A stretch of DNA of 64,000 bases from Clostridia bacterium (GTDB taxonomy: Bacteria > Bacillota > Clostridia > Oscillospirales > Acutalibacteraceae), in the NCBI GenBank assembly GCA_017437005.1, contig JAFSBZ010000035.1, positions 20,017 to 84,016 of the forward strand, given 5' to 3'. The position numbers were made by a program, and so were the translations under genes. Each line of letters starts with the position of its first letter. Within the stretch, counting starts at the first letter, position 1. Below are positions 1-64,000 of the stretch, in pieces. The notes below the pieces were generated by a model, which did no database searches, had not been told where the DNA came from, and saw nothing but the letters and a program-made list of their open reading frames with translations.

Positions 1-39
1 CTCCTTTTGCGCCGTGTTGGTCGACGTGTTTGTAAAAAT

Positions 40-312
40 AAAAAAGCCCGAAGCAAAGTTACATAACTTCACTTCAGGGACGAAAATTTGTTTTTCGCGG
101 TACCACCCTGGTTGTTGCAAAAAAGCAACCGCTTTGTCAAAGCTCCAACAAGCCTTGTGTCTTGTAACGGGACAAACCGTAGCGACTTAATAACCGTAGT
201 GTTCAGCCACTCTGCTCAGGAATGAGGCTTTCTTTTAATGTTCTTATCGTCTTACACCAACCGACGACTCTCTGAAAAGAAGGGAAGAAAAGAAATAATT
301 CCTTCAAAGCAT
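40..312 (-). promoter_or_regulatory. T-box leader, specifier read as CUC (Leu)
   Basis: Minus-strand leader with the Stem I signature (AGAGAG, then GGTTGGTG with a TCGTC/GACGA stem, 240-275), the antiterminator T-box sequence GGGTGGTACCGCG (96-109 on the complement) and a long terminator hairpin followed by a T run (42-85). The Stem I 3' side reads CTC-ATTCCTGAGC, which aligns base for base with GGC-AUUCUUGAGC of the glyQS leader, so the specifier is probably CUC, leucine. The UGGU bulge fits an A73 discriminator, as tRNA-Leu has. A ribosome-binding site (AAAGGAG on the complement of 1-7) ends at the window edge, so the controlled gene, likely leuS or a leucine gene, starts just outside. The T-box call is secure; the amino acid is inference. 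Confidence 0.9.
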
Positions 313-331
313 TTAAAAAATATTTGCTCGT

Positions 332-360
332 ATTATATCATAATGAAAAAGGCTTGTCAA
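332..360 (-). promoter_or_regulatory. SigmaA-type promoter of the leucine T-box unit
   Basis: On the minus strand there is TTGACA (355-360), a 17-base spacer and TATAAT (332-337), a full consensus match. Transcription would start near 325 and enter the T-box leader at once. Confidence 0.85.
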
Positions 361-390
361 GGGTTAATAACAAAAAATTGCCCCAAAATA

Positions 391-494
391 GCCTTCTCCT
401 TGAGGAGAAGGGGGACCGCGTAGCGGTGGATGAGGTGTAAAAACGAGACACCTCATCAGTCACCTTTGGTGACAGCTTCCCCTCAAGGGGAAGC
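391..494. repeat. Palindrome-array repeat element 1
   Basis: A 104-base intergenic element made of short palindromes: 392-411 (CCTTCTCCTTGAGGAGAAGG), 415-427 (ACCGCGTAGCGGT), 459-473 (GTCACCTTTGGTGAC) and 475-494 (GCTTCCCCTCAAGGGGAAGC). The inner word GATGAGGTGT (429-438) is repeated as its reverse complement at 448-457, so linkers mirror around the centre. No gene is supported here. It resembles interspersed palindromic elements common in gut Clostridia and has the same layout as the elements at 8540 and 29970. Confidence 0.75.
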
Positions 495-497
495 CGT

Positions 498-1592
498 TTA
501 CTTTTCGTTTGTATGATTTGCGGTTTTGTTAAGTTCAAGCAGCATATCAAGATGCGCTTCGCAGTCGATGTAATGGCCAAATACCTTGTTGTCGCGCTCG
601 GTGGCATCCTTTGAATATGCGCGTCCAATCCAGCCGTGGTAAAATTCTCTTTGGCTTTCGCAGTAGTCGGCATAGCCCTGTTTATAACTGCCGTCTATTA
701 TACTCTGGTCAAGTTCTTTTATGGTGTCAAGGATTTCTTGTTTTGTGCTACCCTTTGACAACTCAATACCGTTTGTATTGTCGTTTATATTTACGGGAAT
801 TTTTTCAATCTCACCCGTTAGAGTATCATAACGAATAACAATTTCAAGCGGCCAATGAGGGTAGTAGTCACGAAGCGGCTTTACAAAGTGGAAGTTTCCC
901 TGTCCATAGCAGATAAATGCGCCATTGTAATACTCGCTACAACCAATGCAGTGACTGTGTTGACAGGTAACAAGATCGGCGCCCGCATCAACAAGCGCGT
1001 GGGTAAGCTTGCGCATACGAGGGGAGGGGTAACGGCAGTTTTCTTTGCCACCGTGATAAATTACGATAACCTTATCGGCATTAGCTTTAGCTTCACGCAC
1101 GTCAGCAATAGTATCATAGCAGTCATAAAGGCGTGAGCCCATACGATCTTCAAGAGCATAGCTATATTCACTTTCACATACGCAAACAAAGGCTATTTTT
1201 TCGCCATTTTTTTCAAAGTAATAGTTTTTGCGAGCGTCTTCGTAATTATCACCAAAACCGGTGTACGCAATACCTTGTTCGTCTAAAGCGGCAACAGTAT
1301 CTTTATAGCCCTGAATTCCATAGTCAAAAATATGGTTATTTGAAAGACCTACAAGGTTGATGCCTACCTCTTTCATAACCTCGGCGGCAATAGGTGTACC
1401 TTTAAGGCAGGGGCCGAATTTTTCGATACCGCCGTCACTTTCGGTAAGTGCGCCCTCCATATTTACAAAATTTATATCATTATCTTTAAATAGCGATACA
1501 GTATCAGCAAAAAGGGTTTTTATATCTTTGGATTTAAAAAGCTCATCTGTGCATTCAGTAGGGCAAAAGTCGCCCGCAAGTAATATTTTCAT
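498..1592 (-). CDS. CapA-family phosphoesterase-like protein, cytoplasmic form
   Basis: A 364-residue protein of the CapA/PgsA family (PGA_cap, calcineurin-like fold). The ordered motifs are visible: GDFCP near residue 7, NMEGAL near 44, SNNHIFDYG near 83, IYHGGKEN and the histidine motif CQHSHCIG. These are the expected metal-binding positions. Relatives take part in poly-gamma-glutamate or other capsule synthesis, but many of unknown role exist, so the substrate is not assigned. There is no signal peptide or membrane anchor, unlike the second CapA homologue at 21265-22527. The start is supported by GAGGTG eight bases upstream. The gene lies downstream of the glutaminase-like gene but is separated from it by a strong terminator, so it is probably expressed separately. 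Confidence 0.85.
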   Translation of the reverse strand: MKILLAGDFCPTECTDELFKSKDIKTLFADTVSLFKDNDINFVNMEGALTESDGGIEKFGPCLKGTPIAAEVMKEVGINLVGLSNNHIFDYGIQGYKDTVAALDEQGIAYTGFGDNYEDARKNYYFEKNGEKIAFVCVCESEYSYALEDRMGSRLYDCYDTIADVREAKANADKVIVIYHGGKENCRYPSPRMRKLTHALVDAGADLVTCQHSHCIGCSEYYNGAFICYGQGNFHFVKPLRDYYPHWPLEIVIRYDTLTGEIEKIPVNINDNTNGIELSKGSTKQEILDTIKELDQSIIDGSYKQGYADYCESQREFYHGWIGRAYSKDATERDNKVFGHYIDCEAHLDMLLELNKTANHTNEK

Positions 1593-1603
1593 AATATGTC
1601 ACC

Positions 1604-1644
1604 TCAAAAACAAACTGTGGTATGAGTTAATCATACCACAGTTT
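1604..1644 (-). terminator. Rho-independent terminator of the glutaminase-like gene
   Basis: A perfect 14-bp stem (1612-1625 with 1631-1644) and a five-base loop. On the minus strand it is followed by TTTGTTTTT. Confidence 0.85.
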
Positions 1645-1663
1645 TAAAAAAATACAAGTAAAT

Positions 1664-3550
1664 TTAAAACATTAATTTCATAAACAAACCGCCGATAACC
1701 GTTCGGTGACGGAACATACTAATTTTTGCGCTGTCACAGTAGTACCAATCGGTCATTGGTGCGCGGTCTGCTGTTTGGTTGTATGAATTCCAAAGTGAAT
1801 CAACAAGCAGGTCGAAGTCGCCCTGATTATCAGCAATTGATGCCACCCATAAAAGCCAGTCGGATTTGGTGTAATTTTTGCGTGAGTCAAGCGGCACACC
1901 GTAGGGGAGCATTTCTTTTTTGTAACGGGCGATTTCACCTTCATAAAATTCTTGCGGAAATAGCTTTGTACCCCATAATTTATCCCAAACCGAATTGTAT
2001 TTAAGCGAGAAAGTATCGGGTTGGTCGAAAGCAAGACGGTAACTGCCGTCGCTGTTTTTTGCCCTTTCTATTACCGAAGCGGCATATTCGCGGGCAGTAT
2101 TCATCATTTTTTGAGCTTCATCGTTTTCGCCAAGTCTTTGAAGAATGTGACTGTATGCGGCAATGCCCATAATTGCCTTTATGGAAAGGTTGACATTGTG
2201 CGCGAGGTGTCCTGCAAAGTCGTCGGTGCAGAGCTGGTTTTCGGGGTCAAGACTGTATTTAATAAGATATTTACTCCACAGGCTTATGGTATCAATATGT
2301 TCTTTTGCAAAAGATACGTCATTATCTGCATCACAAATAGCGGCAAAAAGGATTATCATATTGCCACATTCTTCGACAGGCATTTGCATATTTTTATCTA
2401 TTTCGGTATTGCCGTTTTCGCGTTTTACACCATAGAACTGCCCGTTAAGTAACGGGTATTGTCCGACATCGTGCGGCGCAAAATCAAAGCGCCATTCATC
2501 GCTTGCGGCATAGCGCATTATAGGTCGCAACATACCTTTAAGAAGTTCGGTATTGTAAAGCAAGAATATAGGCGCTGACGGATATGTAACGTCAACGGTA
2601 GCAGCACAACCGTTTGAGGAGCATTCTTTTGAAATATAAAGATTGTTGCCGTCTATGTCAACCACAAGCTTATGCGCCGCCATTATCTGACGAACCGAAA
2701 GCAATAACATATCGGCATATTTTTCATTACCCTTTTGGGTTGCATCTTTTTTTAGTTTGTCCGAAAAGGCATTACAACGCGCAAGCAAGGTGTTATATTC
2801 ATTTGCGGCTTCAACGATTGCTTGCTCTATGGTTTTGCCGTCCTTTCTCCAGTAAGCCTTAAGATTATCACCAAAATACTGAATACTGTCTATATCGTCA
2901 TAGCCGAAAAGAAACAGCGCGTCACTGTTAAGGTCTGCTTCAACACTTATGGCATTCATATTATCAAGTGCGCTGCTATAAGCCTTGCCGTCACCGTTTA
3001 CGCCAAGGTATAAATAACCCCAGTCAATGCAGATGTAATCATCACTACGCGATAATACATTTTGATTAGCATTACCCATTTTAATTGCTGTGATGCCCTT
3101 AATATCTACAGGTGCAGTTACAACCGTATTACAGCCTTTTTTCTCTAAAACAAGCTCCTCACTTGCGGTAAATTTAACCGCAACGGTGTGCGAATTACCG
3201 TCAAGATTTTCGTATGAAACCTTGCAGTATGTCACAGGGCGTGATGCGTAATATAAATCGTCTACTAATGTTGGAGAGGTAAAATGAGCGGTAAGGCAAA
3301 TGGCGGTATTTGCATATGTAATAATTGTAGAAAAAGCATCAATTTCTACGTTTTCGACCGTCATTTCAGGAATGTTGTTTTCATTAAAACCTAAAAAATG
3401 GAATTCTTCTCCGTCAACAAAAACTCTGCCCGACATAGTGTTGGGTTTGCCCGTCCAGTGAACAGTGTTTTCGAGCACTGAATTTTCGGTCCATATAGAA
3501 AAATACGGGTCAATATTTATAATGGGTGTTGCGGGTGCGCGCAGTTTCAT
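1664..3550 (-). CDS. GtaA-like glutaminase-family protein (DUF4964/DUF5127/DUF4965/DUF1793)
   Basis: A 628-residue protein matching the bacterial and fungal glutaminase A family. The N-terminus (LRAPATPIINIDPYFSIW, HWTGKPNTMSG) is the typical DUF4964/DUF5127 opening. The C-terminal half carries the alpha/alpha-toroid-type DUF4965/DUF1793 segments (RFDFAPHDVGQYPLLNGQ, MPVEECGNMIILFAAI, SDWLLW). No signal peptide is seen, so it probably acts inside the cell, whereas fungal relatives are secreted. True glutaminase activity is known for a few members only; glycosidase-like activity is an alternative. An AGGAGG site sits seven bases before the ATG. It is divergent from the AraC-type gene at 3647, whose product is the natural candidate regulator. 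Confidence 0.8.
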   Translation of the reverse strand: MKLRAPATPIINIDPYFSIWTENSVLENTVHWTGKPNTMSGRVFVDGEEFHFLGFNENNIPEMTVENVEIDAFSTIITYANTAICLTAHFTSPTLVDDLYYASRPVTYCKVSYENLDGNSHTVAVKFTASEELVLEKKGCNTVVTAPVDIKGITAIKMGNANQNVLSRSDDYICIDWGYLYLGVNGDGKAYSSALDNMNAISVEADLNSDALFLFGYDDIDSIQYFGDNLKAYWRKDGKTIEQAIVEAANEYNTLLARCNAFSDKLKKDATQKGNEKYADMLLLSVRQIMAAHKLVVDIDGNNLYISKECSSNGCAATVDVTYPSAPIFLLYNTELLKGMLRPIMRYAASDEWRFDFAPHDVGQYPLLNGQFYGVKRENGNTEIDKNMQMPVEECGNMIILFAAICDADNDVSFAKEHIDTISLWSKYLIKYSLDPENQLCTDDFAGHLAHNVNLSIKAIMGIAAYSHILQRLGENDEAQKMMNTAREYAASVIERAKNSDGSYRLAFDQPDTFSLKYNSVWDKLWGTKLFPQEFYEGEIARYKKEMLPYGVPLDSRKNYTKSDWLLWVASIADNQGDFDLLVDSLWNSYNQTADRAPMTDWYYCDSAKISMFRHRTVIGGLFMKLMF

Positions 3551-3646
3551 AGTATTTCCTCCTTGAAGTATATGTATAATTGTATTATAATAAGTTATAA
3601 TCTCCGATTAAATGCGTATTTTAATTATAAAAGTGAGGAAAACAAT

Positions 3647-4450
3647 TTGAACGAATATTTAAAGCCCTTTGCCTGCGCCCATAAAAACACGCCTTTTTAT
3701 ATATCACTTGCGGGTGTGACCTACCCAAGTCCTACATATCATATCACCAGAACAAAGGCTGATACGTTTGTAATAGAGTATGTGACGGACGGCGTAGGGT
3801 ATGTTTTTGCAGATGGCAAAATGAACTGTGTCGGCAAAGATATGGTTTATCTTCTGGTAGCGGGTGAAAAGCACGATTATTATGCCGACAGTGAAAATCC
3901 TTTCCAAAAAATCTTTTTGAATCTTTCGGGGGATTTTTGCAAGCAACTGGTTTTAGCTTACGGACTTTCGGGGAAATACTTTTTTGACGGTAACGGATTA
4001 AAGCCTACCTTTGAAAAAATAGCTGATATTATCAGTTCCGATATGCCCGATAGCGATATGCAAGCAGTGTTACAGGGGATTTTTGTAGAGATAATTTCAA
4101 AACTATCGGTGGCGGTTTCGGAGAATAAACACAGTGATGAAGCGCTTAAATTAAAAAATTATCTTGATTCAAATATTTCGCGTATTGTGAGCACTGCGGA
4201 ACTCGCAAAAACAATCTTTCGCTCGCAAGATTATTGTCAGAAGTTATTCAGCCGCGAGTTTGGCATCACGCCCTATGCCTATCAGCTTGTGTGCAAAATG
4301 CAAACGGCAAAATCACTACTTGCCGATACCGATATATCGGTAGGGGAAATTGTCGAAAAGTTAGGTTATACCGATATACATTATTTTTCAAACCTGTTTC
4401 AAAAAAAGTGCGGCTGCCGACCTACCGAGTATAGAAAAAGCAGAAGATAA
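3647..4450 (+). CDS. AraC-family transcriptional regulator
   Basis: A 267-residue regulator with an N-terminal cupin-like sensing half (roughly 10-140) and a C-terminal double helix-turn-helix (roughly 165-265) ending in the family signature GYTDIHYFSNLFQKKCG...PTEYRK. I chose the TTG at 3647 because GTGAGG lies eight bases upstream and because the in-frame ATG at 3563 would put 28 non-conserved residues across the divergent promoter region (TATAAT at 3594-3600). AraC proteins with this layout usually sense sugars or related small molecules. The target is probably the divergent glutaminase-like gene, which is inference from position. Confidence 0.85.
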   Translation: MNEYLKPFACAHKNTPFYISLAGVTYPSPTYHITRTKADTFVIEYVTDGVGYVFADGKMNCVGKDMVYLLVAGEKHDYYADSENPFQKIFLNLSGDFCKQLVLAYGLSGKYFFDGNGLKPTFEKIADIISSDMPDSDMQAVLQGIFVEIISKLSVAVSENKHSDEALKLKNYLDSNISRIVSTAELAKTIFRSQDYCQKLFSREFGITPYAYQLVCKMQTAKSLLADTDISVGEIVEKLGYTDIHYFSNLFQKKCGCRPTEYRKSRR

Positions 4451-4500
4451 AAATAGCAGTCAACTTTTGTTGGCTGCTATTTTAAATATTATTTTTTTAT
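4451..4500 (+). terminator. Terminator after the araC-type gene
   Basis: The stem AAATAGCAGTCAAC / GTTGGCTGCTATTT (one wobble pair) is followed by an A/T-rich stretch with ATTTTTTTAT. It also faces the converging Na/Pi gene and may serve both. Confidence 0.7.
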
Positions 4501-4516
4501 TATATAGAAACAAGTG

Positions 4517-6196
4517 TTAATTTTTTTGTGAACCGGTAGGGTTAACAATACTGTAACCCACATTTACAAGGTGGTCAGCCACACGCTCAAGACCAACTAC
4601 AACCGATGAATAATACGGACTAACGTCTATGCTGCAATTACCTTCTGCAAGTCTGTTAAAGTGGTTTGCAATCAGGTCCTTTTTCATATTATCAACGTTT
4701 TGTTCCAGCTCGGTAAGACTAGCCAGTTTTTCCTTGTGTGAATTTTCAAAAGCATCTTTAGAAATATCAAACATCATAATTACCGCGTCACGCATATTGT
4801 TTATGTCTATTTGTGCCAAGTCGCTGAAAGAGATGTTTTTATTTGACATTTCTACACCGATTTCGTAGAAGTTTTCGGCATGGTCGCCGATACGCTCAAG
4901 GTCGTTTAACACGTGGAAATAAGAACCTATTTGTTTTTCGTCACTTGTCTCGACGTTCGCGGACAACTTAATAAGGTACTTTGTAAGCTCACTATTGGTA
5001 AAATCGATGATTGCTTCGTTTTTAGCTATTTTTTCGCCATGCTCGTCGGTACAATTATCCATTGAAATAAAGGAAAGCTTAATGTTTTCTTCTACCAATG
5101 ATATCATATAGTCAATTTCTTTTTTAACCTGCATAAGTGCAACAGCGGGCGTAGAAAGGAGTAGATCATCAACAAATTTAAAACTAAAGCTTTGGGACGA
5201 ATCTGTTTTATCTTTAATAACCGTGCATGAGTATTTAACAAGTTGTTTAACAAACGGTAACAGTAAAACGGTGGTTGTTACGTTAAATATAACGTGGAAC
5301 AATGACACTCTCATCTGTAGCGACATTTTGTCGGTTGAGGGGAATGCAGAGGTCAATATATCTACAACTTGATCCTTAAAAATCCAGATAATTGCCGAGA
5401 ATACAACTGTACCAATAAGATTAAACGTAAAGTGGATAAGTGCCACGCGTTTTGAATTGGCATTTGCGCCCATAGCGGCAAGAAGTGCGGTAACACACGT
5501 ACCGATATTAGCGCCCAAAATAATGAACAATGCAAGATCCAACGGGAGAACACCGGTGCCCACCATTGTTATAACAACACCCGTAGCTGCGGATGAGCTT
5601 TGAATAAGAGCTGTAAATATAACTCCTATTAAGATAAGCAGTAAAGGAAAGTTAACTCTTTCAAATATACCGATAAACATTTCTTCAACAAGCGGATTGC
5701 CAAATGCTTGTTCACTGCTCATAACCTCAAGGCCTACAAATATTAAACCAAGGCCGCAACAAAGACTGCCCGCAAGCCTGATTTTTTCTTTTTTGGCAAA
5801 TCCCATCATAACGCCGGCAAATGCTAAAATATACATTGCCATATCAAAAAAGTCGTTCTTTAATGCAACAAGCACACCGGTGATAGTAGTACCAATATTT
5901 GCGCCCATAATAATTGGGGTTGCTTGCATTAGCGTCATAACACCTGCGTTTACAAGACCGATAACCATTACCGAAGTTGCAGAAGAGCTTTGAATAATAG
6001 CGGTTACACCGGCGCCAATACCAACACCCGAAAAACGATTATTGCTGATTTTTTCAAGTAATCGCTTCATACCGTTTCCCGCGCTTTTTTCTAACGCTTC
6101 ACTTAAAAAGTTCATTCCGACAATGAACACACCTACGCCGGCAAGTAGCCAAATAAGGCTTTGAATCAACGGCATAATATTTTCTGAAGATATCAT
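4517..6196 (-). CDS. Na/Pi-cotransporter family protein with C-terminal PhoU-like domain
   Basis: A 559-residue membrane protein of the NptA/YjbB group. The two inverted Na/Pi repeats are clear: QSSSATSVMVIGLVNAG near residue 68 and QSSSAATGVVITMVGTG near residue 198, each in a run of membrane segments covering residues 1-330. The C-terminal 200 residues are helical and PhoU-like (two copies of the E/D-R-x-x-DH pattern: LERIGDHAENF and LERVADHLVNV). Members export or import phosphate with sodium; direction cannot be read here. AAGGAG precedes the ATG. It is divergent from the LysR gene at 6330. Confidence 0.88.
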   Translation of the reverse strand: MISSENIMPLIQSLIWLLAGVGVFIVGMNFLSEALEKSAGNGMKRLLEKISNNRFSGVGIGAGVTAIIQSSSATSVMVIGLVNAGVMTLMQATPIIMGANIGTTITGVLVALKNDFFDMAMYILAFAGVMMGFAKKEKIRLAGSLCCGLGLIFVGLEVMSSEQAFGNPLVEEMFIGIFERVNFPLLLILIGVIFTALIQSSSAATGVVITMVGTGVLPLDLALFIILGANIGTCVTALLAAMGANANSKRVALIHFTFNLIGTVVFSAIIWIFKDQVVDILTSAFPSTDKMSLQMRVSLFHVIFNVTTTVLLLPFVKQLVKYSCTVIKDKTDSSQSFSFKFVDDLLLSTPAVALMQVKKEIDYMISLVEENIKLSFISMDNCTDEHGEKIAKNEAIIDFTNSELTKYLIKLSANVETSDEKQIGSYFHVLNDLERIGDHAENFYEIGVEMSNKNISFSDLAQIDINNMRDAVIMMFDISKDAFENSHKEKLASLTELEQNVDNMKKDLIANHFNRLAEGNCSIDVSPYYSSVVVGLERVADHLVNVGYSIVNPTGSQKN

Positions 6197-6329
6197 AGGT
6201 TTTTCTCCTTTTCCTTGTTTGTTTTTTTACTTACAATGGCCATTATAACAGTTGACTTTTAATAAGTAAAATAGTATAATTTTATAAAAGTTATATAAAT
6301 TTAGTTATGTTTATCGGAGGGAAAACGGT

Positions 6330-7214
6330 ATGACTATACGACATTTAAAGGTGTTTTTATGCGTGTGCAAGCACCAAAGCATGACAAAAGCCGCGGAAGA
6401 ACTGTTTATAGCACAACCTGCTGTTAGTAATACTATTGCCGAAATAGAGAAAAATTATAAAGTAAAGTTATTTGATAGAATAAATAAAAAGTTGCTTTTA
6501 ACCGATGAGGGTAAGGTTTTGCTTATAAAAGCACAAGAGGTTTTGACCGCGTTTAACGAGTTTGAGGAGATTGCGCTAAATTCTTCCAAAAAGCCGCTTT
6601 TAAAAATTGGGTCATCCCTTACCATAGGTAAGCAAAAACTGCCTTGGCTTTTGCGTAATCTTAAAGAGAATTTTAAAGAGATAGATTTTCAGGTTTCGAT
6701 TAACCAAACGTCTATAATAGAAAGCAAAATTTTAAACGGCACACTTGACTTTGCCTTTATTCAAGGAAAACCCTCAAACCCAAGCATAAAATCACGTCTT
6801 GTTGACAGTAATACCCTTATAGCAGTTTGCGGCAAAAAATACGATATGCCCGATACGGTAACCCTTAAAGAATTGTGCCGTTACGACCTGTTGCTGCGTG
6901 AGGATGAAAGTGTGTCGCGTGAATTTTTAGATAATATTTTTGCTCTTGAAAACATTGTTGTAACGCCCGTTATGGAATCTATAAGTAACCAAGCGCTTAT
7001 CTCTGCCGCGGTGCAAAATCTTGGCGTTACCATTATGCCGGAAGCATTGCTTACACGACAGCTCAATAATGGAGGACTTCGCAAAATTACGGTTTTGGAT
7101 TACGAATTTACAAGAAATTCTTATCTTGTATATCATAAGGATAAGAGCTTTGGAGCAGTCAAAAAAGAAATTTTTGATTTTTGTTATAAGAATTACAAGT
7201 ATATGCATAAGTAG
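6330..7214 (+). CDS. LysR-family transcriptional regulator
   Basis: A 294-residue LysR regulator. Residues 1-60 form the winged helix-turn-helix (IRHLKVFLCVCKHQSMTKAA, QPAVSNTIAEIE, LFDR). Residues 88-290 form the periplasmic-binding-protein-like effector domain, with the usual LGVTIMPE region near 235. GGAGGG lies nine bases before the ATG. It is divergent from the Na/Pi transporter, so autoregulation and control of that gene are likely but unproven. The effector is unknown. Confidence 0.88.
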   Translation: MTIRHLKVFLCVCKHQSMTKAAEELFIAQPAVSNTIAEIEKNYKVKLFDRINKKLLLTDEGKVLLIKAQEVLTAFNEFEEIALNSSKKPLLKIGSSLTIGKQKLPWLLRNLKENFKEIDFQVSINQTSIIESKILNGTLDFAFIQGKPSNPSIKSRLVDSNTLIAVCGKKYDMPDTVTLKELCRYDLLLREDESVSREFLDNIFALENIVVTPVMESISNQALISAAVQNLGVTIMPEALLTRQLNNGGLRKITVLDYEFTRNSYLVYHKDKSFGAVKKEIFDFCYKNYKYMHK

Positions 7215-7326
7215 AATGATACTTGCAAAAGGTTTTGGTTATCTATTGACGAATTTTGAATTGGGAGCAGACAGATTATAAATTGTTGAAAAACTAAAAT
7301 TATTATGTTATACTTAAAATGTAAAC

Positions 7327-7398
7327 GGGGACGGCACCCATAACAAAAAACGGTTTTACAAACTTAAGTATTTACATCAAAGGGGATGACACCCATCG
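7327..7398. repeat. Short near-duplicate pair before a small gene
   Basis: GGGGACGGCACCCAT (7327-7341) recurs as GGGGATGACACCCAT (7382-7396) with two differences. The 171-base gap between the LysR gene and the next gene shows nothing else. The second copy overlaps the presumed start region of the following gene. Confidence 0.4.
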
Positions 7399-8072
7399 AA
7401 AAAAACATTATTGTTGTAGATGAGCAAGGAAATGAATATGAGGCTACCTACCCTAAAAGGGCAAAGGGTCTTGTTAAAAATGGCAGGGCACGCTTCATAA
7501 CACAAAACAAAATATGTTTGCTGTGTCCGCCAGAAATTGAAATGGAGGACAATAAAATGTCAGAAAATAAAAAAGTTAATGAAAATGTAGAGGTTAATTC
7601 TCAAGCGGTTACAAGTGAAAGCAAAACACAAGTTGATGTTCTTGTTGACATGCTTAATCTCGGCAAAGATATGGCAAAATGTGAAGCAGACGAAAAAATG
7701 ACGATAGGATATGTTTTGGGTCAAATTGAAAAGATACAGTCTGATACACTATATTTGCAAGATTGTATTAAAAGTCTTGAAGGAATGAGACCGCCACATG
7801 TGCCTGATGTAGTTGATATTGCAGGAGAGCAAAAAGCAAAGGCGCTGGCGCAAGTCGTGACATGCCGAGAAACAACAAATCAACGTCTGATTGCGTTTTA
7901 TGAAAAGATATATGATGATTTGAAACAAATTAAGCCAGTTGACACAGAAAGAACGGCGGTTTTATCCACTCTTGTGCAAACGTTAGGTGAAGGTATGACG
8001 CCTAGTGAATGCAAGAATGCATTAACAGAAATTCTTGGAATCGCTTTACAAGATTTTTCTAAAAACATTTAA
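7386..8072 (+). CDS. Conserved-looking hypothetical protein with N-terminal 'YPKRAKGLVKNGRAR' module
   Basis: A 228-residue protein of unknown function. Residues 5-50 form a compact basic module (VVDEQGNEYEATYPKRAKGL, then KNGRARF and CLLCPP). Residues 53-85 are a polar linker and residues 85-228 are helical and acidic with no family I recognise. The module resembles, at pattern level only, the PLMP/RRXRR domain at the N-terminus of IscB-type proteins. The start is uncertain. The ATG at 7386 touches its AAAGGGG site, whereas a codon ATC at 7395 has ideal spacing and begins IEKN. A second excellent site (ATGGAGGAC) precedes the in-frame ATG at 7557, so a shorter 171-residue product may also be made. 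A terminator follows. Confidence 0.65.
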   Translation: MTPIEKNIIVVDEQGNEYEATYPKRAKGLVKNGRARFITQNKICLLCPPEIEMEDNKMSENKKVNENVEVNSQAVTSESKTQVDVLVDMLNLGKDMAKCEADEKMTIGYVLGQIEKIQSDTLYLQDCIKSLEGMRPPHVPDVVDIAGEQKAKALAQVVTCRETTNQRLIAFYEKIYDDLKQIKPVDTERTAVLSTLVQTLGEGMTPSECKNALTEILGIALQDFSKNI

Positions 8073-8077
8073 CTAAA

Positions 8078-8118
8078 AACACACCCGACACGAAGTTCCG
8101 TGTTGGGTGTGACTTTTG
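8078..8118. terminator. Bidirectional terminator between converging genes
   Basis: The stem CACACCCGACACG / CGTGTTGGGTGTG (one wobble) has a loop AAGTT. T-rich tails lie on both sides (ACTTTT on plus, GTTTTTAG on minus). It serves the hypothetical gene on plus and the four-helix-bundle gene on minus. Confidence 0.75.
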
Positions 8119-8124
8119 AGGAAA

Positions 8125-8481
8125 TTACTTTTTAATATTATCTTTAGCAGTATTTATAGATGCTACGAGCATAGCGCGGAGTCCTGTGCAAACGGTATCT
8201 AATTCTTTGTATTGCTTATCGGTTATGTAATTTGTCTTTAAAAGCAATTCTAACCAATAACCTGTTTCGTTAGCCTCCTTTAATGCTATTTGCATTTTAG
8301 AAATAAAATCTGCTTTGCTATGCGCATACTGGGCTTCACGTATGTTAGCGCCGATACTTGTACCGCTACGACCGATTTGATTAGATACAATATGCTCTTT
8401 GTTTTCTTTTAAAAACTTTACAAGATTTAGAATAGAAACGGCAAAATCCATAGATTGAACTGATAATTTATCATCACGCAT
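8125..8481 (-). CDS. Four-helix-bundle protein of the S23 / 23S rRNA intervening-sequence family
   Basis: A 118-residue protein with the family pattern: SMDFAVSILNLVKFL at the N-terminus, then QIGRSGTSIGANIREAQYA, SKADFISKMQIALKEANETG and YWLELLL. Members were first found encoded in rRNA intervening sequences but are mostly free-standing genes near mobile or repeat elements. Their molecular role is unknown; some associate with retroelement (diversity-generating) cassettes, of which there is no sign here. AGGTG lies upstream of the ATG. The palindrome-array repeat begins 60 bases upstream of its start. Confidence 0.85.
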   Translation of the reverse strand: MRDDKLSVQSMDFAVSILNLVKFLKENKEHIVSNQIGRSGTSIGANIREAQYAHSKADFISKMQIALKEANETGYWLELLLKTNYITDKQYKELDTVCTGLRAMLVASINTAKDNIKK

Positions 8482-8539
8482 AAAAGCACCTACTTTCTAA
8501 ATCAAGTATAGCATAATTTTTTAATCTTTTCAATGAAAA

Positions 8540-8682
8540 ATGAAGCATTGGCTTCGCCAATATGAAGCACGCGCTTGTGCGCGTATGAAGCGAAGCGCAA
8601 TTTCGTCTTCCAATGTGCCGAAGGCACGCTTCATAAGCCGCAGGCGACTTCATTCTTCATAGCACCATAAGGTGCGCTTCAT
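8540..8682. repeat. Palindrome-array repeat element 2 (ATGAAGC linkers)
   Basis: A row of short palindromes: 8547-8561 (ATTGGCTTCGCCAAT), 8569-8584 (ACGCGCTTGTGCGCGT), 8591-8605 (CGAA...TTCG, centre), 8615-8627 (GTGCCGAAGGCAC), 8637-8645 (GCCGCAGGC) and 8662-8675 (GCACCATAAGGTGC). Left of centre the linkers read ATGAAGC; right of centre they read GCTTCAT, the exact reverse complement. No gene is seen between 8482 and 8731. Confidence 0.8.
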
Positions 8683-8692
8683 TTATAAACTT

Positions 8693-8731
8693 AAAAAAAT
8701 TGCAGCCGACTTTCGTCGACTGCTTAATTTT
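8693..8731 (-). terminator. Terminator of the ilvE / vor operon
   Basis: The stem GCAGCCGAC / GTCGACTGC has loop TTTC. On the minus strand it is followed by AATTTTTTT. Confidence 0.8.
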
Positions 8732-9793
8732 TTATAGTTTATAAGTCCAGTTAAACTCGTCTTCAATTTTTCCCCATTGAATACCGGTTAAGGTGTCGTA
8801 AAGCATTTGTGTTACTTCGCCGATTTCGCCGTTGTTTACAGCATATTTGGTATCTTTGTAGCAAAGCTCACCAATTGGAGAAATAACTGCTGCTGTGCCG
8901 CAACCCCAAGCTTCTTTGAGTGTGCCGTCTTCCATAGCTTTAGCAAGCTCGTCAATGCTAAGTAAACGCTCGCTTACCTTATAGCCCTTGCTGCGTAAAA
9001 CCTCGAGACAAGATTTACGTGTAATACCGGGTAGTATTGAGCCTGAAAGCATAGGCGTTACAATCTCGTCGCCGATTTTGAACATAACGTTCATAGCGCC
9101 AACTTCTTCGATATACTTTCTTTCAACACCATCAAGCCAAAGAACCTGTGAATAGCCCTTGCGCTCTGCGCGTTCGCCGGCGCGGTTACTTGCAGCGTAG
9201 TTACCGCCGCATTTAGCGTAACCTGTACCGCCGCGTACTGCACGAACGTCCTCGTCTTCAATCATAATCTTAACGGGGTTAATGCCCTCTTTATAATAGC
9301 TGCCAACGGGCGACGCAATTATAACGTAGGTTGCATTGTGTACCGCGTGAACACCCAAGGTTTCATCATTACCAAACATAAATGGACGAAGGTAAAGTGA
9401 AGTGCCGTCAGCCGATGGTGTCCAGTCTTGCTCGGTTTTTACAAATTCGGTAAGAACCTGTAAAGCCAAATCCTCAGGAATTTGAGGAAGGCAAAGTCTT
9501 TCGGCTGATGTGTTCATACGGCGGATGTTTTCCATAGGTCTAAAAAGCTGTACTGTGCCGTCTTTACGGCGGTAAGCCTTAAGACCTTCAAAAATTTCAG
9601 AGCCGTAGTGAAGTACGGTAGAAGCGGGGTGTAAAGCGATGGGTGCAAAAGGAACGATGCGTGCATCGTGCCAGCCCTCCTCGCGTGAATAGTCCATCAT
9701 AAACATATAGTCGGTAAAAATTTTACCGAAACCTAAGGTGGAACTGTCTGGTTTTTCTTTTAAAACGTCAGCTTTAACAAATTTAATATCCAT
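8732..9793 (-). CDS. ilvE: Branched-chain amino acid aminotransferase
   Basis: A 353-residue PLP-dependent fold-type IV aminotransferase (branched-chain type, close to the eukaryotic/Firmicute BCAT group). Signatures are LHYGSEIFEGLKAYRR near residue 60, the PLP-lysine region GGTGYAKCGGNYAASNRA near 190, EVGAMNVMF near 225 and GSILPGITRKS near 250. It interconverts Val, Leu and Ile with their 2-oxo acids using glutamate. AAGGAGG precedes the ATG. It is the last gene of the run that starts behind the Val-type T-box at 15.6 kb, directly after the 2-oxoacid:ferredoxin oxidoreductase, and so would aminate the 2-oxo acids that enzyme makes. Confidence 0.93.
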   Translation of the reverse strand: MDIKFVKADVLKEKPDSSTLGFGKIFTDYMFMMDYSREEGWHDARIVPFAPIALHPASTVLHYGSEIFEGLKAYRRKDGTVQLFRPMENIRRMNTSAERLCLPQIPEDLALQVLTEFVKTEQDWTPSADGTSLYLRPFMFGNDETLGVHAVHNATYVIIASPVGSYYKEGINPVKIMIEDEDVRAVRGGTGYAKCGGNYAASNRAGERAERKGYSQVLWLDGVERKYIEEVGAMNVMFKIGDEIVTPMLSGSILPGITRKSCLEVLRSKGYKVSERLLSIDELAKAMEDGTLKEAWGCGTAAVISPIGELCYKDTKYAVNNGEIGEVTQMLYDTLTGIQWGKIEDEFNWTYKL

Positions 9794-9811
9794 TTTTGTA
9801 TCCTCCTTAAA

Positions 9812-10342
9812 TCAGTTTTCAGAACCTAACTGCATAGCCTTTAGGTTAATATCAAGCATATCAGCTTTTTTTGGTGGAATAACCTTGCCGAGAACGATTT
9901 TGATTTCATCTTCGTTAAAGTCGTTCATTACTTTAAGTAATTTGCCAAGGATTATCATATTAGCAAGTGACTGTTTGCCCATTTCACTTGCGAGCGCAGT
10001 TGCCGGTATGTAGTAAACGTCAATGTCGGTGCGGGTTGACTTTGCCTCAATAAGACTTGAGTCAGCAATTATAATACCGCCCGCTTTAACAGTAGGCTCA
10101 AACTTTTCAAAAGATGGCAAGTTCATTGCAATAAGCACATCAGGCTGTGAAATGATAGGTGAGCCTACCTCTTCGTCGCTTATAATTACGCTGCAGCTTG
10201 CAGTACCGCCGCGCATTTCGGGGCCGTAGGATGGAAGCCAGCTAACATTTTTGTCAGCCAAGAGGCCCTTGTATGCCAAAAACTTACCTGTAAACAAAAT
10301 ACCCTGTCCGCCAAAGCCGGAAAGCAAAATTTGTGTAGTCAT
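9812..10342 (-). CDS. vorC: Branched-chain 2-oxoacid:ferredoxin oxidoreductase, gamma subunit
   Basis: A 176-residue subunit of the 2-oxoacid:acceptor oxidoreductase gamma family. It opens with LLSGFGGQGILFTGK and contains SYGPEMRGGTASCSVIIS and the CoA-contact-like QPDVLIAMN. The subunit forms the CoA-binding part of the multi-subunit enzyme. Its ATG overlaps the stop of the beta-subunit gene (TAATG), with AGGAGG inside that gene, showing translational coupling. Whether the complex prefers branched-chain, aromatic or 2-oxoglutarate substrates cannot be told from this subunit alone. The operon (ilvE, Val T-box) favours branched-chain acids. Confidence 0.85.
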   Translation of the reverse strand: MTTQILLSGFGGQGILFTGKFLAYKGLLADKNVSWLPSYGPEMRGGTASCSVIISDEEVGSPIISQPDVLIAMNLPSFEKFEPTVKAGGIIIADSSLIEAKSTRTDIDVYYIPATALASEMGKQSLANMIILGKLLKVMNDFNEDEIKIVLGKVIPPKKADMLDINLKAMQLGSEN

Positions 10343-11100
10343 TATTTTGTTTCCTCCTTTGCAGATCTGTCTTTATAAACACCAAGTGGGTAATATGGAA
10401 GCATATTTTCTTCGAGCCACTTGAGTGCGTTTTGCGGTGTCATACCCCAGTTGGTAGGGCAGGTTGACACAACCTCTACAAGAGAGAAGCCCTTGCCGTC
10501 AATCTGGTTTTGGAAGGCTTTTTTAATAGCCTTTTTAGCCTTAATAATATTTTTAACATTGCTAACGGTAACACGCTCTAAATATTCGGGACCCTCAAGC
10601 TCGGAAAGCATTTCGCAAACTCTGATCGGAAAACCGCAATGCTTGGTATCACGACCGTAGGGTGAGGTTTGGGTAACCTGACCGGGAAGTGAGGTAGGTG
10701 CCATCTGTCCGCCTGTCATACCGTAGATAGCATTGTTAATAAAGATAATTGTAATGTTTTCGTTTCTTGCTGCTGCGTGTACAGTTTCAGCCATACCGAT
10801 GGAAGCGAGGTCACCGTCACCCTGATATGTAAATACAATGTGGTTTTCGGGGTCGGAACGCTTAACACCTGTTGCAACTGCGGGAGCACGACCGTGAGCC
10901 GCCTCAATCATATCGCAGTTAAAGTAATTATATGCAAATACCGAGCAACCAACAGGTGCAATACCAATGGTTTTGCCCTCAATTCCTAATTCGTCAATAA
11001 CCTCTGCAACAAGACGATGCACTATACCGTGGGTGCAACCTGGGCAATAATGCATAGGAACGTCTGTAAGAGCATGTGGTTTGTCAAATACTACTGCCAT
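10342..11100 (-). CDS. vorA: Branched-chain 2-oxoacid:ferredoxin oxidoreductase, beta (thiamine-diphosphate) subunit
   Basis: A 252-residue thiamine-diphosphate-binding subunit. It shows HYCPGCTHGIVHRL near the N-terminus and the cofactor motif TYQGDGDLASIG...FINNAIYGMTGGQMAPTS (GDG to NN). The enzyme reversibly converts a 2-oxo acid plus CoA to acyl-CoA, CO2 and reduced ferredoxin; in anaerobes it can run as a reductive carboxylase. The start codon overlaps the stop of the alpha-subunit gene (TAATG) with GGAGGTG upstream. The length is normal for the VOR/KOR beta type. Confidence 0.88.
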   Translation of the reverse strand: MAVVFDKPHALTDVPMHYCPGCTHGIVHRLVAEVIDELGIEGKTIGIAPVGCSVFAYNYFNCDMIEAAHGRAPAVATGVKRSDPENHIVFTYQGDGDLASIGMAETVHAAARNENITIIFINNAIYGMTGGQMAPTSLPGQVTQTSPYGRDTKHCGFPIRVCEMLSELEGPEYLERVTVSNVKNIIKAKKAIKKAFQNQIDGKGFSLVEVVSTCPTNWGMTPQNALKWLEENMLPYYPLGVYKDRSAKEETK

Positions 11101-12161
11101 TATTTTGCACCTCCGTTTGCGCGTGTTATAGCTTCTAATACCTGTTCGGGTGAAGGAATCATACCGCCTGTACGGCTACAAAGTGTAACAGGCACTTTGC
11201 ATTCACACGCAAGGCGTACGTCTTCAATCATCTGACCCATAGAAAGCTCTACTGAAATTATTTCTTTAACCTGATTTGCGGCCTTTTTGAAAGGTGCTAC
11301 AGGGAAAGGCCAAAGTGTGATGGGGCGAATAAGACCAACCTTGATGCCTTGCTTTCTTGCTTCGTTGATTGCGTTTTTAGCAACGCGAGCGGCAATACCA
11401 AAAGCAGCAATGCAGATGTCGGCATCATCCATCATATATTCTTCATACATTACTTCGTTTTCTTCTACAACCTTGTAACGCTCGTAACGCTCTACAACAA
11501 GATCTTCAAGCTCGTCGGGTTTTAAGAAAAGGGAAGTGACAATGTTGTGTTCGCGTTCCATTTTGGTGCCTGTTGTAGCCCAAGGCTTATCAACGGTTTC
11601 CTTAACCTCGTAATCGAGAGAAACAGGCTCCATCATCTGACCCATTGTACCGTCAGCCAAAAGCATAGTAGGCATACGGTATTTGTCAGCAAGGTCAAAG
11701 CCCTTTACTGTAAGGTCAGCCATTTCCTGAACGGAAGAAGGTGCAAGTACTATCATCTTAAAGTCACCGTGACCGCCGCCCTTTGTAGCCTGGAAATAGT
11801 CGGCTTGACTTGGCTGAATACCGCCAAGACCCGGTCCGCCACGCTGTACGTTTACAATAAGAGCAGGAAGGTCAGAGCCCGCAAGGTAAGAAAGACCCTC
11901 GCTCTTAAGTGATATGCCTGGGGAAGATGACGATGTCATTACACGTTTGCCGGTAGAAGCTACGCCGTAAACCATATTTATAGCGGCAATTTCACTTTCT
12001 GCCTGCAAAAAGCATCCGCCGATTTTTGGCATTCTTTTAGCCATATAAGCTGCAACCTCGGTTTGAGGTGTTATAGGGTAGCCAAAGTAGTGCATACAGC
12101 CTGCCTTGATAGCGGCTTCGGCAATAGCCTCGTTACCCTTCATCAAAATTTTATCTGCCAT
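11100..12161 (-). CDS. vorB: Branched-chain 2-oxoacid:ferredoxin oxidoreductase, alpha subunit (VorB type)
   Basis: A 353-residue pyrimidine-binding alpha subunit. Diagnostic stretches are GNEAIAEAAIKAGCMHYFGY, PITPQTEVAAYMA, TSSSSPGISLKSEGLSYLAG, VQRGGPGLGGIQPSQADYFQ and ELSMGQMIEDVRLAC. This set matches proteins annotated as the 3-methyl-2-oxobutanoate dehydrogenase subunit VorB of Clostridia. 2-Oxoglutarate oxidoreductase (KorA) is the main alternative and differs little at this level. AAAGGTAAGTG lies before the ATG and the ferredoxin-subunit gene ends ten bases upstream. Confidence 0.88.
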   Translation of the reverse strand: MADKILMKGNEAIAEAAIKAGCMHYFGYPITPQTEVAAYMAKRMPKIGGCFLQAESEIAAINMVYGVASTGKRVMTSSSSPGISLKSEGLSYLAGSDLPALIVNVQRGGPGLGGIQPSQADYFQATKGGGHGDFKMIVLAPSSVQEMADLTVKGFDLADKYRMPTMLLADGTMGQMMEPVSLDYEVKETVDKPWATTGTKMEREHNIVTSLFLKPDELEDLVVERYERYKVVEENEVMYEEYMMDDADICIAAFGIAARVAKNAINEARKQGIKVGLIRPITLWPFPVAPFKKAANQVKEIISVELSMGQMIEDVRLACECKVPVTLCSRTGGMIPSPEQVLEAITRANGGAK

Positions 12162-12171
12162 TAGTGTTCAC

Positions 12172-12378
12172 TTACCTTTCTACCTTGATAATGCAGTCGG
12201 GGCACATCATAGCGCAAGCAGCACAACCAACGCAAGCTGATTCGTCGGTAATTTCTGCAGGGTGATAGCCCTTTTGGTTGATTTTGTCATTGGCAAGTTT
12301 AATAAGACCCTTGGGGCATGCGTCAACGCAAAGTCCGCAGCCTTTACACTTGTCGGTTTTAAAGGTTAATTTTGCCAT
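12172..12378 (-). CDS. vorD: Ferredoxin-type delta subunit (2x[4Fe-4S]) of the 2-oxoacid oxidoreductase
   Basis: A 68-residue protein with two complete cluster motifs, CKGCGLCVDACPKG and CVGCAACAMMCPD. This is the usual delta subunit that carries electrons between the thiamine centre and free ferredoxin. I place the start at the ATG at 12378, since AAGGAGA is eight bases upstream; the ATG at 12384 would leave only two bases. It is cotranscribed with the alpha, beta and gamma genes. Confidence 0.88.
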   Translation of the reverse strand: MAKLTFKTDKCKGCGLCVDACPKGLIKLANDKINQKGYHPAEITDESACVGCAACAMMCPDCIIKVER

Positions 12379-12392
12379 ATTCATTCTCCTTA

Positions 12393-13058
12393 TTAAACTG
12401 GCTTAGCTTGTAAAGTGAGAGGCAACAGGTTATCTATTTTGTCCTTGAGCCCGTCATAAAGCTCACGCTTTACGCTGGTCATAACAACAGGTAAACCTGA
12501 TGCTTGCGACACTTCATTTGCATAGCCTATGGATTTGATAATGTCTTCGGCGGTAGTTTCTTCGCCGATGTTTGAATTGTTTACAAGTCCCGTAAATTTA
12601 AGTCCGCACGCGGTTTCTATCTCGCGCATAACCTCGATTGTAGATTCTGCGTCGGGGGTAAGTGGGCGGTAGCCGTTAATAACCATTAGCATATCGAAGT
12701 TATTTTCGGCAGTTATTTCGGGAACAAGGCGGCCCAGCGCATAAGCGCCGCGGTCGTCACCGCCAACGTCGATTACAGCGGTAATGTCTTTATCGGCTGT
12801 AAGTCGGTACATATTAGCGGGGAGTGCCGGTATATCAACATTGGTGTTGGCATACTGGGAGCATATAAGCTCTATGCCGCGAGCCTTGAAATCATCTATA
12901 CTGTCTTTTGTACGAAAATACGGATTTACTATATCAAGGTCGGCTACAACCACGTTATTATACTGCTCTTTTAAGTAAAATGCAAGGTTTACGGCAACAT
13001 TTGTTTTGCCGCTGCCGTAATGCCCGCAAAGTAATGTTAATCGCTTGAATTTATTCAT
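12393..13058 (-). CDS. MinD/ParA-like P-loop ATPase of unknown role in the vor operon
   Basis: A 221-residue nucleotide-binding protein with a deviant-looking Walker A GHYGSGKTNVAVNLAF (residues 9-24), VVADLDIVNPYF as the switch region and AVIDVGGDDRGAYALGRL as Walker B. The fold is CobQ/MinD/ParA-like. No partner ParB or MinE is nearby. It sits between the acyl-CoA synthetase and the oxidoreductase subunits, 13 and about 14 bases from its neighbours, so it is cotranscribed. Related ATPases help load Fe-S clusters (NBP35/Mrp type), but this one lacks the CxxC pair of that group. A role in maturation or energisation of the oxidoreductase is only a guess. Confidence 0.75.
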   Translation of the reverse strand: MNKFKRLTLLCGHYGSGKTNVAVNLAFYLKEQYNNVVVADLDIVNPYFRTKDSIDDFKARGIELICSQYANTNVDIPALPANMYRLTADKDITAVIDVGGDDRGAYALGRLVPEITAENNFDMLMVINGYRPLTPDAESTIEVMREIETACGLKFTGLVNNSNIGEETTAEDIIKSIGYANEVSQASGLPVVMTSVKRELYDGLKDKIDNLLPLTLQAKPV

Positions 13059-13071
13059 TGTATATCACTGA

Positions 13072-15360
13072 TTATAATTTATTTCGTTGTATTTTGCCAC
13101 TAACAGTTTTTGGAAGACTGTCGCGGAATACAACAATACGAGGATATTTGTAAGGTGCCGTATGCTTTTTAACGTAATCTTGAATTTCCTTTTTAAGTTC
13201 TTCGGTGCCTTCCGTTCCATCAACAAGCACAATGCTTGCTTTTACAACTTGACCGCGAACTTCATCGGGTGCGGCAGATACACCGCATTCAAGAACGTAA
13301 GGTAGCTCCATAATAACGTTTTCAATTTCAAACGGTCCAATGCGGTAGCCCGAAGACTTGATAACGTCATCAACACGACCAACGTACCAATAGAAGCCGT
13401 CCTCATCACGCCAAGCGGTATCGCCTGTGTGGTAATAGCCGTCGTGCCAAACCTCGCGGGTTTTTTCTTCGTCACGGTAGTAACCCGTAAACAGACCGCA
13501 GGGCGCACCGTCAGCTACATTTACAACAATTTCGCCTGTTTCACCGTCAGGAACGTCGTTGCCGTCTGGGTCAACGATGTGTACGTCATAAATCGGGGCA
13601 GGTTTACCCATAGAACCGATTTTGTGAGAAGCACCAACCAAATTACCGATAATCATAGTGCTTTCGGTTTGACCGAATCCCTCAATTATCTGTAGTCCTG
13701 TTGCCTTTTCAAATTGACGGTAAACCTCGGGGTTAAGCGCCTCGCCCGCAGTAGTCATATGCTGAACAGAAGAAAAATCGTATTTTGAAATGTCTTGCTT
13801 AATCATCATACGAAGCATAGTAGGAGGTGCGCAGAAGGTTGTGATTTTGTATTTTGCAAACATTGGCAAAATATCTGCCGCATCAAAACGGTCGAAATCG
13901 TAAACAAAGGTTGCGGCTTCGCATAGCCATTGACCGTAAAGCTTGCCCCACATTGATTTTGCCCAACCCGTTTCGGATATGGTAAAGTGAAGTCCGTCGG
14001 GGTCAACGTTGTGCCAGTATTTTGCTGTATGGAAGTGACCGAGAGGGTACTTGTGATTGTGAGCGGCAATTTTTGGATAGCCCGTAGTACCTGATGTAAA
14101 AAACATAAGCAACAAATCGTCGCCGCAAGGGGACTCTTCGGTGCGCTCGAACTTTGAACTAAAGAGGGTGTATTCTTCGTCAAAGCTGCGCCATCCGTCA
14201 CGTGTGCCGTTTACAATAAGCTTGTGCTTAAGTGTGTCGGAACTTTGCGCTGCAATATCTACCTGCGCCGCAGTATCGCCGTCTGCAGTGCAGACAATAG
14301 CCGATATGCCTGCCGCTTTAAAGCGGTATTCAAAGTCGTGAACAAGCAATTGGTTTGGTGCGGGAATTGCAATTGCGCCAAGCTTGTTAAGCGCTAACAT
14401 ACAGAACCAAAACTGATAATGACGTTTAAGAACAAGCATTACGCGGTCGCCTTTTTTAATACCCATAGATTTAAAGTAGTTTGCAACCTGATTGGACGCC
14501 TTTTTCATATCCTTAAAGGTAAAGCGACGTTCGGTTTTGTCTTTTGATATATGTAGCATTGCAAGCTTGTTTGGTTCTTTTTCGGCCAAAGCATCAACCA
14601 AATCAAATGCAAAGTTAAATTTATCTACATTTTTAAATGTGATAGAGGTTGGTGTGCCGTTTTCATTTTCAACTGTATCAATGTAGTTGCGATAAATACG
14701 ATTTTTCTTATCGCGAACTGAAACGCGACGGTCTTCAATCTTTTTGGCAGTAGTAAGTTCGGGAATTTCTTCGCCTGTGGGATTAAGAACTATAGCATAG
14801 AACTTACAGTCTTTACCGTTTACAGCAATCATACCGTGTGGTGTGTCACTGTCAAAGTATATGCTATCTCCGGGTCCTAACACCTCGCGATGCTCGCCAA
14901 CCTGAACCATTAGGTTGCCCTCAATAACAAGGTCGCATTCTTGACCTGCGTGGGTGGTAAGCTCAATATCCTTTGCTTGCGCATTTTCGTCATAAACGCT
15001 ATGTACAAAAAGCGGCTCGGCAATTCGGTCACGGAAAGCGTACGCAAGGTTATAATAGGTCATACCGTGTGCCTGAGACACCTTTTGACCGCTACCTGCA
15101 CGGGTTACGGTATAGCTTGCAAGCTTAGGACTATAGCCCTCGATAATATCGGTAACATTTACGTTAAGTGCTAATGCACACCGATATATAAAAGCAAAGT
15201 TTAAGTCGCTTTTACCCGATTCACATTTTATATATTCTGCCTCGCTGACGTCGGTTTTGACGGCCATTTGTGCCGTGGTAAGACCTTCGAGCTCACGAAG
15301 ATCTTTAATACGGCTTGCCATCTCCTGAATTTTGTAATCAAGCGCGGTAATTTGTTCCAT
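13072..15360 (-). CDS. XRE-cupin-acyl-CoA synthetase fusion, valine T-box paralogue
   Basis: A 762-residue three-part protein. Residues 10-65 are an XRE helix-turn-helix (LREL, TTAQMAVKTDVSEAEYIKCE). Residues 110-190 are a cupin (HAGQECDLVIEGN, GPGDSIYFDSDTPHG). Residues 245-762 are an AMP-forming acyl-CoA synthetase with MFFTSGTTGYPKIAAH, GFGQTE, YHTGDTAWRDEDGF, GRVDDVIKSSGYRIGPFEIE and the C-terminal lysine motif KTVSGKIQRNKL, where the protein ends. The enzyme part is closest in pattern to medium-chain/short branched acyl-CoA synthetases (ACSM type). All catalytic motifs are intact. AGGAAGGAT precedes the ATG. It heads the Val T-box operon, so isobutyrate is my preferred substrate by inference; aryl acids are an alternative. 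Confidence 0.88.
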   Translation of the reverse strand: MEQITALDYKIQEMASRIKDLRELEGLTTAQMAVKTDVSEAEYIKCESGKSDLNFAFIYRCALALNVNVTDIIEGYSPKLASYTVTRAGSGQKVSQAHGMTYYNLAYAFRDRIAEPLFVHSVYDENAQAKDIELTTHAGQECDLVIEGNLMVQVGEHREVLGPGDSIYFDSDTPHGMIAVNGKDCKFYAIVLNPTGEEIPELTTAKKIEDRRVSVRDKKNRIYRNYIDTVENENGTPTSITFKNVDKFNFAFDLVDALAEKEPNKLAMLHISKDKTERRFTFKDMKKASNQVANYFKSMGIKKGDRVMLVLKRHYQFWFCMLALNKLGAIAIPAPNQLLVHDFEYRFKAAGISAIVCTADGDTAAQVDIAAQSSDTLKHKLIVNGTRDGWRSFDEEYTLFSSKFERTEESPCGDDLLLMFFTSGTTGYPKIAAHNHKYPLGHFHTAKYWHNVDPDGLHFTISETGWAKSMWGKLYGQWLCEAATFVYDFDRFDAADILPMFAKYKITTFCAPPTMLRMMIKQDISKYDFSSVQHMTTAGEALNPEVYRQFEKATGLQIIEGFGQTESTMIIGNLVGASHKIGSMGKPAPIYDVHIVDPDGNDVPDGETGEIVVNVADGAPCGLFTGYYRDEEKTREVWHDGYYHTGDTAWRDEDGFYWYVGRVDDVIKSSGYRIGPFEIENVIMELPYVLECGVSAAPDEVRGQVVKASIVLVDGTEGTEELKKEIQDYVKKHTAPYKYPRIVVFRDSLPKTVSGKIQRNKL

Positions 15361-15390
15361 AATTTACAAATCCTTCCTACTGGGGACTTA

Positions 15391-15655
15391 AAAAGCACTC
15401 GCCCCAAAGTTATGACTTTGAGACGAGTGCTGTTAATTCAGTCACCCGCGGTACCACTCAAATTGCAACCTTTCGGTTACCACTCTCGGAATCTGACAAT
15501 TCCTATGCTTTTACGCAGCAGTACGGGGAGATTCTACTTGTTAAAATAACTTTCTTTCTCCCGACTCGGAAGCTACAAACATATGCCTGCCCTTGATAAC
15601 TTGCACCAACCGTTATCTCTCTTGAAAGGACGAGTGGCAATGCCCTCTTCGTCAA
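15391..15655 (-). promoter_or_regulatory. T-box leader of the acs-vor-ilvE operon, specifier read as GUA (Val)
   Basis: The minus-strand leader has Stem I (AAGAGAG, GGTTGGTG within ATAAC/GTTAT), T-box GAGTGGTACCGCGGG (15445-15459 on the complement) and a terminator with a 15-bp stem and T run (15391-15432). The Stem I base is GACGAAG pairing with CTTCCGAGTC. The bases before that strand are GTA-G-CTTC, in the same position as ATC-A-CTTC in the leader at 18.2 kb and GGC-A in glyQS. The specifier is therefore probably GUA, valine. The UGGU bulge fits A73 of tRNA-Val. Confidence 0.92.
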
Positions 15656-15675
15656 AGTCTTTGAAAATTTATGAT

Positions 15676-15704
15676 AGTATATCACAACTTAAACGTTTTG
15701 TCAA
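15676..15704 (-). promoter_or_regulatory. SigmaA-type promoter of the Val T-box operon
   Basis: Minus strand: TTGACA (15699-15704), a 17-base spacer and TATACT (15676-15681). It lies between the stop of the upstream paralogue and the T-box, so the two units are transcribed separately. Confidence 0.85.
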
Positions 15705-15722
15705 TATTTTTAAATTGAAATA

Positions 15723-17990
15723 TTACAGTTTGTTACGCTGGATTTTTCCGCTTATTGTCTTGGGTAGTTCGTCACGGAATACTACAAGACGGGGGTATTT
15801 GTAAGGAGCGGTATGTGTTTTAACATACTGCTGAATTTCTTTTTTGAGTTCCTCACTCGGCTCAGTACCCTTGGTAAGCACGATACTTGCCTTTACTATC
15901 TGACCACGAACCTCATCGGGTGCTGCTGATACGCCACACTCAAGTACGTATGGAAGCTCCATAATAACGCTTTCGATCTCGAACGGTCCAATGCGGTAGC
16001 CCGATGACTTGATAACGTCATCAATACGGCTAACATACCAGAAATAACCGTCCTCATCGCGCCAAGCGGTATCGCCTGTGTGGTACATACCGTCGTGCCA
16101 AGCCTCGTTGGTTTTTTCGTCATCGAGATAATATTCTTTAAACAATCCACATGGAACGCCATCTTTTGTATGAACGACGATTTCGCCAACCTCACCGTCA
16201 GCAACGGGGTTGCCATCGGGGTCAACAATATCAACATCGTATTGCGGTGAAGCCTTACCCATAGCGCCAATCTTTGGCGTTGTGCCACGAAGATTAGCAA
16301 TTGTAAGTGTTGTCTCTGTCTGACCAAAGCCTTCCATAATTTGAAGACCTGTAGCCTTTTCAAATTGCTTAAACACTTCGGGGTTAAGCGCCTCACCTGC
16401 GGTTGTCATATGATGGATTGATGATAAATCATATTTTGACAAATCTTCCTTTATAAGCATACGAAGCATTGTAGGTGGCGCGCAGAATGTGGTAATACCG
16501 TAATTCGCAAACATTGGTAATATATCTGCCGCATCAAAGCGGTCAAAGTCGTATACAAATACTGCGCCTTCGCAAAGCCATTGTCCGTAAAGCTTACCCC
16601 AAAGCGATTTGCCCCAGCCAGTATCAGAGATAGTAAGGTGAAGCCCGTCGCGCTCACAGCAGTGCCAGTATTTTGCAGTTACAAAGTGCCCAAGAGCATA
16701 TGTGTGTGCGTGAGCTGCCATTTTAGGATTACCGGTAGTGCCCGAGGTAAAAAACATAAGAGCGGCTTCACTGCCTGCAGATGCATCTTCGAGACGGTCA
16801 AATTTACCTGAATAAAGCTTATATTCACTGTCAAAATCGTGCCAGCCTTCACGTGAGCCACCAACCATAATAAGCTGCTCAACGCAAGCACAGTTTTTAG
16901 CGGCTCTTTCGGCAATTTCGGCAGTATCGCCGTCAGCCGTACAAACAAGTGCCTTAACGCCTGCTGCTTTATAACGATATTCAAAGTCGTGGTCTTTAAG
17001 CTGATTTGTAGCAGGAATTGCCACGGCGCCCAGCTTGTGAAGAGCGGTCATACAGAACCAGAACTGGTAATGACGCTTAAGTACCAGCATTACCTTGTCA
17101 CCACGCTTGATTCCAAGTGAAGTAAAGTAGTTTGCTACTTGGTTTGATGCACGCTTGATATCTTTAAAGGTAAAGCGGCGCTCAACCTTGTTTTTGTCAA
17201 GATGAAGCATTGCAAGCTTTTCGGGGTATTTATCGGCAATACCGTCAACTATGTCAAAGCCAAAGTTAAAGCTTTCGGTATTTTTGAACTTAATATCCTG
17301 TAATGCGCCTGTTTCATCCTCAACCGTTTCAACAAACTTTTCGCAAACGAGCTGTTCGGTTTTTTTGGTGGAAACAATGCTCTTTCTTACAACGTCTTCC
17401 TGTGTATCTTCGCCGGGGAGCACCACCGCGCAAAATACGCAATCTTTACCGTCGATAGCAATCATACCGTGTGGGGTAGAGGAGTTGTAATAAATGCTAT
17501 CGCCCTCGTGTAAAATCTCGGTGTGTTCACCAATTTGCACTTTAAGCGAACCGCTTAAGATAAAGTCAAATTCTTGACCCGAGTGCTTGGTAAGATGAAT
17601 AGGTTTATTTTGCTGTGAAGCTGAATATTCATACCTTACAAAATAAGGTTCGGCAATTTTATCCTTGAATTTTGGTGCTAAGTTTGTAATGTCGATACCG
17701 TCTTCTTTAGCTGTTTTTTGACCACCGCCCTTACGGGTTACGGTATAGCTTGAAAGCTTAGCCGAATGACCTTCAAGTAGCTGAGTCATTTCTACATCAA
17801 AGGCTTGCGCGCATTTATGAATAAAAGTAAATGGAAAATCTACATTTGCGTTTTCGTATTCAATATATTGTTGCTCGCTTACTTCGGTTTTTGTGGCCAT
17901 CTCAGCAATAGACCAACCCATAATTTCGCGCATCTCCTTAATTCGTGCGGCAATCTCTTTTAATTGTTCTTTGGCTGTGTTGGTTTGCAT
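15723..17990 (-). CDS. XRE-cupin-acyl-CoA synthetase fusion, isoleucine T-box paralogue
   Basis: A 755-residue paralogue of the protein at 13072, collinear over its whole length. It has an XRE domain (IKEMREIMGWSIAEMA), a cupin (HSGQEFDFILSGSLKVQIG, HEGDSIYYNSSTPHG) and a synthetase (MFFTSGTTGNPKMAAH, GFGQTE, YHTGDTAWRDEDGYFWYV, SRIDDVIKSSGYRIGPFEIE, ending KTISGKIQRNKL). I use the ATG at 17990, nine to ten bases after AAAGGAGA; the in-frame TTG at 17999 would touch that site. It is alone in its transcription unit, behind its own promoter and a T-box whose specifier reads AUC (Ile), which points to 2-methylbutyrate as a likely substrate. Substrate is inference. Confidence 0.88.
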   Translation of the reverse strand: MQTNTAKEQLKEIAARIKEMREIMGWSIAEMATKTEVSEQQYIEYENANVDFPFTFIHKCAQAFDVEMTQLLEGHSAKLSSYTVTRKGGGQKTAKEDGIDITNLAPKFKDKIAEPYFVRYEYSASQQNKPIHLTKHSGQEFDFILSGSLKVQIGEHTEILHEGDSIYYNSSTPHGMIAIDGKDCVFCAVVLPGEDTQEDVVRKSIVSTKKTEQLVCEKFVETVEDETGALQDIKFKNTESFNFGFDIVDGIADKYPEKLAMLHLDKNKVERRFTFKDIKRASNQVANYFTSLGIKRGDKVMLVLKRHYQFWFCMTALHKLGAVAIPATNQLKDHDFEYRYKAAGVKALVCTADGDTAEIAERAAKNCACVEQLIMVGGSREGWHDFDSEYKLYSGKFDRLEDASAGSEAALMFFTSGTTGNPKMAAHAHTYALGHFVTAKYWHCCERDGLHLTISDTGWGKSLWGKLYGQWLCEGAVFVYDFDRFDAADILPMFANYGITTFCAPPTMLRMLIKEDLSKYDLSSIHHMTTAGEALNPEVFKQFEKATGLQIMEGFGQTETTLTIANLRGTTPKIGAMGKASPQYDVDIVDPDGNPVADGEVGEIVVHTKDGVPCGLFKEYYLDDEKTNEAWHDGMYHTGDTAWRDEDGYFWYVSRIDDVIKSSGYRIGPFEIESVIMELPYVLECGVSAAPDEVRGQIVKASIVLTKGTEPSEELKKEIQQYVKTHTAPYKYPRLVVFRDELPKTISGKIQRNKL

Positions 17991-18035
17991 AAAAATCAAT
18001 CTCCTTTTCTGCGTGCATTTAGCACAAAATTAAAA

Positions 18036-18298
18036 TAAAAAACACCCGTCTCAAAACTTTGAGACGGGTGATAATAAACACTCGCGGTACCACTCAAATT
18101 GCAACCCATTGGGTTACCACTCTCGGAATCTAACAATTCCTATGCCTTTACGCAGCAATCACGGAAGGTATCTACTAGGAATTTCCCGTTCGGGCCTTCA
18201 GCTCGGAAGTGATGGGCATTTTAAAATTCTTGTTGCTGTCTTGCACCAACCGACAGTTCTCTGAAAACGCAAATTTTAAGCCGTCTTCGTCATAGCTT
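18036..18298 (-). promoter_or_regulatory. T-box leader, specifier read as AUC (Ile)
   Basis: Stem I (CAGAGAA, GGTTGGTG within CTGTC/GACAG), T-box GAGTGGTACCGCGAG (18081-18095 on the complement), and a terminator CACCCGTCTCAAA / TTGAGACGGGTG followed by TTTTTT (18036-18072). The base of Stem I is GACGAAG with CTTC, preceded by ATC-A. By position this gives AUC, isoleucine. Confidence 0.92.
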
Positions 18299-18314
18299 TT
18301 TTTAATTTTTTCAC

Positions 18315-18343
18315 ATTTTAGCACAGTAAAGCACTGATGTCAA
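18315..18343 (-). promoter_or_regulatory. SigmaA-type promoter of the Ile T-box unit
   Basis: Minus strand: TTGACA (18338-18343), 17 bases, TAAAAT (18315-18320). Confidence 0.82.
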
Positions 18344-18422
18344 GAGTTTTTTTAAAAAAAGTCTTTATTTTTTGAAACGCGGTATGTATAATATAATGTA
18401 TATTGATTTTAGGAGATAGTTT

Positions 18423-19187
18423 ATGCGTATAGTTGTAAAATTAGGCACCAGCACATTAGCTCACGCGACGGGGCATTTAAACATTCGCCGTGTTGAAGAA
18501 ATTTGCAAGGTAATAAGCGATATAAAGAATGCAGGCGACGAGGTTATTATGGTATCGTCGGGCGCTATTGGTATGGGCGTTGGTAAGCTGTCGCTTAAGA
18601 GCAAGCCTACCGATATTCCCACAAAGCAAGCAGCAGCGGCTGTTGGCCAATGCGAGCTTATGTATACATACGATAAACTTTTTTCGGAGTATAATCATAC
18701 AGTAGCGCAACTGCTTATGACGGGTGCCGACCTTAAAAACGAAGAACGTCATCAAAACTTTAGCAACACGCTAAACCGACTTTTAGAGCTCGGTGCTATT
18801 CCTATTATAAATGAAAACGATACTGTAGCTACCGAAGAGATTGTTATTGGCGATAACGATACCTTGGCGGCAATTGTAGCCGAAAGTGTAAAGGCAGACG
18901 TGCTGGTGTTGTTTTCGGACATTGACGGTCTTTACACTGCAGACCCACATAAGTGTGAGGATGCCAAGCTTATAAATCACGTTGATAAAATTGATGACAG
19001 CATAATTGCGCTTGCAGGCGGCAAGGGTAGTGCTCTTGGTACAGGCGGTATGGTAACAAAGCTTGAGGCTGCCCAAATTTGTATGGCGTGCGGCTGTGAT
19101 ATGATTATTACAAACGGTGCCAACCCGACAAGCCTTTACGATATTGTAGAGGGTAAATCTGTTGGAACTAAATTTACAGGGAAGTAA
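18423..19187 (+). CDS. proB: Glutamate 5-kinase
   Basis: A 254-residue amino-acid kinase that phosphorylates glutamate in the first step of proline synthesis. It has VVKLGTSTLAH at the start, VSSGAIGMGVGKL near residue 43, NENDTVATEEI near 136, FSDIDGLYTADP near 162 and GTGGMVTKLEAA near 206. It is the short form without the C-terminal PUA domain of the E. coli enzyme. AGGAGATAGTTT precedes the ATG, and a TATAAT-like box lies at 18387-18397. proA follows four bases later, then proC: a complete glutamate-to-proline operon. Confidence 0.95.
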   Translation: MRIVVKLGTSTLAHATGHLNIRRVEEICKVISDIKNAGDEVIMVSSGAIGMGVGKLSLKSKPTDIPTKQAAAAVGQCELMYTYDKLFSEYNHTVAQLLMTGADLKNEERHQNFSNTLNRLLELGAIPIINENDTVATEEIVIGDNDTLAAIVAESVKADVLVLFSDIDGLYTADPHKCEDAKLINHVDKIDDSIIALAGGKGSALGTGGMVTKLEAAQICMACGCDMIITNGANPTSLYDIVEGKSVGTKFTGK

Positions 19188-19191
19188 TATA

Positions 19192-20442
19192 ATGATAAAT
19201 TTATTAACTGCGGCTCGCACCGCTAAAACACAGGTAGCACTGCTTACTACCGAGCAAAAGAATAACGCTTTGCTACAAATGGCTGACTCGCTGATTGAAA
19301 ACACTCAAAAAATACTTGATGCTAATAAAATTGATTGTGACAATGCACAGGGTAAAATAAGCAACGTTATGATTGACCGCCTTATGCTAAACGAGGCTCG
19401 CGTTAAGGCTATGGCAGATGGTATACGAGATGTGGCAAAATTGCCCGACCCTGTAGGTCACACCCTAAAAGAATATGTACGCGAGGACGGACTTAAAATC
19501 ACTCGCGTTTCGGTGCCTGTTGGTGTTATTGCCATTATATACGAAAGCCGTCCAAATGTTACAAGTGATGCGGCGGCTCTGTCACTTAAAAGCGGTAACG
19601 TATGTATACTTCGTGGCGGTAAAGAGGCAATCAATTCGGCAAAAGCTATTGTATCGGCTTTGCGTGACGGCTTAAAAAAAGCAAATGTATGTGAAAACGC
19701 GATAAATCTTGTAACCGATACCTCGCGCGATAGTGCTACTGCTTTAATGAAAGCAAACGGCTTTGTAGATATGCTTATCCCTCGTGGTGGCGCAGGTCTT
19801 ATAAATGCTTGTATTAATAATGCTACTGTTCCTTGTATACAAACAGGTACGGGAATATGCCATATATATGTAGAAAAAACTGCCGATTTAGATATGGCTG
19901 TAAACATCATAAATAATGCAAAAACAAGTCGCCCAAGTGTATGCAACGCGGCAGAGGTTTTGCTCGTTGACAATGATATTAAGGATAAATTTTTACCACT
20001 TGTATATAACAAATTAGTTGCCGAGCGAGAGACAAACGGACAAATTCCCGTTGAGCTTCGTTTGGACGAAAATGCTTTGTCGGTAATAGACGGCACATCG
20101 GCGGGTGAAAATGATTTTGACACCGAGTTTTTAGATTATATTTTAGCAGTAAAATGCGTAAGCGGCGTTGATGAGGCGGTAGCGCATATTTCGGCTCACT
20201 CAACAGGGCATAGCGAAGCAATAATTTCAAGTGATGATAATGCAATATCTAAATTTACAAGCGGCGTTGACTCAGCGGCGGTATACGTAAACGCTTCAAC
20301 CCGATTTACCGATGGCGGTGAATTTGGCCTTGGGTGCGAAATGGGTATCTCTACCCAAAAGCTTCACGCTCGCGGACCTATGGGACTCGAGGAACTAACC
20401 ACTTATAAGTACATAATTAACGGTAACGGACATATAAGGTGA
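19192..20442 (+). CDS. proA: Glutamate-5-semialdehyde dehydrogenase (gamma-glutamyl phosphate reductase)
   Basis: A 416-residue NADPH-dependent reductase, second step of proline synthesis. Typical segments: VPVGVIAIIYESRPNVTSDA, SLKSGNVCILRGGKEA, LIPRGGAGLIN, the catalytic-cysteine region SRPSVCNAAEVLL, and GEFGLGCEMGISTQKLHARG. The ATG at 19192 is preferred over an in-frame ATG inside proB (19162), because it follows the proB stop directly with CAGGGA upstream. It lies in the proBAC operon. Confidence 0.95.
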   Translation: MINLLTAARTAKTQVALLTTEQKNNALLQMADSLIENTQKILDANKIDCDNAQGKISNVMIDRLMLNEARVKAMADGIRDVAKLPDPVGHTLKEYVREDGLKITRVSVPVGVIAIIYESRPNVTSDAAALSLKSGNVCILRGGKEAINSAKAIVSALRDGLKKANVCENAINLVTDTSRDSATALMKANGFVDMLIPRGGAGLINACINNATVPCIQTGTGICHIYVEKTADLDMAVNIINNAKTSRPSVCNAAEVLLVDNDIKDKFLPLVYNKLVAERETNGQIPVELRLDENALSVIDGTSAGENDFDTEFLDYILAVKCVSGVDEAVAHISAHSTGHSEAIISSDDNAISKFTSGVDSAAVYVNASTRFTDGGEFGLGCEMGISTQKLHARGPMGLEELTTYKYIINGNGHIR

Positions 20443-20446
20443 TAAA

Positions 20447-21229
20447 ATGAAATATGGATTTATAGGCTGTGGCAATATGGGCGGCGCCCTTATTCGCGCG
20501 GCGGCAAAAAACACAAAGGACATTATGATTGCCGATTTTGATACCGAAAAGGCAAAAACACTCGCAAAAGAGTTGGGTTTGGCGGTTGGCGAAAATAGAG
20601 AAATTGCTCAAAAATGTGACAGAATTTTCCTTGGTGTAAAGCCTCAGGTAATGGCTGATATGCTCGACGATATAAAGGATATTTTAAACGAGAAAAAACC
20701 CGTACTTATATCTATGGCGGCAGGACTTACAACCAATAGAATCAAAGAATTTGCAGGCGATATGCCAGTTATTCGCATTATGCCAAACACACCTGTTAGC
20801 GTGGGTGAGGGGGTAATACTTTATTGCTCAAACGGTGTATCTGATGAGCTTGTAAACGATTTTGTAAACGATATGCAGTATAGCGGTAAGCTTTATGCTA
20901 TAGACGAAAATCTTATGGATGCAGGATGCTCGGTTTCGGGTTGTGGACCTGCATTTATGTACACATTTGCTTCTGCTGTTGCAAAGGGCGGGGAAGAATG
21001 TGGACTTTCAAAATCACAGGCAATAGAATTTGCGGCGGCTACTATGGCGGGTGCTGCAAAAATGCTGCTTACATCAGACAAAACTCCCGACCAATTAACC
21101 GATGCCGTTTGCTCTAAAGGTGGTAGCACCATTGAGGGTGTAACAGTACTTAAAAACAGCGAATTTGAAAATATTGTTGTTGATTGTATAAAAGCGGCAT
21201 ATAAAAGAAATAAAGAGTTAGGTAAATAG
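20447..21229 (+). CDS. proC: Pyrroline-5-carboxylate reductase
   Basis: A 260-residue enzyme for the last step of proline synthesis. It has the NAD(P)-binding start KYGFIGCGNMGGALIRA, the LGVKPQVM segment, VIRIMPNTPVSVGEG near 106 and the C-terminal signature VCSKGGSTIEGV. AAGGTGAT lies just before the ATG, four bases after the proA stop. A strong terminator follows. Confidence 0.95.
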   Translation: MKYGFIGCGNMGGALIRAAAKNTKDIMIADFDTEKAKTLAKELGLAVGENREIAQKCDRIFLGVKPQVMADMLDDIKDILNEKKPVLISMAAGLTTNRIKEFAGDMPVIRIMPNTPVSVGEGVILYCSNGVSDELVNDFVNDMQYSGKLYAIDENLMDAGCSVSGCGPAFMYTFASAVAKGGEECGLSKSQAIEFAAATMAGAAKMLLTSDKTPDQLTDAVCSKGGSTIEGVTVLKNSEFENIVVDCIKAAYKRNKELGK

Positions 21230-21230
21230 C

Positions 21231-21267
21231 AAAAAAGCAACCATCAAAAAGATGGTTGCTTTTTTTA
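21231..21267 (+). terminator. Terminator of proBAC
   Basis: AAAAAGCAACCATC, loop AAAAA, GATGGTTGCTTTTTTT: a 13-bp stem with a T run on the plus strand. The A run on the left lets it act for the converging capA-like gene as well. Confidence 0.88.
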
Positions 21268-22527
21268 TACAGGTGACGGAATAAGTCCGTTCATAAAATC
21301 AAGAATACGGTTTTTTACAGTTTCATCATCAACTATAGCAGGTTGAAAATTATTTATACTGCCTGTGTACACATAACACGGAATTATATTGGAACTGCTT
21401 GAACGAAGTGTCATATCCTTGCCAACAGTTAGTGTCATTTGGTAAATTACGGTACGGTTTTCGGGGTAACGGTGACCGCCGTAGCAAAAATTACCTATAG
21501 AATATATAATTTCAACACCGTTATACACTTCGCGTGGTTGTAGCACGTGTGGGTGACCGCCTACTACCAAGTCTGCGCCGTTATCAACCAGTTTACGCGC
21601 GGCGCGGCGCTTCCATTCCTCAGGCTCGTGGATTTTTTCGGTTCCGCCGTGAAATATAACCACCTGATAGTGTGAATGCTGTTGCGCGGTTTTCATAAGA
21701 TTTATAATGTTGTTTGCCTGATATTCGCCCCACATACCAGAGCATATAACCGAAATAACATATCCGCCTTTTTCAAAGTACATAATGCGGCTGGCATCAC
21801 CGTATTGCATACCCGCATTTGTGATTGCCGCCACGCTGTCGTTGTAACCTTCTTGGCCGTAGTCGCGTATGTGGTTGTTGGCAATCATTGCACCTTCAAT
21901 ACCTGAGCCTGCCAATATATTTATGTTAGAGCTTGGCGCAATAAACCAAAAAGCAGGACTATAATCCTTGTAAACAGGTGTGAGTGGTCGGTCGCTAAAA
22001 ACATTTTCAACATTTGATATAGTAAAATCATCTGCTTCAAAAATATGACGCACCTTTTCTAAAAAATAGCTTGGGTCACGTGTTGCCGCGTATTCACGCA
22101 AAGCACCCGAATAGTGCGTGTCCTTATTTGTGGCAAGTATCATATCACCGGTAAAGGATAGCGTAATATCAAACGTGTCGCTGTCTTCGGGTACGGGGTG
22201 ACGGCTTGACATAGGGGTAATACTCGTCGTGTCGGTTGGTGTTGTCTGTATAGGCGGTACAGGTGTAAGCGGTTTGCTTGTTATAGATGAAGTATCGCTT
22301 GAAACAGGAACTTCCTCGCTTGAAATAATTGTTTCTTCCTCGCTGGATGTAATTATTTCGGGTATAGATTCTACTGTGCTTTGTATGGCGGAAACACCAC
22401 CGCTTGAAAAGACGATATCAACAGGTGGATATAGCACACATATTAAAACAATTACAACTGCAAGTATCGCCGCAATAATAGCAATTAATACGGCGGTAAG
22501 CTTTGTATTAAAATTTGTGTTATTCAT
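21265..22527 (-). CDS. Membrane-anchored CapA-family protein
   Basis: A 420-residue protein. Residues 10-32 are a membrane anchor (TAVLIAIIAAILAVVIVLIC). Residues 40-110 are a Ser/Thr/Pro-rich linker. Residues 120-415 are the CapA phosphoesterase-like domain with FTGDMILATN, NVENVFSD, IANNHIRDYGQEG, VIFHGGTEK and GGHPHVLQP. The metal-binding pattern is intact, and the domain should sit outside the membrane. Relatives act in polyglutamate capsule or wall polymer handling; the precise substrate is unknown. It differs from the first CapA protein (498-1592) by its anchor and linker. AGGGGAGG precedes the ATG. Confidence 0.85.
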   Translation of the reverse strand: MNNTNFNTKLTAVLIAIIAAILAVVIVLICVLYPPVDIVFSSGGVSAIQSTVESIPEIITSSEEETIISSEEVPVSSDTSSITSKPLTPVPPIQTTPTDTTSITPMSSRHPVPEDSDTFDITLSFTGDMILATNKDTHYSGALREYAATRDPSYFLEKVRHIFEADDFTISNVENVFSDRPLTPVYKDYSPAFWFIAPSSNINILAGSGIEGAMIANNHIRDYGQEGYNDSVAAITNAGMQYGDASRIMYFEKGGYVISVICSGMWGEYQANNIINLMKTAQQHSHYQVVIFHGGTEKIHEPEEWKRRAARKLVDNGADLVVGGHPHVLQPREVYNGVEIIYSIGNFCYGGHRYPENRTVIYQMTLTVGKDMTLRSSSSNIIPCYVYTGSINNFQPAIVDDETVKNRILDFMNGLIPSPV

Positions 22528-22616
22528 AAAAAACCTCCCCTATAGCAAGGTATACTGATTTTATATTATAGTAAAGCAAAAGTCAAGTTTTGGTCACATT
22601 TACCTGTTATGCGGAC

Positions 22617-22668
22617 ATTTACAAGGACACGTTTCATTGTTGAAATTTGCATTTGTTGGAAGTATAAT
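22617..22668 (+). promoter_or_regulatory. Promoter of the sigma-factor gene with upstream shared motif
   Basis: TTGAAA (22640-22645), 17 bases and TATAAT (22663-22668) form a promoter. Directly upstream and touching the -35 box is ATTTACAAGGACA (22617-22629), followed by a TTTCA-TTGT tail. The same 13 bases occur upstream of the Mor-type gene at 25070, which suggests a common regulator binds both. Confidence 0.65.
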
Positions 22669-22698
22669 ATAATTAAATATGCAAGGGTGGTGAGCGGT

Positions 22699-24933
22699 AT
22701 GGACGAGGAAAAAGATATAATAGAAATTCTTGACAGTGATGATGAAATTATAGTTAAACCTATAGATAATAAAGAATTATACGACATCAACGGCAATTTA
22801 ATAACAGCCAATGACCCCCAAAGCGCTCTTCCGGATAACGAAGAGTTGATACAAAAGGCGATTGGCGGAGATAAAAAGGCGTTTGAGACTCTTTATATGC
22901 AAAGCTACCGTTATGTGTTTTTTACGGTGCGACAGTTTGTTCCTGATGATGAAACTACATATGACGTAATACAAGAAACATTTATCAAGGTGTACAAAAA
23001 TATAAATCGCCTACGTTCGCCCAAAGCATACTACGGCTGGATTACTATAATCGCAAAAAACACCGCGCGCGACTTTATGCGTACTGTTCGCTTTGAAACG
23101 CCACTCTCTTACGGGGAAGAGGATTATTCCGCTTTTTTAAAGGATGATGAAACTCGAAAAGACGTATCATTAGATATTGAAACCGTGCTTAAAAAAATGG
23201 ATTCTGACGAAGCCGAGCTGTTGTCGCTTGTTTATTATGACGGTATGCGTATTGCCCAAATTGCAAAAATGCAGGGTGTGCCCGCAACGACTGTTTATAG
23301 CAGATTTAATAAAGCAAAAAAGAATTTAAAAGCGCAGTTAAATGCTCGCGGTATAGATAAGGCAATTTACAGCGGTAATTTTGTTGCTATGATAACTACG
23401 GCAATCCGCAATATCATCGGTACCGCGCTGCTTAGTTTTGCAATAGCGCAACAAATTTTAGACAGTATTATAAACGGTAAGGGCAAAAAGGAACTCGCTG
23501 TAGCAAAGATCATACGCGCGCAACAAAAAAAGGCGATTTTAAAAATCGCGTCGGTTATTGTTGCAATATCTATGGCTACCTCTGCTGTAACGGCGCTTAC
23601 GCTTACCGACTGGAATCAATTTAAAATTTCAGAAGATAAAAATAACAGCACCGAAACTGTCAAAGAATACCATTATTATCATGATGCGGAAAAGGACGAT
23701 AATTCGTCACAAAACAATAATGGTGGATTTTGGGGTAATTTGTTTGGCAACAGCAATACTTCATCAGGCGCTTCTTCCACAACCTCAAATAATTCTGGCA
23801 GTTCGAATTTTAATCCGTATTATTCAAACGATTCGTCTGCCGTTTCAAGTAGCAGTTCTAATACTTATAGCTCAAAAAATCCTACCGCTAACGGCAGTGT
23901 ACCCTCATATTCCATACCCGATAATTATAATCCTACAGATGATACCGACAAACCCGCGGAGGTTGTTAATGTTTTTGGTAATAATCCTAATAATGTGGTA
24001 ACGGTTGATGCGCATCTGCAACAACACGTCGCCGGATTAGTTGCCAAACAGGGCGATTGGATATATTATGTTCAGCAATATGGTAGGATTATAAAGGTTA
24101 AAACTGACGGTTCAGATATGCAGGTGGTTTTTGAAGTATCGGGCTTTTCATATATAGAATGTCTGAATGTAATCGGCGACACAATTTATTATATAAACGG
24201 TGGTATCTGGAGTATCAAAACCGATGGCACTAACAGAAAACAGTACACTACAAAAGCCGCACACAATTTATTGGTGCGCGGTACAACAGGTTGGTTTGTA
24301 GAGTTTATAGAACAAACGCAACACCCTAATGACTCCAGCTATATTTTATATCAAATTGATTTTTTAACAGGTAACATAACTACACTTGTTGAAAGCGGCG
24401 TTGGTTTTGGGCTTAAAACTGTTGTTAATAATAATTTGATTTATGCAAACGGTACTCAACTTTATTCGCGCGATTTGTCCACAGGCAGTGAGCAGGTTGT
24501 GTTTGATGTTTTGTCGCAAATTCAAGATGCACCCGCTTATGTTAAGGTTGGCATAGAAGGCATATTTGTGGATTCAGATTCTAATATATATATTAAAAGG
24601 TATCACAGCACAGGTTTTTATGATAATTGTGTTACATACAAAGTTAACTTAAATAAGCCGAATATTGTTCAGCAGACTTATGATATGTTTGATTATATTA
24701 ATAATTATTTTGATTATAACGGCGGAGCAATTTTTGCACAAAAAAAGGGGGACCCCACGTATTCACACACTTTTTACGACTTGCAAGGCAATGCCCTTTG
24801 TGAAAAAAATAAAAACATTTATACGGTTAATGGCGTTTATACTTTCGATGACGGATATGCATATTACTATGATGAAAACCAAATTTCGCTATATCGGTGT
24901 AAACCTGATGGTACCGACCTAAAAATTTATTAA
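22699..24933 (+). CDS. Sigma-70 family factor with membrane segment and C-terminal DUF5050-like beta-propeller domain
   Basis: A 744-residue protein of rare layout. Residues 48-118 are sigma region 2 (FETLYMQSYRYVFFTVRQF, DVIQETFIKVYKNI, PKAYYGWITIIAKN). Residues 155-205 are region 4 with a helix-turn-helix (IAQIAKMQGVPATTVYSRFN). A membrane segment lies at about 278-298 (ILKIASVIVAISMATSAVTA). Residues 305-400 are a Ser/Asn-rich linker and residues 410-744 are repeated YYV/IYYINGG-type blades (DUF5050-like). I start at the ATG at 22699 with GGTGGTGAG upstream rather than the first ATG at 22609. No anti-sigma gene is adjacent. The sensor-like domain would lie outside the cell. Confidence 0.82.
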   Translation: MDEEKDIIEILDSDDEIIVKPIDNKELYDINGNLITANDPQSALPDNEELIQKAIGGDKKAFETLYMQSYRYVFFTVRQFVPDDETTYDVIQETFIKVYKNINRLRSPKAYYGWITIIAKNTARDFMRTVRFETPLSYGEEDYSAFLKDDETRKDVSLDIETVLKKMDSDEAELLSLVYYDGMRIAQIAKMQGVPATTVYSRFNKAKKNLKAQLNARGIDKAIYSGNFVAMITTAIRNIIGTALLSFAIAQQILDSIINGKGKKELAVAKIIRAQQKKAILKIASVIVAISMATSAVTALTLTDWNQFKISEDKNNSTETVKEYHYYHDAEKDDNSSQNNNGGFWGNLFGNSNTSSGASSTTSNNSGSSNFNPYYSNDSSAVSSSSSNTYSSKNPTANGSVPSYSIPDNYNPTDDTDKPAEVVNVFGNNPNNVVTVDAHLQQHVAGLVAKQGDWIYYVQQYGRIIKVKTDGSDMQVVFEVSGFSYIECLNVIGDTIYYINGGIWSIKTDGTNRKQYTTKAAHNLLVRGTTGWFVEFIEQTQHPNDSSYILYQIDFLTGNITTLVESGVGFGLKTVVNNNLIYANGTQLYSRDLSTGSEQVVFDVLSQIQDAPAYVKVGIEGIFVDSDSNIYIKRYHSTGFYDNCVTYKVNLNKPNIVQQTYDMFDYINNYFDYNGGAIFAQKKGDPTYSHTFYDLQGNALCEKNKNIYTVNGVYTFDDGYAYYYDENQISLYRCKPDGTDLKIY

Positions 24934-24944
24934 ACAAACAACAA

Positions 24945-24993
24945 AAATTTAAAAGCACTTGTTACAAGTATGTGGCAAGTGCTTTTAAATTTT
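24945..24993. terminator. Terminator after the sigma-factor gene
   Basis: A perfect 17-bp stem (24945-24961 with 24977-24993), AAATTTAAAAGCACTTG and its complement, with A/T runs on both sides. Confidence 0.85.
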
Positions 24994-25069
24994 AAAAATC
25001 TTCGTAATTTTTTGTGTAATTTTCGTCTTTATTAATGTAAGGATAAATCAACAGGCAAATGCTGTGACG

Positions 25070-25132
25070 ATTTACAAGGACATATTTCACTGTCCTATGC
25101 CTGTAGATATGTCAAAATAAATGAATTATTAT
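25070..25132 (+). promoter_or_regulatory. Upstream region of the Mor-type gene with shared motif
   Basis: ATTTACAAGGACA (25070-25082) is identical to the motif before the sigma-factor gene. It is followed by an inverted repeat GGACA-N8-TGTCC (25078-25095). A TATTAT box lies at 25127-25132 without a good -35 sequence, as expected for an activator-dependent promoter. Confidence 0.55.
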
Positions 25133-25167
25133 ATAAAGAAAGGTTGAATTACGGGGTGAGATTTGGT

Positions 25168-25431
25168 TTGCAGTTAAAGGCAGAAAAAGAATATATAAAC
25201 GGTATATATAAAAAATTTGCAGATTTAATAGGTGTTGACAACGCAAAACTTATTTTTAAGGAATGCCGCGGTCAGCAGATAACCTTTCCTGTAGAATTTT
25301 ACAGCAAGCAGTACATATATGCTCAAATTATAGAGGAATATGACGGAACTAATTTGAAACAGCTTGCATCTAAATATGGCTATAGCGAGCGTACAGTAAG
25401 ACGAATTTTGAAAGATGAAATCTATAAATAA
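25168..25431 (+). CDS. Mor-family transcription activator
   Basis: An 88-residue DNA-binding protein resembling the C-terminal part of the Mor/Mga middle-gene activators of phage Mu. It has KKFADLIGVDNAKLIFKECR, the strand GQQITFPVEF and the helix-turn-helix LKQLASKYGYSERTVRRILK. I use the TTG at 25168 because GGGGTGAG is seven bases upstream; a longer TTG start at 25144 is possible. The collagen-like gene starts 16 bases after its stop, so they form an operon. It likely controls that surface protein, perhaps by binding GGACA-N8-TGTCC in its own promoter. No phage genes are near. Confidence 0.78.
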   Translation: MQLKAEKEYINGIYKKFADLIGVDNAKLIFKECRGQQITFPVEFYSKQYIYAQIIEEYDGTNLKQLASKYGYSERTVRRILKDEIYK

Positions 25432-25447
25432 AATTAGGGTGGTTAAT

Positions 25448-29845
<4,398 letters not shown>

Positions 29846-29911
29846 ATTTGCTATATAAATCACGCAAGAACACAGGGGACGGTGTTCTCTGATTGACGAG
29901 TAAAATGCAGT

Positions 29912-29940
29912 AAAGCGCGGAATATTCCGCGCTTTGTTTA
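29912..29940 (+). terminator. Terminator of the collagen-like gene
   Basis: A perfect palindrome AAAGCGCGGAATATTCCGCGCTTT, then GTTTA. An imperfect palindrome GAACAC...GTGTTC (29868-29887) lies just before it. Confidence 0.7.
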
Positions 29941-29969
29941 TAGGGGATTGAATTTTCCTACATTTTAAT

Positions 29970-30147
29970 CACGGCGAAGCCGTGGATGTAACCAATGCGA
30001 AGCATTGTATGTAATTGCAACGCAAGTTGCGTATGTAATCAAGCCACAGAGAGAACATACAAGACTGTCGTCTTGATGACATACAGTTTGCAAAGCAAAC
30101 TGATTACATTCCGCTAACGCGGATTACATACCAAGCCTTTGGCTTGG
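29970..30147. repeat. Palindrome-array repeat element 3 (GTATGTAAT linkers)
   Basis: Palindromes at 29970-29984 (CACGGCGAAGCCGTG), 29993-30007 (CAATGCGAAGCATTG), 30017-30030 (GCAACGCAAGTTGC), 30061-30074 (AAGACTGTCGTCTT), 30084-30102 (CAGTTTGC/GCAAACTG), 30111-30122 (CCGCTAACGCGG) and 30131-30147 (CCAAGCCTTTGGCTTGG). Left linkers read G(T)ATGTAAT; right linkers read GATTACATA, the reverse complement. The flip occurs around 30041-30060. No gene is seen between 29846 and the tRNA. Confidence 0.8.
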
Positions 30148-30152
30148 ATAAA

Positions 30153-30184
30153 AAACAAGACAGTCCGAAGACTGCCTTGTTTTT
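30153..30184 (-). terminator. Terminator of tRNA-Ala
   Basis: On the minus strand AACAAGGCAGTC, loop TTCG, GACTGTCTTGTTTTTTAT directly follows the tRNA CCA end. Confidence 0.85.
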
Positions 30185-30260
<76 letters not shown>

Positions 30261-30378
30261 GAATATTAAGTAATAGGTAAGAGGTAATAGTGAAGAATTA
30301 TTTGTAATATTATAGTATCATATATGCTTTTGAAAATCAAGAGTACAATAAAAATTTGCTAAAACACTTACTTTTTTA

Positions 30379-30407
30379 TTGACTTTTTTATTAGTTTGAG
30401 TTATAAT
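30379..30407 (+). promoter_or_regulatory. Promoter of the rpmH-rnpA cluster
   Basis: TTGACT (30379-30384), 17 bases, TATAAT (30402-30407). Confidence 0.8.
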
Positions 30408-30487
30408 CCATAATTACAAGGGGTATTTTGCCCAAACAAAATTTTGATATATGTATATTTATGTCTCGGACAAGGAGGTTAGCAATA

Positions 30488-30622
30488 ATGAAAAGAACTT
30501 ATCAGCCTAAGAAATTACATCGTAAAAAAGAGCATGGTTTCCTTAAAAGAATGGCTACAGCCAATGGTCGTAAAGTTTTGGCTCGCCGTAGAGCAAAGGG
30601 AAGAAAGCAGTTATCTTACTAA
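30488..30622 (+). CDS. rpmH: Ribosomal protein bL34
   Basis: A 44-residue basic ribosomal protein of the large subunit with the full family pattern: [47 protein letters not shown] lies nine bases before the ATG at 30488; an upstream in-frame ATG (30428) would add a non-conserved extension and is rejected. It is followed by a small hairpin and then rnpA, yidD, yidC and jag, the classical order. Confidence 0.97.
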
Positions 30623-30626
30623 AGAA

Positions 30627-30650
30627 AAAGCCACTTCCATGTGGCTTTTA
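30627..30650 (+). terminator. Weak hairpin between rpmH and rnpA
   Basis: AAAGCCAC, loop TTCCAT, GTGGCTTT, then TACTTTTA. It probably lowers read-through so that rpmH is expressed more than rnpA. Confidence 0.6.
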
Positions 30651-30671
30651 CTTTTATGTATTGGTGAGATT

Positions 30672-31010
30672 ATGAGAGCTTACGCAAAACTAAAACAAAA
30701 TTGGGAATTTCATCGCGCATACAAACGCGGAGTGTCTTGCGTATCACCTGAATTTGTTCTTTATATATGTAAGGGCAAAAAGGGCGAATTACGTCTTGGC
30801 ATTACCGCGGGCAAAAAGATTGGTACTGCGGTAAGCCGCAATCGCGCAAAGCGCGTTATAACAGCGGCATTCGATATGTGTGCGCCACACATTCCCGAAG
30901 GGCACGACTGCGTTGTTGTTGCCCGCACAAGAATTTTAGACACAAAGAGTAATATAGTTGCCGCAAATATTGAGCGACATCTTAAAAAAGCAAATTTATG
31001 GGTAGAGTAA
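30672..31010 (+). CDS. rnpA: Ribonuclease P protein component
   Basis: A 112-residue basic protein, the protein partner of RNase P RNA in tRNA 5' maturation. It has the N-terminal helix and strand (FHRAYKRGVSCVSPEFVLY), the signature RLGITAGKKIGTAVSRNRAKR, and DCVVVARTR. The ATG at 30672 follows TTGGTGAG; an ATG at 30534 inside rpmH is rejected. yidD overlaps its last 13 bases. The RNase P RNA gene is not in the window. Confidence 0.95.
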   Translation: MRAYAKLKQNWEFHRAYKRGVSCVSPEFVLYICKGKKGELRLGITAGKKIGTAVSRNRAKRVITAAFDMCAPHIPEGHDCVVVARTRILDTKSNIVAANIERHLKKANLWVE

Positions 31011-31243
31011 AAAATCCCATAAGCCGTTTTTTAATATGGCTTATAAAAATCTACAAAAAACACATTTCACCTCATAAAATTCCTTGCTGCCGTTTTACGC
31101 CCAGTTGCTCGGCTTATGCGGTAGAGGCTATCACCGTACACGGCGCATTTAAGGGTTTGTTTTTGAGTATTAAAAGGGTTTTGAGGTGCAATCCACTATG
31201 CAAGGGCGGGTATGACCCCGTTCCACCAAAAAAAGAAAAATAA
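30998..31243 (+). CDS. yidD: Membrane protein insertion efficiency factor YidD
   Basis: An 81-residue protein with an amphipathic N-terminus (FLIWLIKIYKKHISPHK) and the conserved CCRFTPSCSAYAVEAI and RCNPLCKGGYDPVP segments. It assists YidC at the membrane. It overlaps rnpA by 13 bases and precedes yidC, as in most bacteria. Confidence 0.95.
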   Translation: MGRVKNPISRFLIWLIKIYKKHISPHKIPCCRFTPSCSAYAVEAITVHGAFKGLFLSIKRVLRCNPLCKGGYDPVPPKKEK

Positions 31244-31269
31244 ATACGCAAGCAGAAAGGTGTTAGATT

Positions 31270-32373
31270 ATGCAAGCACTTTTTAATATTATAAATATAC
31301 CGCTTGGCTATGTTCTGCGTTTTTTGGCTGACATTTTAAGTAATGATTTTGCCGCAGCGGTTGCAGTTTTTACACTGCTTATCAACGTTATAATGATACC
31401 ACTTAGTATCAAAAGTCAAAAATCCTCGGTTGCACAAATGCGCATAAAGCCTAAAATGGACGAATTGCGTAAGCGCTATGGCGATGACCGTCAAAAAATG
31501 GCGCAGGCACAGCAAGAGCTTTACCAGCAAGAAGGCGTTTCTATGTCGGGCGGTTGCTTGCCTATGTTGTTCCGTATGCTTATAATGTTAAGCATTTACT
31601 GGCTTATCTTGTCTCCGCTTACCTATATGGCAGGCGTAGCAAAGGATGACGTTACAACTGTTAGTACAGCAATTACCGAAACAATGAATGAATACAAAAA
31701 GGTTGCCGACGACAAAAAAGCTGATGAAGCGGACAAAAAAGCCGCTCAAGAAAAGTATGATGAACTTTCTAAAAAATTAAGTGAGGTTGGTTGGTCTGCA
31801 AAAAGCAATAATGCCGACCTTATGATTACTAACATTATAAGAAGTAATCCTGACGTTCTTAAGGAAGTTTTATCTGAAGAAAAGTATAAAGATATTGAAG
31901 ATGAACTTAATACCATTATTGAAAAAGACAAAAAGGTTGGTATAAACTATCTTTTGTTTGGTAATGAACAGCTTAACCTTACCCAAACACCAACATTTTC
32001 ATTTAATATTTTTAATGATTTTCAGCTTCTATGGCTTATACCAATCGGTGCGTTTGCAGCACAAATTCTTACAAGTCTTATTTCAACGCGCGTTAACAAA
32101 ATCAACAATCCCGATGCTCCATCTATGATGGGTATGATGCTTACGATGCCTCTATTTTCTTTAGTTATAGGTTTTACACTTCCTGCAGGCGTTGGTTTTT
32201 ACTGGATATGCTCATCACTTATAGGCGGTCTTATTCAATCGGGCGTACAGCTTTGGTATGGACCACACAAGTTACTTGCGCGTGAGCGTGCAAAGGAGCT
32301 TGCTACACAATGCGATTTTGAAGCAAAGCAGCTTAACAAATTTAACAATTCAGAGTCAGTAAACGAAGACTAA
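31270..32373 (+). CDS. yidC: YidC/Oxa1-family membrane protein insertase
   Basis: A 367-residue membrane insertase. It opens with a membrane segment (IPLGYVLRFLADIL), then VAVFTLLINVIMIPLSIKSQ with the cytoplasmic hairpin (MRIKPKMDELRKRYGDDRQK). A hydrophilic insert at about 125-225 (Lys/Asp/Glu-rich) is longer than in SpoIIIJ of Bacillus. Membrane segments resume to about 335. There is no lipoprotein Cys at the N-terminus, unlike Bacillus YidC1. The gene sits in the rpmH-jag cluster with AGAAAGGTG upstream. Confidence 0.93.
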   Translation: MQALFNIINIPLGYVLRFLADILSNDFAAAVAVFTLLINVIMIPLSIKSQKSSVAQMRIKPKMDELRKRYGDDRQKMAQAQQELYQQEGVSMSGGCLPMLFRMLIMLSIYWLILSPLTYMAGVAKDDVTTVSTAITETMNEYKKVADDKKADEADKKAAQEKYDELSKKLSEVGWSAKSNNADLMITNIIRSNPDVLKEVLSEEKYKDIEDELNTIIEKDKKVGINYLLFGNEQLNLTQTPTFSFNIFNDFQLLWLIPIGAFAAQILTSLISTRVNKINNPDAPSMMGMMLTMPLFSLVIGFTLPAGVGFYWICSSLIGGLIQSGVQLWYGPHKLLARERAKELATQCDFEAKQLNKFNNSESVNED

Positions 32374-32390
32374 TTTAAGGAGGATTTCCC

Positions 32391-33326
32391 TTGATTAAGG
32401 AAGCAATCGGCTTCGGCGCTACAGTTGACGAAGCAAAGGAAGACGCCATATTAAAGCTTGGCGCAAAAATAGAAGAAGACGTACAATTTGAAATAATTTC
32501 ATTACCTAAAAAGAAGGTTTTGGGACTCTTTGGTGGCGCGCAGGCCGAGGTTAAGGCATATGTAGAGCGCCCCGATAAGCCGGCTAAAAAGAATAACAAG
32601 CCTGCAAAAAAGGCAGAAAATAATACAAAGTCCGAAAAGAAAGAAAAACCACAAAAGCAAGAAGTTAAAAAGACAGAACCAAAGGTTGAAAAACCCGAGG
32701 TAGAAACCGTTGACCAGTCGCAAATTGACGTTAATTCTCCAACAGGTAAGGCGATAGCATATTTGAATGCAATTCTTAAATGCCTTGGTTGTGTAAATGT
32801 TGAAATTAAAGCTGCTGTTTACGAAAATAGCGCGCTTATTGTTCTTGAAGGCGAAGGCTTGGGCGTTGTAATAGGTCATCGTGGCGAAACACTTGACGCA
32901 CTGCAGCATCTTGTAAGTCTTGCGGCAAACAATTCGGGCGGATACTTTAAGGTAACGCTTAATATCGGTGATTATCGCGAAAAGCGTGAGCAAACATTGG
33001 TGTCATTGGCTAATCGTGTTGCTAATCAGGTTAAATCAAATTCACGTAATCGCGCGCTTGAACCAATGAGCGCTTACGAGCGTCGTATTATTCATACCGC
33101 GGTTCAGGAAATTGAGGGCGTATGCTCAGCATCAATTGGCGAGGGTAAAAACCGTCGCGTAGTAATTTTCCCTGAAGGCGGCACACCCAATATGCCACGT
33201 CGCGATAATAACCGTCGCAGAAATGACAGGGGTCGCAAGCCTTCAAACACCGTGGCAAGCGCTCCAACCCGTGAGCCAAAGCGTGATACCGATATACCGC
33301 TTTACGGAAAAATTACAAAAGAATAA
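32391..33326 (+). CDS. jag: RNA-binding protein Jag/KhpB
   Basis: A 311-residue protein with three parts: Jag_N (about 1-52, IGFGATVDEAKEDAILKLG, KKKVLGLFGGAQAEV), a Lys/Glu-rich linker (about 60-110), then KH (about 125-200, VIGHRGETLDALQHLVSLA) and R3H (about 205-270, SAYERRIIHTAVQEIEGVCS). It binds RNA and influences cell wall growth together with KhpA in other Firmicutes. The start is TTG at 32391 with AAGGAGG eight bases upstream. The expected next genes mnmE and mnmG are absent; a terminator-like hairpin follows. Confidence 0.93.
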   Translation: MIKEAIGFGATVDEAKEDAILKLGAKIEEDVQFEIISLPKKKVLGLFGGAQAEVKAYVERPDKPAKKNNKPAKKAENNTKSEKKEKPQKQEVKKTEPKVEKPEVETVDQSQIDVNSPTGKAIAYLNAILKCLGCVNVEIKAAVYENSALIVLEGEGLGVVIGHRGETLDALQHLVSLAANNSGGYFKVTLNIGDYREKREQTLVSLANRVANQVKSNSRNRALEPMSAYERRIIHTAVQEIEGVCSASIGEGKNRRVVIFPEGGTPNMPRRDNNRRRNDRGRKPSNTVASAPTREPKRDTDIPLYGKITKE

Positions 33327-33340
33327 AATTATAAACAACA

Positions 33341-33379
33341 ATCCTTTTGGGTATACTAATCCCGAAAGGATGTGTTTTT
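33341..33379 (+). terminator. Hairpin after jag that also contains the next gene's ribosome-binding site
   Basis: ATCCTTTTGGG pairs with CCCGAAAGGAT (33341-33351 with 33361-33371), followed by GTGTTTTTA. The 3' arm holds the AAAGGAT of the next gene, whose ATG is at 33380. Confidence 0.7.
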
Positions 33380-33814
33380 ATGGTAGAACAGGATACAGTG
33401 AAGCTTTTGCGTGAATGTGATGCGGGTATAAAGATGGGCGTTACATCTATTCACGATGTTTATGATCACGTTCGTTCGCAGAAAATGCGTGACTGCCTTA
33501 ACGCTTGCAAGGATGAACACGATACGCTGGATAAAGAGTTGCAAGAGCTATTAGGTAAGTATCACGACGAGGGTAAAAACCCAAATCCAATTGCAAAGGG
33601 TATGTCTTGGATGAAAACCAACGTAAAGCTTGGAATGGATAACTCTGATAACACAATTGCCGACCTTATGACTGACGGCTGCGATATGGGTATAAAATCA
33701 CTTAACCGCTATCTTAATCAGTACCAAGCGGCTGATGAAAAATCTAAAGATATATGCAAAAGGCTTATCAAATTAGAAGAAAAATTGCGCGTTCAGATGC
33801 AAGAATTTTTATAA
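33380..33814 (+). CDS. Ferritin-like/DUF2383-like helical protein of unknown function
   Basis: A 144-residue protein, almost wholly helical, with four predicted long helices: about 4-32, 36-62, 70-100 and 108-142. The pattern AGIKMGVTSIHDVYDHV, CKDEHDTLDKELQELL and DGCDMGIKSLNRYL recalls the DUF2383/ferritin-like group, but the usual di-iron Glu/His set is not convincingly complete. The function is unknown. The start at 33380 is set by AAAGGATG within the preceding hairpin. It has its own terminator. Confidence 0.72.
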   Translation: MVEQDTVKLLRECDAGIKMGVTSIHDVYDHVRSQKMRDCLNACKDEHDTLDKELQELLGKYHDEGKNPNPIAKGMSWMKTNVKLGMDNSDNTIADLMTDGCDMGIKSLNRYLNQYQAADEKSKDICKRLIKLEEKLRVQMQEFL

Positions 33815-33816
33815 CA

Positions 33817-33849
33817 AAAAGAACAGGAAATTTTGTTCCTGTTCTTTTC
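33817..33849 (+). terminator. Terminator after the ferritin-like gene
   Basis: AAAGAACAGGAA, loop ATTTTG, TTCCTGTTCTTTT. Confidence 0.85.
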
Positions 33850-33885
33850 ACATTTTATAGTCAATCATAATAAAATGGAAATAGA

Positions 33886-33914
33886 TTGAAATTGTTTATA
33901 ATATATGCTATAAT
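33886..33914 (+). promoter_or_regulatory. Promoter of the cysteine synthase gene
   Basis: TTGAAA (33886-33891), 17 bases, TATAAT (33909-33914), 37 bases before the ATG. Confidence 0.75.
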
Positions 33915-33950
33915 TCGCATATTCTATTATTTTATTAAGGATTTTGAGCT

Positions 33951-34880
33951 ATGATTTGTGACAACATTTTGCAGGCAATGGGCAATACGCCTATGATACG
34001 CCTTCACCATATGACAGGTCCCGACGATGCCGAAATACTCGTAAAGTTTGAGGGACTTAACGTTGGCGGTTCTATAAAAACAAGAACGGCATATAATATG
34101 ATTCTTGACGCGGAACAAAAAGGGCTTATCGGTAGTGATACCATTATTGTAGAGCCAACAAGCGGTAATCAGGGTATAGGTCTTGCACTTGTAGGCGCAG
34201 TTAAAGGCTATAAGGTTAAAATTATAATGCCCGATTCTGTCAGCGAGGAACGTCGTAAGCTTGTTCGCCATTACGGCGCCGAGGTTATACTTGTTCACGA
34301 TGCGGGCAATATCGGTCTTTGTATTGAAGAATGTTTGCAATTAGCACTTAAAATGAAGGCGGAAAATCCAAATGTATTTGTGCCACAACAGTTTGAAAAT
34401 CCTGCTAACCCCGACATACAACGTCGTGGCACCGCTAAAGAAATTTTAGATCAGGTAGGCGGCGAGATACACGGCTTTTGTTCGGGCATTGGTACCGGTG
34501 GTACAATTACGGGTATCGGTGAAGTGTTGAAAGAAGCTAATCCTAATATAAAAATTTGGGCAGTAGAGCCCGAGAATGCCGCTATTCTTTCGGGTGGTTC
34601 TATAGGTACACACGTTCAAATGGGTATTGGTGACGGTGTTATACCCGAAATACTTAATCAAGAAATTTATGACGGCGTTTGTATTGTAAAGGATGAAGAG
34701 GCAATAAGAGCCTCTAAAGATCTTGCCGCAAAAGAGGGAATTATGTGTGGTATAAGCAGCGGCACAAACGTGGCCGCCGCAATGCGTATGGCAAGACTTT
34801 TGGGTAAAGGGAAAACTGTGGTAACGGTGCTACCCGATACTGCCGAAAGATATTTTTCCACACCGTTATTTGATGAATAA
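33951..34880 (+). CDS. cysK: Cysteine synthase family (O-acetylserine sulfhydrylase)
   Basis: A 309-residue PLP enzyme of fold type II that makes cysteine from O-acetylserine and sulfide. It has MGNTPMIRL at the N-terminus, the PLP-lysine region NVGGSIKTRTAYNMI (the usual KDR is KTR here), the substrate loop EPTSGNQGIGLAL, the PLP-phosphate loop GIGTGGTITGIGEVL and GISSGTNVAAA. Threonine in place of Asp after the catalytic lysine is a mild departure. Related beta-replacement enzymes (for example cystathionine beta-synthase-like) cannot be fully ruled out. AAGGA lies upstream. It is a single-gene unit with promoter and terminator. Confidence 0.88.
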   Translation: MICDNILQAMGNTPMIRLHHMTGPDDAEILVKFEGLNVGGSIKTRTAYNMILDAEQKGLIGSDTIIVEPTSGNQGIGLALVGAVKGYKVKIIMPDSVSEERRKLVRHYGAEVILVHDAGNIGLCIEECLQLALKMKAENPNVFVPQQFENPANPDIQRRGTAKEILDQVGGEIHGFCSGIGTGGTITGIGEVLKEANPNIKIWAVEPENAAILSGGSIGTHVQMGIGDGVIPEILNQEIYDGVCIVKDEEAIRASKDLAAKEGIMCGISSGTNVAAAMRMARLLGKGKTVVTVLPDTAERYFSTPLFDE

Positions 34881-34883
34881 TAT

Positions 34884-34928
34884 AAAACGGTATCAACACA
34901 AAATAGTTGATACCGTTTTAGTTTTTTA
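34884..34928 (+). terminator. Terminator of cysK
   Basis: AAAACGGTATCAAC / GTTGATACCGTTTT, a perfect 14-bp stem, followed by AGTTTTTT. Confidence 0.88.
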
Positions 34929-34940
34929 TAAACTGTTTTA

Positions 34941-36047
34941 TTAATCTTTAAAAACCTTTTTAATAGCTTCTAAATATCCGTAACCGTTTACGTTATCGGG
35001 TAGTAGGTAACTGGTTTCGGTCCACTCGTTCCAACTGTTCACAGTTATTAGTGAAACACCTGTTTTATCAGCAAAGTCCTTTGCCTCGCGCAACGCTTTT
35101 TCAAAATTTTCGGGTGTGTTGTTTTTACATACACCCCAACTAAAATCTTTAAAGCGGGGGTTATTATCCCAACCAATTGATACATGTGGGTAATAGGGTA
35201 CGTCATAAGTTTTTGCTACTGTTTCCCACTCTTTTTTTACATCGGGTAAAATCTCAAGATAATCGCGGTCAATATAAGCAAAGTGAACAAACTGATAATG
35301 TGTAAGAGATGAAAAACCAAGCTCAGAAATTAGCTCGTTGGTGGTTTCAATTGTGTCGCCGTCAACACCTGATATATTCTCGCTTTTACCGTTCCAGCGT
35401 ACAAACTGAAAATGTACGCCGCCTAGCCCTTCTTTTTTACATTCATCATCAAGCCACTTCATAGCTTCACGAGCTTTTTCGATACTTCCAAAACCTTTTA
35501 CAAAGTTTTTAAGCTCGTAAATGCTTATAACCGGTTTGTTATCTATTTTATAGTAGTTTTCACATTTAAAATACTGGTCAATCCATCGGCGGCCAATTTT
35601 ATAAAACTGCTCTGTGGTAACATCACCGCGCCATATGGTATCCCACAGCTTGCCCGCATTTCTGCGATCCCAGGTGTAGTTTGCATTGTGGTTTGCCCAC
35701 ATAATGTAAAACTTTATATCTTTGCAGTTTTTAGCCTTCAAAAAACCGTCGTTTAAGCAGTTTTCTAAAAATGGACGGTCGTCATACCAGTACCAATCGT
35801 ATATAAAAACATTAACTCCGTGTGAAAGCGCTAAATTAATTTGCTGTTCCATAACGGTAGGGTCGGCTTCATTTTGAAAGCCTAAAAGCGGTTTTCTGTT
35901 CCATACGTAGCCGTTCTCTTTAACCTCGCCGCAAGCATCCCTTACAGTCTGCCACTCGCCGATGCCATCTTCCCAAAAGATTTTTGTTCGGGGTTCGTCG
36001 CCGGTATAAGCCGGCCATATATAAGCTGCAACGTCATATTTTTTCAT
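34941..36047 (-). CDS. Glycoside hydrolase family 99-like (WbsX-type) protein
   Basis: A 368-residue protein with the GH99-like barrel pattern: AAYIWPAYTGDEP at the start, GVNVFIYDWYWYDDRPF near 95, FYIMWANHNANYTWDRR near 130, KPVISIYELKNF near 182 and NSWNEWTETSYLLPD near 340. GH99 enzymes are endo-alpha-mannanases; the WbsX subgroup occurs in polysaccharide gene clusters. No signal peptide is present, so it acts inside the cell. It is downstream of manA on the same strand (69-base gap), which fits mannoside breakdown feeding mannose-6-phosphate isomerase. Activity is inferred from family only. Confidence 0.8.
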   Translation of the reverse strand: MKKYDVAAYIWPAYTGDEPRTKIFWEDGIGEWQTVRDACGEVKENGYVWNRKPLLGFQNEADPTVMEQQINLALSHGVNVFIYDWYWYDDRPFLENCLNDGFLKAKNCKDIKFYIMWANHNANYTWDRRNAGKLWDTIWRGDVTTEQFYKIGRRWIDQYFKCENYYKIDNKPVISIYELKNFVKGFGSIEKAREAMKWLDDECKKEGLGGVHFQFVRWNGKSENISGVDGDTIETTNELISELGFSSLTHYQFVHFAYIDRDYLEILPDVKKEWETVAKTYDVPYYPHVSIGWDNNPRFKDFSWGVCKNNTPENFEKALREAKDFADKTGVSLITVNSWNEWTETSYLLPDNVNGYGYLEAIKKVFKD

Positions 36048-36116
36048 AAATAATTTCTCCCGGTAATTTATAAAATAGTTAAACGGCGCTAATCTATTGC
36101 GACGTTTGAAATAAAA

Positions 36117-37073
36117 TTACATATGTGTATAAAGTATTTCAGCCGCACCACAAAGACTGATTTTAAGACCTGCAGGTAAAAATACACTATCACCTTTTTT
36201 TAGGCGCATCATACCGCCCGTGTACGAAAGGGAGGCTTCGCCGTTTAAAACAAGCAGAGATATAAAACTGTCGTTGTCATAAATACCAACGTTACCGTCA
36301 AGATTTATAAGCTCGGTATTAAAATACTCGCAAGAAGCAAGCTCGCGTACAGTACCAAATGGGTAAAGTGTAATATCGCCAACATTACCGTAAGGCTTTA
36401 CGGGTTTTTGGGTGTTAGTAACCTCAACGGCTTGTTTTATATGTAATTGACGCGGTTTTCCATCGGCGCCAAGTCTTCCGTAATCGGATACGCGATACGT
36501 GGTGTTAGAGTTTTGCTGAACCTCGGCTATAAGTATACCCTTACCAATAGCGTGCATTGTACCGGCTTCTATAAAGAATACGTCACCCTTTTTAACGGGG
36601 ACATAATTACATACAGGTGAGAGATTGTTGTTGTTGATTCGCTCTAAAAATTCGCCCTGAGTAATATTTTGATTAAATCCGTATATCAGTTGCGCGCCTT
36701 CATCACAGTCCACAACATACCACATTTCTGTTTTTCCGTATTCACCCTCGTGAAACATAGCATATTCGTCATCGGGGTGAACCTGAATAGAAAGTCGGTC
36801 TTTTGCATCAATAAGCTTTATAAGGATAGGAAAATAGCTAAAGTCTGCTGCCTTTTTGCCAAGAGCAGCTTTGCCCCAAGACTCAATTGCTTGTTGCAAG
36901 GTCATTCCCGCAAATTTACCGTTGCGTACAATACTGTCGCCGTCTTTGTGGCATGATAACATCCACGCCTCAGCAGCGATTTCGTTATCGCTTTCAAAGT
37001 TAAATTCTTCTATAAGACGTCTGCCACCCCATAAATAATCCTTTAAGGGTGCTTTAAGAAGTAATGGATACAT
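36117..37073 (-). CDS. manA: Mannose-6-phosphate isomerase, class I
   Basis: A 318-residue zinc-dependent isomerase of the short Firmicute type. Motifs: APLKDYLWGGRRL, the metal-binding QVHPDDEYA (near 98), EMWYVVDCDEGA and KGDVFFIEAGTMHAIGKG (near 160), and YRVSDYGR. It interconverts mannose-6-phosphate and fructose-6-phosphate. I place the start at the ATG at 37073, six bases after AGGAGGCC; an upstream ATG at 37142 would add 23 unsupported residues. It is transcribed together with, and ahead of, the GH99-like gene. Confidence 0.92.
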   Translation of the reverse strand: MYPLLLKAPLKDYLWGGRRLIEEFNFESDNEIAAEAWMLSCHKDGDSIVRNGKFAGMTLQQAIESWGKAALGKKAADFSYFPILIKLIDAKDRLSIQVHPDDEYAMFHEGEYGKTEMWYVVDCDEGAQLIYGFNQNITQGEFLERINNNNLSPVCNYVPVKKGDVFFIEAGTMHAIGKGILIAEVQQNSNTTYRVSDYGRLGADGKPRQLHIKQAVEVTNTQKPVKPYGNVGDITLYPFGTVRELASCEYFNTELINLDGNVGIYDNDSFISLLVLNGEASLSYTGGMMRLKKGDSVFLPAGLKISLCGAAEILYTHM

Positions 37074-37189
37074 ATAATTAGGCCTCCTATCCAAAATAAA
37101 CATCTTTTTTATAATTATAACACCATATCTCAACATCTTCAAGTTAATATTAAAAATTATGTCGAAAAAATTAAAATTGTACCGTAAAT

Positions 37190-37406
37190 TTTGCTAAAAT
37201 TTTAAAATTAAACGCTAAAAAAACAGCAAAAATAATAAAAAAATTTTTTGCCGTTATTTTACATAATTTTTTTATTCAGTTTATGTATGCATAATGGTTT
37301 ATCCCACTTATCAACCGAGTTATCCACCGAAAAAAAGTCGAAAAAGGGCATAATACCGCAAAATTGACCTTGTCTTTGTGGAAAACTTAGTGGATAAAGT
37401 GGATAA
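37190..37406. other. AT-rich region with a cluster of DnaA-box-like sequences (possible oriC)
   Basis: In the 445-base gap between manA and the next gene, 37190-37290 is strongly A/T-rich. Next to it lie DnaA-box-like nonamers one mismatch from TTATCCACA: TTATCCACC (37320-37328), TTTTCCACA on the minus strand (37377-37385), and two adjacent TTATCCACT on the minus strand (37389-37397, 37398-37406). Weaker ones lie at 37299-37307 and 37308-37316. Genes right of 42 kb run almost all on plus and most left of 18 kb on minus, which would fit a nearby origin, but dnaA is not adjacent. A non-origin DnaA-binding site is the alternative. Confidence 0.5.
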
Positions 37407-37518
37407 CTTACAAGGTTGTTATAGTTTACATAATGCTAAAAAATGCAATATTTTCCATAAAAATTGTAACTATTTTGTAACTTGATTTTTTGATAACTTT
37501 AGGCTTGTCAGTTTGTTG

Positions 37519-37779
37519 TTAAATAAGTATGTATGCAAGAGCAAAAATAAGCAATATATCATTGCTGTTATTGTATAAAATGAACATAAGCGCCAGTATG
37601 GTTATGGTATCCTGATCGAACGGCAAATGCATAATTGAATTTAAAAAATTATAACCATTATGCTGTGTACAGCGTGTTTTGTCCTGCTTTTTTGTATTCT
37701 GAGTAGCACGTTTATTCATATCAAGCAGTTGTTCTATTGCGCGTTGTTTGTCTATAGAATAATTATGCATTTGATTCAT
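37519..37779 (-). CDS. Small protein with hydrophobic C-terminus, unknown function
   Basis: An 86-residue protein I do not recognise. The first 45 residues are polar and basic. Residues 56-86 (ITILALMFILYNNSNDILLI, FALAYILI) are hydrophobic with a polar break, suggesting one or two membrane segments ending at the C-terminus. I chose the ATG at 37779, six bases after GAGGTG; the frame also opens at a GTG nine bases earlier. It is the last gene of a three-gene minus-strand run. Confidence 0.6.
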   Translation of the reverse strand: MNQMHNYSIDKQRAIEQLLDMNKRATQNTKKQDKTRCTQHNGYNFLNSIMHLPFDQDTITILALMFILYNNSNDILLIFALAYILI

Positions 37780-37800
37780 AAAGGTCACCTCTTTTAAATA

Positions 37801-38187
37801 TCATAATTCAAACATACCGCTTTCGCGTAGTAATGGTAATAAATCAAACAATTTTAATAATTTTACGGCTGTATCAACCTTTTCGCGTCTGGGCGCGCTT
37901 AAGTGCGGCTTTAGCGCAAGCAGCAGCTTCGTTCGGTTGTCATCGCAATCGTTTTTTAATCGTGACATTATTGACAAAATTTTACCTATTTGAACAGGGT
38001 CAAAATCATTGCCGAACAAAGAATCCGCATTAACACAAGCCGATGATTCGTAATTTCTATTATTATCGTTATTATGACCGGCATTACCGATGTTGCTCCC
38101 AAGTATGCCTTCGGCCATTTCACGCACTCTTTTAAGACTGTCGGGATCACCGAGTATTTCCGCTAACTTTTCACTTATATCATCCAT
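37801..38187 (-). CDS. Conserved-looking helical protein, unknown function
   Basis: A 128-residue protein. Residues 1-35 are helical and acidic (MDDISEKLAEILGDPDSLKR), followed by an Asn-rich linker (about 36-60). A helical C-terminal half (KILSIMSRLKND, RTKLLLALKPHLSAPRREKV, KLLKLFDLLPLLRESG) looks like a conserved core I have seen only in hypothetical proteins of Clostridia. The start at 38187 overlaps the stop of the upstream 69-residue gene by eight bases with GGTGAT upstream, so translation is coupled. Confidence 0.68.
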   Translation of the reverse strand: MDDISEKLAEILGDPDSLKRVREMAEGILGSNIGNAGHNNDNNRNYESSACVNADSLFGNDFDPVQIGKILSIMSRLKNDCDDNRTKLLLALKPHLSAPRREKVDTAVKLLKLFDLLPLLRESGMFEL

Positions 38188-38389
38188 TCTTTTTATCACC
38201 GCCAAAGATTTTAAATAGTTGTTTTGCAGTATCACTGTTTAAAATTTGTTTTAGCTTATCGCGGTCGGCAAGCACTTCTTCGATTTTCTTTTTGTCTTCT
38301 TCATTAAGATTTTTTAAAATAGCGTTGGTGTCTCCTCGACGAGCGGCATCAAGTGTACTTTTGTCTATGTTGTTAAAATTATTATTCAT
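38180..38389 (-). CDS. Small charged helical protein, unknown function
   Basis: A 69-residue protein, rich in Asp, Lys and Asn, mostly helical (TLDAARRGDTNAILKNL, EEDKKKIEEVLADRDKLKQI, SDTAKQLFKIFGG). The C-terminal helix resembles that of its downstream neighbour, so the two may pair. GGAGGAAATGCA precedes the ATG. It is the first gene of the three-gene run and is divergent from the phosphoesterase at 38452. Confidence 0.65.
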   Translation of the reverse strand: MNNNFNNIDKSTLDAARRGDTNAILKNLNEEDKKKIEEVLADRDKLKQILNSDTAKQLFKIFGGDKKNG

Positions 38390-38451
38390 TGCATTTCCTC
38401 CAAAAATAAGGTAATATATGTATATAGTTTATGTGATGGGCAGGTGTATTT

Positions 38452-38925
38452 ATGCGAGTAGTGGTAATCTCTGATTCTCATGGACAGGGTAGTGTGGTTG
38501 ATAGAATAATCCGTCGCGAATGTGAAGCGCAGATAGTTGTGTTTTTGGGCGATGTTACGGGCGACATAGAAGATTTTACCTATGAATATACCGATAAAAA
38601 ATTTTATATAGTAAGCGGTAACTGTGATATATTTCCAGAATTTCCGTATACTACTGTAGCGCAAGTCGCGCAAACCAAAATTTTTATAACCCACGGTCAT
38701 ACCCTTAATGTAAAGTACGGTACGTCTGCGCTTGCGCAGGCGGCAAGACAATCTGGTTGTCAAATAGCGCTGTATGGTCATACACACATTCCCGATATAC
38801 ATTATGAAGACGGCTTGTATATTGTGAATCCAGGGTCTTGCGCACGTTCGCGCGATGGCGCAAACAGTTATGCCGCAATAGATATAAGAGAAAACGGAAT
38901 TTTGCCTGTTATTATCAGGATATAA
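38452..38925 (+). CDS. YfcE/YsnB-type metallophosphoesterase
   Basis: A 157-residue calcineurin-like phosphoesterase. All metal motifs are present in order: VVISDSHGQG (D-x-H, residues 7-9), VFLGDVTGD (GD near 33), VSGNCD (GNxD), FITHGHT and YGHTHIP. It ends with VNPGSCARSRDG. Members hydrolyse phosphodiesters in vitro; the natural substrate is not known. AGGTG lies upstream. A hairpin and then glmM follow on the same strand. Confidence 0.88.
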   Translation: MRVVVISDSHGQGSVVDRIIRRECEAQIVVFLGDVTGDIEDFTYEYTDKKFYIVSGNCDIFPEFPYTTVAQVAQTKIFITHGHTLNVKYGTSALAQAARQSGCQIALYGHTHIPDIHYEDGLYIVNPGSCARSRDGANSYAAIDIRENGILPVIIRI

Positions 38926-38942
38926 TTTAAAAGTATTTATTA

Positions 38943-38979
38943 AACCTTTTTTCGCATACTATTATGCGAAAGAGGGTTT
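38943..38979 (+). terminator. Hairpin before glmM that buries its ribosome-binding site
   Basis: AAACCTTTTTTCGCATA pairs (two wobble positions) with TATGCGAAAGAGGGTTT, followed by ATTTTT and the glmM ATG. The GAGGG site is in the 3' arm. It could end transcription from upstream or limit glmM translation. Confidence 0.6.
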
Positions 38980-38985
38980 ATTTTT

Positions 38986-40371
38986 ATGAAAAACAAATAT
39001 TTTGGTACCGATGGATTTCGCGGTGAGGTTAATGTAAATTTAACAGCAGAGCACGCATACAAGATAGGACGGTTTTTAGGGTGGTATTTTGCCTCAAATT
39101 TATACAAGACTGATAAAATATCCACAAAACCACGTATACTTATAGGAAAGGATACCCGCCGCTCAAGCTATATGCTTGAGTATGCGCTGTGTTCGGGCAT
39201 AATCGCATCGGGCGCAGATGCGTATATACTGCACGTTACTACAACACCGAGTGTTTCTTATGTGGTGCGTACAGAAGGTTTTGACTGTGGTATTATGATT
39301 ACGGCATCGCATAATCCTTTTTATGATAATGGAATTAAATTAATAAACTGCTATGGTGAAAAATTTGACGATAATGCGACTGCTTTAATAGAAAAATATA
39401 TTGATGGCGATTTGCATGATTTGGGTGTTGAGCTTGACGATTTACCGCTGGCAACCCGTGAACAAATAGGCGCTATAGTAGATTTTGTCTCGGGAAGAAA
39501 TAGATATGTTGGATATCTGATTTCGCTTGCTTCACATTCATACAAGCATTTAAAAATCGGTCTTGACTGTGCAAATGGCGCCAGTTGGAGTATTGCACGC
39601 GCGGTGTTCGATGCTTTGGGCGCGCAAACTTATATTGTTGGAGATACGCCAAATGGAATAAATATAAATGAAAACTGCGGCTCTACACATATTGAAAATT
39701 TATGTAGGCTTGTTTGTGAACAGCGTCTTGATATAGGCTTTGCTTTTGACGGTGATGCTGATAGATGTATAGCGGTTGATGAAAAAGGAAATGTGGTTGA
39801 TGGTGACAAAATGATGTATATTTTAGCGCATCGACTAAAATCAAGGGGTATGTTATCAGACGATACTGTGGTTGCTACCATAATGTCAAACAGCGGTTTT
39901 GTAAATTCGCTAAAGGAGTCAGGACTTAAGTGTGAATTAACAACAGTAGGCGACCGTTTTGTTTATGAAAGAATGCAACAAAAGGATTACGATTTAGGCG
40001 GGGAGCAATCGGGACATATAATACTGAAAAAGTACGCGACAACAGGTGATGGCTTGCTTACAGCGATAATGATTACCGAGGAATTATGCGATAAAAAGTC
40101 AACCCTTTCAAAATTATGTCAAGATGTGTTTTTGTATCCGCAGTTTACAATAAATGTACGCGTGCAGGATAAAAAAGCTATAATGTCAAATCTTGAGGTA
40201 TTAAAGGCGGTAAAGCAAGCAGAAGAAACAATAGCAGGTAAGGGCAGAGTATTGTTGCGAGAAAGTGGCACAGAACCCGTAATAAGAGTGATGGTAGAGT
40301 GCGAAACAAAGGAGCTTTGTACAATTCTTGCCGAAAAAATAGCAGCACAAATTAAAAAAGTCGCGTTATAG
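38986..40371 (+). CDS. glmM: Phosphoglucosamine mutase
   Basis: A 461-residue alpha-D-phosphohexomutase. It begins KYFGTDGFRGEVN (GlmM-type N-terminus). The phosphoserine loop is MITASHNPFYDNGIK near 105, the metal loop is FDGDADRCIAVDE near 255, the sugar loop is GGEQSGHI near 345, and the phosphate-binding end is RESGTEPVIRVMVE near 430. It makes glucosamine-1-phosphate for peptidoglycan. It is slightly longer than the usual 445-450 residues. The N-terminal FGTDGFRG favours GlmM over PgcA/ManB. Confidence 0.92.
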   Translation: MKNKYFGTDGFRGEVNVNLTAEHAYKIGRFLGWYFASNLYKTDKISTKPRILIGKDTRRSSYMLEYALCSGIIASGADAYILHVTTTPSVSYVVRTEGFDCGIMITASHNPFYDNGIKLINCYGEKFDDNATALIEKYIDGDLHDLGVELDDLPLATREQIGAIVDFVSGRNRYVGYLISLASHSYKHLKIGLDCANGASWSIARAVFDALGAQTYIVGDTPNGININENCGSTHIENLCRLVCEQRLDIGFAFDGDADRCIAVDEKGNVVDGDKMMYILAHRLKSRGMLSDDTVVATIMSNSGFVNSLKESGLKCELTTVGDRFVYERMQQKDYDLGGEQSGHIILKKYATTGDGLLTAIMITEELCDKKSTLSKLCQDVFLYPQFTINVRVQDKKAIMSNLEVLKAVKQAEETIAGKGRVLLRESGTEPVIRVMVECETKELCTILAEKIAAQIKKVAL

Positions 40372-40378
40372 GCATTGT

Positions 40379-40412
40379 AAAACGGATGTGCAAAATTTTT
40401 GCACATCCGTTT
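40379..40412. terminator. Bidirectional terminator between glmM and pnuC
   Basis: AAACGGATGTGCA / TGCACATCCGTTT, a perfect 13-bp stem between converging genes. Confidence 0.8.
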
Positions 40413-40425
40413 AATAATTTTATGG

Positions 40426-41124
40426 TTAGCGTGATTTGTTCTGTCTAATTTTCATTTTTTTCCAATTAATATATCCGTAAATATCATTTACAAAAAACGC
40501 CACAAAGCAAACAACTACCGAAATATACCTTGTATCGTGCAAACAGGCCAGTGCCCACAAAACAATTAATATAGTATCATTTGCTGCGTATGCCAAGGCG
40601 AAATAGGGACTTCTTTTAAAGGTAAGATAGACCGCAACAAAACTTGTGGTTACAGATATTGTGCTTGGAATTATGTTGGCGGTTTTAAAGTATTTAAGTA
40701 TAAAGTAGAACAAAACAGTAATTATTGCTGTTAATATCCACATCAACATAGATTCCTTTGTGCTAATGGTATTAACCTTCACTTCAGCTTTATTGCCGTT
40801 GTAAGGGTTTTTTAGCCAAGACACAAGTGCAAATACCGCCATAGGCATTGTCATTCCAAGATAAGTAATCATTTCGCCGTAATAAGCAAATGTAAAGGAT
40901 ATAATTCCATATAGCAAACTAAATACAACCATTAAAAATTGACCAAACGGATTGCCTTTGGCATTGAAAATAAGTGACGTTACACCAATTAACGAAGCAA
41001 ATAATGTTAGATAGTTTTCTCTATCGAAGACACAAAATGATATTACAATAAGCACCGCCGATGAAATCCATAATGTAACCTCTGTTTTTGAAAAATACAT
41101 TGTTGCTGTTTTTTTGTGATTCAT
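40426..41124 (-). CDS. pnuC: PnuC-family vitamin/nucleoside transporter
   Basis: A 232-residue membrane protein with seven or so membrane segments. Family features are NAKGNPFGQFLMVVFSLLYG, YYGEMITYLGMTMPMA, the Lys-Asn-Pro segment SWLKNPY and the C-terminal FFVNDIYGYINWKKM. PnuC carries nicotinamide riboside; close relatives carry thiamine or riboflavin, and the two are hard to separate by eye. I place the start at the ATG at 41124 with GAGGTC upstream. It is preceded by a leader with a terminator hairpin and a competing stem, so expression is probably controlled by transcription attenuation. Confidence 0.88.
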   Translation of the reverse strand: MNHKKTATMYFSKTEVTLWISSAVLIVISFCVFDRENYLTLFASLIGVTSLIFNAKGNPFGQFLMVVFSLLYGIISFTFAYYGEMITYLGMTMPMAVFALVSWLKNPYNGNKAEVKVNTISTKESMLMWILTAIITVLFYFILKYFKTANIIPSTISVTTSFVAVYLTFKRSPYFALAYAANDTILIVLWALACLHDTRYISVVVCFVAFFVNDIYGYINWKKMKIRQNKSR

Positions 41125-41131
41125 AATGACC

Positions 41132-41232
41132 TCAAAAAAAGCACTCGTATGCACATCTTCTAAGACCTAATGATGTGCAAACGAATGCTTTGAACATTCA
41201 ACTACTCGGTAGCAGTTTATACCATATTTTTT
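41132..41232 (-). promoter_or_regulatory. Attenuator leader of pnuC, class unknown
   Basis: Minus-strand leader of about 100 bases. A 19-bp terminator stem (41172-41190 with 41139-41157, two mismatches) is followed by TTTTTTT just before the ribosome-binding site. Upstream there is a small hairpin CTACCGAGTAG (41202-41212) and GAATG that can pair with CATTC of the terminator's 5' arm (41183-41199), an antiterminator. It does not match the riboswitch classes I can recall. Confidence 0.7.
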
Positions 41233-41235
41233 CTT

Positions 41236-41265
41236 ATTGTACCACATAATAATGTAAAAAAGCAA
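41236..41265 (-). promoter_or_regulatory. Promoter of the pnuC leader
   Basis: Minus strand: TTGCTT (41260-41265), 18 bases, TACAAT (41236-41241). Confidence 0.65.
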
Positions 41266-41322
41266 GACAAATAAATGCTTATTGATCTACGTTAGAAAAA
41301 CCAATAGCGATGTGACCTTTTG

Positions 41323-42495
41323 TTAGGATTTTTTGTTTCGTATTATAAGCAATACTCCAAGCGCAACTATACCAATGCTTAATAAAAAGCAAATTACAAT
41401 AATAATTATTCCGGAAGTGGTAGCAAAATAGGAGTTTTTATTTTCATTTTTGTCAGAACTGCTGTTGTTTGTGTTAATACCGTTAGAATTAACAGGATTC
41501 GTATCTGAAGAAGTATCATCTATATACGCGTTATCATCGGCGACAGAGCTACTATTGGTATCGGGTTTTATAATATTTTGATAATCATCTAACTTTTCGG
41601 CTTGGTCCAATGGTACTTTTTCACCGACGGTATTGTTAATAATAGGCTTTTTATCTTGAGTGTCAATGCCCTCGGAGCTGCTTTCTCCAACCGAAATATC
41701 ACTCGAAACATCGGTATCGGATGAATCGCCCGTTATTTCCTCGTAACTAAAGGTTATCTTATCTGTTACTTCATCGCATTTTGTGCAGTGTCGCGACATA
41801 ATACCGTCCTCTTGCGGCGTAGCCTCTTTGTCAATAGTCCACTCCTGTTCAAAATCGTGGGTTATAGGTATGTCAACCTCTTGAGCGTTGTTGCAACGGA
41901 TACAAAAGCGCTTTTTAAGTCCGGTTTCAGTACAGTTTGCTTCTTTTACAATATTCCATTCACCATACTCGTGACCTGAGTTTTCACACGTTTTTTGTAT
42001 GGTAATACCGCCTGAAACTACCTTAGGAACTATAAACTCTTGGTTAGAGTTTGAAAAACTGTTGTGCAATTTTGTACCGTATTTTTCTCGATTGCTGTTT
42101 TCCAGGGTTACTTTATAATCACCGGGCTTGGCATTGCTTTTAACGTCAAAGATAATCGTTATAATATTACCGTTTTTGTTAATATCTTTATTTTCAACGT
42201 TTACAAAAGAAATATGACCCTTGTCTTCATGGTTGTATATATTGTAGTTTGAAAGATAACCCTTTGCATAGCTTTTATATTTTAAAGCATCGCTATCATA
42301 CGTAATACAAAATGCCATTGCCATAATACCCGGATTGCCAGAAATACTAATGCTTATTTTAACCGAATCGCCTGGTAGGGCATTTACGCTTGTAACTGAA
42401 ATCGTTGGGGTATCGTCTGCCGATACTGTTGTATAAAAAGAAAGAGAAATTATTGCGCACAAAAGAAAGGCTGCGAGCTTTTTAAAAAAATTCAT
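41323..42495 (-). CDS. Cell-surface protein with cohesin-type domain and C-terminal membrane anchor
   Basis: A 390-residue exported protein. Residues 1-26 are a signal peptide ending near TVSADD. Residues 30-165 are a cohesin-like domain (ISVTSVNALPGDSVKISISI, MAFCITYDSDALKYKSY, ITIIFDVKSNAKPGDYKVTL). Residues 170-245 hold two CxxC repeats (CENSGHEYGEW, RFCIRCNNAQE; RHCTKCDEVT) typical of gut clostridial surface proteins. Residues 250-350 are a Ser/Asp/Asn-rich linker. Residues 355-382 are a membrane segment followed by RNKKS. Cohesins bind dockerins in cellulosomes, but isolated ones also occur; no dockerin is in the window. GAGGTT precedes the ATG. Confidence 0.82.
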   Translation of the reverse strand: MNFFKKLAAFLLCAIISLSFYTTVSADDTPTISVTSVNALPGDSVKISISISGNPGIMAMAFCITYDSDALKYKSYAKGYLSNYNIYNHEDKGHISFVNVENKDINKNGNIITIIFDVKSNAKPGDYKVTLENSNREKYGTKLHNSFSNSNQEFIVPKVVSGGITIQKTCENSGHEYGEWNIVKEANCTETGLKKRFCIRCNNAQEVDIPITHDFEQEWTIDKEATPQEDGIMSRHCTKCDEVTDKITFSYEEITGDSSDTDVSSDISVGESSSEGIDTQDKKPIINNTVGEKVPLDQAEKLDDYQNIIKPDTNSSSVADDNAYIDDTSSDTNPVNSNGINTNNSSSDKNENKNSYFATTSGIIIIVICFLLSIGIVALGVLLIIRNKKS

Positions 42496-42678
42496 AACTG
42501 AACCTCAAATTAAATAGTATGTTTATTTAAATATAACACAGTAACCCTTTCATTGTCAATTAAATAGCCGTATTGGACCTAAAAATGTAAAAATTGGGGA
42601 AAAAGTTTTGTGAAAGTTGCCATATGACATTTTTTTGAAAATTATGGTATAATTATGGCAAATAAGGGGTGAGAAAAA

Positions 42679-43167
42679 TTGTTTAAAATAAGTGATGTTG
42701 TAGTATATGGCGCTCAGGGTATTTGTAGGATTGATTGTATACAGTTAAAAGAAATAGGTCGTCAATCGGCAGAATACTATGTTTTAAAACCCATATTTAA
42801 CGAAAGCACAGCCCTTTTTGTGCCCGTTGATAACCAAGTGCTTGTTGCCAAAATGCAAAAACTTTTAACGAAAGCGCAAATGAAAGAGCTTGTTGCAAAG
42901 TTACCCGAGATAGATGTTATTAAAGCAACCGACGAAAATCAAAAGCGCGAGATTTATAAATCTATACTATCGGGTAATGATCGCGAAAAGCTTATATCAC
43001 TTATAAAAACAATTCGTCTTGAAAGGGATACAAGACGTCAAAACAACAAAAAGCTTAACATAAATGATGAACAAACGCTTCGTAAAGCGGAAATGCTTTT
43101 TTATAATGAATTTGCGTTTGTTAATAATATAGAGCCTGATGAGGCAAGAAGTTTAATAAATATTTAG
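42679..43167 (+). CDS. CarD-family transcriptional regulator
   Basis: A 162-residue protein with the CarD/CdnL RNA-polymerase-interaction domain at residues 1-60 (FKISDVVVYGAQGICRIDCI, YYVLKPIFNESTALFVPVDN) and a helical C-terminal domain (70-160, with the AEMLFYNEFAFVNNIEPDEA ending seen in Firmicute members). Such proteins bind the RNA polymerase beta subunit and stabilise open promoter complexes. The start is TTG at 42679 with GGGGTGAG upstream. It is monocistronic, with its terminator abutting the aromatic operon promoter. Confidence 0.9.
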   Translation: MFKISDVVVYGAQGICRIDCIQLKEIGRQSAEYYVLKPIFNESTALFVPVDNQVLVAKMQKLLTKAQMKELVAKLPEIDVIKATDENQKREIYKSILSGNDREKLISLIKTIRLERDTRRQNNKKLNINDEQTLRKAEMLFYNEFAFVNNIEPDEARSLINI

Positions 43168-43168
43168 G

Positions 43169-43216
43169 TAAATCGGTATTTTATGCAATACAGGGTATAA
43201 AATACCGATTTTTTCT
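43169..43216 (+). terminator. Terminator of the carD-type gene
   Basis: AAATCGGTATTTTAT / ATAAAATACCGATTT followed by TTTTC. Confidence 0.85.
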
Positions 43217-43244
43217 TGACAAACACTAAAAAAGAGAGTAAAAT
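43216..43244 (+). promoter_or_regulatory. Promoter of the aromatic amino acid operon
   Basis: TTGACA (43216-43221), exactly 17 bases, TAAAAT (43239-43244); transcription start expected near 43251. Confidence 0.85.
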
Positions 43245-43275
43245 CGTTCATATACTATAGAGAGGAGACAAAACT

Positions 43276-43350
43276 ATGCTTTATAATAGTGGTTATTATT
43301 TTTATTACTTTAAGCAGGACTGTCTTACCTCTTTTAAGAAAGCGATGTAG
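43276..43350 (+). CDS. Tyr/Phe-rich leader peptide of the aromatic operon
   Basis: A 24-codon reading frame with AGAGGAGA eight bases before its ATG. Five of codons 3-11 are Tyr and codons 9 and 12 are Phe (segment YNSGYYFYYF); a third Phe is codon 20. It has no Trp. It ends TAG at 43348-43350. Codon content and position match leader peptides of pheA/pheST attenuators in proteobacteria. It lies between the operon promoter and a terminator, so ribosome stalling on Tyr or Phe codons would set read-through. Confidence 0.85.
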   Translation: MLYNSGYYFYYFKQDCLTSFKKAM

Positions 43351-43427
43351 TCGCACCTTAATAGTGAAAAGACAGTCCGCAACCGTTTGTGCATAAAATG
43401 CATTTCACTCGGTTGGCGGATTTTTTG
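43317..43427 (+). promoter_or_regulatory. Ribosome-mediated transcription attenuator
   Basis: Segment 1 GGACTGTCTT (43317-43326, inside the leader peptide) is perfectly complementary to segment 2 AAGACAGTCC (43369-43378). The nested pairs TTAAG/CTTAA and GCGA/TCGC extend this stem. Segment 2 overlaps TCCGCAACCG (43376-43385), which pairs with CGGTTGGCGGA (43410-43420) before TTTTTT to form the terminator. A ribosome stalled on the Tyr/Phe codons leaves segment 1 free to form the antiterminator. One that reaches the stop codon covers it and allows termination. Confidence 0.82.
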
Positions 43428-43449
43428 CTTTAATTAGGAGATGAAAGTT

Positions 43450-44637
43450 ATGATTAACAAAAAAATGGCAGACCTTGGAAATCAACCTTCAGTAATAAGA
43501 GAGATATTTGAGTATTCGCTTCGCCGTAAGGCTGAAATAGGTGCTGAAAATGTCTATGACTTTAGTCTTGGTAATCCAAGCATACCGGCGCCCAAAATGG
43601 TTGATGATACCATAAAAGAATTGGTGGAATCGGGTGATAGTGTAGCGCTTCACGGTTATACCTCGGCGCAAGGCGCTATGCCTGTACGCGAGCAAATAGC
43701 CGCAAATATAAACGCGCGATTTGGTTTTCCTGCAAGCGCAAAAAATATTTATATCACCTGTGGTGCGGCGGCATCGCTTACTTCTACTCTCAAGGCAGTT
43801 GTAAACGATGGTGACGAGGTAATATTGCTGGCGCCTTATTTTCCCGAGTATAATGTTTTTTGCGCAAATGCTGGTGCAAAAACGGTTGTAGTGCTTGGCA
43901 AAGGAGATAATTTCTCACTTGATTTTGATGCGCTCGACAAGGCGATAAATAAAAACACATCGGCAATTATTGTAAATTCGCCTAACAATCCCACAGGTGC
44001 AATAATTCCCGAAAGCGATATTATAAAGCTTGCTTCTTTGCTTAACAAAAAAAGTCAAGAGTTTGGCAGAGCAATTTATATTATTGCCGACGAGCCATAT
44101 CGCGAACTTACTTACGGTGATGACGTACCATACATACCTACATTTTATAACAACACGGTAGTTTGCTATTCGTATAGTAAATCGTTGTCACTTCCCGGTG
44201 AGCGTATAGGTTATGTTTTTGTGTCACCTAATTGTGATGCTGCCGCCGATTTGTTTGCGGCTGTTTGCGGTGCTGCTCGTAGTATGGGTTATGTTTGCGC
44301 GCCAAGCCTTATGCAAAGAGTAATTGCAAAATGCGACGGAGAGACAAGCGACGTATCACTTTATAATAAAAACCGCGAATTGCTTTACAATTCACTTACA
44401 GAAATTGGCTACAAGGCGGTAAAACCACAGGGCGCTTTTTACTTGTTTATGAAAGCGCTCGAGGATGATGCAAACGCTTTTTGCGAAAAGGCTAAAAAGC
44501 ACGAGCTGTTGCTTGTTCCAGCTGATTCTTTCGGCGCAAAAGGTTATGTGCGTATTTCATACTGTGTGGCTTATGACACAATCAAAAATTCAATTCCTGC
44601 TTTCAAAGCGCTATTTGAGGAATATAAGGACAGATAA
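43450..44637 (+). CDS. PLP-dependent aminotransferase (class I/II), probably aromatic
   Basis: A 395-residue fold-type I aminotransferase. It has DFSLGNPSIPAP near residue 35, GYTSAQGAMPVREQIA, NSPNNPTGA near 175, IIADEPYRELTYG near 210 and the PLP-lysine region SYSKSLSLPGERIGYVF near 240. As first gene of the Phe/Tyr operon it most likely aminates phenylpyruvate and 4-hydroxyphenylpyruvate; aspartate aminotransferase activity is a possible alternative. I use the ATG at 43450; the ATG at 43441 directly touches the TTAGGAG site. Confidence 0.85.
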   Translation: MINKKMADLGNQPSVIREIFEYSLRRKAEIGAENVYDFSLGNPSIPAPKMVDDTIKELVESGDSVALHGYTSAQGAMPVREQIAANINARFGFPASAKNIYITCGAAASLTSTLKAVVNDGDEVILLAPYFPEYNVFCANAGAKTVVVLGKGDNFSLDFDALDKAINKNTSAIIVNSPNNPTGAIIPESDIIKLASLLNKKSQEFGRAIYIIADEPYRELTYGDDVPYIPTFYNNTVVCYSYSKSLSLPGERIGYVFVSPNCDAAADLFAAVCGAARSMGYVCAPSLMQRVIAKCDGETSDVSLYNKNRELLYNSLTEIGYKAVKPQGAFYLFMKALEDDANAFCEKAKKHELLLVPADSFGAKGYVRISYCVAYDTIKNSIPAFKALFEEYKDR

Positions 44638-44639
44638 TA

Positions 44640-45728
44640 ATGACAGAACTTGAAAAGGCAAGACAAACGATAAATGATGTTGACAAACAAATGGCAGAAC
44701 TGTTTGAAAAAAGAATGGATGCCGCCCGTATTGTTGCCGAATATAAAAAAGAAAACGGACTTAAAATAGACGATTTTGCCCGCGAGGAACAAATTATTGC
44801 AAAAAACACCTCGCTTATAAAAGACGAGGATTATAAGTCTTATTACGTTAATTTTCTTAAAGAAGCTATTACACTTTCAAAGCTTTTACAGCACCGCTTG
44901 CTCGAGGGTATGCGTGTTGCATATAGTGGTGTCGAAGGCGCTTTTGCCAATATTGTCGCCGAGCGTATTTTTCCCGATGCGAACTGTGTGGGTTACAGTG
45001 ATTTTAAAGCGGCATACAATGCCGTAGTAAACGGTGAATGTGACTGTGCTGTTTTGCCTATTGAAAACAGCTTTAACGGTGACGTTGGTATGGTAATGGA
45101 TTTAAGCTTTTTTGGTTCGCTTTTTGTAAACGGATTATATGAGGCCGAAATTGTTCAAAATCTTCTTGCCGTAAAGGGTGCAAAAAAAGAAAATATAAAA
45201 ACGGTAATAAGTCATTCGCAGGCGCTCGGTCAATGCGCAACTTATATTGAAAAGAATGGCTTTAAAACACAAGAAGCTGTAAACACCGCCGTGGCGGCAA
45301 AAATGGTAGCCGACAGCAACGACAAAACTATTGCGGCCATTGGTAGCGCAGAGGCGGCTCAAAAATTTGGCCTTCAAATAATAGAGTCGCACATAAACGA
45401 AAGCAATCAAAATTCAACCCGTTTTGCTGTTTTTTCTCGTAGCGAAAAGGCGCATCTTTCTACCGATAATCACTTTATAATGCTCTTTACCGTAAACAAT
45501 GCAGCTGGCTCACTTGGTAAAGCCATTTCGGTAATAGGAGAGTATGGCTTTAACCTTAAGGCGCTTAAAAGCCGTCCTACAAAAGAGCTTGTGTGGGACT
45601 ATTATTTCTACGCCGAGGGCGAGGGAAATATTGGCAGCGAGCAGGGTAAAAAGATGCTTGCCGAACTGTCTAAATGCTGTTCAAATCTTAAAATTTTAGG
45701 TAGTTTTGAAAAAGAAGTAAAGGTGTAA
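44640..45728 (+). CDS. pheA: Bifunctional chorismate mutase / prephenate dehydratase
   Basis: A 362-residue fusion. Residues 1-85 are an AroQ-type chorismate mutase (ARQTINDVDKQMAELFEKRM, ARIVAEYKKENGL). Residues 95-270 are prephenate dehydratase (VAYSGVEGAFANIVAERIF, CAVLPIENSFNGDVG, VISHSQALGQCATYI, QNSTRFAVFS). Residues 280-350 are an ACT regulatory domain (IMLFTVNNAAGSLGKAISVI, LKALKSRPTK) expected to bind phenylalanine. It makes phenylpyruvate from chorismate. It starts two bases after the aminotransferase stop. Confidence 0.95.
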   Translation: MTELEKARQTINDVDKQMAELFEKRMDAARIVAEYKKENGLKIDDFAREEQIIAKNTSLIKDEDYKSYYVNFLKEAITLSKLLQHRLLEGMRVAYSGVEGAFANIVAERIFPDANCVGYSDFKAAYNAVVNGECDCAVLPIENSFNGDVGMVMDLSFFGSLFVNGLYEAEIVQNLLAVKGAKKENIKTVISHSQALGQCATYIEKNGFKTQEAVNTAVAAKMVADSNDKTIAAIGSAEAAQKFGLQIIESHINESNQNSTRFAVFSRSEKAHLSTDNHFIMLFTVNNAAGSLGKAISVIGEYGFNLKALKSRPTKELVWDYYFYAEGEGNIGSEQGKKMLAELSKCCSNLKILGSFEKEVKV

Positions 45729-45732
45729 ATTT

Positions 45733-46734
45733 ATGATAATACCCGTAAAATGCGAAAACGGCGGTTACAATATTTATCTTGAGCGTGGTGCAATATTACG
45801 AGCAAAGGAATATTTTAATCTTGATCGCAACGTGCTTATTGTTACTGATAGCGGTGTACCAAGTGAATATTCGCAAATTGTGGCAACACAGGCAAAATCA
45901 TCAAAGATAGTTACATTTCCGCAAGGCGAGGCATCTAAAAACTTTGATACCTATAAAAGTATACTTGAAGCGCTGGTACAGGGTGACTTTACACGTACCG
46001 ACTGTGTTGTAGCAGTAGGCGGCGGCGTAGCAGGTGATATGGCAGGCTTTGCGGCGGCTACGTTTATGCGTGGTATAGATTTTTATAATATACCAACCAC
46101 CGTTCTTTCACAGGTTGATTCGTCGGTTGGCGGTAAAACTGCGATTGATTTTGGTGGACTAAAAAATATAGTTGGCGCATTTCATCAGCCAAAGGGTGTA
46201 ATAATTGACCCCGATACTTTAAAGACATTACCACAAAGACAAATTTCTAACGGTCTTGCCGAAGCGGTTAAAATGGCGCTTACACACGACGCACAGCTCT
46301 TTGCTATGTTTGAAAGTGATAATTTTGACATTAATACAGTGATCGAGCGTTCTATAAAGATAAAGCAATCGGTTGTAGAGGCTGACGAAAAGGAATCAGG
46401 ACTACGCAAAGTATTAAATTTTGGCCATACGGTAGGACACGCAATTGAGAGCAATACACCTACTCTTTACCATGGCGAGTGTGTAGCGCTTGGTATGCTT
46501 CCTATGTGTAGCGAAAAGGTGAGGGCAAGACTTGTTCCTGTACTAAACAAATTAAATTTACCAACAGCGGTTGATTGTGATACCGATAAAATCATAGACA
46601 CTATGAGCCACGACAAAAAAATGGCGGGGGATATGATTTCGGTAATTCGTGTTGAAAGCGTTGGCACTTTTGATATAACAAAAGTAAAATTTTCGGACTT
46701 CTCAGGTGAGATAAAGGCGGTGTACAATAAATGA
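45733..46734 (+). CDS. aroB: 3-Dehydroquinate synthase
   Basis: A 333-residue NAD- and metal-dependent cyclase, second step of the shikimate pathway. Motifs: FPQGEASKNFDTY, VAVGGGVAGDMAGFAAATFM, IPTTVLSQVDSSVGGKTAID, EAVKMALTHD and the metal ligands in NFGHTVGHAIE and the H of TLYHGECVALGM. It is slightly short for the family (usually 345-370). The last four bases overlap aroC. Confidence 0.95.
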   Translation: MIIPVKCENGGYNIYLERGAILRAKEYFNLDRNVLIVTDSGVPSEYSQIVATQAKSSKIVTFPQGEASKNFDTYKSILEALVQGDFTRTDCVVAVGGGVAGDMAGFAAATFMRGIDFYNIPTTVLSQVDSSVGGKTAIDFGGLKNIVGAFHQPKGVIIDPDTLKTLPQRQISNGLAEAVKMALTHDAQLFAMFESDNFDINTVIERSIKIKQSVVEADEKESGLRKVLNFGHTVGHAIESNTPTLYHGECVALGMLPMCSEKVRARLVPVLNKLNLPTAVDCDTDKIIDTMSHDKKMAGDMISVIRVESVGTFDITKVKFSDFSGEIKAVYNK

Positions 46735-47747
46735 AAAACACCATAGGTAACAGCCTTACGGTAACTCTTTTTGGCGAAAGTCACGGCAAGGCAATAGGTG
46801 CAGTGCTTGACGGAATGCCAAGCGGCATTGAAGTTGATGAAGAATATATTGCATCACAGCTTACCCGTCGCAGACCAAAGGACGCGCTTTCGACTCCGCG
46901 TCAAGAAAAGGATGAGTATAGTATTTTAAGCGGTGTTTTTGAAGGCCGTACCACAGGTACACCTATTTGCATTACAATACCAAATGCCGATACACATTCT
47001 AAAGATTATGGCGAAATGCAGTACAAAATGCGTCCCTCCCACGCCGACTATACTGCAAATTGTCGTTATAACGGTTTTCAGGACTATCGTGGAGGTGGAC
47101 ACTTTAGCGGCCGAATAACTGCGGCTCTTGTAGCGGCAGGCGCGTTTGTTATACCTGCGCTTAATAAAAAAGGAATTTGCGTTAGCACCAAAATTAAAAG
47201 CATTGCCGGCGAAACCGCAGAGGAAAAAAGAAACGCAAAAATTCTTGCGGCAAAGGCAGAGGGCGATAGTGTAGGCGGTGTGCTTGAAACGGCGGTAACA
47301 GGTATTCCCGCAGGTGTTGGTGAGCCTTGGTTTGATACGGTAGAGGGTATGCTCTCGCACGCCGTTTTTTCTATTCCGGCAGTAAAGGGTATAGAATTCG
47401 GTTTAGGATTTGGATTTGCTGATAAAATGGGTAGTGAAGTTAATGACCAAATGTATGTAGATGGCGACAATGTAAAATGCTACACTAACAATAACGGTGG
47501 TATAATAGGTGGCATTACAAACGGTATGCCTATTACTTTTAATACAGTTATCAAGCCCACACCAACAATAAGCAAAGAACAAAATACTGTGGATATAATT
47601 AAAATGGAAAACACGACAATATCGGCGCGTGGTAGACACGATCCGTGCATTGTTCATCGCGCGGCCGTTGTGGTTGAAAGTGTTACAGCGCTTGTAATCG
47701 CTGATATGCTTGTATCAAAGTACGGAACGGACTGGTTGGCAAAATAA
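46731..47747 (+). CDS. aroC: Chorismate synthase
   Basis: A 338-residue FMN-dependent enzyme for the last step to chorismate. It has LTVTLFGESHGKAIGAVLDG, MPSGIEVD, RPSHADYTAN (SHAD motif), FQDYRGGGHFSGRITA, GDSVGGVLE and RHDPCIVHRAAVVVESVTAL. It is about 20-40 residues shorter than typical but all signatures are present. It overlaps aroB by four bases (ATGA) and aroE by one (TAATG). Confidence 0.95.
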   Translation: MKNTIGNSLTVTLFGESHGKAIGAVLDGMPSGIEVDEEYIASQLTRRRPKDALSTPRQEKDEYSILSGVFEGRTTGTPICITIPNADTHSKDYGEMQYKMRPSHADYTANCRYNGFQDYRGGGHFSGRITAALVAAGAFVIPALNKKGICVSTKIKSIAGETAEEKRNAKILAAKAEGDSVGGVLETAVTGIPAGVGEPWFDTVEGMLSHAVFSIPAVKGIEFGLGFGFADKMGSEVNDQMYVDGDNVKCYTNNNGGIIGGITNGMPITFNTVIKPTPTISKEQNTVDIIKMENTTISARGRHDPCIVHRAAVVVESVTALVIADMLVSKYGTDWLAK

Positions 47748-48985
47748 TGGAATACGGATGCATTGGTGAAAAGCTGACACACAGCTTTTCTAAAGAAATT
47801 CACGCTCTGCTTTTTGATTACGATTATAAAATCAAGGAAATTTCCAAAGATAAGCTTTGTGAGTTTATGACCGAAAAAGATTTTAAGGCTATAAACGTAA
47901 CAATACCTTATAAGCAGGATGTAATACCGTATCTTGATTGGATTAGCGATACCGCAAAGGCTATAGGTGCTGTAAATACGATAGTTAACCGTAATGGTAA
48001 GCTTTATGGCTACAATACTGATTTTTCGGGTATGACTGCGCTTATTAAAAGACAAGGTATTGAGATCAAAAACAAAATAGTTTTAGTTTTAGGCAGCGGC
48101 GGAACATCTAAAACAGCAGTTGCGGTGGCAAACATTCTTGGCGCACGTCGGGTTATTAGGGTGTCGCGCACTGCAAAAGAAGATTGCATTACATACGAAG
48201 AAGCATATAATAATTTTGCTGATGCCGAGGTTATAATTAACACTACCCCCTGCGGAATGTACCCCAATATTATAGGTGAGCCGATAAACCTTGACGGTTT
48301 TCCTAAAATAGAGGCAGTAGTAGACGCTATTTATAATCCGCTTAGTTCGAACCTTGTAATAAAGGCAAAAGACAAAGGTATAAATGCTACGGGCGGTCTT
48401 TATATGCTTGTGGCTCAAGCGGCTGTAGCGGCGGAACTGTTTATAGACACTACTGTTAGTGAAGAAAAGATTTACGATGTATATAAAAAAATAGTTGCTA
48501 CTAAGCGAAATATTGTGCTTGCGGGTATGCCGTCGTGCGGTAAAAGTACTATTGGTAAACGGTTGGCAAAAGAACTTAATATGCAGTTTATTGATACCGA
48601 CGAGAAAATTGTAAAATTAGCGGGCAAGCCGATTTCTCAAATCTTTGAAGATTTGGGTGAAGACGGTTTTCGTGATATTGAGTCGCAGGCCATTGTTACA
48701 GTTGCGGCAAAGCAAAACTGTATTATCGCAACAGGTGGCGGCGCTGTTTTGCGCGAGCAAAATGTTACCTTGCTAAAAGGTAACGGTACAATATACTTTA
48801 TTGATAGACCGCTTGAATTGCTTATAACCACCAATGATCGACCGCTTTCGAGTAATCGTGACGACCTTATAAAACGTTATAACGAGCGATATGATATTTA
48901 CTGCAACACAGCAGATAGAAAGATAAAAAATGACGGTGAAATTAAATCCGTTATTGATGCAATAAAGGAAGATTTTTTAAAATGA
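47747..48985 (+). CDS. aroE-aroK: Shikimate dehydrogenase-shikimate kinase fusion
   Basis: A 412-residue bifunctional protein. Residues 1-245 are shikimate dehydrogenase: GEKLTHSFSKEIH (shikimate-binding SxS), INVTIPYKQD (catalytic Lys), GAVNTIVNRNGKLYGYNTDF and VLVLGSGGTSKTA (NADP site). Residues 250-412 are shikimate kinase: VLAGMPSCGKSTIGKRLA (P-loop), FIDTDEKIV, FRDIESQAI, ATGGGAVLR and the DRPL lid. Two pathway steps are thereby joined in one chain. Fusions of this order are known in a limited set of bacteria. It overlaps aroQ by four bases. Confidence 0.94.
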   Translation: MEYGCIGEKLTHSFSKEIHALLFDYDYKIKEISKDKLCEFMTEKDFKAINVTIPYKQDVIPYLDWISDTAKAIGAVNTIVNRNGKLYGYNTDFSGMTALIKRQGIEIKNKIVLVLGSGGTSKTAVAVANILGARRVIRVSRTAKEDCITYEEAYNNFADAEVIINTTPCGMYPNIIGEPINLDGFPKIEAVVDAIYNPLSSNLVIKAKDKGINATGGLYMLVAQAAVAAELFIDTTVSEEKIYDVYKKIVATKRNIVLAGMPSCGKSTIGKRLAKELNMQFIDTDEKIVKLAGKPISQIFEDLGEDGFRDIESQAIVTVAAKQNCIIATGGGAVLREQNVTLLKGNGTIYFIDRPLELLITTNDRPLSSNRDDLIKRYNERYDIYCNTADRKIKNDGEIKSVIDAIKEDFLK

Positions 48986-49413
48986 AGATACTTGTAATTA
49001 ATGGCCCAAACCTTAATATGCTCGGTATTCGTGAGCCTGATATTTATGGCAAAAACACATATGCTGATTTGTGTGAGCTTATTAGGGATTATGCCGCTAA
49101 AAAGGGCATTGAGGTAAAACTTTTTCAGTCAAATCACGAGGGTGCTTTAGTTGATGAAATTCAGGCGGCTTACGGCAATTTTGACGGCATTGTTATAAAT
49201 CCTGCGGCGTATACCCATACAAGCGTAGCAATTTTAGATGCCGTAAAATCAGTAGGGTTACCAACTGTTGAGGTGCATATTTCGGCGGTAGAAACGCGCG
49301 AGGATTTTCGTCAGGTAAGTTATATTCGACAAGCTTGTATCAAAACAATTACAGGTCTTGGCTTTGATGGGTATTTAGGGGCAATTGATGCACTTATTGA
49401 AAACGGAAAATAA
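48982..49413 (+). CDS. aroQ: Type II 3-dehydroquinate dehydratase
   Basis: A 143-residue dodecamer-forming dehydratase, third pathway step. Motifs: LVINGPNLNMLGIREPDIYG (with the catalytic Tyr), FQSNHEGALVDEI, VINPAAYTHTSVAI and VEVHISAVETREDFRQVSYI (catalytic His). Its place between aroE-aroK and aroA completes the pathway. Confidence 0.95.
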   Translation: MKILVINGPNLNMLGIREPDIYGKNTYADLCELIRDYAAKKGIEVKLFQSNHEGALVDEIQAAYGNFDGIVINPAAYTHTSVAILDAVKSVGLPTVEVHISAVETREDFRQVSYIRQACIKTITGLGFDGYLGAIDALIENGK

Positions 49414-49415
49414 TT

Positions 49416-50621
49416 ATGACAGTAACCATTAAAAAATCTAAGGCAAAAGGCACTATAGCGGCACCGCCGTCAAAATCTATGGCACACCGCGCACTTATTT
49501 GCGGCGCGTTATCGGGTGGCAGTAAAATCACAAATATAGAGTATTCTAACGATATTCTTGCAACACTTGATTGCCTTACCGCTTTGGGCGCAAAAATAGA
49601 AAGTAAAGATAGTATAATAGAATGCGGTGGACTTAATCCCTTTAATTCAAAAAAAGTAACGCTTGACTGTCGCGAAAGCGGCAGTACACTACGCTTTATG
49701 ATACCGTTATGTATGCTATCGGGTAGCGATATTACCTTTGTTGGTAGCGAAAGGCTTTTTGCTCGTAATCTTACAATTTATGAAGAAATTGCCAAGAAAA
49801 ACAATATTACTTTTGAAAAAAGCGATAACCGTCTTACCATTTGCGGAACGCTTAAAAGCGGCAATTATAAAATAGCAGGTAATATATCAAGCCAGTTTAT
49901 ATCGGGAATGCTTTTTGCTTTGCCACTTTTAGATGGCGACAGCACATTAGAAATCACAGGCAAATATGAAAGTGAGCCTTACGTTGATTTAACTATAAAA
50001 TCATTAAGCGATTTTGGTATTGAAATAAAAAAATACGACCGCGTGTATAAAATAAAAGGTAACCAAAAATACGCGTCACAAAATATGACCATTGAGGGCG
50101 ATTATTCTAACGCGGCATTTTTGGACGGATTTAATCTTCTGGGCGGCGATGTTAAGGTTACGGGTCTTAATGAAAACTCTTTGCAAGGTGACAAGATTTA
50201 TAAACGGATGTATGAGGACCTTAAAAACGGCGAAAAGCAGTTTGATATGTCAAATTGCCCCGATCTCGCTCCAGTTATGTTTGCGTTATCCGCAGTTTAC
50301 GGCGGCGCACACTTTACCGGTACCAAACGTCTAAAAATTAAGGAAAGTGACCGCGCGGCTGCAATGCAAACCGAGCTTGCAAAGTTTGGTATAAATGTAG
50401 ACATTAGCGAAAATGATGTTACAATACATAATTGCAAACTAAAAGCTCCTATCGAAACACTTTGCGGGCATAACGACCATCGCATTGTAATGGCGCTCAG
50501 TTTGCTTTGCACACTTACTGGCGGTAGTATAGGTGATGCGCAGTCGGTAGCCAAAAGTTATCCTGATTATTTTGAAAAAATTAAATCTCTTGGAATAGTG
50601 ATAGAAAATGAAATTAGATGA
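49416..50621 (+). CDS. aroA: 3-Phosphoshikimate 1-carboxyvinyltransferase (EPSP synthase)
   Basis: A 401-residue enzyme with the mirrored two-domain pattern. It has APPSKSMAHRALICGALSGG, DCRESGSTLRFMIPLCML, NISSQFISGMLFALPLL, DLAPVMFALSAVYGGA, RLKIKESDRAAAM and HNDHRIVMALSLL. It adds enolpyruvate to shikimate-3-phosphate. It is a little shorter than the usual 425-430 residues. tyrA starts 14 bases before its end. Confidence 0.95.
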   Translation: MTVTIKKSKAKGTIAAPPSKSMAHRALICGALSGGSKITNIEYSNDILATLDCLTALGAKIESKDSIIECGGLNPFNSKKVTLDCRESGSTLRFMIPLCMLSGSDITFVGSERLFARNLTIYEEIAKKNNITFEKSDNRLTICGTLKSGNYKIAGNISSQFISGMLFALPLLDGDSTLEITGKYESEPYVDLTIKSLSDFGIEIKKYDRVYKIKGNQKYASQNMTIEGDYSNAAFLDGFNLLGGDVKVTGLNENSLQGDKIYKRMYEDLKNGEKQFDMSNCPDLAPVMFALSAVYGGAHFTGTKRLKIKESDRAAAMQTELAKFGINVDISENDVTIHNCKLKAPIETLCGHNDHRIVMALSLLCTLTGGSIGDAQSVAKSYPDYFEKIKSLGIVIENEIR

Positions 50622-51477
50622 TATTAAAAACGTACTTATTGTAGGTCTTGGTCTTTTGGGCGGTAGCTACGCAAAAGCACTGACGAGAAACGGCTTTGAC
50701 GTAAAGGTAATAACCCTTAATCAAGATGATATTGATTACGCTGTGAGTGAGGGCTTTATATCGGGCGGTACAACGCAGGTTGATGCTGATTTAATTGCAA
50801 ATTCACAGCTTATAATCTTTGCACTTTATCCGCATACATTTATAGAGTGGATAGAGCAATACGGCAACCTTATAAAACCCGGTACTGTTATAACCGATGT
50901 TACAGGTGTTAAGGGCTGTATTGTTGAAAAGGTGCAAAATATGTTACCCAGTGGAGTCGAATTTATTTCGGCTCACCCAATGGCAGGTAAAGAGACCTGC
51001 GGTGTGCGTAATGCCGACGACAGCATATTCAAAAAGGCTAATTATATTGTAGTGCCTACCAACCGCAATACACCCGATGGAATAAGACTTTGCTGTGATT
51101 TAGGGCGAGTTCTCGGCTTTAACGATATTTCAAGCCTTACCGTTCGTCAGCACGACGAAATGATAGCCTTCTTGTCACAGCTAACTCACGGAATTGCTAT
51201 ATCGCTTATGTGTGCAAACGGTGACCCAAACCTAGTGCGCTATACGGGCGACTCGTTCCGTGACCTTACAAGAATTGCAAATATCAACGATGAAATGTGG
51301 AGCGAACTGTTTTTGGCTAACCGTGAAGCGCTACTGCAAGAAATGGATGGCTACCGCGATGCATTTAACCGACTTTATGATACTATTAAAAATAATGACC
51401 GTGACGCAATGCGAGATATGATGAGACTCTCCAGCGCCCGCAGAAAGACCTTTAACGAAGGAGAGAAACTAATATGA
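50608..51477 (+). CDS. tyrA: Prephenate dehydrogenase
   Basis: A 289-residue NAD-dependent dehydrogenase leading to tyrosine. It has VLIVGLGLLGGSYAKAL (dinucleotide site), FALYPHTFIEWIEQYG, ITDVTGVKGCIVE, FISAHPMAGKETCG and FLSQLTHGIAISLM. No ACT domain is present, in contrast to PheA, so feedback by tyrosine, if any, is not through that domain. It overlaps aroA by 14 bases and aroF by four (ATGA). Confidence 0.93.
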   Translation: MKLDDIKNVLIVGLGLLGGSYAKALTRNGFDVKVITLNQDDIDYAVSEGFISGGTTQVDADLIANSQLIIFALYPHTFIEWIEQYGNLIKPGTVITDVTGVKGCIVEKVQNMLPSGVEFISAHPMAGKETCGVRNADDSIFKKANYIVVPTNRNTPDGIRLCCDLGRVLGFNDISSLTVRQHDEMIAFLSQLTHGIAISLMCANGDPNLVRYTGDSFRDLTRIANINDEMWSELFLANREALLQEMDGYRDAFNRLYDTIKNNDRDAMRDMMRLSSARRKTFNEGEKLI

Positions 51478-52505
51478 GTATGGATTTTAAACGTAAATTA
51501 CCAATTCCAAAGGAGATTAAGGAGCAATATCCCGTAACCGAAAAATTGGCGGCTATAAAGGCTCAACGCGATGCCGATATCAAGGCCGTATTTACTGGTG
51601 AATCAGATAAGTTTTTACTTATTATCGGACCTTGCTCGGCTGACAACGAAGAGGCTGTTCTTGACTATATGGGCAGACTTAAAAGGGTTGCAGACGAGGT
51701 TAAAGATAAAATCATTGTTATTCCTCGCGTTTATACCAATAAACCACGTACTACCGGTGAAGGCTACAAGGGTATGTTGCATCAGCCCAATCCCGATGAA
51801 AAACCTGATATGCTTAAAGGTATTATCGCAATTCGTGATTTGCATATGAGAGCGCTTGCTGATTATGGCTTTACCTGTGCTGACGAAATGCTTTACCCCG
51901 AAAATTACCGCTATTTGTCCGACATTTTAGGATATGTTGCTATCGGTGCGCGCTCGGTAGAAAATCAACAGCATCGTCTTGTAGCAAGCGGTATTTCAAT
52001 CCCTGTTGGTATGAAAAATCCAACAAGCGGTGACCTTACTGTTATGATGAATTCTATCAAAGCAGCTCAAACATCACATACGTATTTATATCGTGGCTGG
52101 GAGGTTACAAGCTCGGGTAATGATACCGCTCACGCTATACTGCGTGGTTATATGGATTTTGGCGGTAGAAACATATCTAACTACCACTATGAAGACATTG
52201 CTCATCTTTGCGAGCTTTACGAGGAATACGGACTTAAAAATCCTGCGGTTATTATCGATGCTAACCACGCAAACTCATCTAAGAAGTATTTAGAGCAAAT
52301 CCGTATTTCAAAGGACGTTATCTATAGCCGTAACCACAACGACAACATTAAGCATCTTGTAAAAGGTCTTATGATCGAAAGCTATATTGAGGACGGCGCG
52401 CAAAAGATTGGCGAGCACGTTTACGGTAAGTCTATTACCGACCCTTGTCTTGGTTGGGAAAAGACCGAAAATCTTATCTATAAAATTGCCGATACATTGG
52501 AGTGA
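51474..52505 (+). CDS. aroF: 3-Deoxy-7-phosphoheptulonate (DAHP) synthase, class I AroF/G/H type
   Basis: A 343-residue enzyme that starts the shikimate pathway from phosphoenolpyruvate and erythrose-4-phosphate. Motifs: LLIIGPCSADNEEAVLDYMG, RVYTNKPRTTGEGYKGML, CADEMLYPENYRYLSDILGY, GARSVENQQHRLVASG, VGMKNPTSGD and VIIDANHANSSKKY. The class I (E. coli-like) form, not the AroA(Q) form of Bacillus, is encoded. GGAGAG precedes the ATG. Being last in an operon under Tyr/Phe attenuation, its supply of the pathway is tied to those amino acids. Confidence 0.95.
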   Translation: MSMDFKRKLPIPKEIKEQYPVTEKLAAIKAQRDADIKAVFTGESDKFLLIIGPCSADNEEAVLDYMGRLKRVADEVKDKIIVIPRVYTNKPRTTGEGYKGMLHQPNPDEKPDMLKGIIAIRDLHMRALADYGFTCADEMLYPENYRYLSDILGYVAIGARSVENQQHRLVASGISIPVGMKNPTSGDLTVMMNSIKAAQTSHTYLYRGWEVTSSGNDTAHAILRGYMDFGGRNISNYHYEDIAHLCELYEEYGLKNPAVIIDANHANSSKKYLEQIRISKDVIYSRNHNDNIKHLVKGLMIESYIEDGAQKIGEHVYGKSITDPCLGWEKTENLIYKIADTLE

Positions 52506-52509
52506 TAAA

Positions 52510-52764
52510 ATGTTTGTTTTAGCCTTGCTTTTTGGAGTAGGACAGGTGCTTCTTACATGGCAGCTTGTGATTGCTACCGAGAAAAGATTTGGTAAAAGGA
52601 TATTTTTGTTTTCTGCCATTAAGTTTTTGCTTTATGGTGTAGGCATAGGGCTGTTAATATTTAAACATATCTGGGATTTCAATGCTGTTATGTGCGGATT
52701 TGTTGTAGGTGTGCCAATTACAGCGATAGGGTTGTTTGTATATAAAACTTTTTTTAAAAAATAA
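52510..52764 (+). CDS. Small membrane protein, unknown function
   Basis: An 84-residue protein with three predicted membrane segments (about 3-20, 32-51 and 58-78) and short basic loops. I do not recognise the family. The ATG at 52510 follows the aroF stop by four bases, so it may be the last gene of the aromatic operon. A longer frame opening inside aroF at 52387 is rejected as unsupported. Confidence 0.65.
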   Translation: MFVLALLFGVGQVLLTWQLVIATEKRFGKRIFLFSAIKFLLYGVGIGLLIFKHIWDFNAVMCGFVVGVPITAIGLFVYKTFFKK

Positions 52765-52785
52765 AAATACTGTTATGCGAAAAAA

Positions 52786-52823
52786 GTAGGGACTGGCGTA
52801 CTTGACACGGAGACCGGTCCCTA
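52786..52823 (+). terminator. Inverted repeat, probable end of the aromatic operon
   Basis: GTAGGGACTGG and CCGGTCCCTAC flank a 16-base loop and are followed by ATTTTGTTTT. The loop holds TTGACACGG. The T run is imperfect. Confidence 0.6.
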
Positions 52824-52863
52824 CATTTTGTTTTAAAGTCTTTGTAAACTTTTTATTTTTCAA

Positions 52864-52892
52864 TTGACTTTAATATTCTGATATTGTAAAAT
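52864..52892 (+). promoter_or_regulatory. Promoter of the pyrH-polC operon
   Basis: TTGACT (52864-52869), 17 bases, TAAAAT (52887-52892), 37 bases before the pyrH start. Confidence 0.78.
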
Positions 52893-52928
52893 AATAATAA
52901 ATATAATATACAGTTGGGGGAGTTATGT

Positions 52929-53633
52929 ATGAAACCCGTTTATAAGCGAATTTTGTTAAAATTAAGCGGTGAGGTTTTAGCCGGTGAAAAGGGCACGGGC
53001 ATTGATTTTGACAAGGTAGCCGAAGTTTGTGAGGCTGTAAAAGAATGTGTTGACCTTGGTGTTGAGATTGCTATCGTTGTAGGTGGCGGCAATTTTTGGC
53101 GCGGTCGCTCAAGTGGTCAAATGGACCGCACTCGCGCCGACCATATGGGTATGCTTGCTACTACAATTAATTCATTGGCGCTTTGCGATACACTCGAGCA
53201 GCTCGGTGTTACAACCCGTGTGCAGACCGCGATTGAAATGCGTCAGGTTGCAGAACCTTATATTCGCAACAAAGCGGTTCGTCACCTTGAAAAAGGCAGA
53301 GTAGTAATTTTTGGTTGCGGTACGGGTAATCCCTTCTTTTCTACCGATACTGCAGCGGCTTTGCGTGGCGCCGAGGTAGGTGTAGACGTAATCTTTAAGG
53401 CTACAAATGTCGACGGCGTTTACGACTCGGACCCCAAAACCAACCCTAATGCTAAAAAGTTTGACACACTGACTCATCATGATGTTTTGGCTAAAGAGCT
53501 ACACGTTATGGATTCGGCTGCTGCTTCGCTTTGTATGGAAAACAAGATTGACATACTTGTGTTTAATCTTAATAATCCACACAATATTGTTGATGCTGTG
53601 TGCGGCAAAACAATTGGAACACTTGTAAAATAA
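52929..53633 (+). CDS. pyrH: Uridylate kinase
   Basis: A 234-residue hexameric bacterial UMP kinase of the amino-acid-kinase fold. It has [65 protein letters not shown] and [15 protein letters not shown]. The ATG at 52929 is preferred (GGGGGAG seven bases upstream) over a TTG at 52914. It opens the pyrH-frr-uppS-cdsA-dxr-rseP-ispG-polC run. Confidence 0.95.
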
Positions 53634-53651
53634 ACATTAAAGGAGAAAATT

Positions 53652-54206
53652 ATGAACGAACTAATTAAAAATACAGAACAAAAAATGGGTAAATCAATTG
53701 ATGCGCTTGACCGCGAGTATAAATCTATACGCGCAGGCCGCGCAAATGCAGCTGTACTTGACCGCGTAAGTGTTGACTACTATGGTGTTCCAACACCTGT
53801 TCAGCAGATGGCGGCAATCTCTGTTCCGGAGCCACGCACTCTTCTTATTACCCCTTGGGATAAAACAACACTTAAAGATATTGAAAAGGCAATTCTTACA
53901 TCAGAAATTGGCATCAATCCTCAAAACGACGGAACCTGCATTCGTCTTAACTTCCCACCTCTTACCGAGGAACGTCGTAAAGACATTGTTAAAGATATTC
54001 GTAAAAAGGGCGAGGATGCCAAGGTTGCTGTTCGTAATCAGCGCCGTGATGCGCTTGACAAATTAAAAGCGCTTAAAAAGAACAATGCTATAACCGAAGA
54101 CGATGAATCAAACGGAGAGAAAAAGATTCAAAATCTTACCGACAAGTTCTGTAAAGAAATTGATGAGCTTGCGAATGTTAAAGAAAAAGAGATAATGGAA
54201 ATCTAA
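53652..54206 (+). CDS. frr: Ribosome recycling factor
   Basis: A 184-residue factor that splits post-termination ribosomes with EF-G. It has EYKSIRAGRANAAVLDRVSV, YYGVPTPVQQMAAISVPEPR, INPQNDGTCIRLNFPPLTEE and RRKDIVKDIRKKGEDAKVAV. It is full length. AAAGGAGAAAATT precedes the ATG. A GAGCGGATT...AATCCGCTC stem (54211-54233) lies between frr and uppS without a T run. Confidence 0.96.
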   Translation: MNELIKNTEQKMGKSIDALDREYKSIRAGRANAAVLDRVSVDYYGVPTPVQQMAAISVPEPRTLLITPWDKTTLKDIEKAILTSEIGINPQNDGTCIRLNFPPLTEERRKDIVKDIRKKGEDAKVAVRNQRRDALDKLKALKKNNAITEDDESNGEKKIQNLTDKFCKEIDELANVKEKEIMEI

Positions 54207-54262
54207 AAGGCGGAGCGGATTTTTTAATCCGCTCTAATTGTCACTAAAAACGAGGTTTTTCT

Positions 54263-54979
54263 ATGTCTATATTTAAAAAGAAAGCAAAAACAGAGCGCGT
54301 TTTACCAACGCATATTGCCATTATTATGGATGGTAACGGACGTTGGGCAAAGAAGCGTTCTTTACCGCGCACGGCAGGTCACGCGGCAGGTAGTAAAAAT
54401 TTTAAGGATATTGCGCGTTATTGTAATAAAATCGGTTTAAAATATCTTACTGTTTATGCCTTTTCTACTGAAAATTGGAAGCGTCCAAAGGAAGAGGTCG
54501 ATAATATAATGAAAATCTTTAAAGAGTATCTTGAAGATGCTAAAAACTTTAAGGATGAAAATATAAAGGTGCGATTTATAGGCGACCGCAGTGTGTTAGA
54601 TGCTGATATAATACGTCTTATGCAAGAGTCGGAAGACGCGTCACGTGATGCTACGGGTTTAAATCTTAATATTGCTATCAATTACGGTGGGCGCGACGAG
54701 ATTGTACATGCGGTAAAAAACATTGTGGATAGCGGTATTGCGCCTAACGAAATTACCGAGCAAACAATTACCGATCATCTTTATACCGCAGGTCAACCTG
54801 ACCCTGATTTTATTATTAGGCCAAGTGGTGAATACCGACTTTCTAACTATCTTATCTGGCAGTCGGCATACAGTGAATATTGGTTTTCGGATATTCTGTG
54901 GCCTGATTTTAAACCAAAGGATTTAGAAAAAGCAATAGATGATTATAATCATCGTAACCGTCGCTTTGGCGGAATATAG
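54263..54979 (+). CDS. uppS: Isoprenyl transferase (undecaprenyl diphosphate synthase)
   Basis: A 238-residue cis-prenyltransferase that makes the lipid carrier for wall synthesis. It has HIAIIMDGNGRWAKKRSLPR (catalytic Asp), AGSKNFKDIARYC, YAFSTENWKRPKEEVD, INYGGRDEIVHA, and the diphosphate/metal-binding DFIIRPSGEYRLSNYLIWQS, AYSEYWF. The RTSGE-type motif reads RPSGE here. GAGG lies upstream. Confidence 0.95.
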   Translation: MSIFKKKAKTERVLPTHIAIIMDGNGRWAKKRSLPRTAGHAAGSKNFKDIARYCNKIGLKYLTVYAFSTENWKRPKEEVDNIMKIFKEYLEDAKNFKDENIKVRFIGDRSVLDADIIRLMQESEDASRDATGLNLNIAINYGGRDEIVHAVKNIVDSGIAPNEITEQTITDHLYTAGQPDPDFIIRPSGEYRLSNYLIWQSAYSEYWFSDILWPDFKPKDLEKAIDDYNHRNRRFGGI

Positions 54980-54988
54980 GAGGCTTTT

Positions 54989-55843
54989 ATGAAAACAAGA
55001 ATTATCTCAGGTGTGGTTATGGGCGCTATAGTGGCGCTGGCGCTTGCGTTGGGGCTTTATGTTGAAAATCTTATCTTAACCTGTTTTGTCGCAATTGTTG
55101 CGGCGCTTGGCGTTTTTGAACTCGTAGGTAATGCCGCAAAAATCAATAATATCATATTTAGAGTGCTTTCTGCAGTATACACCGTTGGTATGGTGTTTAT
55201 ATTCTGTACTGTGAACGAAAATTTGTATAGGCTTAACGTTACAAACTACGAATATCTTGATATTAGCGCATTTATATGGGCGATTATGATTACTGTTATA
55301 TATGTTATAGTAACTGCAATTTTAATACTTGTAAAACACGAGGAATTTGACCTTGCAAAAATAAGTGTAATATGCGCTATGCCGTTTCTTTATGCATTTG
55401 CATTCTCTAGCATTGCGAGTATTATAATAGCTACTGGCAAAATATATTATTTGTTATTAGTGCTTAACTTTGCTTGTGTTTGTGATATGGGCGCATATTT
55501 TGTTGGCATCAGTATAGGAAAGACCAAGCTTTGCCCACAAATTAGTCCTAAAAAAACGGTTGAGGGAGCGCTTGGTGGCATAGTATCAAGTATGATTATA
55601 ACAGTTGTTATTACACTGTGTTATGGATACTTTGATAAAGTATTACCTACTTTGCTCATTACAATTCCGCTTTGTGTGGTTGGTATGACGGGGGATCTTT
55701 TCGCGTCAATTATAAAGCGCAAGGTAGGAATCAAGGATTACGGCGATCTTATTCCCGGTCACGGCGGTATACTTGACCGCGTAGACAGTATATTGTTTAT
55801 TTGTCCGCTTGTTTATTGTCTTATGCTTGTAGGTGTAATCTAA
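54989..55843 (+). CDS. cdsA: Phosphatidate cytidylyltransferase
   Basis: A 284-residue membrane enzyme making CDP-diacylglycerol. Seven or eight membrane segments are visible. The family signature GDLFASIIKRKVGIKDYGDL, IPGHGGILDRVDS near 235-270 is intact, with GKTKLCPQISPKKTVEGALG at about 178. AGGAGG precedes the ATG. Its stop overlaps the dxr start by one base. Confidence 0.94.
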   Translation: MKTRIISGVVMGAIVALALALGLYVENLILTCFVAIVAALGVFELVGNAAKINNIIFRVLSAVYTVGMVFIFCTVNENLYRLNVTNYEYLDISAFIWAIMITVIYVIVTAILILVKHEEFDLAKISVICAMPFLYAFAFSSIASIIIATGKIYYLLLVLNFACVCDMGAYFVGISIGKTKLCPQISPKKTVEGALGGIVSSMIITVVITLCYGYFDKVLPTLLITIPLCVVGMTGDLFASIIKRKVGIKDYGDLIPGHGGILDRVDSILFICPLVYCLMLVGVI

Positions 55844-56982
55844 TGAAAAAACTTATAATTTTAGGTTCTACAGGTTCTATCGGTACACAGGCGCTTGACA
55901 TTGCAAGAGCCAATCCCGATAAATATACAGTAATAGCTTTAGCGGCGGGTAGCAATATTGATTTGCTTGAAAAACAGGCAAGAGAATTTGGTGTAAAGGC
56001 TGTGGCTCTTTTTGACGAAGCCGCGGCGGCAGATTTGAAAATACGTCTTGCCGATACCGATATAGTAGTGTTATCTGGTGCTTACGGTGTATGTGAATTG
56101 GCGGCATATGACTGTGACATAGTGCTAAACGCTATTGTTGGTATTGCGGGACTTCGTCCCACACTTGCCGCAATCGACGCAGGTCATACTATTGCACTCG
56201 CTAACAAAGAAACACTTGTAACAGGCGGTGAGATTGTAAATCGCAAGCTCAAAGAAAAGGGTGTTACTCTTCTTCCCGTTGACAGTGAGCATTCAGCAAT
56301 TTTTCAATCGCTTCAGGGTGTACCAAAAGACAGCTTGAAAAAAATATTGCTAACAGCCTCGGGTGGTCCGTTTTTTGGTAAAACACGAGATGAGCTTCAA
56401 AACGTTACTGTAAAAGAGGCTTTAAATCACCCAAACTGGTCTATGGGGGCTAAAATTACTATTGATAGTGCAAGTCTTATGAATAAAGGACTTGAGGTTA
56501 TCGAGGCAGTTCATTTGTTTCACGTGCCTGCATCAAAAATTGAGGTTTTGGTGCATAGACAAAGCATACTTCATTCGGCGGTAGAGCTTTCTGACGGCGC
56601 CGTTATAGCGCAATTGGGCACGCCCGATATGAAGCTGCCGATACAGTATGCACTAACATATCCTGAACGTGATATGTGTTTTGAGCAGCTTGATTTGTTA
56701 AAGGTTGGTACACTTACATTTGAATGTCCTGATTATGACACATTCCGTTTGTTACCATTATGCATAGAGGCAATTAACCGCGGTGGACTTTACCCAACAG
56801 CTATTAACGGTGCTAACGAGGAATCGGTAAAATTGTTCTTGGAGGGTAAAATCAAGTTTTTACAAATTGCAGAGCTAAACGAAAAAGCTATGAACCTGTG
56901 TGAAGATAAAAAAGATTTCACAGTAGAAGACATATTTGCTGCCGACCAAGCAGCAAGACGTGTAGTAAGGGAGGCAATATAA
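55843..56982 (+). CDS. dxr: 1-Deoxy-D-xylulose 5-phosphate reductoisomerase
   Basis: A 379-residue NADPH-dependent enzyme of the MEP isoprenoid pathway. It has LIILGSTGSIGTQALDI (NADPH site), IALANKETLVTGGEIV, LLPVDSEHSAIFQSL (metal ligands), LTASGGPFFGKTRDEL, LNHPNWSMGAKITIDSASL, MNKGLEVIEAVHLF and GANEESV. The ATG at 55843 overlaps the cdsA stop (TAATG). IspG later in the run acts in the same pathway. Confidence 0.95.
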   Translation: MKKLIILGSTGSIGTQALDIARANPDKYTVIALAAGSNIDLLEKQAREFGVKAVALFDEAAAADLKIRLADTDIVVLSGAYGVCELAAYDCDIVLNAIVGIAGLRPTLAAIDAGHTIALANKETLVTGGEIVNRKLKEKGVTLLPVDSEHSAIFQSLQGVPKDSLKKILLTASGGPFFGKTRDELQNVTVKEALNHPNWSMGAKITIDSASLMNKGLEVIEAVHLFHVPASKIEVLVHRQSILHSAVELSDGAVIAQLGTPDMKLPIQYALTYPERDMCFEQLDLLKVGTLTFECPDYDTFRLLPLCIEAINRGGLYPTAINGANEESVKLFLEGKIKFLQIAELNEKAMNLCEDKKDFTVEDIFAADQAARRVVREAI

Positions 56983-57663
56983 ATGAAGCAAATAGAAAAA
57001 AATACCGTAAAGGCTGAAAATCAGTTAAAAGATAAACACGACGTAACCTTTGAGTGTGAGGAAAACAACGGTATACGTGTAATGATGGCGGGCAATTCCA
57101 TTACTCTTCACGAGCCAAGCGAAAGCATTGGCTGGCATAACCAGTGGGGAATGGCGGCATCCGCAAAAGAGAAGGATTACGTTCACGTTTTAAAAAATCA
57201 TATACAAACCCTAAAGCCCGATGCAACCTTTTGCATTTGTCAGGCATATAAATGGGAGCGTGACTTTGCAAACGGTAAATTGGCATACCCAATTTATGAG
57301 GCTGCGCGCAACTTTAATGCCGATGTAATAGTAGTCCGCTTTATAGAAAACTGCCCACGTCAAGATTTTAATCCTGAGGTTTTCAAACGTGAATACGTTG
57401 ATTTTATAAATTACCTTAACAAAAGCGGTAATGCTAAAATTATACTTACAACTTCATTTTGGGAGCACACAGCCGACAGCGTTGTGGAAGAAATATCAAA
57501 AGAGAAGGGCTGGCCGCTTGTTACTATAAACGATCTTGGCGAGCTTGACGAAATGAAGGCTCTTGGTCTTTTTGAGCATTATGGCGTTGCAAATCATCCG
57601 GGAGATCTTGGCATGAAAACAATAGCTGACAGAATTTTTGAAGAGGTCAAAAAAATACTTTAA
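56983..57663 (+). CDS. SGNH/GDSL-hydrolase-like protein
   Basis: A 226-residue protein with the SGNH pattern. Block I is MMAGNSITLHEPSESIGWHN with the nucleophile Ser, block III is RFIENCP (Asn), and block V is NHPGDLGMKTIADRIFE with the Asp/His pair spaced as Asp-x-x-x-His-like HPGD. It is probably an esterase or acyl hydrolase, and no signal peptide is seen. It is inserted between dxr and rseP, an unusual guest in this conserved run. It starts immediately after the dxr stop with GGGAGG upstream. Confidence 0.75.
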   Translation: MKQIEKNTVKAENQLKDKHDVTFECEENNGIRVMMAGNSITLHEPSESIGWHNQWGMAASAKEKDYVHVLKNHIQTLKPDATFCICQAYKWERDFANGKLAYPIYEAARNFNADVIVVRFIENCPRQDFNPEVFKREYVDFINYLNKSGNAKIILTTSFWEHTADSVVEEISKEKGWPLVTINDLGELDEMKALGLFEHYGVANHPGDLGMKTIADRIFEEVKKIL

Positions 57664-57671
57664 TTTAGGTT

Positions 57672-58733
57672 GTGATTATCATTTCTGCTTTTTTAAATGT
57701 TTTAAATAATATATGGCCGTATGCTATCGCTATACTTTTGTTTTTAGTTCTTATAGTTATACATGAGTTTGGCCATTTTATAGCGGCAAAGCTTTTAGGA
57801 GTGAGAGTTAACGAGTTTGCGTTAGGTATGGGACCCAAACTATTAAAATGGGGAAAAGGCGAAACACAATATTCTATAAATTTGCTTCCCATTGGTGGTT
57901 ATTGCGCTATGGAAGGCGAGGATGAATCAAGTGGTGATGCACGTGCCTTTTGCAACAAAAAGCCATGGCGCCGTTTTTTGATAGTTGTTATGGGCGCGGT
58001 ATTTAATCTTATATTAGGTTTAATTCTTGTTGGTATAACTTTAATCCCACAGGAGCGCTTTACAACAACCACGGTCGATTCTTTTCGAGAAAATGCTGTA
58101 AGCGTGCAATACGGATTGCAAGAAGGCGATAAAATAACCCACGTTGACGGTAGAAAAATTTTTACCACCTACGATTTGAGTTATGCTTTTAGCAACGTAG
58201 ATGATGGAATGATTGACATAACAGTTAAACGTAATGGTAAAAAGGTTGAGCTTAAAGACGTAAAATTTGCAAATGAGGAATTTGACGGTATAAGCTATCT
58301 TACTGTGGATTTTTATGTTGTCGGTCGTGAGAAAACATTTACAAGTTTTATATCGCAGACCTTTGATACTGCAATTTCAAATTGCGCGGTGGTTTATCGC
58401 TCGCTCATAGATTTAATTGCAGGTAGATACGGCATTAGCGCAATGTCGGGTCCTGTGGGTGTTACTGCAGCAATAGGAAGCGTAGCAAAACAAAGCTTAA
58501 TAGATATTATTCCTATTATGGCACTCATAACTATAAATTTAGGATTATTCAATTTGTTACCGCTTCCTGCGCTTGATGGCGGTAGACTGGTGTTTATTTT
58601 GTTTGAAATGATTTTTAGAAAGCCTGTTCCACAAAAGTATGAAGCAATAGTTCATGCTGTGGGTATGATACTACTTTTGGCACTTATGGCGGTAATTTCG
58701 TTTAAAGATATTTGGATGCTTATTACAGGGTGA
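57672..58733 (+). CDS. rseP: Site-2 intramembrane zinc metalloprotease RseP
   Basis: A 353-residue M50 protease. The HEFGH zinc site is at about residues 32-36 in the first membrane segment (FLVLIVIHEFGHFIAAKLLG). A PDZ-like domain follows at about 120-205 (VSVQYGLQEGDKITHVDGRK). The LDG motif NLLPLPALDGGRLVF is at about 300. It cleaves membrane-bound anti-sigma factors or signal peptide remnants. The start is GTG at 57672 with a weak TTAGGT site. Confidence 0.93.
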   Translation: MIIISAFLNVLNNIWPYAIAILLFLVLIVIHEFGHFIAAKLLGVRVNEFALGMGPKLLKWGKGETQYSINLLPIGGYCAMEGEDESSGDARAFCNKKPWRRFLIVVMGAVFNLILGLILVGITLIPQERFTTTTVDSFRENAVSVQYGLQEGDKITHVDGRKIFTTYDLSYAFSNVDDGMIDITVKRNGKKVELKDVKFANEEFDGISYLTVDFYVVGREKTFTSFISQTFDTAISNCAVVYRSLIDLIAGRYGISAMSGPVGVTAAIGSVAKQSLIDIIPIMALITINLGLFNLLPLPALDGGRLVFILFEMIFRKPVPQKYEAIVHAVGMILLLALMAVISFKDIWMLITG

Positions 58734-58737
58734 TTTT

Positions 58738-59793
58738 ATGTATACTAACGCTACAACAAAAAAAGTATTTGCCGGAAATGTTGCTATTGGCGGCGGTTCG
58801 CCAATAAGTATACAATCTATGTTATGTGCGCACGCACACGATATAAAAGGCAATGTAAATCAGGCGCTCGCTTTACAAGAAGCGGGTTGCGATATCGTAA
58901 GAGTTTCTGTGCCGGATATACAAACCATAAAAACAGTTGAAGCATTAAAACAAAATATTGCCATACCGCTTGTGGCGGACATTCATTTTGATTGGCGATT
59001 AGCAATCGAGAGTGTTGCCGCAGGCGTTGACAAAGTGCGTATAAATCCGGGTAACATAGGCGATGACGACAAGGTGCGCGAGGTAGCGCGCGTTTGCCGT
59101 GAAAAGAATATACCAATCAGAATAGGTGTTAATTCAGGCTCGTTAGAAAAGGAAATATTGGCAAAATATGGTTCAGCCACACCCGAAGCCATGGTTGAAA
59201 GCGGCCTTTATCATATAGCACTTTTAGAAAAATACGATTTTGATAATATTGTGCTTTCGCTTAAATCGTCCAATCCTCAGCGTATGTATAACGCTTATGT
59301 AAAAGCGGCAGAAGTGTGCCCGTATCCCTTACATCTTGGTGTCACCGAGGCGGGCACCGAAAATATGGGCGTTATAAAATCAGCTGCAGGCATAGGTGGA
59401 CTACTGCTTCGAGGTATTGGTGACACACTTCGCATATCACTTACCGATGAACCTGTAAAAGAGGTAGAAGCTGCAAAAAAATTATTAAAGGCTTTAGGAA
59501 TTAAAAAAGGCGGTATAAAATTTGTGTCCTGCCCAACCTGTGGCAGAACCGAGATTGACTTAATCAGTATTGCAAAACAGGCAGAAAAACGCTTGGGAAA
59601 TATTGAAAAGGACATTACAGTCGCAATAATGGGTTGCATAGTAAACGGGCCGGGTGAAGCAAGTGCCGCCGACATAGGTATTGCAGGAGGTAAGGATTGC
59701 GGTGTTATATTTAAACACGGCAAAATTCTTTATAACAAAGTGCCCGAAAATGAACTTTTAGATTTATTAGAACAAGAAATTAAAAAAATGTGA
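58738..59793 (+). CDS. ispG: (E)-4-Hydroxy-3-methylbut-2-enyl-diphosphate synthase
   Basis: A 351-residue [4Fe-4S] enzyme of the MEP pathway. It begins with the TIM-barrel pattern (GGGSPISIQSMLCAHAHDIK, VADIHFDWRLAIES, VRINPGNIG, RIGVNSGSLE). The cluster cysteines are in SCPTCGRTEIDL and MGCIVNGPGEA. It uses reduced ferredoxin or flavodoxin. It starts four bases after rseP. Confidence 0.95.
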   Translation: MYTNATTKKVFAGNVAIGGGSPISIQSMLCAHAHDIKGNVNQALALQEAGCDIVRVSVPDIQTIKTVEALKQNIAIPLVADIHFDWRLAIESVAAGVDKVRINPGNIGDDDKVREVARVCREKNIPIRIGVNSGSLEKEILAKYGSATPEAMVESGLYHIALLEKYDFDNIVLSLKSSNPQRMYNAYVKAAEVCPYPLHLGVTEAGTENMGVIKSAAGIGGLLLRGIGDTLRISLTDEPVKEVEAAKKLLKALGIKKGGIKFVSCPTCGRTEIDLISIAKQAEKRLGNIEKDITVAIMGCIVNGPGEASAADIGIAGGKDCGVIFKHGKILYNKVPENELLDLLEQEIKKM

Positions 59794-59802
59794 GGAATAT
59801 AA

Positions 59803-62800
59803 ATGGGGTCTTTTATAAATTTGTTTGCTGTATATTTAAGTGAAAAAACACTTGAAATATTTGGCAATGTAAATATAGAAAACTGTAAATTAAGCACCGA
59901 AGCGCGTAGTCTTGATTTAGAGTTGTGCAGTAATACATACATTTCATACACAAGCGTCAACATTTTACGCGAAGAGCTAAAAAACGCTTTACAATTAGAA
60001 AAGGTGTCTGTAGATATACGCTTTAACGATGTTGATTTTAATTCTGCCGCGGCAGAAGATATAGTGTCCGAAATTCGCACAAAAAACATTATTTTTAACG
60101 GATTTTTTAACGAGGCCGAATATAATCTTGACGGCAACGATTTAAAAATCACTTTAAAATACGGCGGACATAATATGATCAAAGAGGGTAATTTTGACCA
60201 GTTATTTAATGCAATTACCCAAAAACGTTTCGGAAAAAGTGTCAATATTTTGTTTGACGGTATTTTAGAGGATGCGCCTATTGTTTTACCTGAGCCCGAG
60301 GCCGAGGTGGTAACTCAAAAAGTCAAGTCAAACACCAATGACAAATCACCACAACAGGAAAAGAAATATGACTACAAGCCAAAGGACGGATTGCCCGTTT
60401 ACCTTGAAAGCGCAAAATTGTTTTTCGGCAGAAAAATAGATACTAACGTAAAAAAATTAACTTCTGTTATGCTACCGCAAAACGACGGTGAAAGTGTTTA
60501 TGTTTGCGCGTGGGGCGAGGTATTTGGTGTTGAAAGTAAAATTCTTGATACCAAACGCGGCGGCAAAATGGTAAAGGTAAAGTTTTATTTTAGTGATACT
60601 ACAAATTCTTTTGCTGCCTCAATAACTAAATTTTTTGACCCAAGATATGTTAAAAATTTAGATGCAGCCGCAACCGATTTTTTAAACGAAATATCAGCGC
60701 TCAAAAATGGCGCTTGTGTTATAGTTAACGGCGATTATTCTTATGATAACTGGACCCGTGATTTTGTACTTGATGTGAAAGCGCTTGCCACTATAAAGAA
60801 GTATGAAGAAACCGATGATTTTGATGGTGATAAACGCGTAGAATTACATTGTCATACTAATATGTCGGCAAAAGACGCGGTTGCAAGCGCGGGTGATATT
60901 ATAAACCGAGCTTACAAATGGGGTCACAAGGCTGTGGCCATTACCGACCACGGTGTTGTACAGGCATATCCCGCAATTGCGGAAGCCGTTACAAAAATCC
61001 GTAAAAACGGTGGCGAATTTAAAGCCATTTACGGTGTAGAAAACTACTTTATTGACGATACAAGATATGACGTTTCAAATTTAACTAATAAAGAAATCGG
61101 AAAACTTAGAAATCACCAAATTATACTTGTTAAGAATTATGTAGGTCTTAAAAATTTATATCAGTTGATATCGGATGCACATCTTAATAACTTTTATGGC
61201 AGACCTATAATATTGCGCTCTAAGCTTGACCAATTCCGTGAAGGCCTTATCGTAGGCTCGGCTTGTGAGCAAGGCGAGCTTTATCGCGCTATAATTGACG
61301 GCAAGGATGAAAAGACACTTCTTGAAATTGCCGATTATTACGATTACCTTGAAATTCAACCGCTTGGCAACAACGAGTTTATGGTGCGCGATAGTGTAAA
61401 ACCTGACAAGGTTGACAAAAAAGGAAATGTTACACCAAACCGATTTAAAAATGTCACAAGTATAGAGGTTGTAAAAGACTTTAACCGCAAGGTTGTAGAG
61501 CTTGCGGACAAGCTTGGCAAACCCGTAGTCGCTACAGGTGACGTGCATTTTCTTAAAAAACAGGATGGTGTTATACGCCAGATAGTTATGGCAGGCCAAG
61601 GCTTTGACGATATTGAAAATCAGGCTCCGTTATATTTTAAATCTACAACCGAAATGCTTGAAGATTTTTCATATTTTGGTGACAGAGCATATGAGTTTGT
61701 TGTTAAAAATCCAAACTTGATTGCTGATATGGTATCGGGTGATATTGTTCCCGTACCTACCAAAAGTTATCCGCCTGTAATTGAGGGCTCGGACGATATG
61801 CTACGAGATATTTGTTGGAAAAATGCCAAGGCGATGTATGGTGATCCCATTCCCGAAATTGTAGAAAAGCGTCTTAACAAAGAGCTTAACTCAATTATAA
61901 ATAACGGCTTTTCTATTATGTATATCTCGGCACAAAAGCTGGTTGCAAAAAGTGAAGAGCTTGGTTATTATGTTGGTTCGCGTGGTTCAGTAGGCTCGTC
62001 TTTTGTTGCCACAATGGCAGGCATATCCGAGGTTAACCCATTGGCGCCACATTACGTATGTCCTACCTGTCAGTACAGCGAATTTTTCACCGATGGCTCG
62101 GTGGGCTCGGGCTTTGACTTGCCTGAAAAGAACTGTCCGCACTGTAATACACCGCTTAATCGTAACGGTCACGATATACCGTTTGAAACCTTCTTAGGCT
62201 TTAAGGGTGACAAGGTGCCTGATATTGACCTTAACTTCTCTGATGAAGTGCAAAATACAATTCAGGAATATACCAAAACCCTTTTTGGTGCACAAAATGT
62301 TTATAAAGCAGGAACAATTTCTACCATTGCCGAAAAAACAGCATTTGGTTTTGCAAAGGCTTATGCCGAAAAAATGAACATAACGCTCTCTCAGGCAGAG
62401 CTTAGCCGTTTGGCAGGTCTTGTAGAAGGCGCAAAGGTTAAAAGCACAACCGGTCAGCATCCCGCGGGTATGATTATTGTACCTTCGGATATGACTATTT
62501 ATGACTTTTGTCCTGTGCAGCATCCTGCCGATGATACCGCAAGTGATATAATTACTACCCACTTTGACTTCCATTCTATTCACGATACTATCCTCAAGCT
62601 TGACGAGCTTGGCCACGTGGTGCCTACTACATATAAGTATCTTACCGAGTATTCGGGAATAGATGTCAACGATGTTTCAATGAGTGACCCAAAGGTTTAT
62701 AGCTTGTTTACATCTACCGAGGCTTTAGGTGTATCACCCGAAGAGATTGAATCAAAGACGGGTACGTTCTGTTTGCCGGAGTTTGGTACTTCGTTTGTAC

Positions 62801-63669
62801 GAGGAATGCTTGTTGACTGTAAACCCAAAAATTTCTCTGACCTATTGCAAATATCCGGTCTTTCACACGGTACCGATGTTTATCTTGGTAACGCAAAAGA
62901 CCTTATTGAAAACGGTACATGTACTATATCTGAGGTTATTGGTACGCGTGATAACATAATGGTATACCTTATACATCAGGGTATGGATGAGGGCAGAGCC
63001 TTCCAAATTACCGAAACCGTTCGTAAAGGACTTGTTGCAAAAGGTAAGGTTTCTAAAGAGGATTGGGGTAAAATGGAGGACGATATGCGTGCGGTTGGCG
63101 TGCCCGAGTGGTATATTGGTTCTTGCTATAAGATTAAGTATATGTTCCCAAAGGCTCACGCTGCGGCGTATGTTATATCGGCAATTAAGCTTGGCTGGTA
63201 CAAGGTATATAAACCGCTTGAATTTTACTGCGCGTACTTTACTGCGCGTCCAGAGGACGTAGATGTTCCCACAATTTTAAAGGGTAGGGGTGCGGTTCTT
63301 GCCAAAATGAACGAAATAAAGGCAAAAGGTAAAGAAGCCACCAAAAAAGAGCTTGATACCTACGAAACATTGCTTATCTTTAACGAGATGATGGCTCGTG
63401 GTATTGAGGTGTTGCCTATCGATATTAAACATTCGCATGCTATGAAATTTGTACCCGAAAACAATAAAATGCGTTTGCCTTTTGGCGCGCTTTCGGGCGT
63501 AGGCGCAAAAGCGGCCGATTCAATTTATGAAGCCGCACAAAAGGGCAATTTTGTATCAAGAGAAGACTTTGCGATTGAAGCAGGTGTTTCAAAAACAATT
63601 ATCCAAAACCTTGCAGAGTTAGGCGCTATGGATGATTTGCCCGATACAAATCAATTGTCATTATTTTGA
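59803..63669 (+). CDS. polC: DNA polymerase III PolC, apparently lacking the 3'-5' exonuclease domain
   Basis: A 1288-residue PolC-type replicase. The domains in order are PolC-N (about 1-190), an OB fold (about 205-320), and the first PHP part (about 345-425: VELHCHTNMSAKDAV, AITDHGVVQAYP). The second PHP part (about 430-590, VVATGDVHFL) follows directly. The palm and fingers carry GSRGSVGSSFVATMAGI, the Zn site CPTCQYSEF / CPHC and the catalytic PDIDLNFSDEVQ. The end is NQLSLF. Bacillus PolC is about 1437 residues and carries a DEDD exonuclease (DVETTG) inside PHP; here IDDTRYDVSNL passes straight to RNHQIILVKNYVGLKNLYQL. No DxE exonuclease motif is present anywhere. Confidence 0.94.
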   Translation: MGSFINLFAVYLSEKTLEIFGNVNIENCKLSTEARSLDLELCSNTYISYTSVNILREELKNALQLEKVSVDIRFNDVDFNSAAAEDIVSEIRTKNIIFNGFFNEAEYNLDGNDLKITLKYGGHNMIKEGNFDQLFNAITQKRFGKSVNILFDGILEDAPIVLPEPEAEVVTQKVKSNTNDKSPQQEKKYDYKPKDGLPVYLESAKLFFGRKIDTNVKKLTSVMLPQNDGESVYVCAWGEVFGVESKILDTKRGGKMVKVKFYFSDTTNSFAASITKFFDPRYVKNLDAAATDFLNEISALKNGACVIVNGDYSYDNWTRDFVLDVKALATIKKYEETDDFDGDKRVELHCHTNMSAKDAVASAGDIINRAYKWGHKAVAITDHGVVQAYPAIAEAVTKIRKNGGEFKAIYGVENYFIDDTRYDVSNLTNKEIGKLRNHQIILVKNYVGLKNLYQLISDAHLNNFYGRPIILRSKLDQFREGLIVGSACEQGELYRAIIDGKDEKTLLEIADYYDYLEIQPLGNNEFMVRDSVKPDKVDKKGNVTPNRFKNVTSIEVVKDFNRKVVELADKLGKPVVATGDVHFLKKQDGVIRQIVMAGQGFDDIENQAPLYFKSTTEMLEDFSYFGDRAYEFVVKNPNLIADMVSGDIVPVPTKSYPPVIEGSDDMLRDICWKNAKAMYGDPIPEIVEKRLNKELNSIINNGFSIMYISAQKLVAKSEELGYYVGSRGSVGSSFVATMAGISEVNPLAPHYVCPTCQYSEFFTDGSVGSGFDLPEKNCPHCNTPLNRNGHDIPFETFLGFKGDKVPDIDLNFSDEVQNTIQEYTKTLFGAQNVYKAGTISTIAEKTAFGFAKAYAEKMNITLSQAELSRLAGLVEGAKVKSTTGQHPAGMIIVPSDMTIYDFCPVQHPADDTASDIITTHFDFHSIHDTILKLDELGHVVPTTYKYLTEYSGIDVNDVSMSDPKVYSLFTSTEALGVSPEEIESKTGTFCLPEFGTSFVRGMLVDCKPKNFSDLLQISGLSHGTDVYLGNAKDLIENGTCTISEVIGTRDNIMVYLIHQGMDEGRAFQITETVRKGLVAKGKVSKEDWGKMEDDMRAVGVPEWYIGSCYKIKYMFPKAHAAAYVISAIKLGWYKVYKPLEFYCAYFTARPEDVDVPTILKGRGAVLAKMNEIKAKGKEATKKELDTYETLLIFNEMMARGIEVLPIDIKHSHAMKFVPENNKMRLPFGALSGVGAKAADSIYEAAQKGNFVSREDFAIEAGVSKTIIQNLAELGAMDDLPDTNQLSLF

Positions 63670-63733
63670 TAAAAAACAGAGGATTCATTCTGTTAGTGTT
63701 CATAGGGACATTTTCTGACAGTATGTAGGTGTG

Positions 63734-63768
63734 GTAACGGCGGATGGCGGTTAGTCATCCGCCGTTAC
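63734..63768. repeat. Perfect 13-bp inverted repeat beside the recombinase gene
   Basis: GTAACGGCGGATG (63734-63746) and CATCCGCCGTTAC (63756-63768) with a nine-base loop and no T run. It lies between polC and the recombinase end and could be a terminator stem or a structure near the end of a mobile element. Confidence 0.6.
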
Positions 63769-63794
63769 TGCGTTTATCCCGCATTGTGCGGTGT

Positions 63795-64000
63795 TTATGC
63801 GGGGAGCAGTTCCGGTTGTGCTACGGTCACTGCTACGATCTGCGGTTGTTGCTGTTCGGCTTCAGCCGCATCGTCGTAATCCCATTCACCGATGTCACGG
63901 TAAATGATTCGGATTTTTTGAGCGGAGTGCCGTGAGTATTTCACAGTGCGTTCTCCGATCTCGATCCTTGCGATAAACAGGCGCACGATTTCGGGTGTTA
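63795..64000 (-). CDS. C-terminal end of a serine recombinase (DUF4368-type), partial
   Basis: The last 68 or so codons of a gene that enters from the right edge. The translated end, EIVRLFIARIEIGERTVKYS, then IRIIYRDIGEWDYDD, matches the closing segment of large serine recombinases of Clostridial integrative elements (DUF4368 region). An acidic and Gln-rich tail leads to the stop at 63795. The reading frame is open through base 64000. G+C is visibly higher than in polC next door, which suggests recent transfer. Only the end is present, so the call is tentative. Confidence 0.6.
   Translation of the reverse strand, partial: TPEIVRLFIARIEIGERTVKYSRHSAQKIRIIYRDIGEWDYDDAAEAEQQQPQIVAVTVAQPELLPA

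Follow-up and report, generated by a model that had tools for sequence, protein, structure and literature searches.

Rumen anaerobes have long been held to convert branched volatile acids into amino acids. That rumen bacteria make valine, isoleucine and leucine by carboxylating isobutyrate, 2-methylbutyrate and isovalerate reductively goes back to Allison and co-workers and to Robinson and Allison, as cited in the accessible portion of PMC7356843. The locus described here would use the same acids for the same products, also in gut anaerobes, and compared with that work it adds proposed genes, proposed T-box control, a proposed split of synthetases between acids and a proposed Leu arm in uncultured Clostridia.

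T-boxes turn genes on when their cognate amino acid is scarce. The leaders of the locus share the Stem I, specifier, T-box core and terminator of the known T-box family (RF00230), and would presumably read uncharged tRNA in the same way. The terms acyl-CoA and ferredoxin are absent from the main text, in its accessible portion, of two T-box surveys (PMC2494555 and PMC3766115), and our literature search found nothing on such a wiring of T-boxes, synthetases and 2-oxoisovalerate:ferredoxin oxidoreductase (Vor) genes. The chemistry is old; the wiring is without a match in that search.

As to the synthetases, the available part of PMC10455477 reports that MacsMa prefers 2-methylbutyrate, adenylates C3-C8 acids and follows a Macs-type rule by which the acetyl-CoA synthetase Trp in the acyl pocket is replaced by Gly. 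MbcS is described, in the available part of PMC10026030, as an isobutyrate and 2-methylbutyrate synthetase that supplies fatty acid synthesis in Staphylococcus aureus. The two synthetases of the locus, ACS1 and ACS2, resemble these enzymes over the whole catalytic part and have the Macs-type pocket, and branched short-chain substrates are expected; they differ in being fused behind HTH and cupin domains and in forming two paralogues with consistent residue differences.

Judging from its sequence, the locus is likely a biosynthetic salvage system for branched-chain amino acids, which would make isoleucine, valine and leucine from 2-methylbutyrate, isobutyrate and, probably, isovalerate. It provides candidate genes for branched-acid use in uncultured gut Clostridia, together with a regulatory logic based on tRNA charging.

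Organization and conservation of the locus

The window, that is, the whole stretch of DNA analysed, comprised 64,000 nt from a Clostridia bacterium of the Acutalibacteraceae (assembly GCA_017437005.1, 85% complete; contig JAFSBZ010000035.1, positions 20,017-84,016, forward strand). It contained the following features.

18343-8702, (-) strand: whole locus (Ile T-box, ACS1; Val T-box, ACS2, MinD-like gene, four vor genes, ilvE, terminator)
18315-18343, (-) strand: ACS1-unit promoter, TTGACA-17-TAAAAT (promoter scan)
18057-18302, (-) strand: T-box leader 1, specifier AUC (Ile) (RF00230, 94.9 bits)
18070-18043, (-) strand: leader 1 terminator (terminator scan)
15723-17990, (-) strand: ACS1, HTH-cupin-AMP-binding acyl-CoA synthetase, 755 aa (Pfam, NCBIfam, 3etc match)
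15676-15704, (-) strand: ACS2-vor-ilvE promoter, TTGACA-17-TATACT (promoter scan)
15416-15664, (-) strand: T-box leader 2, specifier GUA (Val) (RF00230, 85.6 bits, E 1.9e-18)
15431-15394, (-) strand: leader 2 terminator (terminator scan)
13072-15360, (-) strand: ACS2, HTH-cupin-AMP-binding acyl-CoA synthetase, 762 aa (Pfam, NCBIfam, 3etc match)
12393-13058, (-) strand: MinD/ParA-like P-loop ATPase, 221 aa (Pfam CbiA, 30.6 bits, cut-off 25.4)
12172-12384, (-) strand: VorD-like ferredoxin subunit, two 4Fe-4S motifs, 70 aa (domain and model matches)
11100-12161, (-) strand: VorB, 2-oxoacid:ferredoxin oxidoreductase subunit (NF005507, 549.5 bits, cut-off 399)
10342-11100, (-) strand: VorA-like beta subunit, TPP-binding (Pfam, NCBIfam)
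9812-10342, (-) strand: VorC-like gamma subunit (Pfam, NCBIfam)
8732-9793, (-) strand: ilvE, branched-chain amino acid aminotransferase (TIGR01123, 408.8 bits, cut-off 250.05)
8702-8723, (-) strand: intrinsic operon terminator (terminator scan)
73-316, (-) strand: T-box leader 3, specifier CUC (Leu) (RF00230, 131.9 bits)

The initial annotation had described genes on one strand, with short gaps or overlaps and a closing terminator, and a paralogous synthetase behind a T-box of its own. Every one of these parts was found in its place on the (-) strand, with ACS1 behind the AUC leader and ACS2 behind the GUA leader. Between ACS2 and ilvE, gaps did not exceed 18 nt and two overlaps of 1 nt each occurred. 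ACS1 starts with an ATG behind AAGGAG, giving 755 aa; the analyses used a 754-aa piece lacking the first Met. Since each leader has its own promoter, the locus probably forms two transcription units. The 39 promoter-like sites were not far above chance (shuffled mean 29.6, sd 6.3); the 26 terminator-like sites exceeded the shuffled rate (mean 15.0, sd 4.0). In relatives, a loose promoter pattern was present at 51 of 52 ACS1 and 71 of 78 ACS2 leaders, as a raw count without shuffle control. The comparison of gene order among relatives that had been suggested as a check covered 80 related loci, all of them in uncultured Clostridia, and revealed the complete operon order in 42; the record titles of 47 of these 80 relatives named the ruminant gut.

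T-box leaders and their specifiers

Covariance-model alignments to RF00230 bore out the specifiers read earlier from the letters, AUC (Ile) in leader 1 and GUA (Val) in leader 2. Both leaders matched the model; the Rfam gathering score of 93 bits was reached by leader 1 and by leader 3 and was missed by leader 2 in spite of its low E value. Leaders 1 and 2 both contained the T-box core GUGGUACCGCG with UGGN and terminator hairpins, and the fold z-scores of the 3' part with the terminator were -3.1 and -4.4, respectively. In nine chosen short relative loci, an Rfam T-box preceded all 12 synthetases (78.5-99 bits), with two leaders above the gathering score and ten below it.

Specifiers in relatives were called by a helix-matching script with a score limit of 5, and calls failed or fell below this limit for 1 of 55 ACS1 leaders, 8 of 79 ACS2 leaders and 11 of 35 other T-box-like sites, which include chance matches. 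Counting the locus itself, AUC was read in all 54 scored ACS1 leaders and GUA in 70 of the 71 scored ACS2 leaders, the lone exception (L066) being a register slip of one base; CUC was read in 23 of the 24 other scored sites, again with a slip as the exception. Among the eight unscored ACS2 leaders, inspection by eye gave GTA in L018, L074 and L076 and GTC, also a Val codon, in L023; L039 and L042 had GTA below the score limit, and L053 and L060 were without a reading. Among the 35 tRNAs found in the host, UAC, which fits GUA, is the sole anticodon of tRNA-Val, and tRNA-Leu(GAG), which fits CUC, is present; tRNA-Ile(GAU) is absent from these 35 in the 85%-complete genome.

The synthetases ACS1 and ACS2

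We propose that ACS1 is a 2-methylbutyrate--CoA ligase and ACS2 an isobutyrate--CoA ligase. PDB 3etc (MacsMa) was the closest solved relative of both, and MbcS (NF047394) was their top NCBIfam model, at 439.1 and 446.2 bits, which is below its equivalog cut-off of 850. At the likely acyl-pocket position, Gly occupied all 54 ACS1 sequences (GWGK), as in 3etc/MacsMa, and Ala all 80 ACS2 sequences; five of the 15 residue differences between the paralogues were exceptionless. These paralogue-specific residues fit a predicted assignment of one acid to each synthetase; the differences are common by descent and may represent few events. The Gly of EGFGQ(T/S)E, which we take to be the acyl-pocket column where acetyl-CoA synthetase has Trp, was present in 54/54 ACS1 and 80/80 ACS2 sequences.

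The host carries eight T-boxes, and those that read aromatic codons precede trpB and pheS rather than the branched-acid pathway, whereas the three linked to synthetases read Ile, Val and Leu. This distribution, the VorB and IlvE matches above their cut-offs and the Macs-type pocket Gly make it very unlikely that the substrates are aryl or straight-chain acids and that the specifiers reflect general starvation sensing, a reading to which the broad synthetase families and the C3-C8 range of MacsMa (PMC10455477, in its available part) lend some support.

As to a putative autoregulatory role of the HTH-cupin part, the dyads that recurred most often upstream of 52 ACS1 and 78 ACS2 leaders were A/T runs only, which speaks neither for nor against such a role. 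In Bacteroides relatives, the cupin and AMP-binding genes are unfused and lie near proline genes, and Vor genes were not annotated in the two Bacteroides stretches seen; these relatives therefore give no support for the pathway.

The oxidoreductase and the MinD-like ATPase

The oxidoreductase has the four-subunit make-up of VorDBAC, and its VorB exceeds the subfamily cut-off. It departs from the known enzyme in its proposed biosynthetic use, in its beta, gamma and delta subunits, whose domains match while all listed curated models stay below cut-off, and in the MinD-like gene, which lies immediately upstream of the ferredoxin subunit in all 62 loci that have it. Our guess is that the ATPase helps to assemble or activate the oxidoreductase. 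Fe-S carriers of the Mrp/Nbp35 type are of the CxxC type. The MinD-like protein gave no more than weak matches to these carriers, and the 95% consensus built from 63 sequences has no Cys, so that a carrier of this type is not supported.

Genes of the ordinary pathways

The initial annotation had suggested a search for ilvBCD elsewhere in the genome. A search that detected both KARI (ilvC) and DHAD (ilvD) in 14 of 14 controls found neither in the host genome, which is 85% complete. LeuB and a separate LeuC were likewise not found in this genome; its one aconitase and one Iso_dh both lie on contig C44, less than 5 kb from an HMGL gene, and were for this reason not counted as a separate LeuC or LeuB.

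In a family sample that leaves out the host, and with kinship ignored, KARI was present in 3 of 29 two-synthetase genomes versus 87 of the remaining 120 (Fisher p 7.5e-10); when genomes were instead divided at an ACS2 identity of at least 68%, the counts were 3/27 versus 87/122 (p 7.5e-9), on the same terms. Both same-genus genomes listed, each 99% complete, are also without KARI, as are 26 of the 29 two-synthetase genomes, making an assembly gap the less likely reading of its absence from the host. With the host counted, LeuB exceeded its cut-off in 3 of 30 two-synthetase genomes, which are also the three KARI carriers, and is an imperfect marker, as only 9 of 14 controls reached this cut-off. 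For 50 of the 80 loci the 50 source genomes were examined, and three of these, including that of the close relative L010, carry KARI; like the 3 of 29 two-synthetase genomes, this indicates that the route does not replace the ordinary one in every case. The anticorrelation is weakened by single-synthetase genomes, which were less depleted of KARI (13/23 with a single full-length match and 13/17 with a single match to the catalytic part only, versus 61/80 without a match). Some two-match genomes are doubtful pairs; in G164 the second match is 47% identical and has three stops. Of 30 two-synthetase genomes, five have DHAD-family proteins, and two of these five lack KARI.

These data also bear on whether the synthetases chiefly serve branched-chain fatty acid synthesis by providing its branched acyl-CoA primers, with amino acids secondary. 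The MbcS match points that way, as do the 16 of 80 loci in which ACS2 had no oxidoreductase within the fetched stretch; solitary ACS2 genes nevertheless keep a Val T-box (for example, L027, L028, L035 and L045). Given the Ile and Val T-boxes, the tight linkage to Vor and IlvE and a host search that turned up no KARI, DHAD or LeuB, we consider a chief role in primer supply improbable.

Proposed pathway and its control

In the favoured salvage pathway, ACS1 would convert 2-methylbutyrate, and ACS2 isobutyrate, to the CoA ester with cleavage of ATP to AMP. Reductive carboxylation of this ester by the ferredoxin-linked Vor-type enzyme would give the 2-oxoacid, which IlvE would aminate to isoleucine or valine. 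Uncharged tRNA-Ile would allow read-through into ACS1, and uncharged tRNA-Val read-through into ACS2-MinD-vorDBAC-ilvE. The earlier idea of an amino-acid-sensing salvage system gains support from the Ile and Val specifiers, from KARI, DHAD, LeuB and a separate LeuC not having been found in the host, from the rarity of KARI among two-synthetase genomes and from the likeness to 3etc and MbcS, which make it the probable function. The oxidoreductase and aminotransferase, which that idea took to be shared, are placed behind the Val leader. Transcripts from the Ile promoter must cross this leader, so that the shared enzymes would be governed by Val supply, and Ile starvation alone would be expected to raise ACS1 and not the Vor and aminotransferase genes.

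The reactions of IlvE and of Vor-type enzymes can run in both directions, and other anaerobes use oxidoreductases of this kind to ferment amino acids. The operon could accordingly be imagined as catabolic, with transamination, oxidation by Vor to acyl-CoA and synthetases that are reversed or otherwise used. This alternative is the one to which we give least credence, since T-boxes activate on scarcity, AMP-forming synthetases conserve no ATP and carriers of both synthetases are usually without KARI.

If the locus works in the biosynthetic direction, paired T-boxes and the Gly/Ala residue would be markers that predict which species rely on branched acids from neighbouring organisms, and cross-feeding on isobutyrate, 2-methylbutyrate and isovalerate becomes testable gene by gene.

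A proposed third arm, for leucine

Beyond T-box leader 3, the Leu arm leaves the window (contig C34 below 20089) and comprises a LeuA homologue, a TIM-barrel--acyl-CoA synthetase fusion and an amidohydrolase, the last with a putative role in this arm. It is an addition to the initial annotation, which had the Val and Ile parts only. The fusion probably supplies isovaleryl-CoA, as suggested by its Leu T-box and by the pathway genes that the host search did not turn up, and this ester would enter the same oxidoreductase and aminotransferase; a part for the TIM barrel in this step is conceivable.

The LeuA homologue shares the HMGL and LeuA_dimer domains and a Leu T-box with LeuA (2-isopropylmalate synthase) but is without the HxH metal site and the RD motif, presumably the catalytic motifs of LeuA, which are gone from all 35 relatives with the site covered. 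Mean identity among 36 sequences was 48% in the HMGL domain versus 72% in LeuA_dimer, and the homologue may sense leucine through this retained allosteric domain. That the arm is instead a remnant of leucine synthesis, in which the homologue makes isopropylmalate and the adjoining synthetase is unrelated, appears highly improbable: 2-isopropylmalate synthases are its closest families, but no equivalog cut-off was reached, the motifs are lost, separate leuB and leuC were not found in the host, and the gene remains open and linked to the synthetase.

A bolder and less probable extension of the salvage reading would have a three-arm "borrowed carbon skeleton" route fully replace ilvBCD and leuABCD, with a synthetase for each acid under its cognate T-box and each with a sensor (HTH-cupin or dead LeuA), control at the RNA and enzyme levels and the MinD-like protein as a dedicated Vor maturation factor. 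The LeuA homologue is itself a case of an enzyme seemingly without catalysis that still has its allosteric domain.

Organization of the operon and its relatives

The genes lie in two apparent transcription units that run on the minus strand from window position 18343 to 8702 and encode two paralogous acyl-CoA synthetases, ACS1 and ACS2, as follows:

Unit 1, minus strand: promoter, T-box with terminator (leader 1), ACS1
Unit 2, minus strand: promoter, T-box with terminator (leader 2), ACS2, MinD-like ATPase, 2-oxoacid:ferredoxin oxidoreductase subunits D-B-A-C (vor genes), ilvE (branched-chain aminotransferase), terminator

Pfam detected HTH, Cupin_2, AMP-binding, and AMP-binding_C domains in both synthetases and POR_N/PFOR_II, TPP_enzyme_C, POR, and Fer4 domains in the oxidoreductase. 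VorB scored 549.5 bits against an NCBIfam cut-off of 399, IlvE reached 408.8 bits against one of 250.05, and the synthetases and remaining oxidoreductase subunits gave NCBIfam matches below the cut-offs only. The initial annotation had described a single-strand assembly of promoter, T-box, synthetase, MinD-like ATPase, four-subunit oxidoreductase, ilvE, and terminator, with a paralogous synthetase behind its own T-box; both descriptions held up, and the locus is real, its organization lying far beyond chance.

The P-loop of the MinD-like ATPase (window 12393–13058) reads GHYGSGKTN; the stretches DLDIVNPYFR and NNSN are conserved, and no Cys is. The proB and proA genes adjoin ACS1 in the window. 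A 228-aa protein encoded beside the operon (window 7386–8072, plus strand) matched nothing in Pfam or NCBIfam; a 65%-identity homologue lies on the same side in the related stretch L010.

As related loci, we used the best 80 of 589 genome-contig stretches encoding an ACS2 relative. Their titles were those of bacteria that were uncultured or assembled from metagenomes, for the most part under the labels Clostridia, Clostridiales, Oscillospiraceae, Ruminococcaceae, or Ruminococcus, and 47 of the 80 named the ruminant gut. The complete order ACS1-ACS2-MinD-VorD-VorB-VorA-VorC-IlvE was kept in 42 of these best 80 loci; ACS2 stood alone in the fetched stretch in 16, and the remaining 22 displayed a variant or incomplete order, some being ended by contig edges. 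The MinD-like gene lay immediately 5′ of VorD in all 62 VorD-bearing loci among the best 80 of 589. In Bacteroides and Parabacteroides (L100 8007–10229 and L101 8010–10227), the cupin and AMP-binding parts are two adjacent genes near proline biosynthesis genes.

T-box specifiers and predicted regulation

In covariance-model alignments, we read the specifier of leader 1 as AUC, before the GAAG/CUUC helix, and that of leader 2 as GUA, before the same helix, the specifier positions being our own reading. A helix-matching script run over the fetched loci (best 80 of 589; counts include the window's own leaders) found 55 ACS1 leaders, with AUC in all 54 that were scored, and 79 ACS2 leaders, with GUA in 70 of the 71 scored. 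The lone exception (L066) has the same letters in a register slipped by one base, and the leader in L023, which the script could not score, reads GUC by eye, also a Val codon. These readings agree with the Ile and Val specifiers of the initial annotation. The Rfam T-box model matched all 12 synthetase leaders of nine short loci, 2 of the 12 above the gathering score. Among the 35 tRNAs found in the host, the sole tRNA-Val has the anticodon UAC and tRNA-Leu(GAG) is present; tRNA-Ile(GAU) was not found.

Because read-through from unit 1 has to cross the Val leader, unit 2 sits behind that leader for either promoter. Since the Val leader precedes all of unit 2, isoleucine starvation alone would be expected to raise ACS1, and the shared enzymes would follow valine. 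The terms acyl-CoA and ferredoxin are absent from the main text of the T-box surveys PMC2494555 and PMC3766115, and we recognized no description of T-box control of such a pathway in titles and abstract starts of the openly licensed PMC literature, which is weak evidence of absence. PMC7356843, citing Allison and co-workers, gives isobutyrate, 2-methylbutyrate, and isovalerate as the rumen precursors of Val, Ile, and Leu, respectively. The chemistry is known; as far as could be checked, the regulation and architecture are new.

The arrangement varies, since in L071 and L077, where ACS2 follows ACS1, a T-box core was found before ACS1 (Ile) only and none between the two genes; both synthetases may be under one leader there. 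In one relative, L080 (9917–16011), a solitary ACS2 with a Val T-box is closely followed by a 1042-aa frame resembling isoleucyl-tRNA synthetase. Other host T-boxes precede trpB (L090 5831–6071, UGG, Trp), asnS (L091 7607–7852, AAC, Asn), pheS (L092 2380–2633, probably UUC, Phe), and ileS (L093 6206–6442, AUC, Ile); another (L090 18375–18598) reads ACC (Thr) in the model alignment.

Putative substrate-related residues of ACS1 and ACS2

Alignment of ACS1 and ACS2 with MacsMa (PDB 3etc) spanned the whole catalytic part. MacsMa prefers 2-methylbutyrate, and enzymes of its kind carry Gly in place of the Trp of acetyl-CoA synthetase (PMC10455477). We take this position to be the Gly of EGFGQ(T/S)E, present in 54/54 ACS1 and 80/80 ACS2 sequences from the best 80 of 589 loci. 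Fifteen positions were more than 90% uniform within each group and differed between ACS1 and ACS2, five of them without exception (54 versus 80 sequences). One of these five lies in GW(G/A)K, with Gly in all 54 ACS1 and Ala in all 80 ACS2 sequences (same loci); MacsMa resembles ACS1 in having Gly there. The variable residue presumably corresponds to Val310 of the Salmonella acetyl-CoA synthetase, which lies in the acetate pocket of that enzyme. A roomier Gly for a five-carbon acid and Ala for a four-carbon acid would fit an Ile-linked ACS1 and a Val-linked ACS2.

The ordinary pathway in the host and its family

The initial annotation had raised the question of ilvBCD elsewhere in the genome. 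Neither KARI nor DHAD, markers of the ordinary ilv/leu pathway, was found in the host genome by searches that detect both in 14/14 control genomes. The single aconitase and single Iso_dh-family protein of the host both lie on contig C44, at most 5 kb from an HMGL protein, a group that we read as a citrate-to-oxoglutarate branch.

KARI was present in 90 of 150 family genomes (149 of them with completeness of 90% or more and contamination of 5% or less). With the host excluded and kinship ignored, it occurred in 3/29 genomes giving two synthetase matches versus 87/120 others (Fisher p = 7.5e-10); when the genomes were instead grouped at an ACS2 identity threshold of 68%, the counts were 3/27 versus 87/122 (p = 7.5e-9, likewise). 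Among genomes lacking the pair, KARI was found in 13/23 with one full-length synthetase match, 13/17 whose one match covered just the catalytic part, and 61/80 with no match; the depletion is therefore a trait of paired synthetases, not of any such synthetase. LeuB reached its cut-off in 3/30 two-synthetase genomes, the same three that carry KARI, and is an imperfect marker because just 9/14 controls reached that cut-off. The DHAD family was detected in 5/30 two-synthetase genomes, namely the three KARI carriers and two with lower-scoring proteins, which may be sugar-acid dehydratases. When 50 of the loci (best 80 of 589) were traced to their genomes, three of these genomes had KARI, among them that of the close relative L010.

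A probable third, leucine-linked arm

The earlier interpretation of the locus as an uncharged-tRNA-controlled route from branched acids to Val and Ile has good support and extends to three arms once a Leu T-box arm is added:

Window 316–73, minus strand: Leu-specifier T-box at the left edge of the window
L089 (host stretch) 7307–12008, with the T-box unit: genes past the window edge for a 458-aa LeuA homologue, an 835-aa fusion, and an amidohydrolase

The 835-aa fusion joins a xylose-isomerase-like TIM barrel to an acyl-CoA synthetase. Many related loci (best 80 of 589) carry such an arm near the operon. A T-box followed by a synthetase match at about 25% identity occurs in the fetched stretch of many of the loci, and other T-box-like sites in these fetched loci read CUC in 23 of 24 scored. 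A need for a third, leucine synthetase fits the properties of MbcS, a branched-acid synthetase that activates 2-methylbutyrate and isobutyrate, and isovalerate poorly (PMC10026030).

The LeuA homologue was aligned to solved LeuA for motif positions, and conservation over 36 sequences was 48% in the catalytic domain versus 72% in the LeuA_dimer domain. The HxH and RD motifs, which we take to be the catalytic motifs of LeuA, were lost in all 35 relatives with the site covered. Judged from these sequence features, the homologue is a candidate leucine-binding partner of the third-arm synthetase.
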